Positions 1 through 64,000 of a stretch of DNA of 64,000 nucleotides are shown here, one piece after another (the stretch's first letter is position 1; each line of letters opens with the position of its first letter). Under the pieces are notes generated by a model. That model saw only the letters and a list, made by a program, of their open reading frames with translations. It was not told where the DNA came from and searched no databases. This DNA is from Aridibaculum aurantiacum (GTDB lineage Bacteria > Bacteroidota > Bacteroidia > Chitinophagales > Chitinophagaceae). The DNA is taken from positions 868,001 to 932,000 of the forward strand of contig NZ_JAFEWC010000001.1 in assembly GCF_017355875.1 (NCBI RefSeq). The letters run 5' to 3'. Position numbers and translations under genes: made by a program.

Positions 1-1460
1 TTGCTACTATTGATCCAACTGCACCTCTGATTGTTGCTGAAAGTTTATGGCAATACAGCCACCATGTGCTTGCAGGGCTTACCACTCACCAGGGACCCAT
101 ACTTACTGTTGCTAACTGGAGCGGTCAGTGGCCGGGTCTTGTAGGCTTACTAAATCTAAATGGTTCACTCACCAAAGCGGGTGTAAAGTATAGCTCCATC
201 TGGAGCGAAAATTTTGATGATGCATTCTTCACCAATGGCTTGAAAGAGTGGTTGGAAACAGGCAGCATCACACATGATGAAAGTCACGTAAAGCCTTTTG
301 ACCAGGTTACAATTCCTGCAGAAGACGAAGCCATTGGTCGTGCTTTTGGTAAGCAGTTCAAGCACAGGAAAGCGATCATGGGTGTGTTTGATGAAGGATG
401 CATGGGTATGTACAATGCCATTATTCCTGATGATACATTACATGCTACAGGTGTATTCAAAGAAAGACTGAGCCAGTCAGCATTGTACGCAGCCATGCTG
501 GAGGTTACAGATGCTGAAGCAAGGGCTGTACTGGATTGGTTGCTGCAAAAAGGCATGACCTTCAACTGGGGAACAGATCTCGTTAATGAGCTTACAGAAG
601 AGCAGACTTTAGAGCAATGCAAGATGTATATAGCTGCGCTACGAATGGCAGATGATTTCGGCTGCGATACCATCGGCATCCAATACCAGCAGGGCTTGAA
701 AGATCTTACTGCCGCCAGCGATTTGGTAGAAGGTCTACTGAACAATACAGAACGACCACCAGCATTTTCAAAAGATGGACGTGAGTTGTTTGCAGGCCAG
801 GCATTGCCACACTTCAATGAAGTAGATGAGTGTGCTGGTCTTGATTCATTACTTACGTATAAGCTTTGGAAAGAACTGGGAATGGAAGGCGATAACACCT
901 TGCATGATCTTCGTTGGGGGCAACAATACAAGGGCGAAAATATTGATGATTTTGTCTGGGTGTTTTTGATCTCTGGTGCCGCACCTCCATCGCATTTTGT
1001 TGATGGATATAAGGGCGCCAGCAGCGACAGGCAGCCTGCGATGTTTTTCCCTAAAGGTGGAGGCACGCTCAAAGGTGTGAGCAGGCCAGGTGCCATTGTC
1101 TGGAGCAGGGTGTATGTTATGAACAACGAGTTGCATTGCGACCTTGGCGTAGGTGAAGTAGTTGAGCTGCCCGAGGAAGAAACGCAGAGAAGATGGAATG
1201 AGACAACGCCGCAGTGGCCTATCATGCATGGTGTGCTGAAAGGCATCAACCGCGACCAGATGATGGCGAAGCACAAGGCAAATCATATTCACGTGGTGTA
1301 TGCAACAGATGAAACAATGGCCAATAAGGCTTGTCGCATCAAGGCTGCTGCTTTAGCTGAGTTGGGTATTCAGGTAAACTTCTGCGGTGATGTAGCGCTT
1401 GAAGGTGCATCTTTTCAAACGGAAGATTATTTGGAAACCAGCAGTGCCTCAGTGATGTAA
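1..1460 (+). CDS. L-fucose isomerase-like protein, 5' end outside window
   Basis: The open frame is already running at base 3, so the N-terminus lies upstream and about 486 codons are visible. The C-terminal half resembles the L-fucose/L-arabinose isomerase superfamily: a [11 protein letters not shown] segment near 390-420 carries an acidic residue suited to Mn2+ binding, and a late [10 protein letters not shown] segment near 1275-1305 supplies a histidine. Family members interconvert aldoses and ketoses in the cytoplasm. It stands first in a same-strand run of acid-sugar genes, so an isomerisation feeding that pathway is likely. The true substrate (fucose, arabinose or a rarer sugar) cannot be read from sequence. 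The family call is fairly firm, the specificity is not. Confidence 0.72.
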
Positions 1461-1530
1461 TATCGTTGCCACGCTCGGTTCAAAGGCAGTTTTTCATAGC
1501 AACAAAAACAAAGCAATAACGGCTACATAA

Positions 1531-2370
1531 ATGATAAGGATCTATAAAACACAGGACCAGATTGTACTTGAACAGGAAGGGAAGTATTATGTAGCTAATG
1601 AAACTTCATGGGACAGGTACATCAATCGCGATGACCTTTACCAGCAGTTACAGGAAGAGATATCATCTCTGCAAGCTGTTGGCGGTGAAGAGTGGTTACA
1701 GTCTCAAAAGCTGCAGGCACCCATAGGTTCACAGGAAGTATGGGCAGCAGGTGTAACTTATCTAAGAAGCAAAGTAGCCAGGATGGAGGAGAGCGAGCAA
1801 AGTGGCGGAGCTACTTTTTACGACAAGGTGTACGATGCAGAACGTCCTGAAATATTCTTTAAGGCAACGCCACAGAGAGTAGCAGGAACCAATGAAACCG
1901 TACGCATCAGGAAAGACAGTCACTGGGATGTACCTGAACCTGAGCTGACACTTGTTATCAGTTCATCAGGAAAGATAGTAGGTTATACTATTGGAAATGA
2001 TATGAGCAGCAGGAGCATTGAAGGAGAAAATCCTTTATACCTGCCGCAGGCTAAGATGTATGAGAAGTGTGCAGGCCTTGGTCCGTGTGTGCTGGTAACT
2101 GGTAATGGTATCCCGGCTACTACTTCCATCAGCATGACGATCGACAGGAATGGTGAAAGAATGTTTACCGGCAGTACCACCATCGACCAGATGAAGCGGT
2201 CACATGAGGAGTTAGTAGGCTACCTGTACCGCGAGATGGAGTTTAGAACAGGCAGCTACCTGATGACCGGAACATGTGTTGTTCCTCCCAATGATTTTAC
2301 GCTTCAGTCAACAGATGTGATCACAATCTCTATTGAAGGTATTGGAACGTTGGTAAACACAGTTGCGTAA
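1531..2370 (+). CDS. FAH-family enzyme, likely 2-keto-3-deoxypentonate dehydratase type
   Basis: A 279-residue protein with the fumarylacetoacetate hydrolase fold. The N-terminal third is a small cap, then comes the catalytic domain with the metal-binding pattern VPEPELTLVI (two Glu) and an Asp in IGNDMSSRSIEGE. The stretch YLRSKVARMEESE followed by YDKVYDAERPEIFFKAT is typical of the subgroup that includes 2-keto-3-deoxy-D-arabinonate dehydratase, which yields 2-oxoglutarate semialdehyde. That would fit the aldehyde dehydrogenase two genes downstream, which resembles 2-oxoglutarate-semialdehyde dehydrogenases. The FAH family also contains hydrolases and decarboxylases, so the exact reaction is inferred. 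The ATG at 1531 is the first in frame. Confidence 0.7.
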   Translation: MIRIYKTQDQIVLEQEGKYYVANETSWDRYINRDDLYQQLQEEISSLQAVGGEEWLQSQKLQAPIGSQEVWAAGVTYLRSKVARMEESEQSGGATFYDKVYDAERPEIFFKATPQRVAGTNETVRIRKDSHWDVPEPELTLVISSSGKIVGYTIGNDMSSRSIEGENPLYLPQAKMYEKCAGLGPCVLVTGNGIPATTSISMTIDRNGERMFTGSTTIDQMKRSHEELVGYLYREMEFRTGSYLMTGTCVVPPNDFTLQSTDVITISIEGIGTLVNTVA

Positions 2371-2484
2371 CAGTAGAGAGCAGGAAGGTTACCAGTTCAT
2401 TGAATGGTAACTTGAAGTTTGGATGATTGGTGCTATAGTTGTGGCTGGAAGCAAGTGCCACGTCAGCCGATGCAACTACTAATA

Positions 2485-2505
2485 GTACAAGAGTGCGACG
2501 CAACG
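2485..2505 (-). repeat. Dispersed repeat copy 1, short form
   Basis: On the minus strand this reads CGTTGCGTCGCACTCTTGTAC, a one-mismatch relative of the GTTGCG-TCGCACACTTGTAC short form found at 24905, 32338 and 39402. It sits in the 184-base gap between the FAH gene and the first DapA-like gene. No palindromic insert is present. Confidence 0.6.
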
Positions 2506-2554
2506 GAAGATAAATTGAAAATATAAAGTTGGGTAACAAATAAAAATTACGTGT

Positions 2555-3535
2555 ATGGTGTCTTACGAAAAGAAGTTCGTTCCGGTGATGATAACACCAT
2601 TCAACCTGAAGGCTAAGGTTGATTTGGATGTAGTATCAACCTTGATTGATTTTTACCTTGCTGCAGGTGTGAAAGGATTTTTTGCGAATTGTTTGAGCAG
2701 CGAAATGTATAGCATCACAGAAGATGAGCGGCTGGAGTTGACAAAGCATATTGTTCAATACGTGGATGGTCGTGTGCCTGTAGTGGCTACAGGATCTTTT
2801 GGTTTAACCATTGAAGACAAAGCAGATTTTACCAGGAGGATATATGCTACCGGCATTGATGCAGTGATACTGATCACAGGTCATTTTGCCAACGTGGATG
2901 ATAGCGATGAGGTGTTGCTTCGAAACTTCGAAAGGATGCTGAAGCTGACAGGAGACATCCCTTTGGGTATGTACGAATGTCCCGCTCCTTACAAGCGCAT
3001 CTTGTCAACCGAGGTATTCAAAAAGTTGATAGATACAGGACGTTTTGTGTATCACAAAGACACCTCGATAACGCATGAAAATGTTGCAGCGAAACTGGCC
3101 ATAGCCAAGGATAGCGACAGGTTAGAATTCTACGATGCTCATACACCTAATGCAATGTTTTCGCTACAGCAAGGTGCAAAGGGCATGTCATCAATTTCTG
3201 GAAACTTTTACCCCGAGATATTGGTGTGGATGTGCAACAATGCCAACGATCCATCAAAGCAGGAAGAGGTACAATGGCTGCAATCGGAACTGGCAAGGGT
3301 AGACCCGCAGATACATATAGCTTATCCAATGAGCGCGAAGTATTTCCTGCGCAAACGCGGTTTACCTGTACGCACCATCAGCCGTGCACACGCACTGGAA
3401 CTAACACCCGAACAAAAGCAGGCGCTGGATGATATCCATAGCAGCTTCTTGCATTGGTGTGAGAAATTAGATATTACACCGGTAGATGTGGAAGAGCTGA
3501 TGTTACCAAAGGTTCCATTAGATCCGCCGATTTAA
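2555..3535 (+). CDS. DapA-family lyase/aldolase 1
   Basis: A 326-residue class I lyase of the dihydrodipicolinate synthase/N-acetylneuraminate lyase superfamily, a TIM barrel that forms a Schiff base with a 2-keto acid. The likely Schiff-base lysine is K168 in FVYHKDTS, and the tyrosine that usually assists is in MYECPAP. The phosphate or carboxylate loop normally written GTTGE is changed here to NCLSSEM, so it is unlikely to be lysine-biosynthetic DapA. Its neighbours act on acid sugars, so cleavage or dehydration of a 2-keto-3-deoxy sugar acid is the best guess. Some family members (2-keto-3-deoxy-L-arabonate dehydratase, hydroxyproline pathway) dehydrate rather than cleave. Confidence 0.78.
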   Translation: MVSYEKKFVPVMITPFNLKAKVDLDVVSTLIDFYLAAGVKGFFANCLSSEMYSITEDERLELTKHIVQYVDGRVPVVATGSFGLTIEDKADFTRRIYATGIDAVILITGHFANVDDSDEVLLRNFERMLKLTGDIPLGMYECPAPYKRILSTEVFKKLIDTGRFVYHKDTSITHENVAAKLAIAKDSDRLEFYDAHTPNAMFSLQQGAKGMSSISGNFYPEILVWMCNNANDPSKQEEVQWLQSELARVDPQIHIAYPMSAKYFLRKRGLPVRTISRAHALELTPEQKQALDDIHSSFLHWCEKLDITPVDVEELMLPKVPLDPPI

Positions 3536-3561
3536 TCAAGTTGAATATTACAGAACGCAAC

Positions 3562-5154
3562 ATGTCGATACAAGGTTTGAATTATATAGGTTATAGCACA
3601 AGTGCAAAGGGAAGTGAAAGCTTCCAGGCTTTTTCAACGGTTTCGAATTCGTACTTGCCGGGTGATTTTACCTATGCAACTACGGATGAATTAGCAGCTG
3701 CAGTGTCTTTGGCGGCAACAGCTTTCCATGCTTACAAAGAAGTAAGTGCTGAAAGCAAAGCAGTTTTCCTGGAGGCGATTGCTGAAGAGATCATGGCTTT
3801 AGGTGATGCGTTGATAGGTAGATGTGTTGCTGAGTCTGCATTACCCGTTGGAAGGATAACAGGTGAACGCGGTCGTACGTGTAATCAACTTAAGTTGTTT
3901 GCACAGTTGTTACGCGATGGATGGTGGGTAGATGCACGTATCGATACTGCGCAGCCTGACAGGCAGCCGGTTCCAAAGCCGGACATACGGAGAATGTATA
4001 TTCCAATTGGACCAATAGCTGTATTTGGTGCCAGTAATTTTCCACTGGCATTCTCAACTGCAGGTGGTGATACTGCATCGGCACTTGCTGCGGGTTGTCC
4101 GGTTATTGTGAAGGCGCATCCTTCTCACCCCGGAACAAATGAATTGATATCAAAAGCTATCATCAAGGCGGCGAAAGATACAGGTATGCCTGAAGGTGTT
4201 TTTTCCTCGGTATATCTTACCAATGAACAATCAATCGAACTGGTACAACATCCTGCAATCAAAGCGGTAGGTTTTACAGGCTCAAGACATGTAGGAATGT
4301 TGTTGCATAAGGCTGCTGCCGAGCGGCAAGAGCCTATTCCTGTGTATGCAGAAATGAGTTCTACAAACCCTTTCATCCTGATGGAAGGAGCACTGTCAAC
4401 ACAAGCATCTAAAATTGCAAAAGAGCTTACCGCTTCAGTAAACTTAGGTGCGGGGCAGTTCTGTACCAACCCGGGATTGGTGTTCGCCATTGACAGCGAT
4501 GCTACACAATCATTCCTTAAAGAATTTGCAAGTCAATTCCAGGCTGCTACTCCGGCAACCATGCTCAATAAGAACATCTGTCAATCTTATACCAATGGTG
4601 TTTCTACTTTGCAGGCAGCAGATGGTGTCAGCCTTTTATCAAAAGCCATAACTGATGTGTCTGCTGATAAATATGAAGGACAGCCGGTTGCTTTTACAGT
4701 AAATGCACAAACCTTTTCTGTTAACACTGAGTTATCGCATGAAGTTTTTGGGCCTTCAACATTGGTGGTGGTTTGTAAGAACGAAGCAGAGCTGCACCAG
4801 GCACTAGAGTCGCTGGAAGGACAACTTACAGCAACGGTGCATGCCACCAGTGAAGATGCAGCTGCATTGCGCCCAATCATAAACATCATCACGCAAAAGG
4901 CAGGTCGTATCATCTATGGCGGTTATCCAACAGGTGTAGAGGTTTGTCATTCCATGCATCATGGAGGACCATTCCCTTCTACGTCTGATGCTCGATATAC
5001 CTCTGTTGGTACCGCAGCTATCTATCGTTTTGTACGCCCGGTGGCACTGCAGGATTTTCCTGATCACTTGCTGCCTGAAGCTTTGCAAAATGCTAATCCT
5101 CTAAATATTCTTCGTTTGGTAAATGGTGAGTGGACCACTAAAGCCATTGCTTAA
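3562..5154 (+). CDS. NADP-type aldehyde dehydrogenase, 2-oxoglutarate-semialdehyde type
   Basis: About 530 residues when started at the ATG at 3562; an in-frame TTG at 3541 would add seven codons. The aldehyde dehydrogenase fold is clear: GPIAVFGASNFPLAF in the cofactor domain, GFTGSR, the general-base glutamate in YAEMSSTNPF, and the nucleophile C301 in GAGQFCTNPG. Length and these motifs match the 2,5-dioxovalerate (2-oxoglutarate semialdehyde) dehydrogenase group, longer than ordinary 480-residue ALDHs. The product 2-oxoglutarate would enter the TCA cycle. It lies 26 bases after the DapA-like gene and 9 bases before the alcohol dehydrogenase, consistent with one operon. Confidence 0.85.
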   Translation: MSIQGLNYIGYSTSAKGSESFQAFSTVSNSYLPGDFTYATTDELAAAVSLAATAFHAYKEVSAESKAVFLEAIAEEIMALGDALIGRCVAESALPVGRITGERGRTCNQLKLFAQLLRDGWWVDARIDTAQPDRQPVPKPDIRRMYIPIGPIAVFGASNFPLAFSTAGGDTASALAAGCPVIVKAHPSHPGTNELISKAIIKAAKDTGMPEGVFSSVYLTNEQSIELVQHPAIKAVGFTGSRHVGMLLHKAAAERQEPIPVYAEMSSTNPFILMEGALSTQASKIAKELTASVNLGAGQFCTNPGLVFAIDSDATQSFLKEFASQFQAATPATMLNKNICQSYTNGVSTLQAADGVSLLSKAITDVSADKYEGQPVAFTVNAQTFSVNTELSHEVFGPSTLVVVCKNEAELHQALESLEGQLTATVHATSEDAAALRPIINIITQKAGRIIYGGYPTGVEVCHSMHHGGPFPSTSDARYTSVGTAAIYRFVRPVALQDFPDHLLPEALQNANPLNILRLVNGEWTTKAIA

Positions 5155-5163
5155 AACAATATC

Positions 5164-6357
5164 ATGCTAGATCAACAAAGTACTATAGCGCCTACTGTTA
5201 CAACTCCTGCGGTTGGTGCTTTAAGCATACATTTTCCCGGCAAGCTGTTGTTTGGTAAAGGCACGTTAGAAAAACTGCCAGCCGAAGTACAACTGCCAGG
5301 CGTAAGTAAAGTGCTATTGGTTACAATAGAACCTTTGCTTGCAAAACTGCAACCTATCATCCAGGAGTTAGAAAGTAACAATATCCAGGTATCAGTAGAT
5401 ACAAGCATCACCCAAGAGCCATCATTCGAAGACTTTCAGCTTCTGATGAAAACGATTACACCTATCAATCCGGATGTAGTGGTTGGTATTGGTGGCGGAA
5501 GTGTATTGGATGTAGCCAAGCTGGTCGCCGCTCAGTTAGACAATGAACAAACATTGCAGGAGTATGTAGGCATAGGGCTCTTGAAAGGTCGTAGCAAAAG
5601 GTTGATCTGTATGCCTGCAACATCAGGCACTGGTAGCGAGGCTTCGCCAAATGCTATCCTTGTTGACAATGCCGACAATCAAAAGAAAGGCATCATCAGT
5701 CCCTTCCTTGTTCCCGATGTGGTGATTGTTGATCCGCTGCTTACTATGAGTGTGCCGCCTGCTATCACTGCAGCTACCGGCCTCGATGCGTTGACGCATT
5801 GCCTGGAAGCATACACCAATAAGTTCGCGCAGCCTTTCATCGACATGTTTGCTTTCGAAGGCATGCGGCTCATAGCGGCTCACCTTGTGCAGGCTGTAAA
5901 GCACGGCGATGATGAAGAGGCGAGAACGCAGGTGGCTATGGGTAGTTTGCTCGGTGGCTTTTGCCTCGGCCCTGTGAACACTGCCGGGGTGCATGCATTG
6001 TCGTACCCGCTCGGCAGCACGTTTCACCTGGCGCATGGACTAAGCAATGCACTGTTGTTGCCTTATGTGATGGAGTATAATCTTCCTGCTGCGCCTCGCC
6101 GTTATGCTGATGTAGCCGTGGCATTGGGTTGCAGTCGCGAAGCTGATGACATGGAAACGGCTAAAAAAGGGATTGAAAAAGTTCGCTCCTTCATTGCTGA
6201 ATGTGGCGTGCCTGCACGTCTTCGTGATGTCAACATTCCTCGCGAAGCAATTCCGCAGATGGCTGTCGATGCATTGAAAATTCAAAGGTTGTTGAAGAAC
6301 AACCCAAGGCATATCAGCGAGCAGGATGCCATAGATATCTATGAAGCGGCCTATTAA
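5164..6357 (+). CDS. Iron-containing alcohol dehydrogenase
   Basis: A 397-residue group III alcohol dehydrogenase. The NAD(P)-binding signature GIGGGSVLDVAK is near residue 110, PATSGTGSE follows, and metal-ligand histidines are visible in THCLEAYTN and in HALSYPLGSTFHLAHG. Such enzymes interconvert primary or secondary alcohols and carbonyls. Here it would oxidise or reduce a hydroxy acid or aldehyde in the sugar-acid pathway; the substrate is not readable. It follows the aldehyde dehydrogenase by 9 bases, so co-expression is likely. A 100-base spacer holding a dispersed repeat separates it from the next gene. Confidence 0.85.
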   Translation: MLDQQSTIAPTVTTPAVGALSIHFPGKLLFGKGTLEKLPAEVQLPGVSKVLLVTIEPLLAKLQPIIQELESNNIQVSVDTSITQEPSFEDFQLLMKTITPINPDVVVGIGGGSVLDVAKLVAAQLDNEQTLQEYVGIGLLKGRSKRLICMPATSGTGSEASPNAILVDNADNQKKGIISPFLVPDVVIVDPLLTMSVPPAITAATGLDALTHCLEAYTNKFAQPFIDMFAFEGMRLIAAHLVQAVKHGDDEEARTQVAMGSLLGGFCLGPVNTAGVHALSYPLGSTFHLAHGLSNALLLPYVMEYNLPAAPRRYADVAVALGCSREADDMETAKKGIEKVRSFIAECGVPARLRDVNIPREAIPQMAVDALKIQRLLKNNPRHISEQDAIDIYEAAY

Positions 6358-6396
6358 GTAAAAGTTTGTGTTGACCAGCAGTTGATCCTTTGTCAT

Positions 6397-6440
6397 CATC
6401 GTTGTGCCTGCCTGGCGGTAGGCAGGTCACTCACTTGTAC
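6397..6440 (+). repeat. Dispersed repeat copy 2, long form with 20-bp palindrome
   Basis: The copy reads CATCGTTGTG, then the insert CCTGCCTGGCGGTAGGCAGG at 6407-6426, then TCACTCACTTGTAC. Removing the insert leaves exactly the short form seen at 31979. It occupies the spacer ahead of the second DapA-like gene, and an upstream ATG at 6390 would read through it, which argues against that start. Confidence 0.75.
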
Positions 6441-6458
6441 GGCAAACAAAAACTGAAC

Positions 6459-7400
6459 ATGAAGTTGAACAAGAAATATTCAGGTGTGATTGTACCAACC
6501 GTTACACCACTTACAGCCGATCATACATTGGATCACCAGGCGGTAGAAAAGATGTTTGAGAACTTTTCTGCAAACCGTGTAATGCCGTTCATTATTGGCA
6601 CTACCGGTGAGTCTGCATCACTTACTGTAGAGCTGAAACAGGACTTTATTAAGCAGGCAGCCAGGCTAAAGAAGGCTGATACTGTTTTATACGCAGGCAT
6701 TGCATCCAATGTATTTGAAGAGAGTGTACAACTGGCAAAGTTTGCATTTGATAATGGCGTAGATGTAGTAGCGGCTAATCTTCCTTCTTATTATGCCCTA
6801 TCAAATGATCAAATCAAAATGTACTTCGAACAATTGGCCAACGCTGTTCCCGGCCCGTTAATCATTTACAATATTCCGGCTACTACGCACATGTCTATCC
6901 CGCTTGAGCTGATAGATGAACTTAGTTATCATCCCAACATAGTAGGAACAAAAGACTCTGAGCGCAGTGAAGAACGCCTGCAACAATCACTTGCATTATG
7001 GGCAGGGCGTGAAGACTTTTGTCACTTCCTTGGTTGGGCAGCAAAATCTGCGGATGCACTCATTGGCGGTAGCGACGGACTGATACCAAGTACGGGTAAT
7101 CTTCACCCGGGTATCTATAACGAAATGGTACAGGCTGTTGCGGCAGGTGATCATGCAAAGGCTTATGAAATGCAAAGGCTTTCTGATGTGCTGGGTGATC
7201 TTTATCAAAAGGGAAGAACATTGGGACAGTCGCTATGGGCACTAAAAGTTTTAATGCGTGAAGCAGGACTTTGCCAACCGAATGTAATGCCACCATTACA
7301 ATCCATGTCAGCCGACGAAGAACAAGCTTTATTAGCAGCTTTTACAGACATCATAAATAAAGAAGGATTACAATTATCACAATCATTATCACATGCCTGA
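6459..7400 (+). CDS. DapA-family lyase/aldolase 2
   Basis: About 313 residues from the ATG at 6459 (MKLNKKYSGVIVP). An upstream ATG at 6390 would add 23 residues encoded by a dispersed repeat, so I reject it. The DapA fold is canonical: GVIVPTVTPLT at the start, IIGTTGESASL for the carboxylate-binding loop, a tyrosine in IIYNIPA and the probable Schiff-base K165 in VGTKDSERS. It is more DapA-like than the first paralogue. It overlaps pdxA by 8 bases, which suggests translational coupling, so it probably makes or consumes a substrate of the PdxA/kinase pair rather than serving lysine synthesis. Confidence 0.82.
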   Translation: MKLNKKYSGVIVPTVTPLTADHTLDHQAVEKMFENFSANRVMPFIIGTTGESASLTVELKQDFIKQAARLKKADTVLYAGIASNVFEESVQLAKFAFDNGVDVVAANLPSYYALSNDQIKMYFEQLANAVPGPLIIYNIPATTHMSIPLELIDELSYHPNIVGTKDSERSEERLQQSLALWAGREDFCHFLGWAAKSADALIGGSDGLIPSTGNLHPGIYNEMVQAVAAGDHAKAYEMQRLSDVLGDLYQKGRTLGQSLWALKVLMREAGLCQPNVMPPLQSMSADEEQALLAAFTDIINKEGLQLSQSLSHA

Positions 7401-8442
7401 TTTACCAATCATAGGAATAACCATGGGCGACCCGGCCAGTATAGGCCCGGAGATAGCCGTGAAAGCTTTATTGAATAAAGACATATACGATACTTGTAAA
7501 CCACTACTGGTTGGTGATGCACGTGTGTTTGAAGATATTATAGATCGCCTTGGTCTTGCCGCTACTATTAATGCCATCGAAAATGTTGCTGAAGCACAGT
7601 TTCAATTTGGAGTGATAGACGTATACGACCTGAAGAATGTAGATATGGACAAACTGGAGTTTGGACAGATATCTGCAATGGCCGGTGCCGCATCATTTGA
7701 AGCGGTAAAAACGGTTATTGATTTGGCAATGGCGGGAGAGATCGAAGCTACCGTTACAGGTCCAATCAATAAAAAATCGATCAACGAAGCAGGTCATCAC
7801 TTTGCAGGCCACACTGAAATATACGCACATTATACCGGCACAAAGAAGTATGCAATGCTGCTGGTGGAAGACAACATCAAAGTGATCCATGTATCTACGC
7901 ATGTATCGCTCAGGCAGGCTTGCGACCTTGTAAAAAAGGAAAGAATACTGGAAGTTGTCCAGTTGCTACACAACGGCATGAAGCAGTTAGGCGAGACTAA
8001 TATGAAGATCGGTATAGCGGGTCTTAATCCGCATGCCGGCGATAGTGGCTTGTTTGGTACAGAAGAAGCTGAAGAGATAGAGCCTGCAGTTGAGGAAGCC
8101 CGGCGCCTTGGTTTTGAGGTAGAAGGTCCTGTGCCGCCAGATACCATGTTTGCAAAAGCAGCAATGGGATCGTATGGTGGAGTAGTAGCCATGTACCACG
8201 ACCAGGGGCATATTCCTTTCAAGCTATCCGGTTTCAAATGGAATGCTGAAAAGCAACAGATGGATAGTGTGAAAGGAGTGAACATCACCATGGGGTTACC
8301 AATCATCCGCACATCTGTTGACCATGGAACTGCATTTGAGATTGCCGGTAAAGGTGTAGCAAGTCCGGATGCCATGGTGTTGGCAATAGAATCAGCAGTG
8401 CAGTTGAGTAAGTACAAGGTAAAAGAAAAAGAGAGCGTATAA
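7393..8442 (+). CDS. pdxA: PdxA-family dehydrogenase, probably 4-phospho-D-threonate/erythronate type
   Basis: A 349-residue member of the 4-hydroxythreonine-4-phosphate dehydrogenase family. GITMGDPASIGPE opens the protein, and metal-binding histidines are visible in AGHTEIYAH, LNPHAGDSG and YHDQGHIPFK. When a PdxA paralogue sits directly before a DUF1537 kinase, as here with no gap, the known role is catabolic: the kinase phosphorylates a C4 acid sugar such as D-threonate, and the PdxA2-type enzyme oxidises and decarboxylates it to dihydroxyacetone phosphate. I infer that role over vitamin B6 synthesis from context. The start overlaps the end of the preceding lyase. Confidence 0.88.
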   Translation: MPDLPIIGITMGDPASIGPEIAVKALLNKDIYDTCKPLLVGDARVFEDIIDRLGLAATINAIENVAEAQFQFGVIDVYDLKNVDMDKLEFGQISAMAGAASFEAVKTVIDLAMAGEIEATVTGPINKKSINEAGHHFAGHTEIYAHYTGTKKYAMLLVEDNIKVIHVSTHVSLRQACDLVKKERILEVVQLLHNGMKQLGETNMKIGIAGLNPHAGDSGLFGTEEAEEIEPAVEEARRLGFEVEGPVPPDTMFAKAAMGSYGGVVAMYHDQGHIPFKLSGFKWNAEKQQMDSVKGVNITMGLPIIRTSVDHGTAFEIAGKGVASPDAMVLAIESAVQLSKYKVKEKESV

Positions 8443-9582
8443 ATGATAGTGGTTATAGCAGATGATCTTACAGGCGCTGCAGAATTAGGTGGGCTGGGCT
8501 TGAAGTATGGATTAGAAGTAGAAATAGTAACAGAGGTAGATAAAAATACAGATGCAGATCTGCTAATCATTTCTGCTGATACACGTAGTGTAAGTGAAGA
8601 GGAAGCAACGGCCAAAATCAAAGAAATAACAACAAGGGTACTTGCCTTACAACCCGAACTTGTTTTTAAAAAGATTGATTCTGTGCTACGCGGACATGTG
8701 CTCGCCGAAGCGAAAGCACAGATGGAAGTAATGGGGCTGGATAAAGCATTGATTGTTTCAGCGAATCCTTCCTTGGGCAGAACAATAAAGAATGGCACTT
8801 ACTATTTCAATGGTGCACCTATCAGCGAAAGCAGCTTTTCAAACGATCCTGAGTTCCCGGTTACCACTTCTAAGGTAACGGAGATGCTAAGGGTGAAGTC
8901 AGAAGTGGTGCGGGTGATAAATGCAAATGATCCATTGCCAGCTGTTGAGATCGTTGTTGGTGAGGTAGAAGATAATAGTGACTTGGATAAATGGGCAACA
9001 CGAGTGGATGGACAAAGAATGCTGGTTGGTGCTGCAGGATTTTTTAATGCCATACTCGCAACAAGGTTCGAAAAAGTAGAAGAAGTAGAAAAGCCTTTAG
9101 TGTTAGAAGAACCAATGCTGTTTGTATGTGGCACCACCTTCTATAAAAGCAGGAAGGTGATAAGGGAAGTAAGAGATAAAGGAGGTCCTGTTAGCTATAT
9201 GCCTGCTGAGATCATCAATAATGATGCAACAGCGGAAGGTTATACCAACTGGAGTAAGAGTATAGCAACCCATTTGTTGGAGAGCCAAAAGGCAATAGTA
9301 GCCATAGACGAAGCCTCAACAAAGTTGGCCAGTGCAGGTGAATTAAGAGAGAAAACAGCTGGTGTTGTACAGCAGGTGTTAGAGCAGGTAGCAGTAAAAG
9401 AACTGGTAGTTGAAGGAGGTTCTACAGCGGCTTCTATCATCGGGAAGCAGCAGTTTAAAAAGTTGATACCGGTGCAGGAACTTTCGCCCGGTGTGATACG
9501 GATGAAAGTAGAAGGACAAGATCTTTTTATGACCATAAAACCAGGTAGCTACGACTGGTCGCCGGGCTTGTGGATGTTTTAA
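8443..9582 (+). CDS. DUF1537 four-carbon acid sugar kinase
   Basis: A 379-residue kinase, somewhat shorter than the usual 400-430. The N-terminal substrate domain begins VIADDLTGAAELG and contains KKIDSVLRGH. The C-terminal nucleotide-binding part shows VVEGGSTAASI and a SPGVIRM segment. Family members use ATP to phosphorylate threonate, erythronate or related acid sugars. It starts directly after the pdxA stop codon, and the PdxA-kinase pair is the known D-threonate-type catabolic module. A second, longer DUF1537 kinase lies at 28449, which argues that the two handle different acids. Confidence 0.85.
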   Translation: MIVVIADDLTGAAELGGLGLKYGLEVEIVTEVDKNTDADLLIISADTRSVSEEEATAKIKEITTRVLALQPELVFKKIDSVLRGHVLAEAKAQMEVMGLDKALIVSANPSLGRTIKNGTYYFNGAPISESSFSNDPEFPVTTSKVTEMLRVKSEVVRVINANDPLPAVEIVVGEVEDNSDLDKWATRVDGQRMLVGAAGFFNAILATRFEKVEEVEKPLVLEEPMLFVCGTTFYKSRKVIREVRDKGGPVSYMPAEIINNDATAEGYTNWSKSIATHLLESQKAIVAIDEASTKLASAGELREKTAGVVQQVLEQVAVKELVVEGGSTAASIIGKQQFKKLIPVQELSPGVIRMKVEGQDLFMTIKPGSYDWSPGLWMF

Positions 9583-9683
9583 AAAGGATGATTGCAAGAA
9601 GGGAAGGAGGAACTTCCAGTCCTAACAATGAATGGATGGAAGATATTGTTTCGTGCCTCCAATGACGACCATAGATACTTACT

Positions 9684-9727
9684 GTACAAGTGAGTGACCT
9701 GTCTGCCGACAGGCAGGCACAACGATG
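9684..9727 (-). repeat. Dispersed repeat copy 3, long form, inverted
   Basis: GTACAAGTGAGTGA is followed by the 20-bp palindrome at 9698-9717 and CACAACGATG. It is the inverted counterpart of copy 2 and belongs to the same sub-variant (TCACTCACTTGTAC). The two copies bracket the lyase-pdxA-kinase genes. The copy fills most of the 219-base gap before the symporter. Confidence 0.75.
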
Positions 9728-9801
9728 CTTAATAGAATTACAACAGCCCGTTACACAATGGCTATTGTAGCTAAACCTATATAACGATTGAACCTTAACA
9801 T

Positions 9802-11388
9802 ATGAATCCTACGCTTCACATTATCGACTACATCATCATCATTGCCCTCTTAATTGTAACGCTTGCCTTTGGGTTTCGCTTTGCGAAAAAACAAAAGTCA
9901 ACGGAGGGGTTTTTCCTTGCAAAGAACAGGGTGCCGGCTTGGGCACTCGGTATGTCGTTGCTGGCAACGCTTATCAGTAGTGTCACCTTCCTTGGATACC
10001 CGGGTACCGGCTTTGCCAACAACTGGATCTTATTGGTGCAAGGCCTGATGGTACCGGTAGTATTGTTGGGTACGATCTGGTTCATTGTGCCGCTGTATCG
10101 CAAGGTGATCAAGCTGAGTACGTACGAATATTTTGAACAACGCTTCGGCACCTTTGCCCGCTATTATAGCTCACTGGCTTTTGTGTTGCGGCAATTTGCA
10201 GGCATGGGTACAGTGTTCTTCCTGCTGGCGCTGGCGCTTAGCAGCATGACGGGTAGCGATACATTTATGACTATTGCAGTAGTGGGTTCTGTCATCATTA
10301 TTGTGAATCTTTTAGGTGGAATAGAAGCGGTGATATGGCTGGACGTATTCCAGGGTTTCATGTTGTTTGCCAGTGGTATCATTTGCATTGGTGTACTGTT
10401 GTTTTCTGTTGATGGTGGTCCCACAGCTGTGTGGGATATAGCAACCGCAGCAGGCAGAACAGGCTTCGGTCCTTATGACATGGATCTTACCAAACTCACA
10501 TTTGTGGTGATGGCCATAAATGGCGCTTTTTATGCCATCCAGAAATATGGAACCGATCAAACCGTGGTACAGCGTTACCTGACTGCCCGTACTGATAAAG
10601 CTGCTATACGTGCATCGTTATTGGGTATTTTACTGACAGTGCCTGTGTGGACCTTATTCATGTTCATCGGTACCGCTTTGTATGTTTTTTATACGCAGCA
10701 GCCGTTGCCAGAGGGTGTTCGAGCCGATGCCGTCTTCCCTTACTTCATCATGACGCAACTGCCTACAGGTGTTATTGGTTTCATACTCGCCGCAATGATA
10801 TCGGCTGCTATCTGCAGCCTCAGTGCTGATCTTAACTCACTGGCAGCTGTAGGCGTAGAAGATTATTATAAGAAAGTGCGCCCAAAGAAAACGGATAAAG
10901 AATACCTGTTTGCAAGCAGGCTGATCGTTGTGCTGTCAGGCGTGATCTCTATCCTGATAGGCTTCATTTATGTACGTGCCGGAAGTGAAGGCGTACTGGG
11001 TGTCGTGTTCACACTGTATGCAATTTTCTCTGGTGGAATAGTTGGGATCTTCCTGCTTGGTTTATTAAGCGCCAGGGCCAACCGCCAGGGCGTGAACATT
11101 GGGATCATTACCTGTATCCTTTTTACAGGCTATGCCTTCCTGACTTCTACTCCTATTGGATTGGGAGATAATCCATCCCTGCTGCTAGACTTTGGTCCTT
11201 ACAACTTTACCCATCATAAATTAATGTTGGGTGTGTATAGTCACCTCATTGTTGTAGGTGTAGGCTACGCTGCCAGCTTGTTTTTCCCAAAACCGGTGAT
11301 CGATAAAAACCTGCTGTATAGTGGGTGGAAAGAGGGCAGAAAGGCTGATAAAGTGGCTGCTTCAGCCAAGGTTCTGGAGGCAGTGTAG
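9802..11388 (+). CDS. Sodium:solute symporter (SSS family) 1
   Basis: A 528-residue hydrophobic protein with the SSS layout of roughly 13 membrane helices. TM1 is IIDYIIIIALLIVTLAFGF and the early FFLAKNRVPAWALGMSLLA segment is typical of the family. SSS proteins use the Na+ gradient to import sugars, sugar acids or related solutes through the inner membrane. It lies between the acid-sugar enzymes and SusC/SusD, so it probably imports a monosaccharide or uronic/aldonic acid released in the periplasm. It is a paralogue in type and exact length (528 residues) of the symporter at 23187, although the sequences differ. Confidence 0.88.
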   Translation: MNPTLHIIDYIIIIALLIVTLAFGFRFAKKQKSTEGFFLAKNRVPAWALGMSLLATLISSVTFLGYPGTGFANNWILLVQGLMVPVVLLGTIWFIVPLYRKVIKLSTYEYFEQRFGTFARYYSSLAFVLRQFAGMGTVFFLLALALSSMTGSDTFMTIAVVGSVIIIVNLLGGIEAVIWLDVFQGFMLFASGIICIGVLLFSVDGGPTAVWDIATAAGRTGFGPYDMDLTKLTFVVMAINGAFYAIQKYGTDQTVVQRYLTARTDKAAIRASLLGILLTVPVWTLFMFIGTALYVFYTQQPLPEGVRADAVFPYFIMTQLPTGVIGFILAAMISAAICSLSADLNSLAAVGVEDYYKKVRPKKTDKEYLFASRLIVVLSGVISILIGFIYVRAGSEGVLGVVFTLYAIFSGGIVGIFLLGLLSARANRQGVNIGIITCILFTGYAFLTSTPIGLGDNPSLLLDFGPYNFTHHKLMLGVYSHLIVVGVGYAASLFFPKPVIDKNLLYSGWKEGRKADKVAASAKVLEAV

Positions 11389-11422
11389 TAGCAGGATAAT
11401 CCATCATTTTAGTTCAATAGTA

Positions 11423-11456
11423 CATTCTTAAGGATTTTTTAATCGGGTAACTTTAC
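11423..11456 (+). promoter_or_regulatory. Candidate promoter ahead of SusC
   Basis: CATTCTT at 11423-11429 and TAACTTTAC at 11448-11456 are separated by 18 bases. The second box resembles the Bacteroidota -7 element TAnnTTTG. The same two boxes with identical spacing occur at 16468-16501, also just ahead of a gene. Activity is inferred. Confidence 0.4.
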
Positions 11457-11494
11457 TAACGGACTTTATATTTTTTCCATTTCAACGATGCTAT

Positions 11495-14400
11495 ATGAAT
11501 GCACACCTACACTCTATTAAGAGAAGGATGAGTCTATTCTTCTTATTTGTTTTACTATCCATTTTGTTGAACGCTCAGTCAAAGGTGGTTACCGGCAGGG
11601 TCACGGTTTCAGAAAATAACGAACCCTTAAGCGGAGTAACTGTCAATGTAAAAGGTGCTGAACGTTCTGTAACTACTAATGACCAAGGTGAGTTCACGAT
11701 TACCGTACCCTCTCCACAGTCAGTCCTTGTATTTACTTATGTAGGATTTGGTACCCAGGAAATAGCAGTCGGTAACAGGACTGCTATCAATGTGACGATG
11801 TCCAACATTACCAAGACCATGGATGAAGTAGTAGTTATTGGATATGGTACCGTCAAACGAAGAGATCTTACCGGTGCCGTTGCATCTATCAAGAGCGAGG
11901 AGATTGTGTTAACCCCTACACACAATGTTGTAGAGGCAATGCAGGGAAGGGTTTCCGGTGTTGATATTACCAGGTCTTCGGGTAGTGCTGGCGCGGGTGC
12001 TAATATCCGTGTACGCGGTAACCGTTCTATCAGTGGTAACAATTCTCCTCTTTACATAATAGATGGTTTCCAGGGTGGAAGTATTTCAGATCTTAACCCG
12101 AACGATATCGAGTCCATCGATGTACTGAAAGATGCCTCAGCTACGGCTATCTATGGTGCACAGGGCGCCAACGGCGTTATCATTGTAACCACCAAAAGAG
12201 GTGCGTCCGGCAAAACATCTGTTACTTACGATGGTTTCTATGGTATCAATGGATATACTTCTTTTCCTCAGCCAAGGTTAGGAGAGGATTATATTCAAGT
12301 GCGAAGAGAGGCTTTCCGTACTGCAGGACAATGGTCAAGTCCCGCTGATGATGCAAGATTATTCCCTAACGCAGACGAGTGGGCTGCAGTGCAGGCCGGG
12401 CAATTTATAAACTGGTTTGACCTGCTTAACAGGAATGGACAGCAGCAAAGCCATACCGTTACCCTGAGAAATGGTTCCGACAGAACAAAAACATTTCTAT
12501 CGCTTAACTACTTCAATGAAGAAGGCATGTTGAGACGAAATGATTTTACCAGGTATAACGTGCGGTTTAACCTTGATCAGAATGTATTTAAATGGGCAAA
12601 AGCAGGTATCCTGAGCCAGGTTACTTATTCGAAGCTCAACAGTCGCAGAGATCCTTTATCTGTAGCACTTTCCACTGTTCCGCTGGGTAAACCATACGAT
12701 GAAAACGGTAATATCAACCTGTACCCGCTAGGGCCGAACAACCAGAATGTTGTAAGCCCGTTAACAGACGAACGTGGAGAGTTTATTGCCTTGGATAAAA
12801 CTTTAAGAACAAATGTGATGGCCAATGCTTATGTTGAGATCACACCGTTAAAAGGTTTGAGTTTTAGATCGAATTTTGGTTCTACACTCGCTTTCGGTAG
12901 GCGCGGAGTCTTCAACGAAGCAACTTCGCTGGCTCAAAGAAATGCAAGGATCAATTCAGCATCTCTTATCAATGATCAAAGCACATTTTTTAATTGGGAC
13001 AACATCCTTACCTACAACAAGTCAATCAATGATCATTCATTCACTTTAACCGGTGTACAAAGCTATTTGCAGAGTGATGCTGAACAGCTTTCTGCATCAG
13101 GCGATGGTCAACTACTTCCTTCACAAGGTTTTTATAACCTTGCTGCTACACAGCAAAACAGGTTTATTTCTTCCAGCTATACCGGGTGGAACAACTTATC
13201 CTTTGCTGGTAGGATAAACTATAACTATAAGAGCAAATACCTTTTCACAGCTACCTATAGGGCTGATGGAGCTTCCAGGCTTGGCATAAATAAGTGGGAT
13301 TATTTTCCTTCTTTGGCCTTGGGTTGGAATATTTCAGAAGAAGGATTTTTACAGAGCGTAACGTGGTTGAATTCACTTAAGATGAGAGGTAGCTGGGGTA
13401 AGGCCGGAAACTATGGTATAAATGTGTATGGCACCCAGAGTGTGATTACCCCGGCACAAAATATAGGTTTTGGTGATGTTCAGGGAAATATGTTCCAGTT
13501 TGATCCGCTGGTTGGTAATCCAAACCTGAAATGGGAGACATCAACCACCACCAACGTGGGTTTAGACTTTGGCATCCTAAAAAACAGGATAACAGGTACA
13601 TTTGAATGGTACAATACCATTACCTCTGATATCCTCTTGTTACGAACACTTCCACGGTCTACAGGTGTTTCCAGGGTTTACCAGAATATTGGTGAAACAC
13701 AAAACAACGGTATTGAATTACAGCTGACCTCCAGGAATGTTGTTGGTAGAAACTTTACCTGGAATACATCTGCCACTTTTACCAGGAACAGGGAGAAGAT
13801 CACCAAGCTGATTGATAACTCCGAGATCATAATTGGAGCAACACCAGAAACACAGTCATTACTTCTCGGCCGTCCAATCCAATCTTTCTACTCGTATAGA
13901 AAATTGGGAATCTGGCAAACAGATAAAGCAGATGTAGCAGCGAGATACAGGTTTGGTAATTCACCATTTCGCCCGGGAGATTTACACATTGAAGATATAA
14001 ACGGCGATTCTATCATCAACACAGCTGATAGAACATACCTGGGTTCTTCTGTACCTGATTTTATTCTAGGTCTGCAAAACAACTTTACCTACAAAGGGTT
14101 TGACCTTGGGTTCTTCTTATTCTGGCGCTATGGTCAAATGATCAATGCAGAGTTTCTTGGACGTTACAACCCGGCGGGTGATGGAAGTGGTCCTGCTAAC
14201 ATGAATTACTGGACTCCTGAAAATCCTACCAACGATTTCCCGCGTCCACGTATGGGGCAGCGTCACATTGATATCTATGGCTACCAGGCTATACCTTTTG
14301 TTGATGGTTCTTTCTTCAAAATAAAGAATGTAACTCTGGGTTATACTTTCACAAAATCTGTAGCAGGAAAAGTACGAGCTGAAAATATCAGGGTATATGT

Positions 14401-14527
14401 TACAGGTAATAACCTATTCACTCGTGCAAGAAGTCATCTCGTTAGAGACTACGACCCTGAAAGAGGCGGAGCAGAATCATCACCTCTAAGCAGGCAGTTT
14501 GTATTTGGATTGAATGTTGGCTTTTAA
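11495..14527 (+). CDS. SusC/RagA-type TonB-linked outer-membrane transporter
   Basis: A 1010-residue outer-membrane receptor. After a signal peptide (LFFLFVLLSILLNAQ) comes a carboxypeptidase-regulatory-like beta-sandwich (about residues 30-105, VTGRVTVSENNEPLSGVTV), then the SusC-specific MDEVVVIGYGTVKRRDLTGAV, the plug (RVRGNRSISGNNSPLYIIDG; GANGVIIVTTKRG) and a long barrel ending in aromatic FVFGLNVGF. It would take up oligosaccharides with energy from TonB/ExbBD. The SusD partner is 41 bases downstream. No STN domain precedes the sandwich, and no ECF sigma or anti-sigma gene lies nearby, so regulation is not obvious. Confidence 0.95.
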   Translation: MNAHLHSIKRRMSLFFLFVLLSILLNAQSKVVTGRVTVSENNEPLSGVTVNVKGAERSVTTNDQGEFTITVPSPQSVLVFTYVGFGTQEIAVGNRTAINVTMSNITKTMDEVVVIGYGTVKRRDLTGAVASIKSEEIVLTPTHNVVEAMQGRVSGVDITRSSGSAGAGANIRVRGNRSISGNNSPLYIIDGFQGGSISDLNPNDIESIDVLKDASATAIYGAQGANGVIIVTTKRGASGKTSVTYDGFYGINGYTSFPQPRLGEDYIQVRREAFRTAGQWSSPADDARLFPNADEWAAVQAGQFINWFDLLNRNGQQQSHTVTLRNGSDRTKTFLSLNYFNEEGMLRRNDFTRYNVRFNLDQNVFKWAKAGILSQVTYSKLNSRRDPLSVALSTVPLGKPYDENGNINLYPLGPNNQNVVSPLTDERGEFIALDKTLRTNVMANAYVEITPLKGLSFRSNFGSTLAFGRRGVFNEATSLAQRNARINSASLINDQSTFFNWDNILTYNKSINDHSFTLTGVQSYLQSDAEQLSASGDGQLLPSQGFYNLAATQQNRFISSSYTGWNNLSFAGRINYNYKSKYLFTATYRADGASRLGINKWDYFPSLALGWNISEEGFLQSVTWLNSLKMRGSWGKAGNYGINVYGTQSVITPAQNIGFGDVQGNMFQFDPLVGNPNLKWETSTTTNVGLDFGILKNRITGTFEWYNTITSDILLLRTLPRSTGVSRVYQNIGETQNNGIELQLTSRNVVGRNFTWNTSATFTRNREKITKLIDNSEIIIGATPETQSLLLGRPIQSFYSYRKLGIWQTDKADVAARYRFGNSPFRPGDLHIEDINGDSIINTADRTYLGSSVPDFILGLQNNFTYKGFDLGFFLFWRYGQMINAEFLGRYNPAGDGSGPANMNYWTPENPTNDFPRPRMGQRHIDIYGYQAIPFVDGSFFKIKNVTLGYTFTKSVAGKVRAENIRVYVTGNNLFTRARSHLVRDYDPERGGAESSPLSRQFVFGLNVGF

Positions 14528-14568
14528 TGCTTGTAGAAACCTATTGTTAATAGTAACAAAGAAATTAT

Positions 14569-16341
14569 ATGAATTTGAAGAATATAACCATTTCAAGCTT
14601 AGTATTAGCGGGCTTAATGGTAAATACATCATGTAGAAAGCTAGTAGAGAATAACCCTTCTGGCGCCACTGCAGAAGCTGTTTGGAGTACGCCTGAAGGC
14701 ATGCTTACACTGGTAAATGCGGCCTATTCAGATCAGCGAAATTTTTATGGTAAAGAGGATGCTATTCTTATGACTGAGGGTGGAACAGACTTATGGTTCA
14801 ACCAGAATAAATCGAGCTATGCCAACCAGCTTACCAGGTACGAAGGATTTACCGCATCATCAAGTGGCACTAACCGTAATGCATTCACCACTTTTTATAA
14901 AGGCCTTAACCTTGCCAATGCAGGTATAGGCAGAATAAAAAATGTTGCTTATCCATCTATGGATGAGCGCAACAGGAGGGAGGGCGAGCTTAGGTTTATG
15001 CGCGCATTTTACCTGTGGCATATTGTAGAATTCTATGGTGGTGTAAACCTGAGAACTACAGAAGCACAGGGTGCTGAACTCACAGCAACAAGAAGCTCTG
15101 TACAAGAGTTTTATAATGTGATCATTGATGACCTGCAATTCGCTAAGCAACATTTGCCTAATTCATGGGGTGCAGAATATAGCAGGGCAACGAAAAAATC
15201 TGCTGCAGGCTTCCTGGCAAGAGCACTGCTTACAAGAGCTTATCATAGTACAGGCGCAGAAGCTACCCAATATTTCACCCGTGCACGCGATGCTGCAAAG
15301 GATGTTATTGACAGGGCTGCTGAATTCCAGATTGCGTTATGGCCAAACTACAGGGACTTGTGGCTGCCAGCCAACAATAAAAGGATGAGTGCAAGTGGTG
15401 GAGAGGCATTATATACTATTAGCAATTCCGCCAATAATACTGCTATCAATTTTGATGGAAATGCCAACAGGATGCACATGTGGTATCTTACCCAATACAA
15501 CAATCGCATTGGTGCACTGGTGCAGAGCTTTGAGTATGGCAATGATGGACAGCGTCGTCTACAGCCAACGCTGGCACTACTGGATATGTACAACGAGAAT
15601 ATTGACAGCAGGTATGAAGGTTCTTTCCAGGAGGTTTGGCTTGTTAATCGTGTAGCTGGAAATCCTCCGGTACCAAGCAATTATACCTTAACTGCGCAAG
15701 ATGTAAATACGTATAAAAAGCACCCAAGTTTAGTAGGAACCGTTTTAAGACACGGTATAGATACTGCTTTGTATATCACAAAAAGAAGCATTGCTAATGA
15801 GTCGCTGAGGCCTTATCCAATATTTGATAGGGATACCATGTACACACCTTCTGGTGCTATTGCTGGTGTAAATGCTTATCCTTCTCTTATCAAGTTTGCT
15901 TATCCTAACCGTACTGCACTTAATGCTCAGCCAGGCTTCAACGACATCTTCTTGATGCGCTTTGCTGAGATGTACCTGATTGCCGCTGAGGCAGAGTTCA
16001 GGTTGGGAAATAGTGCAGCTGCTGCTACTTACGTTAACGTAATAAGAACAAGGGCTGCTAAAAAAGCACCGGTTAATCAAACTACAGCTATGCAGGTAGC
16101 TGCTGCCGATATTAATATTGATTTTATACTTAATGAAAGAGCAAGAGAATTTGCCGGTGAGCAAATCAGGTGGTTTGACCTGAAGCGTTCTTTAACTCCG
16201 CAGCAATGGGTTAACCGCATTAAGACTTTGAACCCTGATATCACTGCTGTACAACCTTTCCACATATTGCGTCCAGTACCGCAGGAGGAACTTGATGCAC
16301 TACTGAATGGTGCCGAGTTTGGACAAAATCCTGGATACTAA
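14569..16341 (+). CDS. SusD/RagB-type surface glycan-binding lipoprotein
   Basis: A 590-residue lipoprotein with a signal peptide ending at C22 (VNTSCRKL). The SusD alpha-helical fold is indicated by the N-terminal segment ATAEAVWSTPEGMLTLVNAAY, the helix ELRFMRAFYLWHIVEFYGGV, and the C-terminal signature FLMRFAEMYLIAAEAEFRLG with RAREFAGEQIRWFDLKR. SusD proteins form a lid on the SusC barrel and capture glycans at the cell surface. It follows SusC in the same transcript and is closed by a strong terminator 23 bases after the stop. Confidence 0.95.
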   Translation: MNLKNITISSLVLAGLMVNTSCRKLVENNPSGATAEAVWSTPEGMLTLVNAAYSDQRNFYGKEDAILMTEGGTDLWFNQNKSSYANQLTRYEGFTASSSGTNRNAFTTFYKGLNLANAGIGRIKNVAYPSMDERNRREGELRFMRAFYLWHIVEFYGGVNLRTTEAQGAELTATRSSVQEFYNVIIDDLQFAKQHLPNSWGAEYSRATKKSAAGFLARALLTRAYHSTGAEATQYFTRARDAAKDVIDRAAEFQIALWPNYRDLWLPANNKRMSASGGEALYTISNSANNTAINFDGNANRMHMWYLTQYNNRIGALVQSFEYGNDGQRRLQPTLALLDMYNENIDSRYEGSFQEVWLVNRVAGNPPVPSNYTLTAQDVNTYKKHPSLVGTVLRHGIDTALYITKRSIANESLRPYPIFDRDTMYTPSGAIAGVNAYPSLIKFAYPNRTALNAQPGFNDIFLMRFAEMYLIAAEAEFRLGNSAAAATYVNVIRTRAAKKAPVNQTTAMQVAAADINIDFILNERAREFAGEQIRWFDLKRSLTPQQWVNRIKTLNPDITAVQPFHILRPVPQEELDALLNGAEFGQNPGY

Positions 16342-16363
16342 TTTTCTCATTTGAATTTGTTAT

Positions 16364-16390
16364 AAGGGCTGTATCTACAGCCCTTTTTTT
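16364..16390 (+). terminator. Rho-independent terminator after SusD
   Basis: The hairpin AAGGGCTGTATCTACAGCCC, with stem GGGCTGTA-like arms, is followed by seven T. It lies 23 bases after the SusD stop codon and probably ends the SusC/SusD transcript. Confidence 0.85.
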
Positions 16391-16467
16391 GTTTTTTACG
16401 TGAAGCATTGCTTCTCGTATTTTGCGTGAGTTATAGAAAAATCATCCATTATTTCAGTTGATTAATG

Positions 16468-16501
16468 CATTCTTCCCCGTAAGGCATTCACATAGCTTTA
16501 C
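16468..16501 (+). promoter_or_regulatory. Candidate promoter ahead of the esterase gene
   Basis: CATTCTT at 16468-16474 and TAGCTTTAC at 16493-16501 repeat the arrangement seen before SusC, again with an 18-base spacer. It lies after a terminator and 82 bases ahead of the next ATG, where a new transcript must begin. Activity is inferred. Confidence 0.4.
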
Positions 16502-16582
16502 TGCTACATTATTGATCCGCAACCACTAGCGTGCTAGCCAAGTGCTGTTGTGCGATCATAAAAACGATTGTTTGTTCCCAAT

Positions 16583-17965
16583 ATGAAGAAGCTCCTCTTT
16601 TCATTGTTTGTTTTTGCTTTCTCCTATACTATTGGGAACTCGCAGACATCCGATGATGCATTCAAGCAACCTTTACAGGAAGTACTACAACAGATACAAC
16701 AACGTTATGGCATTGCGATTCGTTATGACGAAAAGCTGGTGAAAGATAAATGGGTCAATTACGCCGGCTGGAAATTCAAACCCAATGTTGAGAAAACACT
16801 AGCCAATGTGCTGGCTTCAGCAGATATCACTTTTGCTAAAGAAGGAGATAAGAAGTACAAACTTCAAAATTACCAGTACCATTTAAAAACGGTTGAAGAA
16901 GGCAAAGAGCAACTGCAATATTTATCTACACTTTATAGCAATCGAGAGAGCTGGGAACAGCGCAAGGCTGAATTGAAATCTTGTATGCTATCTGCACTTA
17001 GACTAAATCATCTTCCTGCAGCTCCTGCATCAAAACCAATCATAACAGCGGTGCGAAAGTTTGATGGTTATACTGTCGAAAACATAGCCATCGAAACACT
17101 CCCCGGGTTATATGTTAGCGGCTCTCTTTACCGTCCTGCAAGGGTAAAAGGTAAGGTGCCGCTTGTATTGAATCCTGATGGTCATTTCTCTAAAGGACGT
17201 TACCGCGCAGACTGCCAGTATCGCTGTGCTACTCTGGCACGTATGGGGGCTATGGCTTTTAGCTACGACCTTTTTGGATGGGATGGAGAGTCCTTGTTAC
17301 AAGTTCAATCAACTGATCATAGAAGAGCTTTGGTGCAAAGTATCCAGGCATTGAGTGCAATCCGCATTCTAGACTACCTGACTACTTTAAAAAATGTTGA
17401 TACCAATCGTATTGCTATCACCGGTGCATCGGGTGGTGGAAGCCAGACCATGTTGATGGCTTCCATTGACGATCGGATCGATCTGAGCGTTCCTGTGGCT
17501 ATGTTGTCCTCTTACCACAGTGGTGGTTGCCCTTGCGAGAGTGGTATGGGTGTACACATGTGCGGTGGCGGAACCAACAATGTTGAAATAGCTGCTATGG
17601 CTGCTCCCAATCCTCAATTGGTTATCAGCGATGGTAAAGACTGGACGAAACATGTTCCAGAAAATGAGTTTCCGTTTTTGCAGCGTACCTATAGTTTCTA
17701 TAACAATGGCAGCAGCATGTTACAGAATGCACACATTGCTACCGATGGTCACGACTATGGCAAGAATAAACGAGAAGCCATGTATGCATTTGTTGCAGAT
17801 CATTTTAAACTGAACAAACAAGCTGCTGACGAAAGCAAAGTGACTATAGAAAAGGAACAGGCATTATACGTTTTTGGCGACAAAGGCGAAAAGCTTCCGC
17901 CTACTGCCATCAAAGGTTTTGATGAAGTAACCAGGGTATTTGAAGCTGCCGTTAGTGCTAAGTAG
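16583..17965 (+). CDS. Secreted alpha/beta-hydrolase (esterase-like) with N-terminal STN-like domain
   Basis: About 460 residues from the ATG at 16583; an in-frame TTG at 16568 would add five residues ahead of the signal peptide KKLLFSLFVFAFSYTIGNSQ. Residues about 25-95 look like an STN domain (PLQEVLQQIQQRYGIAIRYD, then VEKTLANVLASADITF). The remainder is an alpha/beta hydrolase with nucleophile S283 in TGASGGGSQ and a late HDYGKNKR segment likely to hold the histidine. A carbohydrate deacetylase or other esterase acting in the periplasm fits the context. The exact esterase family is uncertain, and the STN fusion is unusual for an enzyme. Confidence 0.72.
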   Translation: MKKLLFSLFVFAFSYTIGNSQTSDDAFKQPLQEVLQQIQQRYGIAIRYDEKLVKDKWVNYAGWKFKPNVEKTLANVLASADITFAKEGDKKYKLQNYQYHLKTVEEGKEQLQYLSTLYSNRESWEQRKAELKSCMLSALRLNHLPAAPASKPIITAVRKFDGYTVENIAIETLPGLYVSGSLYRPARVKGKVPLVLNPDGHFSKGRYRADCQYRCATLARMGAMAFSYDLFGWDGESLLQVQSTDHRRALVQSIQALSAIRILDYLTTLKNVDTNRIAITGASGGGSQTMLMASIDDRIDLSVPVAMLSSYHSGGCPCESGMGVHMCGGGTNNVEIAAMAAPNPQLVISDGKDWTKHVPENEFPFLQRTYSFYNNGSSMLQNAHIATDGHDYGKNKREAMYAFVADHFKLNKQAADESKVTIEKEQALYVFGDKGEKLPPTAIKGFDEVTRVFEAAVSAK

Positions 17966-17993
17966 TAGGATGGAACCAGCAGTCGAAACTCTA

Positions 17994-18042
17994 TTAAGCA
18001 TCGTTGCGCCTGCCTGTCGGCAGACAGGTCGCACACTTGTAC
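17994..18042 (+). repeat. Dispersed repeat copy 4, long form
   Basis: TTAAGCATCGTTGCG is followed by the insert CCTGCCTGTCGGCAGACAGG at 18009-18028 and TCGCACACTTGTAC. Without the insert it equals the short form at 24905 and 39402. It sits in the 109-base gap between the esterase and the isomerase/epimerase gene. Confidence 0.78.
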
Positions 18043-18074
18043 CGTAAAACATTTATCAAAAGCTACCACACAAT

Positions 18075-18965
18075 ATGAACAACAAGCAAAAGATACTACT
18101 CCTTATATGCCTTCTTGCTATTTGCTTTGTTCCAACTATCACTGTTGTAGCACAATCAAAAAAAGAGCGGTATAAAGTTGCGGTAGTAGACCTGATGATA
18201 TTGAAACGTCAGAAGCTGGGCGCTTTCCAATTGGCAAAAGAAATTGGAGCCGATGGAGTAGAAGTGGATATGGGTGGACTAGGTAATCGTCCAACATTCG
18301 ATAACAAGCTGCTGACCGATACAGTTCGCCAACAATTTTTAGACAAAGCAAAAGAACTAGGCCTTGAGATACCATCACTGGCAATGACTGGCTACTATGC
18401 ACAATCGTTCTGCCAGCGTGAACATTTCATACAGTCGGTTGAGGATTGTATAAAGACAATGAAGTTGATGAATGTAAAAGTTGCCTTCCTGCCGCTTGGC
18501 GTTCAATGTGACTTAGCAAAAAATCCAGAAGTAAGAGATAGTGTTGTTAGTCGCTTGAAGTTGGCCGGTAAAATGGCAAGAAAAGCAGGCGTTGTGATCG
18601 GCATCGAGACAGCATTGGATGCTGCAGGTGAGTTGCAGCTTCTAAAAGACATCGGATCGAAAGCTGTCAAGAGTTACTTCAATTTCTCCAATGCAATCAA
18701 GAACAACCGCGACCTGCACCAGGAGTTGAATATCTTAGGCAGAAAGAATATTGTTCAGATTCATTGTACTAATAGCGATGGTGTATGGCTTCAAAACGAT
18801 ACAGCCATTGATATGAAGAAAGTAAAACAAACACTGGATGAAATGAAGTGGAAAGGCTGGCTGGTGATTGAAAGATCAAGAGATCAGAAAGCGCCAACAA
18901 ATGTCAAGTACAATTTCACAGCTAATACTGCGTATGTGAAATCAATATTTCAATCAGCACAATAA
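18075..18965 (+). CDS. Exported sugar isomerase/epimerase-like TIM-barrel protein
   Basis: A 296-residue protein with a signal peptide (KILLLICLLAICFVPTITVVAQ) and a xylose-isomerase-like AP-endonuclease-2 TIM barrel. Supporting segments are KEIGADGVEVDMGGLG, a strand VIGIETALDAAGE with the usual metal-binding glutamate, QIHCTNSDGVW and a terminal GWLVIERSRDQ. Family members isomerise or epimerise free sugars. Export to the periplasm suggests action on released sugars before transport. It is followed by the beta-helix gene after 14 bases, so the two are probably co-transcribed. Confidence 0.78.
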   Translation: MNNKQKILLLICLLAICFVPTITVVAQSKKERYKVAVVDLMILKRQKLGAFQLAKEIGADGVEVDMGGLGNRPTFDNKLLTDTVRQQFLDKAKELGLEIPSLAMTGYYAQSFCQREHFIQSVEDCIKTMKLMNVKVAFLPLGVQCDLAKNPEVRDSVVSRLKLAGKMARKAGVVIGIETALDAAGELQLLKDIGSKAVKSYFNFSNAIKNNRDLHQELNILGRKNIVQIHCTNSDGVWLQNDTAIDMKKVKQTLDEMKWKGWLVIERSRDQKAPTNVKYNFTANTAYVKSIFQSAQ

Positions 18966-18979
18966 CGAATAGTAACTGG

Positions 18980-21529
18980 ATGAATTCAATTAAGCAACTT
19001 GTAGTTCTACTTATTTTTTGCTGCACCTTTCATGGTGCTTTTGCTGTTGATATATGGGTGTCGGTGAAAGGTTCAGATCATAATGATGGAACAAAAGAAA
19101 AGCCCCTGGCAACAGTTGCTATAGCGTTGCGCAAGGCAAGAGAGTTAAGGAGACTGAATGATCCATCCGTCACAACCGGTATTCGCATAGTGGTGGGTGA
19201 AGGCGTTTACAAACTAGAAGAGCCAATCATTGTACGTCCTGAAGATAGTGGCACACCAACAAGCCCCACAATCATTGAAGCGGCTGCTGGTGCAACACCT
19301 GTATTAAGTGGTGGCGTACTGATCAACGGGTGGCGTAAAGCACCAGGATGGATTGCTGGTTTGCCGAAAGCAGCACAAGGCAAAGTTTGGGTAGCCGATG
19401 CACCTATGGTTGGCGGGCGTTTGCTAGAGTTCAGGCAACTATGGGTGAATGATGCAAAAGCTGTAAGAGCAAAGCAGACACCAGGCAGCAGTATGAACCG
19501 CATTCTTTCATGGAACCATAAAGATCAAACTTGTTGGATACCTAAACCATCAGCAGATGTAAGCAATGCTGAAGGGCTGGAGATGCTCATCCATCAATGG
19601 TGGGCAATTGCCAACCTTCGTGTGAAGGAGATACAGGTACAGGGTGATAGTGCTAAACTTACTTTTCATCAACCTGAAAGTCGCATTCAATCAGAGCATC
19701 CCTGGCCTGCGCCATGGATTTCTAAGAAGACAGGTAACTCAGCTTTTTACTTAATCAACGCAATACAGTTTTTAGATGAACCTGGCGAGTGGTTCCTGGA
19801 TATGAAGAACAGGAAGCTGTACTATTATCCCAAAGCAGGTGAAAATATGCTGACTGCATCTGTTGTCGCGCCTGCATTGGAAACATTGGTGCGGATAGAA
19901 GGGACCATAGATCATCCGGTTTCTTATGTGTTTTTCAAAGGTCTTTCTTTCCAGCATGCTACATGGCTTAGGCCGTCAAAGGAAGGGCATGTGCCACACC
20001 AGGCAGGCATGCCTATGACTGATGCATACAAGCTGAAGGTTCCAGGCACACCCGATAAAAAAGGTTTGGAGAACCAGGCATGGCTTGTAAGGCCGGCCGC
20101 AGCAGTGGAAGCGGCATTCACTAACAATACCGGGTTTGAAGCATGTCGTTTTGAGCACCTTGCTTCTACAGGCTTAGATTACAAGCGAGGCAATCACCAT
20201 GATGTAATAAAGGGCAACCTGTTTAAAGATATTGGTGGTAACGGAATACTGGCAGGAGTGTTTTCGGATGAAGCATATGAAACACATCGTCCTTATGATC
20301 CTGCTGATGAACGTGAGATAACTACCAACACGCATATTGTAAATAATCTTATCACTGATGTAACCAATGAAGATTGGGGATGTATTGGTATTGCTGCTGG
20401 TTATGTAAGAGGTATCAACATCGAGCACAACGAGATCAGCAATGTATCGTACAGCGGTATTAGTATGGGCTGGGGCTGGACAAGAACCATCAATGCCATG
20501 CGTAACAACCGGATACATGCTAATAAGATCCATCACTATGGCAAGCATATGTATGATGTGTCTGCTATCTATACCTTATCCGCGCAGCCCGGTTCTGTCA
20601 TCAGCAACAACTATGTCGACAGCATTTATGTAGCACCCTATGCACATGACCCGCATCATTGGTTTTACCTGTATACAGATGAGGGTTCTTCTTATTTTAC
20701 AGTAAAGGATAATTGGACACCGGCAGAAAAATTTTTGCAGAATGCAAATGGCCCGGGTAATGCCTGGACGAATAATGGTCCGCAGGTAGCAGATAGTATA
20801 AAGCTTCTTGCTGGCATTCAGACACCATATCAATACCTGGTAAAAGAAAGAACGGTTGATAACAGTTGGCCTATCAATAAATACATACCGGTTTCAAAAG
20901 ATAAGCAAGCAAACAAACATGCAGCTATCAATAAGCCTGTAGTGATAGAAGTAGTTGCACCGGCTAAAGCTAATGAGGCCGCAATCAAAAATGTGTTCTC
21001 AAAAAATGGTGTTAGTAGCAACGACATTTATCATTGGAATAATCATCTTGTAGCATTTACCCCACCAAGTGATACTATTAACATCCGCAAACAAATAGCC
21101 ACCGTTCTGCCGCAGTCCCGGGTAAATATTTACAACGACATGTTTTATGTGTTTGACAGAAATGCATGCAATGGAAAAGGAGAGGTGAAAGAATGGGATC
21201 ATATACTGCTTACCGCCAATCTTGTAAAAGATCCTAAGCTGCAGCAGGAATACCTGGACTATCATGCCAAACAGCAACAGCTATTTCCGGAGGTAGCCAA
21301 GGGGTTTTGTAATGCCGACTTCCAGCAACTGTTATTGTTTAAAAATGGAAGACAGCTAATGCTGATCATCAGTATACCAAAAGGTGCAAGCCTGGATGAA
21401 CTCAATCCAAAGACTATGGAAAATAACCCTCGTGTAAACGAATGGAATAGCCTGATGAGTAAATTCCAGGAAGGCATTGAAGGAACAAAGAAAGGAGAGA
21501 CGTGGGTGTTTTTAGAAAAGTATAAATGA
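18980..21529 (+). CDS. Secreted right-handed beta-helix enzyme (GH141-like) fused to rhamnose-mutarotase-like domain
   Basis: An 849-residue exported protein (signal VVLLIFCCTFHGAFA). The N-terminal part DIWVSVKGSDHNDGTKEKPL and the repeated beta-helix coils to about residue 640 resemble GH141-type and other parallel beta-helix glycosidases; GH141 members include an alpha-L-fucosidase acting on rhamnogalacturonan II. Residues about 738-849 resemble L-rhamnose mutarotase: EYLDYHAKQQQLFPEV aligns with the E. coli RhaM motif carrying catalytic His22, here H762. Cleaving a glycoside and speeding anomer exchange of the product in one chain would be sensible. The last codons and stop lie inside the left arm of an inverted repeat (21521-21551). 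The GH141 assignment is tentative, the fusion is clear. Confidence 0.75.
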   Translation: MNSIKQLVVLLIFCCTFHGAFAVDIWVSVKGSDHNDGTKEKPLATVAIALRKARELRRLNDPSVTTGIRIVVGEGVYKLEEPIIVRPEDSGTPTSPTIIEAAAGATPVLSGGVLINGWRKAPGWIAGLPKAAQGKVWVADAPMVGGRLLEFRQLWVNDAKAVRAKQTPGSSMNRILSWNHKDQTCWIPKPSADVSNAEGLEMLIHQWWAIANLRVKEIQVQGDSAKLTFHQPESRIQSEHPWPAPWISKKTGNSAFYLINAIQFLDEPGEWFLDMKNRKLYYYPKAGENMLTASVVAPALETLVRIEGTIDHPVSYVFFKGLSFQHATWLRPSKEGHVPHQAGMPMTDAYKLKVPGTPDKKGLENQAWLVRPAAAVEAAFTNNTGFEACRFEHLASTGLDYKRGNHHDVIKGNLFKDIGGNGILAGVFSDEAYETHRPYDPADEREITTNTHIVNNLITDVTNEDWGCIGIAAGYVRGINIEHNEISNVSYSGISMGWGWTRTINAMRNNRIHANKIHHYGKHMYDVSAIYTLSAQPGSVISNNYVDSIYVAPYAHDPHHWFYLYTDEGSSYFTVKDNWTPAEKFLQNANGPGNAWTNNGPQVADSIKLLAGIQTPYQYLVKERTVDNSWPINKYIPVSKDKQANKHAAINKPVVIEVVAPAKANEAAIKNVFSKNGVSSNDIYHWNNHLVAFTPPSDTINIRKQIATVLPQSRVNIYNDMFYVFDRNACNGKGEVKEWDHILLTANLVKDPKLQQEYLDYHAKQQQLFPEVAKGFCNADFQQLLLFKNGRQLMLIISIPKGASLDELNPKTMENNPRVNEWNSLMSKFQEGIEGTKKGETWVFLEKYK

Positions 21530-22011
21530 TGAAGTATAAATGATGAATGAAAAGAAAAATATATTGAAGGATAAATCATTTCATTTCGCTGTTCGCATTT
21601 ATAAATTGTTTAAGTATTTAAATGAGTCAAAGAAGGAATTTGTACTGAGTAAACAGTTATTAAGAAGTGGAACTTCTATAGGTGCAAATATCAGGGAAGC
21701 TTATAACGCATCGAGTAAAGCTGATTTCATCAATAAGCTCTCAATAGCTCAAAAAGAAGCGGATGAAAGTATCTACTGGTTAGAGCTTCTAAAGGAAGTT
21801 GATTTATTAACGCAAGAAGAATCTAATTCGATTTATGGTGAAGCTGTCGAATTATTGAAGATGATCAGAAGCAGTATAATGACTGCCAAAAAGAACATTC
21901 AAAACATAAGTAAGAAAACCGTATGAAAACTATGAACTATGAATGATGAATGAGAGCAATTTTATTGCTAGGTGGGTCAATTCATTTATCATTTATAGTT
22001 CATCATTTATA
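21521..22011. other. S23 gene framed by 31-bp inverted repeats, IVS-like element
   Basis: The left arm at 21521-21551 and the reverse complement of the right arm at 21981-22011 agree at 29 of 31 positions (differences at arm positions 14 and 25). The enclosed 491 bases hold one S23-family gene. A copy in the same orientation as the left arm also follows the S23 stop (21930-21952), and a small perfect hairpin AGCAATTTTATTGCT lies at 21955-21969. The layout, an S23 gene inside a terminal stem, matches intervening sequences of 23S rRNA, but the flanks here are protein genes. Confidence 0.7.
21540..21926 (+). CDS. Four-helix-bundle S23/IVS-encoded protein
   Basis: A 128-residue, charged, helix-rich protein of the S23 (23S rRNA intervening-sequence protein, Avd-like) family. 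The family hallmark LRSGTSIGANIREAYNA is at about residues 40-56, followed by KLSIAQKEADESIYWLELL. The biochemical function of the family is poorly known; relatives assist reverse transcription in diversity-generating retroelements or are encoded in rRNA insertions. No reverse transcriptase or rRNA is nearby. It is unrelated in function to the sugar genes on either side, and its start codon lies inside the left inverted-repeat arm, which suggests it arrived as part of an insertion. Confidence 0.85.
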   Translation: MMNEKKNILKDKSFHFAVRIYKLFKYLNESKKEFVLSKQLLRSGTSIGANIREAYNASSKADFINKLSIAQKEADESIYWLELLKEVDLLTQEESNSIYGEAVELLKMIRSSIMTAKKNIQNISKKTV

Positions 22012-22022
22012 ATTAGAAGAAC

Positions 22023-23114
22023 ATGTTGAAATTAGGAATATTAGGTTTAGGCGAAGGTCGCAGCACCATCTCTGCTGCCTTACAAAGCGGCAGGTATGCA
22101 CTAAAGATGATTTGCGATGCAAAGGAAGAATTATGTAAGCAGCGTGCTAAGGAATTTGATTTTCATCAATACACAACCAGCTACCAGCAGATGCTGGATG
22201 ATAAAGAGATTGATGTTGTCGCTATCTATACACCTGATCATTTACATGCACAGCATGTGAAGCAGGCATTACTGCACGATAAGCATGTGGTATGTACCAA
22301 GCCTTTCATCGACAACCTGGCTGATGCAAAAGAGTTACTGGAGCTACAGGAAAAGTCAGGGAAGAAAGTTTTCATAGGTCAAAGCTCAAGATTCTTTGAG
22401 CCAGCTAAAAGACAACGCAAAGACTATGAAGCAGGCTTATTGGGAGAATTGATAACAGTGGAAAGTCACTACCATGCAGACCATCGTTGGTTCCTGGAAA
22501 AAGGTTGGTCGCTGATGCAGTCATTCAAATGGTTGTATGGAGGATTAAGTCATCCTGTAGATTTCATAAGATGGTACCTGCCCAACATAGAAGAAGTAAT
22601 GGGTTACGGAATGGTGAGCAGCAATGGTAAAACAGCAGGTTTAAAAAATGAAGACACCATGCACTTCATCTTCAAAGCTACTGATGGTAGAATTGCAAGA
22701 GTGAGCGGTGTATATACCAGCCCCATTCAACCGGCACAACGCGATAGCGGCATGACCGTAATCTTAAGATGTACAGAAGGTGCCAGCCAGGCTGACTACC
22801 ACGAGTTGCGCTATTCCGTTACAGATAAAACAGGTGAAGAAAAGATCATCCACTGGGGTGATAGCACCATGAAGCACTACTTCCGCTTCGAAGGTCAGAG
22901 CCATCACGCAGGTGAGTACCAGAACTACCTGGAATATTTTGCTGATAGTATTGAACAAGGCTTTACGGCTTATCCCGACATGCAGGAAGGAATCGGAACC
23001 ATCGCATTATTACAAGCCATGGACAGGTCATTGCAAACAGGCATGCCTGTGAAAGTAGATGCGATATTGGATGAGTATGGATTAACAAATGAAAAATTAA
23101 AAATGAAAAATTAA
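22023..23114 (+). CDS. Gfo/Idh/MocA-family sugar oxidoreductase
   Basis: A 363-residue NAD(P)-dependent oxidoreductase. The Rossmann motif LGILGLGEGRS opens the protein, YTPDHLHAQHV follows, and VVCTKPFIDN holds the lysine of the family EKP motif (here TKP). The C-terminal domain shows YGGLSHPVDFIRWYLP, where a catalytic histidine is expected. It has no signal peptide and is presumably cytoplasmic. D-apiose dehydrogenase belongs to this superfamily, so a role ahead of the RuBisCO-like/kinase genes is possible but unproven. The final codons (NEKLKMKN) are encoded by an A-rich repeat that forms an inverted pair with 23154-23177. Confidence 0.85.
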   Translation: MLKLGILGLGEGRSTISAALQSGRYALKMICDAKEELCKQRAKEFDFHQYTTSYQQMLDDKEIDVVAIYTPDHLHAQHVKQALLHDKHVVCTKPFIDNLADAKELLELQEKSGKKVFIGQSSRFFEPAKRQRKDYEAGLLGELITVESHYHADHRWFLEKGWSLMQSFKWLYGGLSHPVDFIRWYLPNIEEVMGYGMVSSNGKTAGLKNEDTMHFIFKATDGRIARVSGVYTSPIQPAQRDSGMTVILRCTEGASQADYHELRYSVTDKTGEEKIIHWGDSTMKHYFRFEGQSHHAGEYQNYLEYFADSIEQGFTAYPDMQEGIGTIALLQAMDRSLQTGMPVKVDAILDEYGLTNEKLKMKN

Positions 23115-23177
23115 AAAGAAGAAGCAGGAGTGTAGTCACATTACTCCACAGGTTTTTCATTTTACATTTTTCATTTT
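23087..23177. repeat. A+T-rich intercistronic inverted repeat
   Basis: The arm at 23087-23110 and the reverse complement of 23154-23177 match at 22 of 24 positions. The spacer contains a second hairpin, GGAGT paired with ACTCC (about 23128-23147). The left arm overlaps the end of the oxidoreductase gene, and the right arm ends about 9 bases before the symporter start. A processing or attenuation role is possible. Confidence 0.6.
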
Positions 23178-23186
23178 GCCTTAACC

Positions 23187-24773
23187 ATGAAAGATATATA
23201 CACCTTACTACAGCCTCTTGACTTCGCAATAGTAGCAGCTTATTTGGTGATACTAATAGCTATTGGCTATTGGGTTAGTAAGAAGCGCAACAAAGAAGAT
23301 AACCTGTTTCTTGCCGGCCGTTCATTAGGCTGGACGAGCATAGGCTTTACCATGTGGGGTACCAATGTTGGTCCTTCTATGCTCATCGCTTCTGCAAGCA
23401 TTGGTTATACAACCGGTGTAGTTGCAGGCAACTTTGGATGGTATGCGTTTCCGTTCATCTTCCTGTTAGCCGTTGTCTTTGCGCCACGTTACCTGAGTGC
23501 TAAAGTGTCTACCCTGCCAGAATTCATGGGCAAGCGTTTTGGCGAATCGACACGCAGTATTCTTGCATGGTATAGCATTGTTACCATACTCATATCATGG
23601 CTTGCACTTACACTTTATTCAGGTGGCATATTGGTAAGCCAGATACTCAACTTCCCTTTGTGGTTATCTATTCTTACACTGGTGCTCGTGTCTGCATTCT
23701 TTGCCATAGCAGGTGGATTAAAAGCCATCGCTTATACCAACGTCTTCCAGATGATTTTGCTGATCGTTGTATCACTTATCATCACGGTGGTAGGTGTGAT
23801 GAAAGTTGGAGGGCCTGTAGCACTATTCGAAAAAACGCCAGCTCATTATTGGAACCTGTTGTTGCCAATGGATGACAAGAATTATCCTTGGCTCGCTATT
23901 GCATTGGGTTATCCTGTTATGGGTGTATGGTTCTGGTGCACCGATCAATCAATGGTGCAATCAGTACTTGGTGCAAAGAACCTGAAGCAGGGACAGCTGG
24001 GTGCCAACTTCACCGGCTGGTTGAAGATCTTCGATGTAGCGTTATTCATCATTCCCGGCATCGTATGTTTTATTTTATTTCCCAATCTTAAAAATCCTGA
24101 TGAAGCATACATGACCATGGTTACACAACTGTTTCCATCTGGTATGACAGGATTGGTGATGGCCGTATTGATTGCTGCGCTTGTCAGCACCATCGATAGT
24201 GCACTCAACTCGCTCAGTACAGTCTTCACCATGGATATCTACATCAAAAACTACAAGCCTGGTGCTACTCAAAATGAGATCAATCGTATCGGCCGGATTG
24301 TAATGATGATAGGTGCTGCTATTGCTGTAGCATTAGCATTGGGCATCAACAGCATCAAAGGTTTAAACCTTTTCGATGTATTCCAGGCAGTGCTTGGTTT
24401 CATTGCGCCACCCATGTCAGTCGTGTTTCTCTTCGGTGTGCTTTGGAAAAAGACAACCACCCGTGCTGCCAACTTCATCTTATCGGTGGGAACAATCATA
24501 AGTATTGGCACCGGTATCTTGTACCTGTGGGTGTTCCCTTCTAATGTATACACCTTCTGGCCGCACTTCCTGTTGCTTTCGTTTTACATATTTGTCGTGC
24601 TTGCCATCTCTGCGTTTGTTATCAGTTATTTCGATAAAAATTACACACCTGTTACCCAGCACCAACTTGCATTTGCAGAAGCACCAAAGCCCAGCAGGCG
24701 CGTGATGTTTTCATGGGCTGTCCTCATCATAGTGATGATAAGCTTGTATGTGCTGTTTAATGGACATGGATAA
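23187..24773 (+). CDS. Sodium:solute symporter (SSS family) 2
   Basis: A 528-residue integral membrane protein of the SSS family. TM1 is FAIVAAYLVILIAIGYWV; the following NLFLAGRSLGWTSIGFTMWGTNVG and ALVSTIDSALNSLSTVF are typical of SGLT-like sugar transporters. It would move a monosaccharide or sugar acid into the cytoplasm with Na+. It lies between the Gfo/Idh oxidoreductase and a GH78 enzyme, so a rhamnoside-derived or apiose-type sugar is a reasonable guess. The region downstream is filled with dispersed repeats. Confidence 0.9.
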   Translation: MKDIYTLLQPLDFAIVAAYLVILIAIGYWVSKKRNKEDNLFLAGRSLGWTSIGFTMWGTNVGPSMLIASASIGYTTGVVAGNFGWYAFPFIFLLAVVFAPRYLSAKVSTLPEFMGKRFGESTRSILAWYSIVTILISWLALTLYSGGILVSQILNFPLWLSILTLVLVSAFFAIAGGLKAIAYTNVFQMILLIVVSLIITVVGVMKVGGPVALFEKTPAHYWNLLLPMDDKNYPWLAIALGYPVMGVWFWCTDQSMVQSVLGAKNLKQGQLGANFTGWLKIFDVALFIIPGIVCFILFPNLKNPDEAYMTMVTQLFPSGMTGLVMAVLIAALVSTIDSALNSLSTVFTMDIYIKNYKPGATQNEINRIGRIVMMIGAAIAVALALGINSIKGLNLFDVFQAVLGFIAPPMSVVFLFGVLWKKTTTRAANFILSVGTIISIGTGILYLWVFPSNVYTFWPHFLLLSFYIFVVLAISAFVISYFDKNYTPVTQHQLAFAEAPKPSRRVMFSWAVLIIVMISLYVLFNGHG

Positions 24774-24782
24774 GGCATAAGA

Positions 24783-25030
24783 AGTCAAAAGTGAAAATTC
24801 AAAAGTCAAAATAGAAGAACTCATAACTTATCATTAATCACTCATAACTCCCTTCATGGATAAAAGATATTTTGGTAACCAGCTCGATCACACTACTCAA
24901 CAGCCGTTGCGTCGCACACTTGTGCCGATGGGAAATCTGATGAACCAAGTCAAAATTCAAAGTTCAAAATTCAAAAGCAAGTACCTAAAGTGTATCAGCC
25001 TTTTTGCTTTTTTACTTTTGACTTTTGACT
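24783..25030. repeat. A+T-rich repeat cluster around the GH78 start
   Basis: Runs built from CAAAAGTCAAAATTC-type words occur at 24783-24812 and 24949-24980, and the inverted version at 25001-25030. The last two form an imperfect foldback with a 20-base spacer. Between them lies a GATGAAT-type tract (about 24820-24850) and dispersed repeat copy 5. The second arm encodes the hydrophobic core of the following enzyme's signal peptide. Confidence 0.55.
24905..24926 (+). repeat. Dispersed repeat copy 5, short form
   Basis: CGTTGCGTCGCACACTTGTGCC, identical to copy 8 over its core apart from one base near the end. It lies just before the preferred start of the GH78 gene, and a longer reading from the ATG at 24856 would translate it, which I consider unlikely. 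Confidence 0.7.
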
Positions 25031-27144
25031 TTGTGCTTGCGCAGCAAGCCACATGGATCTGGTACCCCGGAGACTACGAGATCTGGTTAAGTAACAAAAT
25101 GCAAAACCGCCGTACAGAGCGTGGTTCTTTCTTTCCACCTTTTTGGAAATTAGATAGCCATTACCCGCTCATGGACTTTCACAAGGTATTTGATGTTAAA
25201 TCTCCTGAAACCATTGAGCTATTTGTAGAAGGTAAATACAATGTAAAGCTGGACGGGAAGCCGCTTGAAGGAACACCAACCAAGGTTACCATTCCTGCAG
25301 GCAAGCACAAGATCAACATCAAAGTTTTCAACCAGCAGTATGTGCCTGCTATCTATTTAAAAGGCAAAAGCATTGTTTCAGACAGCAGCTGGTTGGTGAC
25401 ATACGAAGACAAAGAATGGATAGATGAAACAGGTAAGGTATCTGATCAATCCGGTACGACATGGTTGAAAGCCGGCTACTGGAATTTTGATAAGCCTACG
25501 GCCAGGCCATCACAAGTGCAACTGCCGGTAAGAGCGCAGCGTGCAGTAAAGACAACAAAAAAAGGCAATGCACTACTGGCCGATTTCGGCAAAGAAACAT
25601 TTGGCTTCATCAAGCTGCACGGGCTAAAGGGTAAGGGCAACCTGACCATCTATTATGGAGAGTCGCAGGAAGAAGCACTATCAACTACACATGGAGAAAC
25701 CCTCGATCGTTTGCAGGTCAACAGGCCAAGCAAAAGAGATAGTGTGATGGAGCTGTCAAAAGCGTTCCGTTATGTAAATATCATTGCTGATCCTGCTGTT
25801 ACTTACGATTCGGTTTCTATGCTGTATGAGTATGCTCCCGTTACTGTTCGTGGCGACTTCCGTTGTTCTGACGACCTGATCAACAAGATCTATGACGTAT
25901 CAAAGTACACGTTTGAACTGAACACTAGAGAGTTCTTCATTGATGGTATCAAGCGCGATAGGTGGATCTGGAGTGGCGATGCATACCAGAGTTACCTGAT
26001 GAATTACTATCTCTACTTCGACAATCCTACAGTGGAAAGAACACTGGTAGCATTGCGTGGTAAAGACCCGGTGACAAGTCACATCAACACCATCATGGAT
26101 TATACGTTTTATTGGTTCATTGGCATCTACGACTACTACCTCTACACCGGCGATACCAAGTTCATTCAACAGTACTACCCGCGTATGCAAAGCCTGATGG
26201 AATATGTTTTATCACGGCGCAACAAGAACGGTATGGTAGAAGGTTTATCAGGTGATTGGGTGTTCATTGATTGGGCTGAAGGACTGAGTAAGAAAGGGGA
26301 AGTAAGCTTTGAGCAGTTACTTTTTGCCCGCAGCCTTGAAGCAATGGCTATTAGTGCCAACATTGCAGGGGATGCTACTAATGGTGCAAAATACCAGCAA
26401 TTAGCAACTGATTTAAAGTCTAAGATTTTCTCTACCTATTGGAATGAGGGTAAACAAGCATTGGTACATAGCCGTATTGATGGTGTTCCTACAGATCATG
26501 TTACGCGCTATGCAAACATGTTTGCCATTTTCTTCAACTGGTTGAATGATGCGCAGAAGCAAGGTGTAAAGCAAAACGTGTTACTGAATAAAGATGTACC
26601 AAAGATCACTACGCCTTACATGCGTTTTTACGAGCTGGAAGCATTGGCTGCTATGGGTGAGCAAGCATATGTACTTAAAGAAATGAAAGACTACTGGGGC
26701 GGTATGCTTAACCTGGGTGCTACTTCCTTTTGGGAAGAATACAATCCAAGCAAGCAGGGTGTAGAGCACCTGGCGATGTATGGTCGTCCATTTGGTAAAA
26801 GTCTTTGTCATGCATGGGGAGCAAGTCCTATTTATCTTTTAGGTAAATATTACCTGGGTGTTAAACCTACTGCACCGGGGTATGAAACATATGTGATAGA
26901 ACCTTCACTGGGTGGCTTGCAGTGGATGGAAGGAAAAGTGCCAACACCACACGGACAAGTAACTATGTATGTAAGCACCAATAACATTAAGGTGAAGTCT
27001 GATGGTGGCATTGGTACATTAAGATTGAAGAGTGCAAGCATGCCTGTGGTGGAAGGCGCTCAAGTAAGATCAAAAGGTGATGGTGTGTATGAAGTCACTA
27101 TTGAAAAAGGTAAAGAATACTCTATCAACTATAAGAGTATCTAA
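24940..27144 (+). CDS. Secreted GH78-type alpha-L-rhamnosidase-like enzyme
   Basis: About 734 residues from the ATG at 24940. ATGs at 24856 and 24928 are in frame, but the first would translate a dispersed repeat. A signal peptide (CISLFAFLLLTFDFVLAQ) is followed by beta-sandwich domains and an (alpha/alpha)6 six-hairpin catalytic domain from about residue 310. DGIKRDRWIWSGDAYQSYLM corresponds to the GH78 motif DCPxRDExxGWxGD, and a late NLGATSFWEEYNPSKQG segment carries a candidate second catalytic glutamate. GH78 enzymes release L-rhamnose. It is shorter than the 925-residue GH78 enzyme at 41448 and only distantly related to it, so its specificity may differ. Confidence 0.8.
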   Translation: MNQVKIQSSKFKSKYLKCISLFAFLLLTFDFVLAQQATWIWYPGDYEIWLSNKMQNRRTERGSFFPPFWKLDSHYPLMDFHKVFDVKSPETIELFVEGKYNVKLDGKPLEGTPTKVTIPAGKHKINIKVFNQQYVPAIYLKGKSIVSDSSWLVTYEDKEWIDETGKVSDQSGTTWLKAGYWNFDKPTARPSQVQLPVRAQRAVKTTKKGNALLADFGKETFGFIKLHGLKGKGNLTIYYGESQEEALSTTHGETLDRLQVNRPSKRDSVMELSKAFRYVNIIADPAVTYDSVSMLYEYAPVTVRGDFRCSDDLINKIYDVSKYTFELNTREFFIDGIKRDRWIWSGDAYQSYLMNYYLYFDNPTVERTLVALRGKDPVTSHINTIMDYTFYWFIGIYDYYLYTGDTKFIQQYYPRMQSLMEYVLSRRNKNGMVEGLSGDWVFIDWAEGLSKKGEVSFEQLLFARSLEAMAISANIAGDATNGAKYQQLATDLKSKIFSTYWNEGKQALVHSRIDGVPTDHVTRYANMFAIFFNWLNDAQKQGVKQNVLLNKDVPKITTPYMRFYELEALAAMGEQAYVLKEMKDYWGGMLNLGATSFWEEYNPSKQGVEHLAMYGRPFGKSLCHAWGASPIYLLGKYYLGVKPTAPGYETYVIEPSLGGLQWMEGKVPTPHGQVTMYVSTNNIKVKSDGGIGTLRLKSASMPVVEGAQVRSKGDGVYEVTIEKGKEYSINYKSI

Positions 27145-27196
27145 TTAGTTGTTTACTCAAAACCATAGCGATATAAACCAGCACAGAGCTTAAACA

Positions 27197-28441
27197 ATGG
27201 AACGAATAACAGCAACATATTTTATTGAAACACCCCTGCAACCCGACGCTGCAGCCAATGTAATTGCAGGCGAACAATCATCAGGAACGTTTGTAGCAGT
27301 GCCTGGAGAAACAGAAGAGCTGAAGCAAAGATTTGCTGCAAGGGTAGAGTCGGTGGAAGCATTGGAAAGTGTTACCGAGCCTTCCATACCTGGTGGTAAA
27401 AGCGCAAGTGGTGTATATCACCGTGCGATGGTTAAGATATCATGGCCGGTAGAAAATTTCGGTTTCAACCTTCCTGTACTGGTGTCTACCATCCAGGGCA
27501 ATTTGTATGAGCTAAGACAGTTCACAGGATTAAAGCTGATGGATATTGATTTCCCGGACAGCTATGTGCAACACTACAGAGGACCTAAGTTTGGCATTGC
27601 AGGAACAAGAAGATTAACAAGTGTTGAAGGCAGACCCATGATTGGAACGATCATCAAGCCAAGTATAGGATTAACTCCAGAACAAACAGCTACAATAGTA
27701 GAGACGTTGGGTGAAGCCGGTATTGATTTCGTAAAAGATGATGAGTTACTTTCTTCTTCCGCTAATTCACCTTTTGAAAAAAGGGTTGAAGCCGTCATGC
27801 AAGTGATCAACAAGCTTGCAGATAAGACAGGTAAAAAGATCATGTATGCGTTCAACCTGAGTGGCGAGATTGATGAGATGATAAAGCGCTACGAAACAAT
27901 AATGAATGCCGGTGGCACCTGTGCTATGGTCAACATCAATAGCGTTGGTATGTCGGCAACGAAAAAGATCTGTGACATTGGGGTGCTGGCTATTCATGGT
28001 CATCGTAATGGATGGGGCATGCTTACGCGGCACCCATTATTAGGGATTGATTTCACTGCTTATCAAAAGCTTTGGCGACTGGTAGGTGTTGATCAACTGC
28101 ATGTAAATGGTATTCAAAATAAATTCTGGGAATCGGATGATTCTGTAGAACGATCAATCAAGGCTTGTTTAAAACCTCTAGGTAATGGGCAAACAGTGCT
28201 GCCTGTTGTTTCTTCAGGTCAGTGGGGCGGACAGGCACCTGAAACATATCGCCGCACGCAGACCACCGATCTGTTGTATATGGCGGGTGGTGGTATCATG
28301 GCACATCCCGGTGGTGCCGCTGCAGGTGTACGTGCATTACGTTATGCCTGGCAGGCAGCAGTAGATGGTTTAACTGTAGAGCAAGCTGCAGATAAGTATG
28401 TTGAATTCGCACAATCAGTAGAAAAGTTCGGTGTAAAATAA
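27197..28441 (+). CDS. RuBisCO-like protein (form IV type), probable 3-oxo-isoapionate-4-phosphate enzyme
   Basis: A 414-residue homologue of the RuBisCO large subunit. The metal site is intact: FVKDDE with K180, the lysine carbamylated in RuBisCO, followed by D182 and E183. The first active-site lysine K154 is in IIKPSIG, and H267/H269 in HGHRN match the phosphate/substrate region. Loop 6 is not GKxEG but NGIQNKFWE, and the SGGIH motif is replaced by SSGQW, so CO2 fixation is unlikely. Form IV proteins next to a DUF1537 kinase act on 3-oxo-isoapionate 4-phosphate in D-apiose catabolism (OiaX/OiaT type). The kinase starts 7 bases downstream. Decarboxylase versus transcarboxylase/hydrolase cannot be decided here. 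Confidence 0.85.
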   Translation: MERITATYFIETPLQPDAAANVIAGEQSSGTFVAVPGETEELKQRFAARVESVEALESVTEPSIPGGKSASGVYHRAMVKISWPVENFGFNLPVLVSTIQGNLYELRQFTGLKLMDIDFPDSYVQHYRGPKFGIAGTRRLTSVEGRPMIGTIIKPSIGLTPEQTATIVETLGEAGIDFVKDDELLSSSANSPFEKRVEAVMQVINKLADKTGKKIMYAFNLSGEIDEMIKRYETIMNAGGTCAMVNINSVGMSATKKICDIGVLAIHGHRNGWGMLTRHPLLGIDFTAYQKLWRLVGVDQLHVNGIQNKFWESDDSVERSIKACLKPLGNGQTVLPVVSSGQWGGQAPETYRRTQTTDLLYMAGGGIMAHPGGAAAGVRALRYAWQAAVDGLTVEQAADKYVEFAQSVEKFGVK

Positions 28442-28448
28442 AAGTGCT

Positions 28449-29816
28449 ATGAAAGATTTGTTGTTAGCATTCTATGGTGATGACTTCACAGGAAGTACTG
28501 ATGCATTGGAGTTTTTATCTCGTGCAGGGATGAAAGCTGCGCTGTTTATCGAGCCGCCAACAGTAGAGCAACTGGCTGCTTACCCCGGCTTGAATGCCAT
28601 TGGAGTGGCAGGCATGACACGTTCTTTACCACCGCATGCGATGCAGCGTGAACTGCAGCCGGCATTTGAAAAGCTAAAGGAACTGGCGCCGCGACATGTG
28701 CATTATAAAGTTTGTTCTACGTTCGATTCTTCACCAGAGATCGGCAGCATTGGTAAAGCAATAGATGTAGGTGCCAGTGTATTCGCCAATCGTTATATCC
28801 CGCTGTTAGTGGCTGCTCCGCCATTAGGCAGGTACTGTTTATTTGGAAACTTGTTTGCCCGTTTGGGTATTGGCAGTAATGGAAACATCTACCGCTTAGA
28901 CAGGCATCCATCTATGAGTAAACATCCGGTTACGCCCAGCAATGAAAGCGATCTGAGGTTACACCTGGCTAAACAAACCAACAAGCAAATAGAGTTGGTA
29001 GATATACTTCAAATAGCAAAGCCAATAACTGAAGTTGAAGCGGCATTAAATAAGCTTTGCCACGAAGGAGCAGAGGTGGTGTTGTTCGATGCGCTTGAAG
29101 AAGAGCAACTGCTTCCAATAGGAGAGGTGATAGATAAAGAAGCCAGGGCTGGTTCAACTGTTTTCAGTGTTGGTTCTTCAGGTATTGAAATGGCTCTGGG
29201 TAAATATTGGAATCAACAAGGTGTGTTGCAAGTAGCCGATAATTGGGCAACACCTGGTGAAGCTTCGCCTCTCTTAGTGCTATCCGGAAGCTGCTCACCT
29301 GTTACCGCTTCGCAAATTCACTGGGCAATAGAGCATGACTTCAAGGTGATTGAAATAGATGTTTGGTCACTTTTTAAAAAGGATAGTGAGAAGGCGTTGC
29401 AAGAATATATTGAACATGCACTCGACTTCCTTTCACAAGGAACCAGTGTGATTGTGCATACAGGTGGAACAACCAACAAAGTCAACCTTCGCAAAAATGG
29501 GGTGGAAGTGATTGGTTCTGCATTAGGTAACATAGCACGTGGGATATGCGAAAGAGAAAAGCTGACACGTATCGTAGTTGCCGGAGGTGATACTTCCAGT
29601 TATGCTGCAAGGGCTATGGGAATAGAAGCAGTAACCATGATTGCTCCATTAGCACCCGGTGCTCCATTGTGTAAGGCATCAGCACCCGGATCGCCATTAG
29701 ATGGTATCGAGATCAACTTCAAAGGCGGGCAGGTAGGGGCGGAGGATTATTTTGGTCTGCTGAAAGAAGGCAAGTCAAAATTCAAAAGTCAAAAATCAAA
29801 AGAGATGGTGGAGTGA
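28449..29816 (+). CDS. DUF1537 acid-sugar kinase, probable 3-oxo-isoapionate kinase
   Basis: A 455-residue kinase of the four-carbon acid sugar kinase family. The start LLAFYGDDFTGSTDALEFL and YKVCSTFDSSPEIGSIG belong to the substrate domain, while VVAGGDTSSYAARAMGIEA and FKGGQVGAEDYF belong to the nucleotide domain. It sits directly behind the RuBisCO-like gene, the known arrangement of OiaK with OiaX/OiaT, and so probably makes that enzyme's phosphorylated substrate. The last residues (KSKFKSQKSKEMVE) are encoded by an A-rich dispersed repeat, which indicates the repeat has replaced or extended the natural C-terminus. Confidence 0.85.
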   Translation: MKDLLLAFYGDDFTGSTDALEFLSRAGMKAALFIEPPTVEQLAAYPGLNAIGVAGMTRSLPPHAMQRELQPAFEKLKELAPRHVHYKVCSTFDSSPEIGSIGKAIDVGASVFANRYIPLLVAAPPLGRYCLFGNLFARLGIGSNGNIYRLDRHPSMSKHPVTPSNESDLRLHLAKQTNKQIELVDILQIAKPITEVEAALNKLCHEGAEVVLFDALEEEQLLPIGEVIDKEARAGSTVFSVGSSGIEMALGKYWNQQGVLQVADNWATPGEASPLLVLSGSCSPVTASQIHWAIEHDFKVIEIDVWSLFKKDSEKALQEYIEHALDFLSQGTSVIVHTGGTTNKVNLRKNGVEVIGSALGNIARGICEREKLTRIVVAGGDTSSYAARAMGIEAVTMIAPLAPGAPLCKASAPGSPLDGIEINFKGGQVGAEDYFGLLKEGKSKFKSQKSKEMVE

Positions 29817-29943
29817 GAAATGTAAAATGAAAAATTAAAAATTGAGAAGAAGTAAGTTTCTATTCTCATCTCTCATATTCTATCAATCAGTATTCATCAC
29901 TTATCATACATCATTCATAATTCATCACTCATAGTTAATTAAC
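29772..29943. repeat. A+T-rich spacer with repeat words
   Basis: The segment begins inside the kinase 3' end with CAAAAGTCAAAAATC-type words, continues with AAATGAAAAATTAAAAATTG and then turns into the complementary style (TTCATCACTTATC, CATCATTCATAATTCATCAC). It ends right at the next start codon. The composition is like the spacers at 21.9, 23.1, 24.8 and 39.6 kb. Confidence 0.5.
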
Positions 29944-30600
29944 ATGTCAAAGACACTCGGTCTCGTTCATACATCAGCTACACTTGTTCCTGTATTTCAG
30001 CAACTATGTAGCCAGCACTTGCCACATGTACAGGTATTCAATATTGTAGATGATAGTCTTATAAAAAATGTGATCAAATGCGGGGAGCTTACTCCCGCTA
30101 CTGCAAGACGTGTTGTTGATTATGCTGGTTCAGCAGAAGCTGCCGGGGCAGATTATATCTTATTCACCTGCTCATCTATAGGTGCAGCCGTAGAGGCAGC
30201 AGCAGGACTAACCAAAGTACCTGTATTGCGTGTCGATCAACCAATGGCTGACCAGGCAGTGCAGATAGGCAGTAAAGTAGGTGTAATAGCAACACTACCT
30301 ACCACACTTGGTCCAACCACTGACCTGGTACAACGCAGGGCTGCAGTTGCAGGTAAAGATGTAGCCGTAACATCAGTGCTGTGCGAAGGTGCATTTGAAG
30401 CTCTGATGAGCGGCGATGCTGCAAAGCACGATGCCATGGTAGCTGAGGCATTGAAAGAGCTTTCCACCAGAGTAGATGTGATCGTGCTGGCACAGGCATC
30501 AATGGCAAGAGTGGTAGATACGCTAAGTGCTGAAGATAAGCGCGTACCAATACTCGCCAGCCCGGGCATCGCCATTGAACATCTAGCTTCCATATTGTAA
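29944..30600 (+). CDS. Asp/Glu racemase-superfamily protein
   Basis: A 218-residue protein of the aspartate/glutamate/hydantoin racemase superfamily. Two candidate active-site cysteines are visible, in ILFTCSSIGAAVE and in TSVLCEGAFEAL, matching the two-thiol arrangement of the family, and GVIATLPTTLGPT forms a typical phosphate or carboxylate loop. Members racemise or isomerise carboxylic acids, and some decarboxylate them. Placed between the RuBisCO-like/kinase pair and a transporter, it may act on an acid-sugar intermediate, but nothing in the sequence identifies the substrate. Confidence 0.72.
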   Translation: MSKTLGLVHTSATLVPVFQQLCSQHLPHVQVFNIVDDSLIKNVIKCGELTPATARRVVDYAGSAEAAGADYILFTCSSIGAAVEAAAGLTKVPVLRVDQPMADQAVQIGSKVGVIATLPTTLGPTTDLVQRRAAVAGKDVAVTSVLCEGAFEALMSGDAAKHDAMVAEALKELSTRVDVIVLAQASMARVVDTLSAEDKRVPILASPGIAIEHLASIL

Positions 30601-30615
30601 TTGTCAACTTGCTGT

Positions 30616-31953
30616 ATGAAAAAAGTATCTAAACTTTCATTGTATCTCTCCGCACTCTCCGCTGTTGTATTGATAGCATGCCTGTTGATGCAACAAGATG
30701 CTTTGGCAAAAGCTGCAGGACTGATTACTGCAGTAACTTTTGCTATTGGAATGGGTTCGTTACCTGCATTGAAAGGATACCAATATACAGCATGGATCAT
30801 AGCGGCTGTTGTAGCAGGTATGGTATATCCGGCTGCATTTACAAGTTGGGGAGAGTTTGATCTGCGCAACAAATGGCTCATACTCGTTATCGTTCAACTG
30901 GTGATGTTTGGCATGGGTACACAAATGAGTTTACGAGATTTTACCAGCATTGCCTCAACCGGCAAAGGCGTATTTATTGGATTGCTTTGCCAGTTCTCAA
31001 TCATGCCACTGATGGGTTTTTTGCTAACAAGAATATTTCATTTTGAACCAGAGATAGCCGCAGGCATTATATTGATCGGCTCTTGCTCCAGTGGTTTGGC
31101 AAGTAACGTAATGGTGTACCTGGCAAAGGCAAACCTTGTGTTGTCGGTAGTTGTAACTGCTATGGTTACATTGGTAGCGCCCTTCATGACACCGTTACTC
31201 ATGAAGTTGTTAGCCGGCACACTCATCGAGGTGAAGTTTCTTAATATGATGATGGAGATCATCAAGATCGTGATGGTTCCTATCGGAGCTGCCCTTTTAC
31301 ACGATTACTTGAAAACTGCATCACCTGGCGGATGGAAAAAGGTGAAGGTTTTGTTTACGATATCGGCTATATGGTTAATTGCTTTGCCGCTTGGTTCATT
31401 CAATCATTTACAAAGCATTTCTTCGGTTGAAGCCATGCAGTCGCTAGAGATCTTCTCTTTCTTGTGTGGAGCTGTTATCGTTGGTACGCTCTATCATCTG
31501 GTAGCAAATCGCTTTGCTAATCTTGATAAGATGATGCCTGTCATCAGCATGTTTGGGATTATTTATTTCACCACCGTGACCACTGCAGCCGGAAGAGACA
31601 ACCTAATGGAAGTTGGCTTTCTCCTGTTTCTATGTTCCGTTATTCATAATGGTGCCGGCTATTTCTTTGGCTACTGGCTTAGCCGTTTGTTCAAGCTTGA
31701 TGAGAATTCTGCACGCACCATTGCCTTTGAAGTAGGACTACAAAATGGTGGTATGGCTTCAGGATTAGCGGGTAGTATGGGTAAGCTGGGAACAGTAGGA
31801 TTAGCTGCAGCGGTGTTTAGTCCCTGGATGAATATCTCCGGTTCGTTGCTTGCTAATTACTGGAGAAGAAGACCTGTAGTGGATGAAAAGAAGTTGGTTG
31901 TGCCTGTAGGTGAGATGGTAGTGATTGAGAAAATTGAAGTAGAAAAGGTGTAG
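30616..31953 (+). CDS. Bile acid:sodium symporter-family transporter
   Basis: About 445 residues from the ATG at 30616; a TTG at 30601 directly after the previous stop would add five residues. It is a polytopic membrane protein whose central part matches the SBF/BASS fold: FGMGTQMSLRDF, IILIGSCSSGLASNVMVYLA and FEVGLQNGGMASGLAGSMG, the last resembling the Na+-binding crossover region. The family usually has 300-330 residues, so the extra two N-terminal helices and the polar C-tail are notable. BASS proteins import organic acids such as bile acids, pantothenate or pyruvate. Import of an acid-sugar substrate for the preceding genes is inferred. Confidence 0.82.
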   Translation: MKKVSKLSLYLSALSAVVLIACLLMQQDALAKAAGLITAVTFAIGMGSLPALKGYQYTAWIIAAVVAGMVYPAAFTSWGEFDLRNKWLILVIVQLVMFGMGTQMSLRDFTSIASTGKGVFIGLLCQFSIMPLMGFLLTRIFHFEPEIAAGIILIGSCSSGLASNVMVYLAKANLVLSVVVTAMVTLVAPFMTPLLMKLLAGTLIEVKFLNMMMEIIKIVMVPIGAALLHDYLKTASPGGWKKVKVLFTISAIWLIALPLGSFNHLQSISSVEAMQSLEIFSFLCGAVIVGTLYHLVANRFANLDKMMPVISMFGIIYFTTVTTAAGRDNLMEVGFLLFLCSVIHNGAGYFFGYWLSRLFKLDENSARTIAFEVGLQNGGMASGLAGSMGKLGTVGLAAAVFSPWMNISGSLLANYWRRRPVVDEKKLVVPVGEMVVIEKIEVEKV

Positions 31954-31978
31954 TTACAAGCAGTAGTGCAACTAGCTA

Positions 31979-32002
31979 CATCGTTGTGTCACTCACTTGT
32001 AC
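31979..32002 (+). repeat. Dispersed repeat copy 6, short form
   Basis: CATCGTTGTG is joined directly to TCACTCACTTGTAC. This is exactly copy 2 (6397-6440) with the 20-bp palindrome absent. Confidence 0.75.
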
Positions 32003-32337
32003 TATTAGCTCTTTGATGAACTTTTTTTGAACCACAAAGGCACGAAGAAGTAAGGTTACACTAAGAAAGCTTGGTGAACATTAAAGCTGTTAAGGGTTAT
32101 AAGGAATGGGAAGATTTCTTAGTGCCACTTGGTGCGCTTGGTGTCTTAGTGGTTCATGACTGCTTGAATGAACTTTTTTTTGAACCACGAAGACACAGAG
32201 AAAAGAGGTTATACGAAGAAGATTTGATAATTTTTAAAAATGCTAAGAAGCATAAAGAATGCTGATTATCTAGCACCACTTAGTGCCACTTGGTGCGCTT
32301 GGTGTCTTAGTGGTTCATAGCTGAATTGGGTAATAAA

Positions 32338-32357
32338 GCACAAGTGTGCGACGCAAC
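32338..32357 (-). repeat. Dispersed repeat copy 7, short form
   Basis: GCACAAGTGTGCGACGCAAC, the reverse of the TCGCACACTTGT sub-variant. It is inverted relative to copy 6 and closes the foldback block ahead of the GH2 gene. Confidence 0.7.
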
Positions 32358-32393
32358 AAAAGAATCATATCGGCACAACTGCTGGTAACATAA

Positions 32394-35705
<3,312 letters not shown>

Positions 35706-35725
35706 TGATTGTGTGGTTTGTTTTT

Positions 35726-36235
35726 GCCTAAGGCCAATTTTGTTGATAATCTTTTTGCCTCGCCTTGAAAGGCGAGGCAATGGATGCGCGGCAGATTATG
35801 GGAGAATACCACAACAAATTATTTCCTCCATCCTTGAATCATCCATATGATCATTTATTTGGCTAAAGCCACTATTGATCGATAATCTTCTTCCTCTCCT
35901 TGAAAGGCGAAGCAATTGGCGATGCAATTGTTTAAAGATGTGTTGGACATAAAATTTTTGATTAAAGGAAGAAGATACACTAGCTCCGCCCTTCAGGGCG
36001 GAGATCATAATGAATGAAGGATTTGGCTTTAGCCAAAATGATTTCATAAAGGTCCTATTGGTCGTGTGATCCCTTTTTATTTGGCTAAAGCCAATATTGA
36101 TTGATAATTTTTTTCCTCGACTTGAAAGGCGAGGAAATTGATTAACAAAACCTCAATTAAAGATCAATCTTTAGCTCCACCCTTTAGGGCGGAGCGGAGA
36201 AAACAAATTGTTTTTGTATTTTGGCTTTAGCCAAA
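35726..36235. repeat. REP-like hairpin array, left of the RAYT gene
   Basis: Three hairpin types recur in order: W (TTTGGCTAAAGCCAAA) at 35859 and 36080, G (CCTCGCCTTGAAAGGCGAGG) at 35758-35777 and, degenerate, at 35893 and 36115, C (CTCCGCCCTTTAGGGCGGAG) at 35984-36003 and 36175-36194, and W' (W in reverse orientation) at 36022-36037 and 36220-36235. The last W' ends 10 bases before the transposase start codon. No gene is supported in the gap 35706-36245. Confidence 0.85.
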
Positions 36236-36245
36236 CTTCCTCACC

Positions 36246-36677
36246 ATGCCAATGATCAAGATCTGGATCCATTTAGTATGGGCTACCAAACATAGACATC
36301 CACTTCTGAAAGATTCTATTCGCAGAAACATCTTCAACCACATCAGGGTTAATGGCAGGAAAAAAGGATTATTCATTGACTGCATCAATGGTTATACAGA
36401 TCATATGCATTGTCTTATTTCCTTGGGCGCTGAGCAAACAATTGCTAAAGTGGTTCAATTGATCAAAGGCGAATCTTCTTATTGGATAAATCAACAGCAG
36501 TTGACCGAGGATAAGTTTGAGTGGCAGGATGAATATTTTGCTGTATCTGTTTCTGAATCTATGTTAGCTACAGTTCGCACTTATATTTATAAGCAGGAAG
36601 AGCATCATAAGAAACAAACTTTTCAGCAGGAGTATGATGCATTTATTGGAAAATATGGTTTCAATGTAGTTGGCTAA
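36246..36677 (+). CDS. REP-associated tyrosine transposase (IS200-like, RAYT)
   Basis: A 143-residue Y1 HUH-type transposase. The metal-binding HUH motif is H53-M-H55 in GYTDHMHCLISL, and the catalytic tyrosine lies in VRTYIYKQEEHHKK (Y113 or Y115), the YIxxQxxHH signature. Such enzymes nick single-stranded DNA at hairpins; RAYTs are domesticated forms tied to REP palindromes. The gene is embedded in a REP-like array: a W' palindrome ends 10 bases upstream, and the TAA stop is itself part of the next W palindrome at 36670-36683. It appears intact and could still mobilise the surrounding palindromes. Confidence 0.9.
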   Translation: MPMIKIWIHLVWATKHRHPLLKDSIRRNIFNHIRVNGRKKGLFIDCINGYTDHMHCLISLGAEQTIAKVVQLIKGESSYWINQQQLTEDKFEWQDEYFAVSVSESMLATVRTYIYKQEEHHKKQTFQQEYDAFIGKYGFNVVG

Positions 36678-37218
36678 AGCCAATTAAAATGTTCTATTTT
36701 ATTTTCCCGCCTTGAAAGGCGAGGCAACAAAGCCAAAGAGCACATTTGTTTTTTTATCCTCCTCGCCTTTAAAGGCGAGGCAATAAACGGCGAGGTAAAT
36801 AATCAAAAAATTAAACAGCAGATCAATCTCTAGCTCCGCCCTTTAGGGCGGAGATCAAAATGAATTTTATTTGGCCATAAATTTTCTGTTTGGCTAAAGC
36901 CAAAGAGCCCATTTTTTTTATTGTTCTCCTCGCCTTGAAAGGCGAGGCAATTAACAGCGAGGCAATTGAAGGCGCGGCAAATAATCAATAAATCAAACAG
37001 CAGATCAATCTCTAGCTCCGCCCTTTAGGGCGGAGATCAAAAATGAAATTGAAAAATTGGCTTTAGCCAAAGGGAATTTATTTGGCCATAAATGATCTGT
37101 TTGGCTAAAGCCAAAGAGATGTTTTTTTATTTAGTCTTCCTCGCCTTGAAAGGCGAGGCAATGGAAGCCGAGGCATGTGATTGTTGGAAGCCGAGGCAAT
37201 TGTTGAAAGGCGAGGCAA
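36670..37218. repeat. REP-like hairpin array, right of the RAYT gene
   Basis: The order continues: W 36670, G 36707 and 36761-36780, C 36834-36853; then W 36889-36904, G 36928-36947, C 37016-37035, W' 37057-37070; then W 37100-37115, G 37139-37158 and degenerate G fragments to about 37218. A fourth palindrome, TTTATTTGGCCATAAAT, sits between units at 36866-36882 and 37077-37093. No other gene is supported in the 589-base gap. Confidence 0.85.
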
Positions 37219-37266
37219 ATGATATCACTCAACATTCATCAATCATCATCCAGCATGCATAATTCC

Positions 37267-39351
37267 TCACTTCACCGGCAGCCACACACTCATGTCTGTC
37301 TTGCCCCTGTTGCCCCATGCATAGTAGGGTACTAGTCTTACCGCTATAGGTTTTGCCTGTTTCGATGAAACTGTTCGGTAGAGCCTTTTATTCCAGTCAC
37401 CCGCTTCGTTCAATACTGCCTGTCCTTCCAGTACCATAACCTGGCTATTATCTATTGTTGCCATCTTTGGTGTAAGCTTCATATTTGTAGGTATTGCTAC
37501 ATCAAAAAGTTCTTGTTCTTTCGGCAGGTCTATAGATTCTAAACAATAAACAATTGGTCCACGCTTAACAGCTACCTGGTTACGGGTTTCTTCTACTAAA
37601 GGATTGGCTTCAATTAGCTTGGCTTCCATTGGCAAAACAAGCTCTACTACATCTCCTTTCTTCCATGGTCTTTTCACTGCTGCATAGGTGCCGGCTACAG
37701 GTGTTGTTGTAAGCTTTCCATTCACTAATATCCTTGCGCCATCTGCCCATTCTGGTATGCGCAAGTGGAGTGATGTGTTAGATGCAGCTTCATCAATTGT
37801 AATTTTTATATGGCCATTCCATGGATAATTCGTTTGCTGTATTAGCCTGATTGAAGAACCGTTTTTCAACTTCGTTGACAGATTGTTACTGCCATACAAA
37901 TTGAACCATAAACCATCATCTGATGTGCTGTAAGCATAGTTGCTAATCTCAGCAACTGTACGTACCACATTTGGGGGACAGCAGTTTGAAAGTCCAATAT
38001 ACTCGAGCCTGTCGCGTGACCAACTCATGTTAGAACCATAGTCAGGCCATTTCTTTTTATCAAGCGTTGCGTAGGATTCCTTTGTCCAACGTTGTTTATA
38101 AGGGAGGTCTCCGGATACTGCTAAAGGGTTTGTATAAAAGAACTTCTTTCCACTTAAACTAACACCGCTCAACACGCTGTTATATAAAGCTAGTTCCATC
38201 ACATCTGCATATTTAGCATCACCTGTCAGCTGCAGCATGCGCCAGTTCCATAGTACATTGCCAATGTTGGCGCAGGTCTCGTTGTGTGCAGTTAGGTTTG
38301 GAAGCTGGTACTTTCTCCCATAAGCCTGGTGCAGCTTTTCTACATCACCAGGATTGAAGGATGTGCCATCATTAGACACTCCATCGTGCAATGCACCACA
38401 ACCACCGGTTATATACATCTTGTGATTAACTACATCATCCCACATTATGTTGAGGGTATTCAGCAAGGTTTTATCACCTGTTTCTGCATATACATCCGCA
38501 GCCCCTGCAAACAAATAATTTGCTCTTACCGCATGCCCTACAACTTCCTGCATATCCCTGAACTTATACCTGTCCGAGTTATCATCCGATCCTACTGATA
38601 CACCTCGTATATCAATTAGTTTTTGAGCTAGCTCTTTATATCGTGCATCACCAGTTGTACGATACATTTCTATTGTCCCCATATAATGTGAAGGACATAT
38701 TGCATTACGTGCTATCTCTGGCGAAACACGTTGGTAGAAGTTGTACAAGTAATCTGTTGCTTTACGTGCTACATCAAGTAGGTTGGTTTTACCTGTAGCA
38801 CGATGATGCACACATGCCGCCGTCATCAGGTGACCAATGTTATAAGCCTCAAAACTCAGCCTGTCTTCAAACTGTTTTTTCTCGCCTGTTTTCTGCTGAT
38901 CGATAGCTGCTTTTGTGTAGATGTATCCGTCTTCACGTTGTGCTTTTGCAATTACTGCAATGGCTTTTTCCATCGCTTCATCCAAGCGCTTGTCTTTGGT
39001 AGAGGCGTAAATGCTTGCCATTGCTTCCAGTGTTTTGTAATAGTCGCCATCATGAAAAGAAGGTCCTTTGTGCGAGCCTGTATCAAGGCGGGCAGCTATC
39101 TCAAAGTTTTTGAAAGCATGGCTGATATTAGCGTCATTGTAAATGCGCCAAAGATTTGGAACCATCGAGTCGCGGCATACATTGAAGCGTTCTGCCCAAA
39201 AGCCGTTGGTCCATTTTACATCGCCCATATTTACGGCAGCAAGCTTTGCAAATTCGCTCTTGCTGGTATTCACCAAAGCTTTGTCTTGCGCTGTTACTTG
39301 TGTAGCATAAAAAAGCGCAGACGTAAAAAATATTTTTGATACTGTATTCAT
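37267..39351 (-). CDS. Secreted GH127-type beta-L-arabinofuranosidase
   Basis: A 694-residue exported enzyme (signal KIFFTSALFYATQVTAQ) of the DUF1680/GH127 family with an (alpha/alpha)6 barrel. The zinc and catalytic set known from HypBA1 is visible: Glu and Cys in NETCANIGNVLW and the paired cysteines in GLSNCCPPNVVRT, the second site holding the nucleophile. NGFWAERFNVCRDSMVPNLW near the start is also typical. GH127 removes terminal beta-L-arabinofuranose, as found in rhamnogalacturonan II side chains and hydroxyproline-rich glycoproteins. Related GH families 137/146 share this fold, so the subfamily is not certain. It follows the esterase gene on the same strand. Confidence 0.88.
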   Translation of the reverse strand: MNTVSKIFFTSALFYATQVTAQDKALVNTSKSEFAKLAAVNMGDVKWTNGFWAERFNVCRDSMVPNLWRIYNDANISHAFKNFEIAARLDTGSHKGPSFHDGDYYKTLEAMASIYASTKDKRLDEAMEKAIAVIAKAQREDGYIYTKAAIDQQKTGEKKQFEDRLSFEAYNIGHLMTAACVHHRATGKTNLLDVARKATDYLYNFYQRVSPEIARNAICPSHYMGTIEMYRTTGDARYKELAQKLIDIRGVSVGSDDNSDRYKFRDMQEVVGHAVRANYLFAGAADVYAETGDKTLLNTLNIMWDDVVNHKMYITGGCGALHDGVSNDGTSFNPGDVEKLHQAYGRKYQLPNLTAHNETCANIGNVLWNWRMLQLTGDAKYADVMELALYNSVLSGVSLSGKKFFYTNPLAVSGDLPYKQRWTKESYATLDKKKWPDYGSNMSWSRDRLEYIGLSNCCPPNVVRTVAEISNYAYSTSDDGLWFNLYGSNNLSTKLKNGSSIRLIQQTNYPWNGHIKITIDEAASNTSLHLRIPEWADGARILVNGKLTTTPVAGTYAAVKRPWKKGDVVELVLPMEAKLIEANPLVEETRNQVAVKRGPIVYCLESIDLPKEQELFDVAIPTNMKLTPKMATIDNSQVMVLEGQAVLNEAGDWNKRLYRTVSSKQAKPIAVRLVPYYAWGNRGKTDMSVWLPVK

Positions 39352-39401
39352 AGTTATAGTTCTGATTATTTAGCCAGCATTTGTATTTCAATTATTCTCT
39401 G

Positions 39402-39422
39402 GTTGCGTCGCACACTTGTACC
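39402..39422 (+). repeat. Dispersed repeat copy 8, short form
   Basis: GTTGCGTCGCACACTTGTACC. It equals copy 4 with the 20-bp insert removed. Confidence 0.72.
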
Positions 39423-39494
39423 ACAGATCATTGTGCATCGCAACTAATTGTTCAAGCTTATGCTTTCTCTTCACAGTTGATTGAAGATCTACCA

Positions 39495-39518
39495 GTACAA
39501 GTGAGTGACACAACGATG
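39495..39518 (-). repeat. Dispersed repeat copy 9, short form
   Basis: GTACAAGTGAGTGA joined directly to CACAACGATG, i.e. copy 3 without the insert. It is inverted relative to copy 8, 72 bases away. Confidence 0.74.
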
Positions 39519-39692
39519 ATGAGTAAAGTGAGAATGCTAAGTCAAAAGTCAAAATTCAAAAGACCACAAAAGCAGCTTGACTGTCATTCAAATTTCATTC
39601 TTCATACTTCATCATTTATCATTCATCATTTATCATTCATCATTCATAGTTCATCATTCATAGTTCATCATTCCTAGTTCATCACTCATCAC

Positions 39693-41120
39693 TTACCATG
39701 TGTCCGTCCTGAAGCTCGAGACAGGTAATCCATCTGTACCATATAAGTCACCCACTACAAAATCTTTGAAAGCATATCGTACGGCTACCGGTTCTTTTAC
39801 TTCTGGTGCCGACACGGCAATACTGCTTCCATTGATCCATGCCTTAGCAGGATAGAAAACTTTATTCGCTCCTGCTATCTCAAACTGCGTTAACTCTTTA
39901 CCAAAAGAAGTCAATCCATTTGGTACATTTTGGAAACGAACATTGGCAATACTCCCGGTAATAGTAAGTGTATCGTAAGCAGGACTGGCAGCGCCGAACC
40001 CGTTCATTCCATACGTTTTAGCCAGTGCTAACAGTGCCAGTCTTTTTCCTCCTGCTTCTTTGTTAGCAGGATGTATTTGCTTCTCCTCGCCAATGTCCAG
40101 CAACACAGCCATAGCTGCATTCGGTATTACCTTTTCCGCCTTCCTTTGTGCATCACGCAGGTAAGCAGAATTATATTTTCCGCCAGTGTGGTGCGGCGGC
40201 AGCTGTGCATAATTATAGGGTGCTATCTGTGCATAATAAAATGGAAAGTTGCCAATGCCCCATTCGTTGCGCCATTGCTTTACCATCGTTGGAAAAAGCT
40301 TTTGGTATTTATCCGGATCATCATAATTTGATTCGCCCTGGTAAAACAGTGCGCCCCTGATACCATAACCAATGATAGGGTGTAGCATGCCATTGTATAA
40401 AGTAGTAGGCGTGCGGCTCACAGCTTTTATCGTGTCACCTTTCACCGGGATTTTCACGCCAAAGTCTTTCAGTGCTTCTGGTGTCATCCAGGCCTCGGCA
40501 TAAGAGCCACTGTAGCTGCAATTGATAAGGCCTACCGGAACATCCAGCATTTGATTAACAAGCTTTCCAAAGTAATAGCCGGTAGCGCTGAAGTTGCTAA
40601 CAGTTTCTGGTGAAGCCTCTTTCCACTCTGATGGCTTGCTGTTCTCCTGCACTTCTATAACTGATGAACGCGGAACCGTATACAACCTGATGTTTTTGTT
40701 TCTCGAATGAAGGATAGCGTCATTGGAGCCAAGGATAGGTTGGCCTTTAAACCCCTTCATCGGCATTTCCATATTTGATTGTCCGCCCAATAGCCAGACT
40801 TCGCCAATTAATACATTGGTAAGCGTTGTTGGTTTACCATTGGAGATAGTAACGGTATAAGGACCTCCAGCAGTTGGTGTCGCTACTTTTACTTTCCATT
40901 TGCCTGCAGCATCTGCTTTAGCTGTGTAGCTGATCTTACTCCACGAAGGTGTGATTTTGATTGAACTGCCTGCATTACTCCAACCCCAGAACGCAACATC
41001 TGTTTGCTGTTGCAGTATCATATTATTTGTGAAGATGGAAGGAAGCTTTACCTGTGCATGATTGATAAATGCAAGGGATAGTAATAACAGTAAGAGAAGA
41101 GATGCTTTGATAGTCTTCAT
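39693..41120 (-). CDS. Secreted SASA/SGNH carbohydrate O-acetylesterase
   Basis: A 475-residue exported esterase (signal TIKASLLLLLLLSLAFINHAQ) of the sialate O-acetylesterase type. The nucleophile serine is in LLGGQSNMEMPM and the GALFYQGESNYDDP block is the second family signature. A central jelly-roll-like insertion separates them. Despite the name, many Bacteroidota members deacetylate plant polysaccharides such as xylan or pectin. It lies among rhamnosidases and an arabinofuranosidase, so removal of O-acetyl groups from a pectic glycan is likely. It is transcribed with the GH127 gene and away from the GH78 gene. Confidence 0.88.
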   Translation of the reverse strand: MKTIKASLLLLLLLSLAFINHAQVKLPSIFTNNMILQQQTDVAFWGWSNAGSSIKITPSWSKISYTAKADAAGKWKVKVATPTAGGPYTVTISNGKPTTLTNVLIGEVWLLGGQSNMEMPMKGFKGQPILGSNDAILHSRNKNIRLYTVPRSSVIEVQENSKPSEWKEASPETVSNFSATGYYFGKLVNQMLDVPVGLINCSYSGSYAEAWMTPEALKDFGVKIPVKGDTIKAVSRTPTTLYNGMLHPIIGYGIRGALFYQGESNYDDPDKYQKLFPTMVKQWRNEWGIGNFPFYYAQIAPYNYAQLPPHHTGGKYNSAYLRDAQRKAEKVIPNAAMAVLLDIGEEKQIHPANKEAGGKRLALLALAKTYGMNGFGAASPAYDTLTITGSIANVRFQNVPNGLTSFGKELTQFEIAGANKVFYPAKAWINGSSIAVSAPEVKEPVAVRYAFKDFVVGDLYGTDGLPVSSFRTDTW

Positions 41121-41447
41121 GGGAGCAATGCGTTATAAACTGACAATTGATCACCCTGGCTGGCGAGGGTGGAAATTCAGTTTCTGAAAGTAGCGATAAA
41201 AGTTTTTGCAGGTTTGGCAATAGTAAAATCTTCCATCAACATAGTAAGACCTGACATTGTAGAGCGAAAGCACTAATCTACCTTCATTGGCCTGTTTACA
41301 AGTCATTTAGGCTTGTAGCAATCATCGGTTTGCTTGTTATTCATGTACTCAAAACATTGCCATATGACCATCCACCATACATTCCTTTCTCCTTTAGCAT
41401 TTTGCTTAGTTAGTTTCCTCTAAATTCATCCTCTTGTTATCTACATT
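41121..41447. other. Divergent intergenic region
   Basis: This 327-base gap separates two divergently transcribed enzyme genes and must hold promoters in both directions. A TTTG at 41401 with TAAATTCATC at 41421 is a weak candidate for the rightward promoter. I see no gene, RNA structure or member of the repeat families here, which makes it unusually repeat-free for this window. Confidence 0.4.
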
Positions 41448-44225
41448 ATGCTGAAGATTATTTTCAATATTGTCTTTCTTTTTGTTTGCCTTGCAGGTTT
41501 CGCGCAAGGTGTTGACGTGATTAACTTACGCACGGAGTACAAAGTGAATCCTATGGGTGTGGAAGCAGCAGCACCGGGATTAAGTTGGCAGCTGTCATCT
41601 AACCAGCGGAGTGTATTACAAACTGCTTATCGAATATTGGTGGCTGATGATAGTGCCGTACTTAAAAAGAATCAAGGGAATATTTGGGATAGCAAAAAAA
41701 TACAATCAGGTACATCGGTCCAGGTTTCTTATGCAGGTAAAAAATTAGCGCCTGCAAAAACATACTATTGGAAAGTAATGCTGTGGGATAATAAGAACAA
41801 CGTTTCGAGGTGGAGTGATGTGGCGCGTTGGCAGACAGGCTTGATGACCACTAACGATTGGAAAGGTGCTAAATGGATAGCTTATGATAAAATAGCTGAC
41901 AGCAATATTTCCATTCTTCCTGTCGATGGGAAAAAGGATAAATACTTAGGTAATAATGTACTGCCTTTGTTGCGCAAAAATTTTACAGTTAAAAAGCCTG
42001 TAAAGCAAGCTACGATGTTCATTACCGGACTCGGCCATTTTGAAATGAGCGTGAATGGTAAAAAAGTAGGAGATCATTTCCTAGATGCAGGATGGACGAA
42101 GTATGATAAGCAAGCACTGTATGTTCCTTTCGATCTTACCAACCAGCTAAAGCAGGGATCTAATGCTATTGGTATTATGCTAGGTAATGGTTTTTATTTC
42201 ATTCCACCATTGAAGGGGCGCTACCGCAAAACTAAGAATGCTTTTGGTCATCCAAAGATGATTGCACGTCTTGCAATAGAATACGCAGACGGAACTAAGG
42301 AAGACATTGTAAGTGATGCATCATGGAAGACGACTGCGAGCCCAATTACTTTTTCGAGCATCTACGGAGGTGAAGATTATGATGCTAACCTGGAGCAAAA
42401 AGGTTGGGATACTCCTTCATTCACAGATAAAGGATGGAGAAATGTATTGATCGTTGATGGCCCTTCTGTATTGAATGCGCAGATGGCTGAACCGCTGAAG
42501 GTGATGGAGACATTTGCGCCTAAGAATGTTACGCAGCTTGCGTCAGATCGCTATGTGTTCGATCTTGGTCAAAATGCTTCGGGTATCCCTTCAATCAAGG
42601 TGCAGGGGAAAAAAGGTGATACAGTCAGAGTTTACCCGGCCGAATTGCTGAGAGCGGATGGATCAGTTGCGCAGGGGCCAACAGGAAGTCAATATTATCT
42701 GCAATATGTTTTAAAAGGTGATGGTGTTGAAACATGGCAGCCGCGGTTTACTTACTATGGCTTTCGTTACTTACAAGTAAATGGTGCAGTTCCTAAAGGT
42801 GCAGCAGATGAAAAAGGTTTACCTGTACTGCAAGAAATAAAAGGCCTGCATATTCGTAATGCAGCGCAAGGAGCAGGTGAATTCACGAGTTCAAAAGAAT
42901 TATTTAATAAGACGCATGAGCTGATTGATTGGGCGATCAAGAGCAATATGGTAAGTGTGTTTACTGACTGCCCGCATCGTGAAAAATTAGGTTGGTTAGA
43001 ACAGGTACACCTGATGGGTTATTCTGTTCAGCACAATTATGATATAGCGCAGTTGGGAAGGAAGACAGTGGAGGATATGTTGTACTCGCAAACAGCAGAA
43101 GGTTTGATTCCTGAGATAGCGCCGGAGTTTGTAAAGTTTGAATGGGGTGGTGATATGTTTCGTGATAGTCCTGAATGGGGGAGTAGCGGGATCATTTTCC
43201 CTTGGTATCTGTACCAGTGGTATGGTGATAAGCAAGTCTTATTAAAGAGCTACCCGATGATGAAGCGTTACATCGATTACCTTGGCACAAAAGCACAAGG
43301 ACATATCCTTAAGCAGGGTTTAGGCGATTGGTATGACCTTGGTCCTAAAGCTCCTGGTGTTTCGCAATTAACACCTATGGGTGTTACCGGCACTGCTATC
43401 TACTATTATGACTTAAACATCCTGAGTAAGATAGCAAGGCTTATTGGGAAGACTGAAGATGCTTCAACTTTTGATCAATTGGCACTGCAGGTTAAGCAGG
43501 CTTTCAACGATAGTTTTTTCAACAAGGAAACAAAGCAGTACGCTACCGGCAGCCAGGCCGCCAATGCAATGGCTGTTTATATGCAGCTGGTAGAGCCGCA
43601 GTATAAAGGTGCGGTAATAGAAAACATTGTGAAGGATATCCGTAGCCGAAACAATAGTCTGACTGCCGGTGATATTGGCTATCGCTACCTATTGCGTGTA
43701 TTGCAAGAAGCAGGAAGGTCAGATGTGATATATGACATGAACAGCAGAACAGATGTTCCTGGTTATGGCTACCAATTGGCAAAAGGAGCAACAGCGCTAA
43801 CAGAATCATGGGCTGCATTACCTACAAATTCCAATAATCATTTTATGCTTGGCCATTTGATGGAGTGGTTTTATCGTGGCCTGGCAGGGATCAACCAGGC
43901 TGATGGTTCTGTTGCTTATAAAGATATTGTCATCAATCCTGAAGTGGTAGGTGATGTTACTTCTGTAAATGGTTCATATCATTCAGTTCATGGAAAAATT
44001 GTAAGTGAGTGGAAGAAGGATGGCAATAGCTTTACACATTATGTGGTTATACCGGCAAATACCACAGCCACTGTTTATTTACCTGCCACTGCTAAGGATA
44101 TGATTTCGGAAGGTGGAGTTGCTGTAAAAAATAGTAAAGATGTTAGGTTGGTAGGATATGAAAATGGTAAGGCGATTTTGAAATTAGGATCAGGTGAATA
44201 TAGTTTAAAGGTAGAGCGGTTGTAA
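41448..44225 (+). CDS. Secreted GH78 alpha-L-rhamnosidase
   Basis: A 925-residue exported enzyme (signal FNIVFLFVCLAGFAQ). Standard GH78 order is visible: a fibronectin-like N-terminal domain (LSWQLSSNQRSVLQTAYRIL), the rhamnosidase N-domain with FITGLGHFEMSVNGKKVGD, the DYDANLEQKGWD segment, then the six-hairpin catalytic domain with FTDCPHREKLGWLEQVHLM and a C-terminal beta-sandwich (GVTSVNGSYHSVHGKI-like). The acidic residue in DCPHREK and a later glutamate in TALTESWA are candidate catalytic residues. It would release alpha-linked L-rhamnose in the periplasm or at the surface and is a full-length, canonical family member. Confidence 0.93.
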   Translation: MLKIIFNIVFLFVCLAGFAQGVDVINLRTEYKVNPMGVEAAAPGLSWQLSSNQRSVLQTAYRILVADDSAVLKKNQGNIWDSKKIQSGTSVQVSYAGKKLAPAKTYYWKVMLWDNKNNVSRWSDVARWQTGLMTTNDWKGAKWIAYDKIADSNISILPVDGKKDKYLGNNVLPLLRKNFTVKKPVKQATMFITGLGHFEMSVNGKKVGDHFLDAGWTKYDKQALYVPFDLTNQLKQGSNAIGIMLGNGFYFIPPLKGRYRKTKNAFGHPKMIARLAIEYADGTKEDIVSDASWKTTASPITFSSIYGGEDYDANLEQKGWDTPSFTDKGWRNVLIVDGPSVLNAQMAEPLKVMETFAPKNVTQLASDRYVFDLGQNASGIPSIKVQGKKGDTVRVYPAELLRADGSVAQGPTGSQYYLQYVLKGDGVETWQPRFTYYGFRYLQVNGAVPKGAADEKGLPVLQEIKGLHIRNAAQGAGEFTSSKELFNKTHELIDWAIKSNMVSVFTDCPHREKLGWLEQVHLMGYSVQHNYDIAQLGRKTVEDMLYSQTAEGLIPEIAPEFVKFEWGGDMFRDSPEWGSSGIIFPWYLYQWYGDKQVLLKSYPMMKRYIDYLGTKAQGHILKQGLGDWYDLGPKAPGVSQLTPMGVTGTAIYYYDLNILSKIARLIGKTEDASTFDQLALQVKQAFNDSFFNKETKQYATGSQAANAMAVYMQLVEPQYKGAVIENIVKDIRSRNNSLTAGDIGYRYLLRVLQEAGRSDVIYDMNSRTDVPGYGYQLAKGATALTESWAALPTNSNNHFMLGHLMEWFYRGLAGINQADGSVAYKDIVINPEVVGDVTSVNGSYHSVHGKIVSEWKKDGNSFTHYVVIPANTTATVYLPATAKDMISEGGVAVKNSKDVRLVGYENGKAILKLGSGEYSLKVERL

Positions 44226-44266
44226 TGCAGAAGGTTGAGGAACGATTTGGTGGTTGAATGGTAGGG

Positions 44267-44449
44267 GTTGGGCTATGCCCAACAGATGTTTTGCTTCAAC
44301 CTTGCTACAAACAGGTTTCGGCGTTGCCAAAAGGAGTAAGAAGAAAATACCTTAATAACCGTTGGTAGATAAAAATGGAACAATGAGCGTAGCTCATTCC
44401 TGTTTGTAGAAATAAGATTATTGAGTAGGTAAATTGGGCGTAGCCCAAT
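44267..44449. repeat. Second REP-like palindrome family
   Basis: Palindromes GTTGGGCTATGCCCAAC (44267-44283), AATGAGCGTAGCTCATT (44382-44398) and ATTGGGCGTAGCCCAAT (44433-44449) share the same frame. Two are followed by a TCCTGT word, once extended to TCCTGTTTGTAGAAA, and the inverse CTACAAACAGG lies at about 44305, next to the imperfect hairpin TTTCGGCGTTGCCAAAA. The gap 44226-44606 holds these and dispersed copy 10 but no gene. No matching transposase is in the window. Confidence 0.7.
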
Positions 44450-44507
44450 CCTGTAACAACGAACGTGATGCAATGGAATGACGTTATTGCTGAATGCAGA
44501 TTACAAA

Positions 44508-44557
44508 GCACAAGTGTGCGACCTGTCTGCTGACAAGCAGGCGCAACGATGCTTAAT
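44508..44557 (-). repeat. Dispersed repeat copy 10, long form
   Basis: GCACAAGTGTGCGA, then the insert CCTGTCTGCTGACAAGCAGG at 44522-44541, then CGCAACGATGCTTAAT. The outer extension ATGCTTAA matches long copies 3 and 4. Confidence 0.75.
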
Positions 44558-44606
44558 AGTAGTGCCGCAGCTGGTAACATAAAAAATCTTTAGAACTAAC
44601 AGGTGA

Positions 44607-47600
44607 ATGAATAGATCACTACATGATATACTGAAGGGCGCACTGGTGGCGGTAGCTGTTGTTTTGTGTTTGCCTCTTGCTGCACAAAAGGCTAAACCAA
44701 CCGTGAAGCCAGCAAAGCAACCTGCCACTTTATACAAGAACTTGTCGTACCCTCAACTGGTGAATGCATTTAAGCAGCCACCGCCAAGTGCTGAGCCGTG
44801 GGTATTTTGGTACTGGATGCATGGAGCTGTATCGCGTGAAGGTATAACTGCAGACCTGCAGGCAATGAAGCAGGCAGGCATTGGTGGGGCTTACCTGATG
44901 CCCATCAAAGACACGTCAAGTGCAATAGACTATAAGCCACAGGTGCGCCAGCTTACGCCACAGTTTTGGGCGATGGTGAAGTTTGCAATGAAGGAAGCTG
45001 ACAGGCTAGGACTGAAAATAGGAATGCATGTGAGTGATGGTTTTGCACTGGCAGGAGGTCCTTGGATAACGCCGGAACTAAGCATGCAAAAAGTGGTGTG
45101 GACGGAAACGTTTGTAGATGGAGGTAAGCCTATTAACGTAAAGCTCGCTCAACCTGAGACGAAAGAAAATTATTACAAAGACATTGCTGTATATGCCTAT
45201 CCAACACCTGTTGGCGCAGATGTTACAACTTATACAACAGTGCCAAAGGTCACCACAAGTAAAGGGACTGATGCGCCATTCTTAGTAACGGCAGGCAACA
45301 AGCAAACTTTTAGCAGCGATGATAGTTGCTGGATCCAATATGCATTTGATCAACCTTTCACTGCACGTTCGCTGGTTGTTCGTACACCTGGGAATAACTA
45401 CCAGGCGCACAGGCTAATCATAGAAGCTAGTGAAGATGGCAGCAGCTTCCGGAGGGTTACCAGGTTGGAACCACCGCGCCATGGATGGCAGGATACGGAT
45501 GCTGATGTCACACATTCTATAGAACCTACTACGGCTAAGTTCTTTCGTTTTGTATACAGTAAGGCAGGTTCTGAGCCAGGAGCTGAAGACCTTGATGCTG
45601 CTAAATGGAAACCATCACTTAAGCTAAGAGGTATAGAGTTGTCTGGTGCAGCAAAGATCAACCAGTACGAAGGCAAGAACGGCAGCGTGTGGCGGGTAAG
45701 CAAAAGAACAACAGAAGAACAAGTGCCTGGTGTAGCAAGTGTTCCATTGAACAAGATCATCAACATCAAGCAATTTCTTGCTGCTGATGGTACGTTGAAC
45801 TGGAATGTGCCCGCAGGCAAATGGACGATCTTACGTGTTGGACATACATCTACCGGTCATACAAATTATACGGGTGGAGGTGGATTGGGTTTAGAATGTG
45901 ACAAGTTCAACACGGACGCTATCACCAAACAATTTGATGGTTGGTTCAACGAAGCCATAAGGCAGGCAGGTCCGGAGCTAGCAACTAAAGTTTTGAAGAT
46001 ATTTCATATTGATAGCTGGGAGTGCGGAAGCCAAAACTGGTCGCCTGTATTTGCTGAAGAGTTCAGGAAAAGAAGAGGTTATGACATAGAGCCTTACCTG
46101 CCTGTGATGGCTGGTATTCCTATAGAAAGTGCGGATGTTTCTGAAAGATTTTTATATGATGTAAGGCAGACAATAGCTGAGCTGGTGATAGATAAATTCT
46201 ACACTACTATGGCTAAACTGGCAAAGGCTAAGGGAACATCTTTTACTGCCGAAAGCATTGCCCCAACCATGCTAAGCGATGGGATGCTTCATTATAAAAC
46301 GGTAGACATACCGATGGGTGAATTCTGGTTGAACAGCCCAACGCACGACAAGCCCAACGACATGATGGACGCTATATCTGGTGCACATGTTTATGGAAAA
46401 CCTATTATTCAAGCAGAAGCATTTACAACTGTAAGAATGGACTGGAGTGAACATCCGGGTAATATGAAAGCTGCGCAGGACAGGAACTATGCGCTTGGAA
46501 TTAATAAGCTGGTTTACCACGTGTATGCACACAATCCATATGTAAATAGAAAACCCGGTGTAACATTAGATGGTGTGGGTTTATACTTTCAGCGTGATCA
46601 AACATGGTGGAAGCCAGGCAAAGCATGGGTGGATTATGCAAAGCGAGCCCAGGCACTGTTGCAGGTAGGAAGACCAGTTGCTGATATTGCAGTGTTCACA
46701 GGTGAAGAGCTGCCAAGAAGGTCTGTATTGCCTGATCGGCTTGTATCCACACTGCCAGGCATCATAGGTGAAGAAAGAGTGAAGCAGAACGAAGAACGTT
46801 TACTGAATAAGGACGAGCCTCTAAGAGAAAAGCCAATGGGTGTTCGACACTCTGCAAACATGGCTGATCCTGAAGATTGGATTGATCCATTGCGAGGCTA
46901 TGCTTATGATAGCTTCAATCCTGATGTGCTGTTACAAGCCAAAGTAGAAAATAAGAGGATCGTATTGCCAGGTGGAGCAACTTATGGAATATTGGTTTTA
47001 CCGCAACCTCACCCACTGTCTCCGAGTAATGAATATATGTCTCCTGCTGTAGCAGAAAAGCTGAATGAACTGGTAAAGCAGGGCGCATCTATTATAGTGA
47101 ATGATGTGCCTGTAAGTTCGCTTGGTCTTGAGGAGTCCCAGGTTAATGACCGAGCTGTTGAACGCATCACATCTGAGTTGTGGGACGGGCAGGTAAGGGG
47201 ATATGCAAGATCGGGGAGTGACACTGTAGCAGTAACCATTCATGGTGCTGGACGAGTAGTGAAAGGTCCTTACTATGCAAGTTCTTTTGACGTACTGGGC
47301 ATACAGCCTGATGTTATTACTACAGATAAAGGTGGTGCGTACGCAAAAGATATAGCATGGACACATCGTACCGCTCCTGGTGTTGATATCTATTTCTTCG
47401 CTAACCAGCAAGATGTTGAGAGAGATATAGAAGTATCTCTTCGTGTACCTGCACGCGTTCCTGAGTTATGGGATGCAGTTACAGGTAAAATAGAAATAGC
47501 AAAAGGCTATAGAACAACGGAAGACTTTAGAACGGTTGTTCCACTACGGCTGGCGCCTAATGGATCTATCTTCATTGTACTTGCTAAAGGCGGAGCACTT

Positions 47601-48122
47601 ACTGTAAACAAGACAGGTAAAAACTGGATAGAGACTGAAATTGTGCAAACATTAGCAGGAGACTGGAATTTGAAGTTTGACAGCAAGTTGGGTGGTCCTG
47701 CAGCAGGTGTAACAGTAACTGATCTCTTTGACTGGAGTAAACATAGCGATACGACTATCAAATACTACTCAGGCACGGCTACATATACAAAGACATTCAA
47801 TTGGAAGAAGACTTCCACTCAACCTACCTGGCTTGACTTAGGTAAAATTGCCAACATTGCTGAAGTAAAATTGAACGGAACTCCATTAGGTGTACTATGG
47901 ACACCGCCTTTCAGGCTCGATATTGCAAAGGCTCTAAAAGCGGGTGCTAACAAGGTGGAAATAGAAGTGACCAATACCTGGGCAAACAGGTTGATTGGTG
48001 ACAAGCGCCGAAATAAAGAACAACGCATAACCAATACTACGGCACCTATTAGGCTGGAAGAAAAACACCTGCAGCCTGCAGGATTATTAGGGCCTGTTAC
48101 AATTATTCAAACTAAAAACTAA
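44607..48122 (+). CDS. Secreted GH106 alpha-L-rhamnosidase
   Basis: A 1171-residue exported protein (signal LVAVAVVLCLPLAAQ). The GH106 catalytic barrel is recognised from PWVFWYWMHGAVSREGIT, ADLQAMKQAGIGGAYLMP, GLKIGMHVSDGFALAGGPW and the acidic HIDSWECGSQNW and FTAESIAPTM segments, with IIQAEAFTT further on. Beta-sandwich domains follow, the last resembling a GH2 sugar-binding jelly-roll (YSGTATYTKTFNW; LGKIANIAEVKLNG). The characterised Bacteroides GH106 acts on rhamnogalacturonan II, which supports a pectic substrate. The FucP-type permease starts 20 bases after the stop, so cleavage and import genes are probably co-transcribed. Confidence 0.88.
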   Translation: MNRSLHDILKGALVAVAVVLCLPLAAQKAKPTVKPAKQPATLYKNLSYPQLVNAFKQPPPSAEPWVFWYWMHGAVSREGITADLQAMKQAGIGGAYLMPIKDTSSAIDYKPQVRQLTPQFWAMVKFAMKEADRLGLKIGMHVSDGFALAGGPWITPELSMQKVVWTETFVDGGKPINVKLAQPETKENYYKDIAVYAYPTPVGADVTTYTTVPKVTTSKGTDAPFLVTAGNKQTFSSDDSCWIQYAFDQPFTARSLVVRTPGNNYQAHRLIIEASEDGSSFRRVTRLEPPRHGWQDTDADVTHSIEPTTAKFFRFVYSKAGSEPGAEDLDAAKWKPSLKLRGIELSGAAKINQYEGKNGSVWRVSKRTTEEQVPGVASVPLNKIINIKQFLAADGTLNWNVPAGKWTILRVGHTSTGHTNYTGGGGLGLECDKFNTDAITKQFDGWFNEAIRQAGPELATKVLKIFHIDSWECGSQNWSPVFAEEFRKRRGYDIEPYLPVMAGIPIESADVSERFLYDVRQTIAELVIDKFYTTMAKLAKAKGTSFTAESIAPTMLSDGMLHYKTVDIPMGEFWLNSPTHDKPNDMMDAISGAHVYGKPIIQAEAFTTVRMDWSEHPGNMKAAQDRNYALGINKLVYHVYAHNPYVNRKPGVTLDGVGLYFQRDQTWWKPGKAWVDYAKRAQALLQVGRPVADIAVFTGEELPRRSVLPDRLVSTLPGIIGEERVKQNEERLLNKDEPLREKPMGVRHSANMADPEDWIDPLRGYAYDSFNPDVLLQAKVENKRIVLPGGATYGILVLPQPHPLSPSNEYMSPAVAEKLNELVKQGASIIVNDVPVSSLGLEESQVNDRAVERITSELWDGQVRGYARSGSDTVAVTIHGAGRVVKGPYYASSFDVLGIQPDVITTDKGGAYAKDIAWTHRTAPGVDIYFFANQQDVERDIEVSLRVPARVPELWDAVTGKIEIAKGYRTTEDFRTVVPLRLAPNGSIFIVLAKGGALTVNKTGKNWIETEIVQTLAGDWNLKFDSKLGGPAAGVTVTDLFDWSKHSDTTIKYYSGTATYTKTFNWKKTSTQPTWLDLGKIANIAEVKLNGTPLGVLWTPPFRLDIAKALKAGANKVEIEVTNTWANRLIGDKRRNKEQRITNTTAPIRLEEKHLQPAGLLGPVTIIQTKN

Positions 48123-48142
48123 CGACGTTTTACAACTGCTAT

Positions 48143-49429
48143 ATGAAAAAAGCCAACCAATACAAGCTGCCATTTATCCTCGTTACTTCTTTATTCTTTT
48201 TATGGGGCTTTGTGCACAATCTCGATCCAATATTAATACCGCACCTGCGCAAGGCCTTTCGCCTTACCACGTTTCAATCATCGCTGATTGACTCGGCAGT
48301 ATTCGTTGCCTATTTTGTTATGGCCTTACCTGCCGGCATGATCATGCGGAAGTATGGTTACAAGTCAGGAATTATCATCGGGTTGTTCTTGTTTGCACTG
48401 GGTTCATTTTTATTTGTGCCTGCGGCTGATACGCGCCAGTACATCTATTTCCTTGGTGCGCTGTTCATCATTGCCAGTGGACTTACCATACTTGAGACTG
48501 CGGCCAACCCTTATGCTACCATTTTAGGTCCTAAAGAAACATCCACACAACGGTTGAACTTTGCACAATCTTTCAATGGACTTGCTGCCACCGTAGCACC
48601 ATTGATAGGAGGCCGATATATCTTTTCAGGAATAGACAATTCGGATGCTGAATTAGCAAGCATGACGGCAGTGGCAAGAGAAGCATATTTACAAAGTGAA
48701 GCAGATAGTGTAAAGATGCCTTATGTAATCCTTGGCATCATCATTTTGCTGGTTGCGATCTTCTTTTTCTTTACCAAACTTCCTGATGTAAAAGAAGAGG
48801 CAGCTGAAAAGAGAAGCATCTTAAAAGCATTTAAACACAAACATCTTACATGGGCCGTAATTGCACAGTTTTTCTACATAGGGGCACAGGTGTGCGTGTC
48901 CAGCTTTTTCATAATGATGGCTACCGAAGCAGCAGGAATGAATGAGAAAGTGGCGGCAGGTTATCTAGGTTTGGGCTATGGTCTTGCTTTCATGACAGGG
49001 AGGTTTATTGGTACCTTCCTGATGCGATATGTAGCGCCAGCAAAATTGTTGTCCCTTTATGCTGCAATCAATATTGTGTTGTCAGCTATAGCCATCACCA
49101 CAGAGGGTATGGTTACCATCTATGCGCTCATAGGTATTGCCTTCTTTATGTCCATCATGTTTCCAACCATTTTTGCCCTGGGTATAAAAGATCTTGGCGC
49201 TGATACAAAGATTGGTTCCAGTTTGATCATTATGTCTATTGTTGGAGGTGCTATCTTGCCTCCTGTATTGGGTGCTATTGCCGATGAAACAAACAGTATC
49301 CAGAATGGCTATATCGTCCCGCTTCTTTGTTTTGTTGTGATCCTTTATTTTGGCCTGAAAGGCTATAAACCAAAGGTGAAAGATAGTGAGATAGCGGATG
49401 ACGTTGCAGCAGTACCGCAATTGGTGTAA
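48143..49429 (+). CDS. fucP: FucP-type L-fucose/sugar:H+ symporter (MFS)
   Basis: A 428-residue major facilitator protein with 12 expected helices. The FucP-group signature FFLWGFVHNLDPILIPHLRKAF is at residues about 16-37, DSAVFVAYFVMALPAG follows, and LETAANPYATILG is highly characteristic of the FHS family. It imports L-fucose or a related 6-deoxyhexose with protons. The genes immediately downstream encode the non-phosphorylating L-fucose pathway, and an alpha-L-rhamnosidase lies just upstream, so either L-fucose or L-rhamnose may be the natural substrate. Confidence 0.9.
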   Translation: MKKANQYKLPFILVTSLFFLWGFVHNLDPILIPHLRKAFRLTTFQSSLIDSAVFVAYFVMALPAGMIMRKYGYKSGIIIGLFLFALGSFLFVPAADTRQYIYFLGALFIIASGLTILETAANPYATILGPKETSTQRLNFAQSFNGLAATVAPLIGGRYIFSGIDNSDAELASMTAVAREAYLQSEADSVKMPYVILGIIILLVAIFFFFTKLPDVKEEAAEKRSILKAFKHKHLTWAVIAQFFYIGAQVCVSSFFIMMATEAAGMNEKVAAGYLGLGYGLAFMTGRFIGTFLMRYVAPAKLLSLYAAINIVLSAIAITTEGMVTIYALIGIAFFMSIMFPTIFALGIKDLGADTKIGSSLIIMSIVGGAILPPVLGAIADETNSIQNGYIVPLLCFVVILYFGLKGYKPKVKDSEIADDVAAVPQLV

Positions 49430-49506
49430 TAGGATTTTTAAAATGAAAATATTTTACCGATTTAGCTTTTCACAAGTTGAATAACTGGTTCAAAACATTT
49501 GACGAC

Positions 49507-50271
49507 ATGTTTAGATTAGACAATAAAGTTGCCGCAATCACGGGCGGCGGAAGTGGGATAGGCAGGGCTGTTGCAAAAATATTTGCAAAGCAAGGCGCAG
49601 TGGTACACATCATAGACCTATCGCAAGATGCGGCAGATAGTGTATTGGCAGAAATAGAGGCAGAAGGCGGAAAAGGTTTTACCCACCAATGCGATGTAAG
49701 TAAGCAGCAACAAGTACAGGATAGATTCGCAACCATTGAAGTGCTGGATATACTGGTGAACAATGCAGGTATAGCACATGTGGGTACAGCTGAAAATACT
49801 ACGGAAGAAGATTTTGACCGAGTGTATAGTGTAAATGTAAAAGGCATGTACAACTGCCTGCATGCGGCCTTGCCAATCATGAAAAAGAATGGTGGCGGAT
49901 CCATTACCAGCCTGTCTTCTATTGCTGCGGTGGTTGGTATTGCTGATAGGTTTGCCTACAGCATGAGCAAAGGAGCTGTGCATGCAATGTCACTATCAGT
50001 AGCTCGCGATTTTCTGTCATTCAACATTCGCAGCAATACCATTTCTCCGGCGCGGGTGCATACTCCATTTGTAGATGGATTTATCGCTAAAAATTATCCA
50101 GGTAAGGAAAAGGAGGTTTTTGAGAAACTATCAAAGTCGCAGCCAATAGGTAGAATGGGAACAGTAGAAGAGATTGCTAGTCTCATCTTATACCTATCTT
50201 CTGATGAGGCTTCTTTTATTACCGGCAATGATTATAGCATTGATGGTGGCTTCATAAAATTGAATAATTAA
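49507..50271 (+). CDS. SDR oxidoreductase, probable 2-keto-3-deoxy-L-fuconate dehydrogenase
   Basis: About 254 residues from the ATG at 49507; the TTG at 49477 would add ten residues ahead of the normal SDR N-terminus. Classical short-chain dehydrogenase: TGGGSGIGRA for NAD(P), VNNAG, the catalytic serine in SLSSIA and YSMSK supplying Tyr and Lys. The context (permease, FAH hydrolase, lactonase, second SDR) matches the L-fucose pathway in which an SDR oxidises 2-keto-3-deoxy-L-fuconate to its 2,4-diketo form. Unlike the second SDR at 52095 its catalytic set is complete. Confidence 0.82.
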   Translation: MFRLDNKVAAITGGGSGIGRAVAKIFAKQGAVVHIIDLSQDAADSVLAEIEAEGGKGFTHQCDVSKQQQVQDRFATIEVLDILVNNAGIAHVGTAENTTEEDFDRVYSVNVKGMYNCLHAALPIMKKNGGGSITSLSSIAAVVGIADRFAYSMSKGAVHAMSLSVARDFLSFNIRSNTISPARVHTPFVDGFIAKNYPGKEKEVFEKLSKSQPIGRMGTVEEIASLILYLSSDEASFITGNDYSIDGGFIKLNN

Positions 50272-50288
50272 ATAACCACAACAGGTAC

Positions 50289-51140
50289 ATGAAATTAATA
50301 CGCTTTAGAAACAATGGCGAGGTAAAGCCGGGTATCAATATCGGCGAAGAATATTTTGATGCTTCATCTTTTGGAGAAGATTACAACGAAAGTTTTTTTG
50401 AAAATGACGGGCTGCAAAGGCTGCAGCAGTTTGTAGAGGAGAACAAAGCAACGCTTCCAAAGCTTGCAAATGATGTAGAGCTGGATAGCCCTGTGGCACG
50501 GCCTTCTAAGATCATTTGCATTGGATTGAACTATGCTGATCATGCCAAAGAAACAGGTGCTGCAATACCTGCTGAGCCTATCATCTTCTTTAAAGCTACT
50601 TCTGCTATGGTAGGTCCTTATGATGATGTGATCATTCCAAAAAATTCGGAAAAGACAGATTGGGAAGTTGAACTAGCGGTGGTTATTGGAAAGAAAGCTT
50701 CTTATGTAGATGAAGCGAATGCACTGGATTATGTAGCGGGCTATTGTGTACACAACGATCTTAGTGAAAGAGCATTTCAACTGGAAAGAGGTGGTCAATG
50801 GGTGAAGGGTAAAAGCTGTGATACGTTTGCGCCGCTTGGGCCATTCCTTGCTACCAAAGATGAAGTGTCTGATGTAGATAATCTGAAACTGTGGTTGTCG
50901 GTGAATGGTACGATGATGCAGAATGGTACAACTGCTAACCTCATCTTCAAGATCCCTTTCCTTGTTTCGTACCTCAGCCAGTTTATGAGCTTGTTGCCAG
51001 GCGATATCATCTCTACTGGAACACCAGCAGGTGTGGGCTTAGGTTTTAATCCAGCTATCTATTTGAAAGATGGAGATGTAGTGGAGTTGGGTATTGATGG
51101 ATTAGGAACAGCTAAGCAGCATGTGAAGGCTTATAAATAA
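50289..51140 (+). CDS. FAH-family hydrolase, probable 2,4-diketo-3-deoxy-L-fuconate hydrolase
   Basis: A 283-residue FAH-fold enzyme. The metal-ligand pair sits in KTDWEVELAVVIG and a further Asp in VHNDLSERAFQLE; CIGLNYADHAKETGA and DIISTGTPAGVGLGF are standard family blocks. In the non-phosphorylating L-fucose route this family cleaves 2,4-diketo-3-deoxy-L-fuconate to pyruvate and L-lactate. It begins 17 bases after the SDR gene. It differs from the FAH protein at 1531, which belongs to the keto-deoxypentonate dehydratase-like subgroup. Confidence 0.84.
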   Translation: MKLIRFRNNGEVKPGINIGEEYFDASSFGEDYNESFFENDGLQRLQQFVEENKATLPKLANDVELDSPVARPSKIICIGLNYADHAKETGAAIPAEPIIFFKATSAMVGPYDDVIIPKNSEKTDWEVELAVVIGKKASYVDEANALDYVAGYCVHNDLSERAFQLERGGQWVKGKSCDTFAPLGPFLATKDEVSDVDNLKLWLSVNGTMMQNGTTANLIFKIPFLVSYLSQFMSLLPGDIISTGTPAGVGLGFNPAIYLKDGDVVELGIDGLGTAKQHVKAYK

Positions 51141-51258
51141 CCAAAGAAGGAATACGGATACCGCCGATGCGGTGAATATGATTTTTTCTTTTTGTTTTAA
51201 ATAATTAAAGGCTACGGGTAGCTATTCATTAAGCTAGCCGCTTTGCATTTTCTAAATT

Positions 51259-52089
51259 ATGCGAATAGATTCTCACCAACATTTCTGGCAATACGATCCG
51301 GTAAGAGAAAGCTGGATAACGGATGAAATGCGCGTGATCAGAAGAGACTTTATGCCACATGACCTGGAGCCAGTTCTACAACAAAACGGGCTTGATGGAT
51401 GTGTGGTAGTACAATCTGATCAATCTGAAGAGCACAATGATTTTTTATTGGAGCTGGCAAATAACAATGCTTTTATAAAAGGTATTGTTGGCTGGGTTGA
51501 CCTGCGAGCTGAAGATATCCATGATCGCCTGCGGCATTACAAACAATTTGAAAGCATCAAGGGTTTTAGGCATGTACTGCAAGGAGAGGAGGATCGGTCG
51601 TTGATGTTGCGTCCTGCTTTCATGAAAGGCATTGCTGCTTTGAAAGATTTCGGTTTCACTTACGACATTCTGATCTTTCCAGACCAGTTGCAATATATTC
51701 CTGAATTTGTTGCGGCTCATCCTGATCAAAAGTTTGTGATTGATCATATAGCCAAGCCATACATCAAAGACAAGAAAATAGAGGAGTGGAAGCGCGATAT
51801 GCAGGCTGTTGCTAAGCACAAAAATGTTTACTGCAAGATCAGTGGTATGGTCACGGAAGCAGATTTCAAAAACTGGAAAAAGGAAGATTTTACACCTTAC
51901 ATAGATGCAGTAGTGGAAGCATTCGGAACAAGCAGGATCATGTTTGGAAGTGACTGGCCTGTATGCCTGGTAGCAGCATCGTATGAAGAAATGATCGGAA
52001 TAGTAAAAGAATATTTCGCTTCCTTTTCTGCTGATGAGCAGGAAAAAATTTTTGGAGGCAACGCACAACAATTTTATAATCTTAAGTAA
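51259..52089 (+). CDS. Amidohydrolase-family lactonase, probable L-fuconolactonase
   Basis: A 276-residue TIM-barrel hydrolase of the amidohydrolase 2 (COG3618) family. The HxH motif is in MRIDSHQHFWQYDP, a later histidine in FVIDHIAKPYI, and the conserved aspartate in IMFGSDWPVCLVA. Members hydrolyse L-fucono- and L-rhamnono-lactones to the open-chain aldonate. It is flanked by the FAH hydrolase and an L-fucose-dehydrogenase-type SDR, completing the oxidation and ring-opening steps. The 118-base spacer upstream includes an imperfect hairpin (CGGGTAGCT with AGCTAGCCG near 51214-51240) of unknown role. Confidence 0.85.
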   Translation: MRIDSHQHFWQYDPVRESWITDEMRVIRRDFMPHDLEPVLQQNGLDGCVVVQSDQSEEHNDFLLELANNNAFIKGIVGWVDLRAEDIHDRLRHYKQFESIKGFRHVLQGEEDRSLMLRPAFMKGIAALKDFGFTYDILIFPDQLQYIPEFVAAHPDQKFVIDHIAKPYIKDKKIEEWKRDMQAVAKHKNVYCKISGMVTEADFKNWKKEDFTPYIDAVVEAFGTSRIMFGSDWPVCLVAASYEEMIGIVKEYFASFSADEQEKIFGGNAQQFYNLK

Positions 52090-52094
52090 CTGAC

Positions 52095-52883
52095 ATGGAC
52101 TTACAACTAAAGGATAAAGTAATTGTAGTAACTGGTGGTGCAAAAGGCATTGGTGAAGGTATTGTGCGGGTGTTGGCTGCTGAAGGCGCCATACCAGTGA
52201 TCATTGGCAGAAGCAAAGAAGACAATGATGCTGTAGTAAATCAACTCAACCTTCTTGGACAACAATCGTTTGCTGTAGTAGCAGAATTGACTGATCCCGC
52301 AGCTTGCGAAAGAGCAGTGAAGGAAGTAGAACAGCAATTTGGAAGAATAGATGGTGTAGTAAATAATGCTGGAGTGAACGATGGAGTAGGTTTGGAAAAT
52401 GGAACTTATGAGGGCTTCATTGCATCGTTACACAAAAACCTTGTTCATTATTTTTTGATCGTTCATCATGCTTTGCCTGCACTAAAGAAGTCGAAAGGAT
52501 CGATTGTGAACATTGGTTCTAAAACTGCAGAAACAGGGCAGGGAAGTACATCAGCTTATGCCGCAGCAAATGGCGGACGTAATGCAATTACCCGCGAATG
52601 GGCAGTAGAACTTTTGAAATATGGCATTAGGGTGAATGCTGTGATTGTTGCAGAATGCTTCACGCCTTTATACCAAACATGGATTCAAACTTTTGATAAT
52701 CCTGAAGAAAAGTTGAAAGAGATCACATCTAAAATTCCATTTGAACACAGGATGACCACTGCAGAAGAAATAGCCAATATGGTAGCGTTTCTTCTTTCAC
52801 CGAGGAGCAGCCATACAACAGGTCAATTAGTTCATGTGGATGGAGGCTATGTACACCTGGACAGGGCGCTGGCAAATGGTTGA
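52095..52883 (+). CDS. SDR oxidoreductase of L-fucose dehydrogenase type, catalytic Lys replaced
   Basis: A 262-residue short-chain dehydrogenase. Cofactor motif TGGAKGIGEG, VNNAGVNDG, and a C-terminal VHVDGGYVHLDRAL, which is characteristic of L-fucose dehydrogenases. The active-site serine is S142 and the tyrosine Y155, but the YxxxK lysine is asparagine: YAAAN with N159, encoded AAT at 52569-52571. In active SDRs this Lys lowers the Tyr pKa, so the protein may be impaired, use another mechanism, or carry a single-base sequence error. It starts 5 bases after the lactonase gene and would catalyse the first step, fucose to fuconolactone. Confidence 0.82.
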   Translation: MDLQLKDKVIVVTGGAKGIGEGIVRVLAAEGAIPVIIGRSKEDNDAVVNQLNLLGQQSFAVVAELTDPAACERAVKEVEQQFGRIDGVVNNAGVNDGVGLENGTYEGFIASLHKNLVHYFLIVHHALPALKKSKGSIVNIGSKTAETGQGSTSAYAAANGGRNAITREWAVELLKYGIRVNAVIVAECFTPLYQTWIQTFDNPEEKLKEITSKIPFEHRMTTAEEIANMVAFLLSPRSSHTTGQLVHVDGGYVHLDRALANG

Positions 52884-52916
52884 TCTAAAGCGTAATAAGA
52901 ATTTCTAGTTAATTAT

Positions 52917-52962
52917 AAGCTACAGGAAAGGCATTTTATGTGCCTCATCCTGTAGCTTTTTT
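52917..52962 (+). terminator. Rho-independent terminator ending the fucose-pathway operon
   Basis: A long hairpin: AAGCTACAGGA pairs with TCCTGTAGCTT, with an inner AGGCA/TGCCT stem, followed by six T. It begins 33 bases after the SDR stop codon. Confidence 0.85.
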
Positions 52963-53063
52963 ATTGTTGTTTCTTTTGGAGAATGATTCTTTAGGATGGA
53001 TAGGTTTCATCAAATAAACAGCTCTGCAATAAAAAATTATATACTTTGGTTCAAAGGATTATC

Positions 53064-53564
53064 ATGAACATCAACATTGAAGGAGCAATAACAATAAATG
53101 CCGAACGCAGCATTGTCTTCGATTACATTTCCAACCTGGAGAATGATAAGTATTGGCGGAAGGAAATCAACTGGACGGCAATGACAGCAAAGCCTGCTTT
53201 GGGTGCTTTAGCGGAAGAAAGTTCTTTCTTATCCAAACGTGCACCGAACAATATCTTGAAGCTTCACTGCATAGAGTTTCTTGGAAACAAAAAGGTCGTT
53301 TACCAAACGGTGCCTGGTTCAACATTCTATTTAAAAAGTAGCAGGCTGGTAGAAGCAATTTCGGCAAGCGAATGCAAGGTGATTTACTCCCTGTCTTTTG
53401 ATAATGGTATCATTAAACATGCACTTGGTTTTAGCTTGCCAATGTTCGTTTCACGAATGGTCGCTAAAAATGATATGAAGAAGTATTTAGCTACTTTGAA
53501 ATCAATATTAGAAACCGGTAATGTGTCTCATATTTCAAAAGAGGAGCAACAAGTAAAAGCCTAA
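53064..53564 (+). CDS. SRPBCC-family protein
   Basis: About 166 residues from the ATG at 53064; a TTG at 53046 is in frame six codons earlier. The pattern IEGAITINAERSIVFDYISNLENDKYWRKE at the start, strand-rich middle and C-terminal helix KNDMKKYLATLKSILE fit the START/polyketide-cyclase-like SRPBCC fold, which binds hydrophobic ligands. No catalytic residue can be assigned. It follows a terminator and is not obviously linked to the sugar locus; no function is proposed. Confidence 0.65.
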   Translation: MNINIEGAITINAERSIVFDYISNLENDKYWRKEINWTAMTAKPALGALAEESSFLSKRAPNNILKLHCIEFLGNKKVVYQTVPGSTFYLKSSRLVEAISASECKVIYSLSFDNGIIKHALGFSLPMFVSRMVAKNDMKKYLATLKSILETGNVSHISKEEQQVKA

Positions 53565-53677
53565 CGATCTGCTCTGCTTCATCTGGTAAAAATTTACAAG
53601 AATGATATGATAAGCCTACAGAAGGAACAAGATCTAATGGTTGGTTGAGCAACGCCTTTCCACTCCAAATAAATGCA

Positions 53678-54319
53678 ATGGATAATTACCACGAAACTTT
53701 TGAAACATGGAATAAAGTGGCGAAGCTTTACCAGGATAAGTTTATGGACTTGGACTTATATGATGAAACTTATGACGCATTCTGTGAAGAAGTAGGTATA
53801 GAGCATGCATCTATCCTAGATGTTGGATGCGGGCCAGGAAACATCACTAAATATCTATTGAATAAACGACCTGGTTTTACAATTCAGGGAATTGACATCT
53901 CCCCAAATATGGTTGAATTAGCAAAAGCGAACAATCCCTCAGCGTCCTTTACTGTAATGGACTGCAGAGACATAGGTAAAAATGAAACTCAGTTTGGCGG
54001 TATAATTTGTGGTTTTTGTTTACCGTATTTATCAGCAACTGATGCAGCAAAGTTATTAAATGACTGTAGTTGCTTACTTAAAGACGGAGGCGTTTTATAC
54101 ATAAGTTTTGTGGAAGGTGATTATGCCATGTCAGGTTTCCAAATAGGAAGTACGGGAGACAGAACCTATTTTTATTTTCATTCAATCAGCAGATTAAGTG
54201 AAGAGATCACAATCAACAATTTTGAAATAGTTAGGTCTTTTGATAAAACCTTTAAAAGAAGTGATGCATCAGAAGAAGTTCATACTATTCTCATTTGTAG
54301 AAAGAAAGTCAGCGCTTAA
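53678..54319 (+). CDS. Class I SAM-dependent methyltransferase
   Basis: About 213 residues from the ATG at 53678 (MDNYHETFETWNKVAKLY); a TTG at 53645 would add eleven. The SAM-binding motif I is ILDVGCGPGNITKYLL, then GIDISPNMVELAKANN and the acidic TVMDCRDIG. The C-terminal half includes GVLYISFVEGDYA, typical of small-molecule methyltransferases. The target is unknown. It stands alone between an SRPBCC gene and the convergently transcribed RND operon. Confidence 0.85.
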   Translation: MDNYHETFETWNKVAKLYQDKFMDLDLYDETYDAFCEEVGIEHASILDVGCGPGNITKYLLNKRPGFTIQGIDISPNMVELAKANNPSASFTVMDCRDIGKNETQFGGIICGFCLPYLSATDAAKLLNDCSCLLKDGGVLYISFVEGDYAMSGFQIGSTGDRTYFYFHSISRLSEEITINNFEIVRSFDKTFKRSDASEEVHTILICRKKVSA

Positions 54320-54411
54320 ATTTAGAAGAAGCTTTTGCGTGTAAATACCATTTAAAACAACAGGCACTCCAGGAATATGATGCTGATAAGTTAAAGCAGA
54401 TATTAGCGAAC

Positions 54412-54439
54412 AAAAAAAGGGAAGGTAAAACCTTCCCTT
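54412..54439 (-). terminator. Rho-independent terminator of the RND efflux operon
   Basis: On the minus strand AAGGGAAGGTTTTACCTTCC closes as a hairpin and runs into seven T. It lies about 30 bases beyond the pump stop codon. Confidence 0.88.
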
Positions 54440-54469
54440 GTGTACTAAACCTTTACAACCAAACCTACT

Positions 54470-57400
54470 TTATATATGCGAAGGATTGAAAACACCTTCT
54501 TCATATGTTTCATGAAACTCTTGCAGCTCGTACTCTTCAACCATCAGGTCATCAATTGACTGCTTCTTCTTTTTGCTAAACCGCTCGATCAGCCTGTCGA
54601 AGATGGAATACATAACAGGTACTACTACAAGCGTAAGGAATAAAGAGCTGAGCAAACCACCAATGATCACCCATGCCAATCCATTCTTCCACTCAGCGCC
54701 TGCACCGCTAGCCAGTGCAATAGGTAGCATACCAATCACCATCGCGATTGTCGTCATCAGGATTGGACGTAACCTGGCCTGGTTTGCATCAATTAGCGCC
54801 TGGAAAGTTGATGCTCCTTCAGCTTTACGTTGGTTGGTAAAGTCTACCAGGATGATGGCGTTCTTTGCCACCAAACCAATAAGCATGATCAAACCAAGGA
54901 TGGTGAACAGGTTAAGAGAGTTGTTGGTTAATGCTAACGCAAGTAACGCTCCTATGATGGATAGTGGTATAGAGAACAATACAACGAATGGGTAAATAAA
55001 ACTGTTGTAAAGCGACACCATGATCAGGTATACTAAGACAATAGCTGCTAGCAATGCTATACCCAGTGAACCAAAACCTTCGCTCTGGTTTTCCATATCA
55101 CCACTCCACACGGTTGTAACACCCGTAGGCTTCCTTAATTTATCTATAGCGGCTTGCCATTCCTGTGCTACGGTACCAGTAGGTCGTCCTACAGTTTGTG
55201 CCTGTACAGTAACTGATGTACTCTTATCTCTTCTCTCCAGCATACTTGGTCCTGAGCCTTCTGCTACTGTTGCAAATTGTGATAGACGTATCTGCTGACC
55301 TTGAGCATTGGTGAATAATAGATTGCTTACATCCTGTATGCTTTGCCTGTTGAAGCTTCCATAGCGAATGTTGATATCATACTCGTACTCACCTTGCCTG
55401 AACTTACCATTAGTGTTTCCACTAAATGCTGTACGCATAGTTTGACCAACAGTGGCAAGATTCAATCCAAGAGAAGCCATCTTATCCCTATCAACCTGCA
55501 CATTGATCTCAGGGTTACCTGCTTCAACAGATAAACGCATTTCGGTAGCTCCCTTGATGTTTCTTAGTTCAGCTAATGCTGCATTGGCAAAAGGCATTAC
55601 ACTGTCTAATGTTGGACCAGTTACAACCAGTGCAAGTGGTGCTTGTTCAGCAGAGCCAAGAATACTTACTGGTACTGTCTTCACCTTAGCACCAACCAGT
55701 AAAGGTTCAAGCTCACGCTTTATTTTAGCGGCATAAATGTTTGCCTCGTCAGCTCTTTCATTCTTCGGTACCAACTGTACCGCAATTTCCGATTTATATG
55801 GTGTAGACTGCGACGCTCCCATACCATCACTTGATTGACCAACGGTGGAGATAAGTCTTGTTACTTCAGGTTTTGTTTGTAGATAGGCTTCTGCTTTTTG
55901 TGTTGCAGCATTAGTCTGCTCAATAGACGCATCTTTTGGAAGTTCTATCTGGACCAGGAATTCACCTCTGTCACTTTTTGCAAAAAATTCAGCACCAATG
56001 AAGCCCGCACCAACTAGCGAAAACGAAACAATCAACAAGCCAAATACTAAGGCAAGCGTGGTCTTTTTGTGCGCCAATGACCATTTAAGAATATTGGTTA
56101 CCCAGTTAGTAAACTTGTGCAACCCTCTTTCAAATGATACGATGACTTTACCAAATAAGGATTTGCCGGTGATGCGCTCCAGCTTACCAAACCTTGAAGA
56201 AAGCCATGGAACAATAGTAAAGGATGACACCAATGATAGTAAAGTAGCTATTGATACGGTTACACAAAACTGCTTCAATATATCTGCAGCCAAACCTGAA
56301 CTCATTGCAATAGGTACGAATACCACTACAATAACTAATGTGATTGATGTAACGGTAAAGCCTATCTCTTTTGTAGCGTCATAAGCTGCACGAACGCGGT
56401 TCTTACCCATCTCCATGTGGCGGTAAATATTTTCCAATACCACGATCGCATCATCCACCAATATACCTACCACCAGCGACAGACCAAGCAGCGACATCAG
56501 GTTGAGCGAGTAGCCAAGCAGCGACATGAAAATGAATGTAGCGATCAATGAAGCTGGAATTGCAACCATAACGATCAAAGCATTTCTTATACTATGCAAA
56601 AAGAACAGCATCACGAATGCAACAAGAACGATGGCTAGAAACAAGTCATGAATAACCGCATCTGCAGATTGTAATGTATATATCGAGCTGTCGTTTACGA
56701 TATCTAGCTTCAGGCCTGATGAAGCATAATCTTGCTGTAGCTTATTAATGCTTGCAGTGATCTGGTTGCTTACTTCTACAGCATTTGCATCAGACTGCTT
56801 GATGATCTGAACAGCAATAGCACTTGTTTGATTTACACGCGCCAGCTTTTCAATATCCTTTTGTGCATCCTGAACATCTGCTACATCCATTAGCCTTACC
56901 TGCGCACCAGTAGGAGAGGTGGCAATCACAAGATTTCTTAGTTCATCTACACTTCTAAACTTGCCGGTAAGCCTGATAAGGATATCTCTTTCTCTTGTTT
57001 GTACACTACCGGTAGGAAAGTCAAGATTGCTTTGCAAGACTGCGTTTTGTACTTGTAACAATGAAAGGCGATTTGCTTCAAGCCTGTCGGCATCAATGCT
57101 CACCTGTATCTCACGTTCCTGGCCACCAATCAGGTTCACTCTTGCCACACCTTCCACCCTTGATAAAACGGGTGCAACACGTTTATCCACCAAATCGAAG
57201 AAAGCTGCCTCATCAAGATTTCCACTACCAGATAAAGTCATGATAGGTAGATCATCTAATGAGAATTTATTGAGAGATGGCGGGTCCACATCATCCGGAA
57301 GGTCTTTCAGTATGGCATTCACCTTACGCTGTGCATCATTCAATGCATAGTCCACATCTGTGCCGCTTTTAAGGGTGATAATAACTGTTGATACACTTTC

Positions 57401-57655
57401 AAATGATTTTGTATCCAGCTTCTTGATGTTCTCCATGGATGACACCGCATCTTCAATCTTCTTTGATACCGTGTTCTCCACTTCACTCGGCGATGCACCG
57501 GGGTATATAGTTGTAATAGAAACAACCGATGGACTAAACTTCGGCAGTAACTCGTAGTTAAGCGAAGTATAACTAAGCAGCCCGCCCAGTATCAGTACTG
57601 TGAAAAGTACGATGACCAGTGTAGGCCGTTTGATAGATATTTCTGCAATTTTCAT
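54470..57655 (-). CDS. RND efflux pump inner-membrane permease (HAE1/AcrB-like)
   Basis: A 1061-residue permease with the RND duplicated architecture: a TM1 start at IKRPTLVIVLFTVLILGGL, porter domain, a TM block with the proton-relay aspartates in GILVDDAIVVLENIYRHME, second porter half and second TM block (LIMLIGLVAKNAIILVDFTN). It would export hydrophobic compounds with a periplasmic adaptor and TolC. Both partners lie upstream on the same strand. The 177-base spacer before it contains a small perfect hairpin, CTGTAC-TTGTG-GTACAG at 57687-57703, which might tune expression of the pump within the operon. Confidence 0.94.
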   Translation of the reverse strand: MKIAEISIKRPTLVIVLFTVLILGGLLSYTSLNYELLPKFSPSVVSITTIYPGASPSEVENTVSKKIEDAVSSMENIKKLDTKSFESVSTVIITLKSGTDVDYALNDAQRKVNAILKDLPDDVDPPSLNKFSLDDLPIMTLSGSGNLDEAAFFDLVDKRVAPVLSRVEGVARVNLIGGQEREIQVSIDADRLEANRLSLLQVQNAVLQSNLDFPTGSVQTRERDILIRLTGKFRSVDELRNLVIATSPTGAQVRLMDVADVQDAQKDIEKLARVNQTSAIAVQIIKQSDANAVEVSNQITASINKLQQDYASSGLKLDIVNDSSIYTLQSADAVIHDLFLAIVLVAFVMLFFLHSIRNALIVMVAIPASLIATFIFMSLLGYSLNLMSLLGLSLVVGILVDDAIVVLENIYRHMEMGKNRVRAAYDATKEIGFTVTSITLVIVVVFVPIAMSSGLAADILKQFCVTVSIATLLSLVSSFTIVPWLSSRFGKLERITGKSLFGKVIVSFERGLHKFTNWVTNILKWSLAHKKTTLALVFGLLIVSFSLVGAGFIGAEFFAKSDRGEFLVQIELPKDASIEQTNAATQKAEAYLQTKPEVTRLISTVGQSSDGMGASQSTPYKSEIAVQLVPKNERADEANIYAAKIKRELEPLLVGAKVKTVPVSILGSAEQAPLALVVTGPTLDSVMPFANAALAELRNIKGATEMRLSVEAGNPEINVQVDRDKMASLGLNLATVGQTMRTAFSGNTNGKFRQGEYEYDINIRYGSFNRQSIQDVSNLLFTNAQGQQIRLSQFATVAEGSGPSMLERRDKSTSVTVQAQTVGRPTGTVAQEWQAAIDKLRKPTGVTTVWSGDMENQSEGFGSLGIALLAAIVLVYLIMVSLYNSFIYPFVVLFSIPLSIIGALLALALTNNSLNLFTILGLIMLIGLVAKNAIILVDFTNQRKAEGASTFQALIDANQARLRPILMTTIAMVIGMLPIALASGAGAEWKNGLAWVIIGGLLSSLFLTLVVVPVMYSIFDRLIERFSKKKKQSIDDLMVEEYELQEFHETYEEGVFNPSHI

Positions 57656-57832
57656 TTTCGATAGTTATGTATACGCTGTATTTGTTCTGTACTTGTGGTA
57701 CAGGATTTAGTTAGCCCGGTTGTGCATGTATAGCTGCCTGCTTCCTTTTTACATTAGATACTGAACCGCGCATTAAGTGGACAGGCACAATAATGTACAA
57801 GAGGTGTTATCTGGTGCTATGCACAGATGCAG

Positions 57833-58906
57833 TTATTGTATAGGTTCCACTTTGGTTCCATCAACAATGTTTATCTGTCCACTGGTGATCACTTTATCGC
57901 CTGTGCTTAAGCCTTGCAGTACTTCTACCTGGTCGCCCATTATTCTGCCTGCAATTACCTTCCTTGTACGAGCTATATTGCCTGCATCTAAAACAAACAG
58001 TTGATTGTTGTTTACACCACCAACAAAGGCGCTGCGTGGTACCACTACTACTGGTGCCTGTCCGGGAAAATCGAACATAGCCGTGCCATACATACCTGCC
58101 TTTATCTTGCTACCTGTGTTGGCTATTTCCACCTCTACCGGGAAGCTTAACGCTGCATCAGCCTTGGCTGCAATAAAACTTACACGACCAGTAAAATTCT
58201 TATCAGGAAAAACGCTTGCTTTCACTTGTACCGGGTCGCCAACTTTTAGCTGGGCTACCTGGTTTTCGTTCACAATAACGGCCAGCTTTAGTTTAGAAAC
58301 ATCTACCAGTTCAAACAGCTTTGCACCAGGCGAAACAAAAGCACCTGGCTCTATGTAACGCTTGTTTACAAAGCCATTAATGGATGATCTTACATTGGCA
58401 TCACCAACACGGATTTTTGATTGTGATACACGCGCCTGTGCGTTTTGAACAGCAAGGCGAGCCTGGTCTAACTGCTGCTGTGTAACGCCACCTGTTTTGT
58501 ATGCATTCTCATAACGCTGCAGGTCACGCTGTGCACTTTGTAGTGTTGCCTGTGCACTTTCCAGGTCCACGTTCAGTGTGCCTGCATCAATGATGGCAAG
58601 TGTTTGTCCACGACGTACATTGCTTCCTTCATCTACTAAAACTCTCACCACGCGTCCTGAACTTTCAGCTGCATAATCCATTTGCTGGGCAGGAGCAAAG
58701 TTTCCATTCACAGCAAAATCAAGATCAATATTTTGTGTTTTTACTTCTTCCACTCTTACCGCTACATCACTGCCTGATTGAGCCACTACTGCTGTTTTGG
58801 CTTCGTTCTTCTTTTTGTTATTAGTAAGTATCCAACCTATTAATCCAACTGAACCTGCTATTATCAAGATGGTGGTAAATAATCTTACTATAGACCTTTT
58901 TTTCAT
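57833..58906 (-). CDS. RND efflux periplasmic adaptor (membrane-fusion protein)
   Basis: A 357-residue adaptor with one N-terminal membrane anchor (LFTTILIIAGSVGLIGWIL). Lipoyl-like halves are visible as AAESSGRVVRVLVDEGSNVRRGQTLAIID and RSSINGFVNKRYIEPGAFVSPGAKLFELV, with an intervening alpha-helical hairpin (ATLQSAQRDLQRYENAYKTG) and a beta-barrel (VGDPVQVKASVFPDKNFTGRV). It bridges the permease and TolC. It starts 19 bases after the TolC gene ends. Confidence 0.93.
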   Translation of the reverse strand: MKKRSIVRLFTTILIIAGSVGLIGWILTNNKKKNEAKTAVVAQSGSDVAVRVEEVKTQNIDLDFAVNGNFAPAQQMDYAAESSGRVVRVLVDEGSNVRRGQTLAIIDAGTLNVDLESAQATLQSAQRDLQRYENAYKTGGVTQQQLDQARLAVQNAQARVSQSKIRVGDANVRSSINGFVNKRYIEPGAFVSPGAKLFELVDVSKLKLAVIVNENQVAQLKVGDPVQVKASVFPDKNFTGRVSFIAAKADAALSFPVEVEIANTGSKIKAGMYGTAMFDFPGQAPVVVVPRSAFVGGVNNNQLFVLDAGNIARTRKVIAGRIMGDQVEVLQGLSTGDKVITSGQINIVDGTKVEPIQ

Positions 58907-58925
58907 GGTTGTATTTTTATTCGTT

Positions 58926-60332
58926 TTAGTTAAGTAGTGATTTAAGTGAGCCTTGTGATTTTACCAGTTGTATCTCGGATACTTTGTAATTAAGTAAGGC
59001 GGAAGAATAATTTGTTTGTGCTTCGGTCAACGAAGTCTCTGCATTCAGTAGGTCGGTTAAGGAAGCAAGCCCATTGTTGTAATTGTTCTGCGTGTTGAAG
59101 TATACCTGCTCTGCCAGCTTTACGTTTTCATCCTGGTTTTGCAGAGTAATAATGCTGTTATTGATTTGGGTTTTAGCATTCTCGTAGGCAAGGTTTAGGG
59201 CCAGTCTTGTTTGTGCAATATCTTCATCAAGCTTGCGGATCTTTACATCGGCCTGCCTTAGCCTTGCCCGTGTAGCATGACCATTAAAAATGGGTACGCG
59301 AAGGTTAAGACCTACCGATGCAACATCGAACCAGTTAGCGCCCCTGTTTTGTCCTTTAAATATTGGGAAGCTATTGCTTAAGCCCTGGTAAGAATATGAA
59401 CTGGATAATGATAAGCTTGGCAAGTATTCATTCTGCACTGATTTCTTCTGGAATTGTAGCAGATCACTCTGTGTTTCCAACACAGCTATTTCTGTTCTAC
59501 TTGCCAGGTCTATTGAGTCTCCTTGTGGAACAGCCTGTGGTTTTACCGTTGCCAGTTCTACATCAGGAATAGTGATAGGAGTTTCTATAGGCAGACCTAT
59601 ATAAAACTTCAATTGATTTTGAAGTAACTCTAACCCGTTCAGGAGTTGTTGCCTGCGGCTTCTGAGGTTAGAGACATTGACAGCAATCCTGTCTACATCT
59701 ATCTTTTTAGCAAGGCCATTATCATAAAGACTTTGAAGAACGCCCTGCACCTTTTGCGTATTCTTGATAGTAGTATCAAGTACTTTAAGTTGCTGGCGCT
59801 GCACCAGTACCTGGTAATAGTTGGTGGCTACCTGTTCAATGATCTGTTCCTCTGTCAGCTTTGCATTCAGCATATAAAACTCTGCAGTTGTTCGTGCTGC
59901 TTTCAATCCTGTAAATACTGAATTATCAAAGATGGTTTGGTTAAGAGAAACGGCGGCACTAGCATTCCATTTCTGACCAAATGCTACCAGCATGGTGGTT
60001 CCGGGTCTGCCAAAAAAATCTCCCGGCAGCGCGCTCTGTTGCAAGATTGGATTATAGGTTAATCCACCTGATCCATTGATCTGCGGCAATGCTCTTGACC
60101 TTACTTCATCTATCTGGTATTGGCTGTTCTCTACATCCAGTCTTGCCTTTCTTGCATTCTGACTAGCCTTCACTGCATAGTTCAGTGCATCTTTCAAATG
60201 CAAGGTTTTCGCTTCTTGCGCATAGCTGTTTTGGATGGTTAAAAACGCTACCAGTACCAGTAGCATCTTATACAGCCTGGTGCTGCCTTTGTGTACCAGG
60301 CCAGGTGTGTCATCTTGAAAATTGCTTTTCAT
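58926..60332 (-). CDS. TolC-family outer-membrane efflux protein
   Basis: A 468-residue exported protein; the signal core is MLLVLVAFLTIQNSYAQ. Two OEP repeats of long helices are visible (ALNYAVKASQNARKARLDVE; LNLAYENAKTQINNSIITLQ) as expected for the trimeric alpha-barrel tunnel. The start at 60332 lies inside the end of the TetR gene (23-base overlap), so translation may be coupled; the next ATG at 60266 would lose the charged n-region of the signal, so I prefer 60332. It forms the outer-membrane exit of the tripartite pump. Confidence 0.9.
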   Translation of the reverse strand: MKSNFQDDTPGLVHKGSTRLYKMLLVLVAFLTIQNSYAQEAKTLHLKDALNYAVKASQNARKARLDVENSQYQIDEVRSRALPQINGSGGLTYNPILQQSALPGDFFGRPGTTMLVAFGQKWNASAAVSLNQTIFDNSVFTGLKAARTTAEFYMLNAKLTEEQIIEQVATNYYQVLVQRQQLKVLDTTIKNTQKVQGVLQSLYDNGLAKKIDVDRIAVNVSNLRSRRQQLLNGLELLQNQLKFYIGLPIETPITIPDVELATVKPQAVPQGDSIDLASRTEIAVLETQSDLLQFQKKSVQNEYLPSLSLSSSYSYQGLSNSFPIFKGQNRGANWFDVASVGLNLRVPIFNGHATRARLRQADVKIRKLDEDIAQTRLALNLAYENAKTQINNSIITLQNQDENVKLAEQVYFNTQNNYNNGLASLTDLLNAETSLTEAQTNYSSALLNYKVSEIQLVKSQGSLKSLLN

Positions 60333-60933
60333 TATCTGTGGTTATGTATTTGTGTATTAATTTTTTTCCTTTTGTTGTAGCTATGGCATGTAAGTAGAAA
60401 AGTGTCAACTGCGTGATTAGCGTGTGCGATTGAACAGGCTTGTCAGTGTATGACTTTGCATCTACTATTGATTGTATTTGTTGTAATCGTATATCTGCAG
60501 TAAATGCTACATCTACATCCTCTCTATATAAACCTTCTCTTATACCGGCTTGTAGGTTTTGCACAATGAATGGTAACAGTGCGTGCTTGTTATGTTCCTC
60601 CAACTTGTCCCATAAAGAAGGGAATGACTTCTTCAACTCAAAGAAGAAAGAAGGGCTGATGCCTGCTATAATATCCACCGGCTTTTGGGTAAACAGGATT
60701 ACTTCTTCCACTGCATTTCCTGCCTGTTCAGTGCATTCTTTTATCATCTTGTTGAAGCAATCAAGAAGATCAGTTACAAGTCTTTCAATGATCTCAGTTT
60801 TATCATTGAAAGATTTGTAGATCGTCTTTTTTGATATTGCTGCCGCCCTGGAAATGTCATCCATTGATACGCTCTTCAAGCCATAGGAGAAGAAGAGAGT
60901 TCTTGCTTTGGTAATTATCAATTCTTCCATCAT
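60310..60933 (-). CDS. TetR-family regulator 1 (nearest the pump)
   Basis: A 207-residue regulator. The HTH is in the first 50 residues: ARTLFFSYGLKSVSMDDISR, AAAISKKTIYKSFNDKTEII. The ligand-binding half is helical and divergent. It overlaps the second TetR gene by one base upstream and the TolC gene by 23 bases downstream, so it is expressed with the pump and probably represses it. The effector is unknown. Confidence 0.88.
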   Translation of the reverse strand: MMEELIITKARTLFFSYGLKSVSMDDISRAAAISKKTIYKSFNDKTEIIERLVTDLLDCFNKMIKECTEQAGNAVEEVILFTQKPVDIIAGISPSFFFELKKSFPSLWDKLEEHNKHALLPFIVQNLQAGIREGLYREDVDVAFTADIRLQQIQSIVDAKSYTDKPVQSHTLITQLTLFYLHAIATTKGKKLIHKYITTDNEKQFSR

Positions 60934-61532
60934 CAGTTCTTTAGTCCATTTACCAGCATTTTTACTACTTCCCTTTGCTTATTGAATAATTCATCTACAT
61001 CATTATTCTCTACCATTGAGGATCGACGGCTGAAACACAGATCAAAAGCTGCCAGTGTTTCTAGAATGAGATGACTGGTAGATGCAGTATCATGTGGTTT
61101 GACGGATCCTTTATCTATTCCTTTCTGTAAAAAATTGGCTAACAACAAACCAGCTCTTTTATGAGCTTCTTGTGCCAGTTCCAGCATGGCTATAGGTTTA
61201 TTAGTATCAAAGTGCTGTACCTGCAAGGCCAGGAGCGAATACTTCTTTATATAGTCTCTCTTAACCTCTATAAAATCTATAAGACCATCCTCTATGGTGT
61301 TTGCTTTGTTCAGTACTTCCTGCAGAGCAAGCAGAAACTCATTCACTATCTTTTTCCCAACTGCTTCCTGGAGGCTGTTCTTATCGTTGAAATAGTAAAA
61401 CAATGTAGGCTTGCTTATTCCCAGGTCACTGGCTATCTCAGCCATGGTTGTTTTGTTGATGCCAAAATGTGTAAACCGTTTGATAGCAGCCTCTACTATA
61501 TGTTCTTGCTTCACTGATGACTCTGCTCTCAT
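60933..61532 (-). CDS. TetR-family regulator 2
   Basis: A 199-residue TetR regulator with HTH segment KRFTHFGINKTTMAEIASDL, GISKPTLFYYFNDKNSLQEAV. Its N-terminal half resembles that of the regulator at 61703 (RFSHFGVAKTTMNEIADDL), so the two are probably paralogues from a local duplication. The stop overlaps the start of TetR 1. The upstream A+T-rich segment around 61535-61590 is the likely operon promoter; repeated TGAC words there might be operator parts. Confidence 0.88.
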   Translation of the reverse strand: MRAESSVKQEHIVEAAIKRFTHFGINKTTMAEIASDLGISKPTLFYYFNDKNSLQEAVGKKIVNEFLLALQEVLNKANTIEDGLIDFIEVKRDYIKKYSLLALQVQHFDTNKPIAMLELAQEAHKRAGLLLANFLQKGIDKGSVKPHDTASTSHLILETLAAFDLCFSRRSSMVENNDVDELFNKQREVVKMLVNGLKN

Positions 61533-61702
61533 ACTGACTGTTTGACTAGTTTACTATCTGACTTTTTTGTTTTAAAAGTCAAAGGTAAGGCAAATCCTAT
61601 TGCTGCACACAGAATTTTCTTTTTGTATGTTAACAGTTTATTAAATGCAGCGGTAGGAGCAGGTGTAAAAAGCAGCGAGGCAGGTAAATGTAGGAGCGCT
61701 AA

Positions 61703-62299
61703 CTATGCACTTAAGCCATTCATGAAAATAGTAGCGAGTTCCTTTTCACGTTTCAGCAGGTTCAGAAACTGCTCTCTCTGTGGGATAAAACTTTTGTTCT
61801 TGTGCAGGTTGACGAAGCGAAGTCCTTCCAAAGCATCCATTAGAAGCTCAGCAGTGCTGGTTGGATCTTTTAGTTTAAGACCTTGTGACTGTTTTGCATT
61901 GGTAAGTATAGAGGCTATCAGGTTTATTTCCCAACTCCTGGCGGAAGAAAAGATCTGCTCAAGCTCAGGCGGGTACGAACCATTCATTGTTCTCAAATAC
62001 TCTATGATAAAGTAATTGCTAATGATGAATTCTGTTCGTGCTTCCAGGAATTTTGCGATAGCTTTTTGCAGGTTCTTTTCTTTTAAAGAAAGAGGCTCAA
62101 CAGCGCGTTGGGCTTCTACGATCTTTTTAAGAACTGCTGCAAACAGGTTTAGCTTATCAGGAAAGTAATAATAAAGAGAAGCTTTGGATAGAGAAAGATC
62201 ATCAGCTATTTCGTTCATGGTTGTTTTGGCAACACCAAAATGCGAAAATCTTTTTTGTGCTGCATCTATAATTGCATCTCTCTTATTATCATTGGCCAT
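61703..62299 (-). CDS. TetR-family regulator 3
   Basis: A 198-residue TetR regulator. HTH block KRFSHFGVAKTTMNEIADDL then SLSKASLYYYFPDKLNLFAAV. It is read leftward, and the old-yellow-enzyme gene starts 153 bases away on the opposite strand, so it may control that gene, as NemR controls NemA in E. coli, or the RND operon 170 bases downstream. The divergent spacing favours the reductase, but this is inference. Confidence 0.87.
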   Translation of the reverse strand: MANDNKRDAIIDAAQKRFSHFGVAKTTMNEIADDLSLSKASLYYYFPDKLNLFAAVLKKIVEAQRAVEPLSLKEKNLQKAIAKFLEARTEFIISNYFIIEYLRTMNGSYPPELEQIFSSARSWEINLIASILTNAKQSQGLKLKDPTSTAELLMDALEGLRFVNLHKNKSFIPQREQFLNLLKREKELATIFMNGLSA

Positions 62300-62371
62300 A
62301 GCTCAAAAATAGTGGTAAATGCGTAAGGAGACTGCGCTACTATCTCAATAGGTTAAGCTAATCTTGCTACT

Positions 62372-62391
62372 TATTTTTGTACGAAACAAAA
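62372..62391 (+). promoter_or_regulatory. Candidate -7 element overlapping an inverted repeat
   Basis: TATTTTTG at 62372-62379 fits the Bacteroidota TAnnTTTG box. It overlaps the perfect inverted repeat TTTTGT-ACGAA-ACAAAA (62375-62391). A repressor such as the adjacent TetR could bind there and block the reductase promoter. Unproven. Confidence 0.4.
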
Positions 62392-62452
62392 TCGTCGTCT
62401 CTTCACTTACGAAAACTGGCACATCTTTTTATCACTTCCCCCAAACAGTACT

Positions 62453-63523
62453 ATGACAGCTAAATTATTCCAGCCGATAACGTTCAGAAATATCACGCTT
62501 AAGAACAGGATCGTTGTTTCGCCTATGTGTCAATATTCAAGTGCGGATGGTTATGCTAACGACTGGCACTTAGTGCATTTAGGTAGTCGTGCTGTGGGTG
62601 GTGCTGGTTTAATAATATGTGAGGCCTCTGCAGTTACACCAGAGGGAAGAATTACGCCTGATGATTTGGGAATATGGAAAGATGACCACATTCCCATGTT
62701 GCAGCGCATCACCTCTTTTATACATGAACATGGTTCGGTGGCGGGCATACAACTGGCACATGCCGGTAGAAAAGCCAGCACTACCAGCCCGTGGAAAGGT
62801 CATAAAACTCTTCTGCCAGAAGAAGGAGGATGGCAAACGCTGGCACCATCTCCCATACCTTTTAATGAAGGTGATCCTGCGCCAAAAGAAATGACCAAAG
62901 CTGACATCATGCAATGTGTGCACGATTTTAAAACCGCAGCATTGCGAAGTATACAGGCAGGTTTTAAAGTGATTGAAATACATGCTGCACACGGATACCT
63001 GATCAACGAGTTTTTGAGCCCGCTCACCAATCATAGGACCGATGAGTATGGTGGCTCATTTGAAAACAGGAACAGGTTTTTGCTGGAGGTGATAGACGCA
63101 GTCAGGGAAATTTGGGATGAAAGCCGGCCGCTGTTTGTACGCATATCAGCAACAGACTGGGTAGAAGGAGGTTTTACAATTGATGATGCAGTAGCCCTGG
63201 CTAATGTGCTTCAAACAAAGTCTGTGGATCTTATAGATTGTTCTTCAGGAGGCGTTTCTCCTTTGCAACAGATAACTGCCGGTCCATCGTACCAGGTGCC
63301 TTTTGCTGAAGCTATCAAGAAGCAAACAGGGATGGCTACCGGCGCTGTAGGTATCATTACCTCGGCACAACAAGCAGAAGGTATACTGGAACAGGGACAG
63401 GCAGATGTAGTGCTACTGGCGCGTGAATTTCTGCGTGATCCGCATTTTCCACTACATGCTGCAAGAGAACTTCAGCAAGATATTGCATGGCCTGTGCAAT
63501 ATGAAAGGGCGAAGAGAGGGTAG
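62453..63523 (+). CDS. namA: Old-yellow-enzyme flavin reductase (YqjM/NamA-like)
   Basis: A 356-residue NADPH-dependent FMN enzyme of the old yellow enzyme family, YqjM subgroup. IVVSPMCQYSS holds the redox-tuning cysteine, GIQLAHAGRKAST, EIHAAHGYLINEFLSP and SNHRTDEYGGSFENR-like TNHRTDEYGGSFENR blocks are diagnostic, and LAREFLRDPHFPLHAA ends the barrel. It reduces activated C=C bonds of enals, enones or nitro compounds in the cytoplasm, often as detoxification. It is divergent from a TetR regulator and monocistronic as far as the window shows. Confidence 0.9.
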   Translation: MTAKLFQPITFRNITLKNRIVVSPMCQYSSADGYANDWHLVHLGSRAVGGAGLIICEASAVTPEGRITPDDLGIWKDDHIPMLQRITSFIHEHGSVAGIQLAHAGRKASTTSPWKGHKTLLPEEGGWQTLAPSPIPFNEGDPAPKEMTKADIMQCVHDFKTAALRSIQAGFKVIEIHAAHGYLINEFLSPLTNHRTDEYGGSFENRNRFLLEVIDAVREIWDESRPLFVRISATDWVEGGFTIDDAVALANVLQTKSVDLIDCSSGGVSPLQQITAGPSYQVPFAEAIKKQTGMATGAVGIITSAQQAEGILEQGQADVVLLAREFLRDPHFPLHAARELQQDIAWPVQYERAKRG

Positions 63524-63656
63524 TGGGTCTGGATGCTAGATAGTGGATAACGGATGCTAGATGCTATATGATCGATGCCTACTTTACTACCAAACCTTCA
63601 TATTGAAAAAGGTAACGGCATTGATTGTAACTCTAACCACCATATAAAATCATCAA

Positions 63657-64000
63657 CTAGTTGCTCATTATCTCTTCCTTTGTTAGCTCAACGCTTACCA
63701 TCACTTGTTTTTTAGGAAGAATGATGTGAAAGCTGGTTCCTTTACCTGGCTTGCTTTCCACTTTTATATGCCCGTTGTGGTTCTCTATAATTTTTTTGCA
63801 AATGGCTAGTCCAATACCTGTTCCCTGGTACTCGCTATGGCTGTGTAAGCGCTGGAAGATTTTGAAGATCTTATCGACATACTTCTCATCGAAACCGATG
63901 CCGTTATCTTTTACCGAAATACATACAAAATCATCTGCCTGTATACCTAGTTCATTAGCCTCGTCTAAAGAGATCTCACATTCTTCAATAGCAAGCATTG
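63657..64000 (-). CDS. Sensor histidine kinase, C-terminal end only
   Basis: The last ~114 residues of a histidine kinase whose 5' part lies beyond the window. The HATPase domain is clear: the G1 box [18 protein letters not shown]-box [12 protein letters not shown], the G2 box [13 protein letters not shown] and the terminal [19 protein letters not shown]. The His-containing dimerisation domain and sensor domains are not visible, so the signal cannot be stated. Confidence 0.9.

Follow-up and report, generated by a model that had tools for sequence, protein, structure and literature searches.

Intervening sequences (IVSs) that encode an S23 protein are known from 23S rRNA, for example in Leptospira. 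In Coxiella, according to passages of PMC4990558, the 23S IVS measures 428 nt, ends in a 28-bp terminal stem and carries tandem heptamers directly 5' of the S23 ORF. A different kind of hairpin element is represented by REPINs. Passages of PMC3116915 describe these as extragenic hairpins of inverted doublets that have a cognate gene, RAYT, and include non-autonomous forms. Tandem heptamers also occur as the G-rich repeats of Xanthomonas and Nostoc, where excerpts of PMC4692102 place 7-bp units mostly between genes and near the next 5' ORF, count, for two Xanthomonas genomes, 70 and 75 convergent heptamer pairs that usually have four units, and report no general association with mobile elements. 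The text of that article mentions neither "S23" nor "four-helix bundle", and "S23" is likewise absent from the text of PMC4679880 on the TAACTGA repeats of Beggiatoaceae. Heptanucleotide repeats have so far been ascribed to polymerase slippage, the explanation quoted in the excerpts of both articles (PMC4679880, PMC4692102). A search of the literature found no paper linking S23 to the arrays described below.

The window analyzed here is a stretch of 64,000 nucleotides from Aridibaculum aurantiacum (Chitinophagaceae). Table 1 presents the parts of an S23-bearing element that is flanked by a GH141 gene and a Gfo/Idh gene and lies outside any 23S rRNA gene. A first-pass annotation had described a near-perfect inverted repeat around one S23 gene, a left arm holding both the upstream stop codon and the S23 start codon, and an IVS-like layout outside rRNA; all three descriptions were borne out. 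Of the 31 positions in each arm (21521-21551 and 21981-22011), 29 are complementary, and the pair extends without gaps to 34 nt (91%). The inverted score of the arms, 25, compares with at most 14 when the two flanks, each about 300 nt long, were shuffled 1000 times with dinucleotides preserved. Both arms are AT-rich, low in complexity, and consist of degenerate tandem arrays of a TATGAAT-like heptad. They base-pair in the RNA fold (z -3.0), and the third array forms a short hairpin with the 3' arm around a loop of about 28 nt. Searching 20900-22700 against Rfam gave no rRNA match and two matches below the gathering score, both to microRNA models.

Table 1. Features of the S23 element and its host genes (window coordinates).
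Feature	Coordinates	Strand	Remarks
Upstream host gene, GH141 insertion domain and C-terminal RhaM-like mutarotase domain	18980..21529	+	stop codon within left arm
5' arm, degenerate heptad array	21518..21551	+	inverted partner of 21981-22014
S23 / four helix bundle protein ORF, 128 aa	21540..21926	+	PF05635, TIGR02436; starts inside 5' arm
Third array after S23 stop codon	21927..21953	+	direct relative to 5' arm, inverted relative to 3' arm
3' arm, inverted heptad array	21981..22014	-	ends 8 nt short of next gene
Downstream host gene, Gfo/Idh/MocA oxidoreductase	22023..23114	+	directly after upstream gene, without S23, in relatives

As in a 23S IVS, the S23 ORF lies in a loop closed by terminal inverted repeats, and the Coxiella IVS also has heptamers 5' of the ORF (passages of PMC4990558). 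The window element differs in sitting in a protein-gene operon rather than in rRNA, in having locus-specific arms of 7- or 8-bp units, and in belonging to a genome that carries many arrays without S23. With REPINs and RAYTs as presented in passages of PMC3116915, the S23 elements share dispersed extragenic hairpins of inverted doublets, a cognate gene and non-autonomous forms; they differ in that the S23 partner is a four-helix bundle protein with no Y1/HUH transposase domain and the arrays are tandem 7- or 8-mers, not REP palindromes. No rRNA-located S23 appeared among the analyzed loci when a single 18-nt 23S motif was used; since this is a weak test, the link of these elements to rRNA IVSs rests on PMC4990558.

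The window S23 ORF matches PF05635 in Pfam (E 4.6e-30) and, above cut-off, the NCBIfam model TIGR02436 "four helix bundle protein" (E 7.1e-34). It matches no transposase model in either collection, no transposase lies within the element, and no defense-system or phage-protein model matches it; named phage genomes yielded no match to one S23 protein. The additional label "Avd-like" in the first-pass annotation did not hold up at the level of sequence, as 2GSC and 2RLD were the only solved structures that a profile of six related S23 proteins, with the window's own left out, matched well. One S23 is under purifying selection, with a median dN/dS of 0.078 (29 of 30 ORFs found, 28 used).

S23 between inverted arrays is a general layout and is not unique to the window locus. 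The suggestion that S23 genes of Chitinophagaceae be checked for flanking inverted repeats proved fruitful: inverted arms flank S23 at 58 of 93 loci in 48 genomes of the family, the loci being top Pfam scorers rather than a random draw. Swapped partners gave 13/930, other ORFs on the same contigs 6/354, and matching in direct orientation 5/93. The 93 loci remained from 100 after removal of five with wrong coordinates (contig-end cuts), one duplicate and one with a short flank. When one locus is taken per genome, 54-75% have arms, with a mean of 64%. No arm match reached the threshold at the other 35 loci, and in the window's own genome five of nine S23 loci lack one under the strict measure of the family survey. 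Across many phyla, arms were found at 40 of 74 S23 loci, these being the members with long enough flanks among the best 80 of at least 583 confirmed loci, against 9/740 for swapped partners. Arms also flank 12 of 14 S23 loci in Mesorhizobium and 22 of 32 on viral contigs (15/256 swapped; 32 of 35 loci used), several of these contigs being near-identical. A chance or ordinary terminator-like inverted repeat beside an ordinary gene would agree with the AT-rich, low-complexity arms, but is refuted by the shuffles, the swapped partners, the other ORFs and the other phyla, leaving it a negligible probability.

The arms are built from tandem units whose length is 7 bp, or 8 bp in some S23 subfamilies. 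Identity at lag 7 is 0.497 across the family loci versus 0.24-0.31 at lags not divisible by 7, and among the 111 loci with an arm score of at least 13, 110 have a period of 7 or 8 and one a period of 10. Arrays mostly comprise 4-6 units, and the number of copies in an arm differs widely from one species to another. The two arms of a locus are copies of one another, and an arm's own partner outscores partners from the same subfamily at 97 of 99 loci. Closely related S23s have units in common, so that unit sequence tracks S23 subfamily. Mapped onto the S23 tree, unit length changes 8 times against 17.0 in shuffles, none of 500 being as low; between the two locus sets taken alone, the unit-versus-S23 correlation did not reach significance, since 293 of 2000 permutations gave as high a value. 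A fit between unit and subfamily could arise if gene and arms were inherited together. The dinucleotide AG is present in the sense strand of 99 of 110 units and in the antisense strand of 19, with 66.7 (sd 4.7) in shuffled units. A role for the units in supplying stop triplets in all three frames was rejected: 74 of 110 consensus units contain a stop, with 67.7 expected from shuffled units.

Arrays also occur away from S23 genes. At a score of at least 14 and periods of 7 and 8, eight S23-bearing genomes gave 60 arrays in 400 kb taken at round coordinates, and 21 S23-free genomes gave 2 in 747 kb; with a looser cut-off the counts were 73 and 9. These comparisons were made within one family, that of the window. 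Since arrays there are common only in S23-bearing genomes, it appears that S23 partners a widespread repeat element. The pattern is not uniform, as 40 kb at round coordinates of one genome with 13 S23 genes (G083) held no array. In 44 genomes, 75 arrays lie more than 1 kb from any S23 gene in 585 kb, a count in which two of the nine stretches from the window's genome (L146, L148) had been picked for known arrays; control periods of 5, 10, 11 and 13 showed no rise. Density, position, pairing and unit fit all held when recomputed without the array-picked stretches L142, L143, L146 and L148 and with each array counted once. In the window's genome, 42 S23-less arrays from stretches not picked for arrays match the units of the resident S23s at 0.708 versus 0.598 (sd 0.025) for foreign sets, with none of 5000 draws as high. 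Forty of 44 arrays in 202 kb of that genome are intergenic, and neighboring arrays at most 150 nt apart in nine genomes are convergent in 28 cases, divergent in 2 and parallel in 15. The 7-bp arrays in the arms, the locus- and subfamily-specific units, and the numerous S23-less arrays of S23-bearing genomes all go beyond the first-pass annotation.

The view of the element as an inserted segment was upheld by the empty-site comparison, since the upstream and downstream host genes are adjacent without S23 in nine relatives, which are all those in which both genes could be read. Typically the element follows the stop codon of one operon gene, precedes the start of the gene after it and is oriented with the transcription of the operon; the upstream gene is co-directional with S23 in 63 of 67 cases, and the median distance from stop codon to arm is 5 nt. 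One Mesorhizobium site is empty, S23-bearing or occupied by an S23-less element, depending on the species; comparison with the empty sites established no target-site duplication. The 20 S23-less Mesorhizobium stretches were chosen with both flanks visible, two of them for a longer gap, and their split of 18 to 2 is therefore not a frequency. Two S23-less elements at the mmsB site were compared with resident S23s, with a match in genome G206 and none in G211, one of the two (L410) being unlike the sole S23 of its genome. Among 17 Mesorhizobium loci, any S23s with 80% identity or more have a flank in common, so most copies there are inherited, and no recent jump of a single S23 to a new site was caught.

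Several processes could produce such elements. The arms could act solely as an mRNA stem cut by RNase III, with S23 bound to it and thereby regulating its own gene or the operon, and with no spread of arrays by S23. The sense orientation in operons, the site between stop and start codons, the pairing of the arms in the fold and, in passages of PMC4990558, the excision of the Coxiella IVS by RNase III all accord with such a device. It is nevertheless unlikely to be the whole account because it leaves unexplained the dispersed S23-less arrays, their near absence from S23-free genomes, their fit to the units of resident S23s, and an array pair lying between convergent genes (L147:13736-13806).

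Alternatively, elements may be moved by a Y1 (IS200-like or REP-type) transposase or a reverse transcriptase to which S23 is an accessory. S23 and Y1 counts correlate across 97 genomes (rho 0.46) and a genus-mate (L270) has a Y1 ORF after its GH141 gene, but the correlation may merely mirror genome openness. In Pfam terms, Y1 is missing from 13 and RVT_1 from 49 of the 75 genomes with S23; 11 have neither while carrying up to 12 S23 genes, although some of the genomes are drafts. Judged by co-occurrence, neither enzyme is a required partner, no catalytic partner came to light, and we consider such a mover quite improbable. Replication slippage, in turn, might generate heptad arrays for polymerase-related reasons, S23 being a passenger that lands in or beside them. 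Wide differences in arm copy number among species would suit this account, as would the statement in excerpts of PMC4679880 that heptanucleotides are the commonest long simple repeats in most surveyed genomes. Slippage alone, however, predicts arrays in S23-free relatives, where the two noted above were seen, and predicts neither inverted partners, nor an in-register arm match, nor a link between unit length and the S23 tree, all of which are observed. We regard it as very improbable.

The reading that we consider probable is that of an IVS-like element outside rRNA in which S23 recognizes the repeat units and maintains or spreads the hairpins, in the manner of RAYTs and REPINs but without a transposase. 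S23 would be translated from the host transcript, and its pentamer would bind the tandem units. Because arrays mostly have 4-6 units and nearly all units carry AG on one strand, binding is probably to single-stranded DNA or RNA, perhaps with one unit per protomer. By holding the hairpin, S23 could allow arrays to be kept, lengthened and copied into other spacers, while cutting and joining may fall to host replication or repair enzymes. S23 would then be the sequence-reading, non-catalytic partner of a hairpin-element population, as RAYT is for REPINs. The arms pair in the mRNA, so that, by analogy with 23S IVSs, their processing by RNase III is also plausible.

A broader reading, on which our judgment is evenly divided, is that S23 four-helix proteins are sequence-specific drivers of an unnamed class of bacterial repeats. 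Each subfamily would dictate unit sequence and unit length (7 or 8 bp), make or keep inverted arrays in operon spacers genome-wide, and itself ride one hairpin. The IVSs of 23S rRNA would be rRNA-inserted members of this class, which would also have produced a large part of the so far unexplained heptanucleotide repeats of bacteria such as Bacteroidota, cyanobacteria and Xanthomonas. If true, this would tie together the function of S23 proteins, which have solved structures and no assigned role, the origin of 23S rRNA IVSs and the origin of heptanucleotide repeats. A protein subfamily that sets the period of a tandem DNA repeat would be of wide interest.

The arms around the S23 gene, which the first-pass annotation had described as inverted repeats framing a single S23 gene, are complementary at 29 of 31 positions and can be extended to a pair of 34 nt. 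Their left-right score is 25, against a maximum of 14 in 1000 dinucleotide shuffles, and the enclosed protein is indeed S23 by its matches to PF05635 and to TIGR02436 ('four helix bundle protein'). A feature overlooked by that annotation is that the arms are arrays, that is, degenerate tandem repeats of a TATGAAT-like heptad. A third array lies 3' of the S23 stop codon and makes a short hairpin with the right arm.

Coordinates of the S23 element, of S23-less arrays and of related features (window positions unless a locus is named)
Location	Feature	Remarks
18980-21529	GH141/RhaM-like gene	upstream flank
21518-21551 / 21981-22014	inverted arms
21540-21926 (+)	S23 ORF
22023-23114	Gfo/Idh/MocA oxidoreductase gene	downstream flank
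23087-23182	S23-less convergent heptad pair	directly 3' of the Gfo/Idh gene; AAATGAA type with a 35-nt loop and an arm score of 18; agrees in unit with the S23 element at C1:990512 (locus L006)
24770-25032 and 29772-29932	composite clusters of differing heptad arrays	some reach into ORF ends or N-termini
36258-36596 (G000:C1:904258-904596)	Y1 (IS200-like/REP-type) transposase domain	Pfam match; the genome has five such domains in all
39539-39698	two adjoining arrays, S23-less	39587-39698 is of TATGAAT type (112 nt, lag-7 score 51), a unit type common to the window S23 element
L269:3975-4126	unrelated imperfect palindrome, by eye	GH141-Gfo/Idh spacer of a genus-mate; CATTGCGAGGAG... / ...TTCCTCGAAATGACG
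L270:4075-4539	Y1 transposase ORF (PF01797, E 8.1e-22)	after the GH141 gene of another genus-mate
L430:392-2556	S23 element (unit TTAGCTT) whose arms match	Pseudanabaena galeata plasmid; cas6 and cas4 on either side

The proposed layout, S23 between inverted repeats outside rDNA, recurs in the Chitinophagaceae, where S23 is present in 75 of 97 genomes at 1-16 copies each. In a sample of 93 S23 loci from 48 genomes, arms with a score of at least 14 were found at 58 loci, or at 51 of 80 once the window's genome and a genus-mate were omitted. By comparison, pairing the left flank of one locus with the right flank of another gave 13 of 930, other ORFs on the same contigs 6 of 354, and direct instead of inverted matches around S23 occurred at 5 of the 93 loci. 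Within the 5' arms, base identity is 0.497, 0.474 and 0.417 at lags 7, 14 and 21, and 0.24-0.31 at all other lags from 2 to 20. For the nine S23 genes of the window's genome (L009 counted), 450-nt flanks taken from the domain edges give an arm score of at least 14 at six and of 13 at one more; four pass the stricter measure used for the family set. By eye, each of these loci has its own unit, concordant on both sides at most loci.

Outside the family, a pattern-based search over 84,980 species, one genome each, confirmed at least 583 loci. The best 80 of these come from Bacteroidota, cyanobacteria, Clostridia, Proteobacteria, Acidobacteria, Planctomycetes, Chloroflexi, candidate phyla and others. 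Of the 74 that could be tested, 40 carry arms, as do 9 of 740 swapped pairs; by the best lag the period is 7 in 32 of the 40, 8 in seven and 12 in one. Arms were also present at three of four cyanobacterial plasmid loci examined and at 12 of 14 Mesorhizobium loci; the ten Mesorhizobium genomes were chosen by their mmsB site, and three have no S23. In Flavobacteriaceae, the flanks of L154, L155, L156, L158, L159 and L161 match each other as a chain, and the S23 gene may be fixed there at a common place; the unit of L154 and L161 is 8 bp.

The elements tend to sit within runs of co-directional genes. The upstream gene shares the direction of S23 in 63 of 67 cases and the downstream gene in 58 of 65 (39 of 44 and 33 of 43 in the other-phyla set), while adjacent ORF pairs in general share a strand in 362 of 506. 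Since the median distance from the upstream stop codon to the arm is also only 5 nt in the family set, S23 seems to rely on host transcription. The arms would then pair as a stem within the host transcript, as modeled by RNA folding (z -3.0).

Sites without the element, a comparison suggested in the first-pass annotation, do exist. In nine relatives the two genes that border the window element lie next to each other with no S23 between them; the spacers measure 14 to 170 nt, other heptad arrays are visible by eye in those of L272, L273 and L278, and the upstream gene is split or shorter in L276, L277 and L278. In a tenth relative, the genus-mate L270, a Y1 transposase ORF follows the GH141 gene, at the position of S23 in the window, the stretch ending before the Gfo/Idh gene. 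Turning to Mesorhizobium, the spacer before mmsB (3-hydroxyisobutyrate dehydrogenase gene, named from plasmid homologues) shows three states among 50 stretches, although the counts are not frequencies, 30 being best matches and 20 picked. It is filled by S23 in 30 (427-557 nt, unit GGCAGTA in highly variable copy number), empty in 18 (24-31 nt, native stop codon and ribosome-binding site kept, by eye), and occupied by S23-less arrays with other units in two. The S23 gene at this site is under purifying selection (median dN/dS 0.078, 28 sequences). Movement is slow, since every pair at least 80% identical among 17 Mesorhizobium S23 loci has a common flank. At one site, the S23 copies of different species (L370 and L441 versus L432 and L442) belong to two lineages of about 70% identity whose units differ slightly, which suggests replacement of one element by another.

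The unit is related to the protein that it surrounds. Its length is 7 bp at 92 and 8 bp at 18 of 110 clear-armed loci, and when mapped onto a tree of these 110 proteins, the 8-bp state requires 8 changes against 17.0 when shuffled (0 of 500 as low), a clustering helped by near-copies on a tree of few columns. Where two S23s reach a score ratio of at least 0.7, their units are always equal in length and have a similarity of 0.766, which falls to 0.48 in the most distant pairs. Taking every pair, S23 and unit similarity correlate at r 0.215, reached by 0 of 2000 permutations; between the family and other-phyla sets alone, 293 of 2000 reach the observed r. The dinucleotide AG is on the inward-pointing strand in 99 of 110 units (shuffled units 66.7; other strand 19), and in 30 of 34 versus 20.0 after similar S23s are thinned. 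In 97 of 99 cases an arm has a better match in its own partner than in arms of other loci whose S23s are similar, and in 68 of 88 the alignment in register outscores one shifted by whole units. The two arms of a locus thus appear to be mutual copies rather than a pair of independent arrays.

Arrays also occur without S23, in counts that omit the window element and stretches chosen for known arrays. At a score of at least 14, the window's genome has 36 in 202 kb, eight S23-bearing genomes sampled at round coordinates have 60 in 400 kb, and 21 S23-free genomes have 2 in 747 kb; at 12 or more the numbers are 44 (40 intergenic), 73 and 9. Control periods of 5, 10, 11 and 13 give at most two arrays per group at score 14. 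The S23-rich genome G083 had none in 40 kb sampled at round coordinates. More than 1 kb from any S23 gene (44 genomes, 585 kb), 66 arrays have period 7 and nine period 8. Neighbouring arrays no more than 150 nt apart in the window's genome and eight others are convergent in 28 cases, divergent in two and parallel in 15, and the arms match in 13 of the 28 convergent pairs. Because some arrays in the window run into N-termini, the true start of ORF 24856-27144 may lie further downstream than called.

Two known systems resemble the element. The 23S rRNA intervening sequence (IVS) of Coxiella has the same anatomy, with a 28-bp terminal stem cut by RNase III and, depending on the strain, two or three heptamers in tandem immediately 5' of the S23 ORF (PMC4990558), but it lies inside rRNA. 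REPIN/RAYT has in common the logic of hairpin doublets with a cognate gene (PMC3116915), but that gene is a Y1 transposase. Heptameric intergenic repeats are described in Xanthomonas and Nostoc, convergent pairs included (PMC4692102, with no 'S23' listed for its text), and in Beggiatoaceae (PMC4679880). Among the matches listed from the open-access literature and a few preprints, no title or abstract start ties S23 or four helix bundle proteins to non-rRNA heptad arrays, the sole overlap found being the heptamer remark on Coxiella in PMC4990558. With no link between the two among these matches and one defining feature different from each system, we regard the element as new in kind; it would be a variant of the IVS instead if IVSs were taken as the parent kind.

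For the subfamily fit taken alone, gene and arms may instead have been inherited together, which would partly account for the fit without recognition. Turning to the dispersed arrays, the fit of 42 S23-less ones from the window's genome is 0.708 to the units of that genome's nine S23 elements but 0.598 to sets of nine foreign elements (sd 0.025; 0 of 5000 sets reach 0.708), hardly altered without the window S23 (0.702 versus 0.592). Co-occurrence does not call for a Y1 transposase or a reverse transcriptase, since 11 of 75 S23-bearing genomes lack both, although S23 counts correlate with Y1 counts. Together, the agreement of unit length with the S23 tree, the fit of dispersed arrays to resident S23s and the near absence of arrays from S23-free genomes of the family indirectly suggest that S23 recognises the array unit. 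S23 of Xanthomonas campestris is a homopentameric torus (PMC4990558), and the solved structure 2GSC is of protein XCC0516. Array length has quartiles of 4.4, 4.7 and 5.9 units, short arrays being lost below the detection threshold, and from this usual length one might guess that an S23 pentamer, in reading the array, could hold a single unit per protomer.
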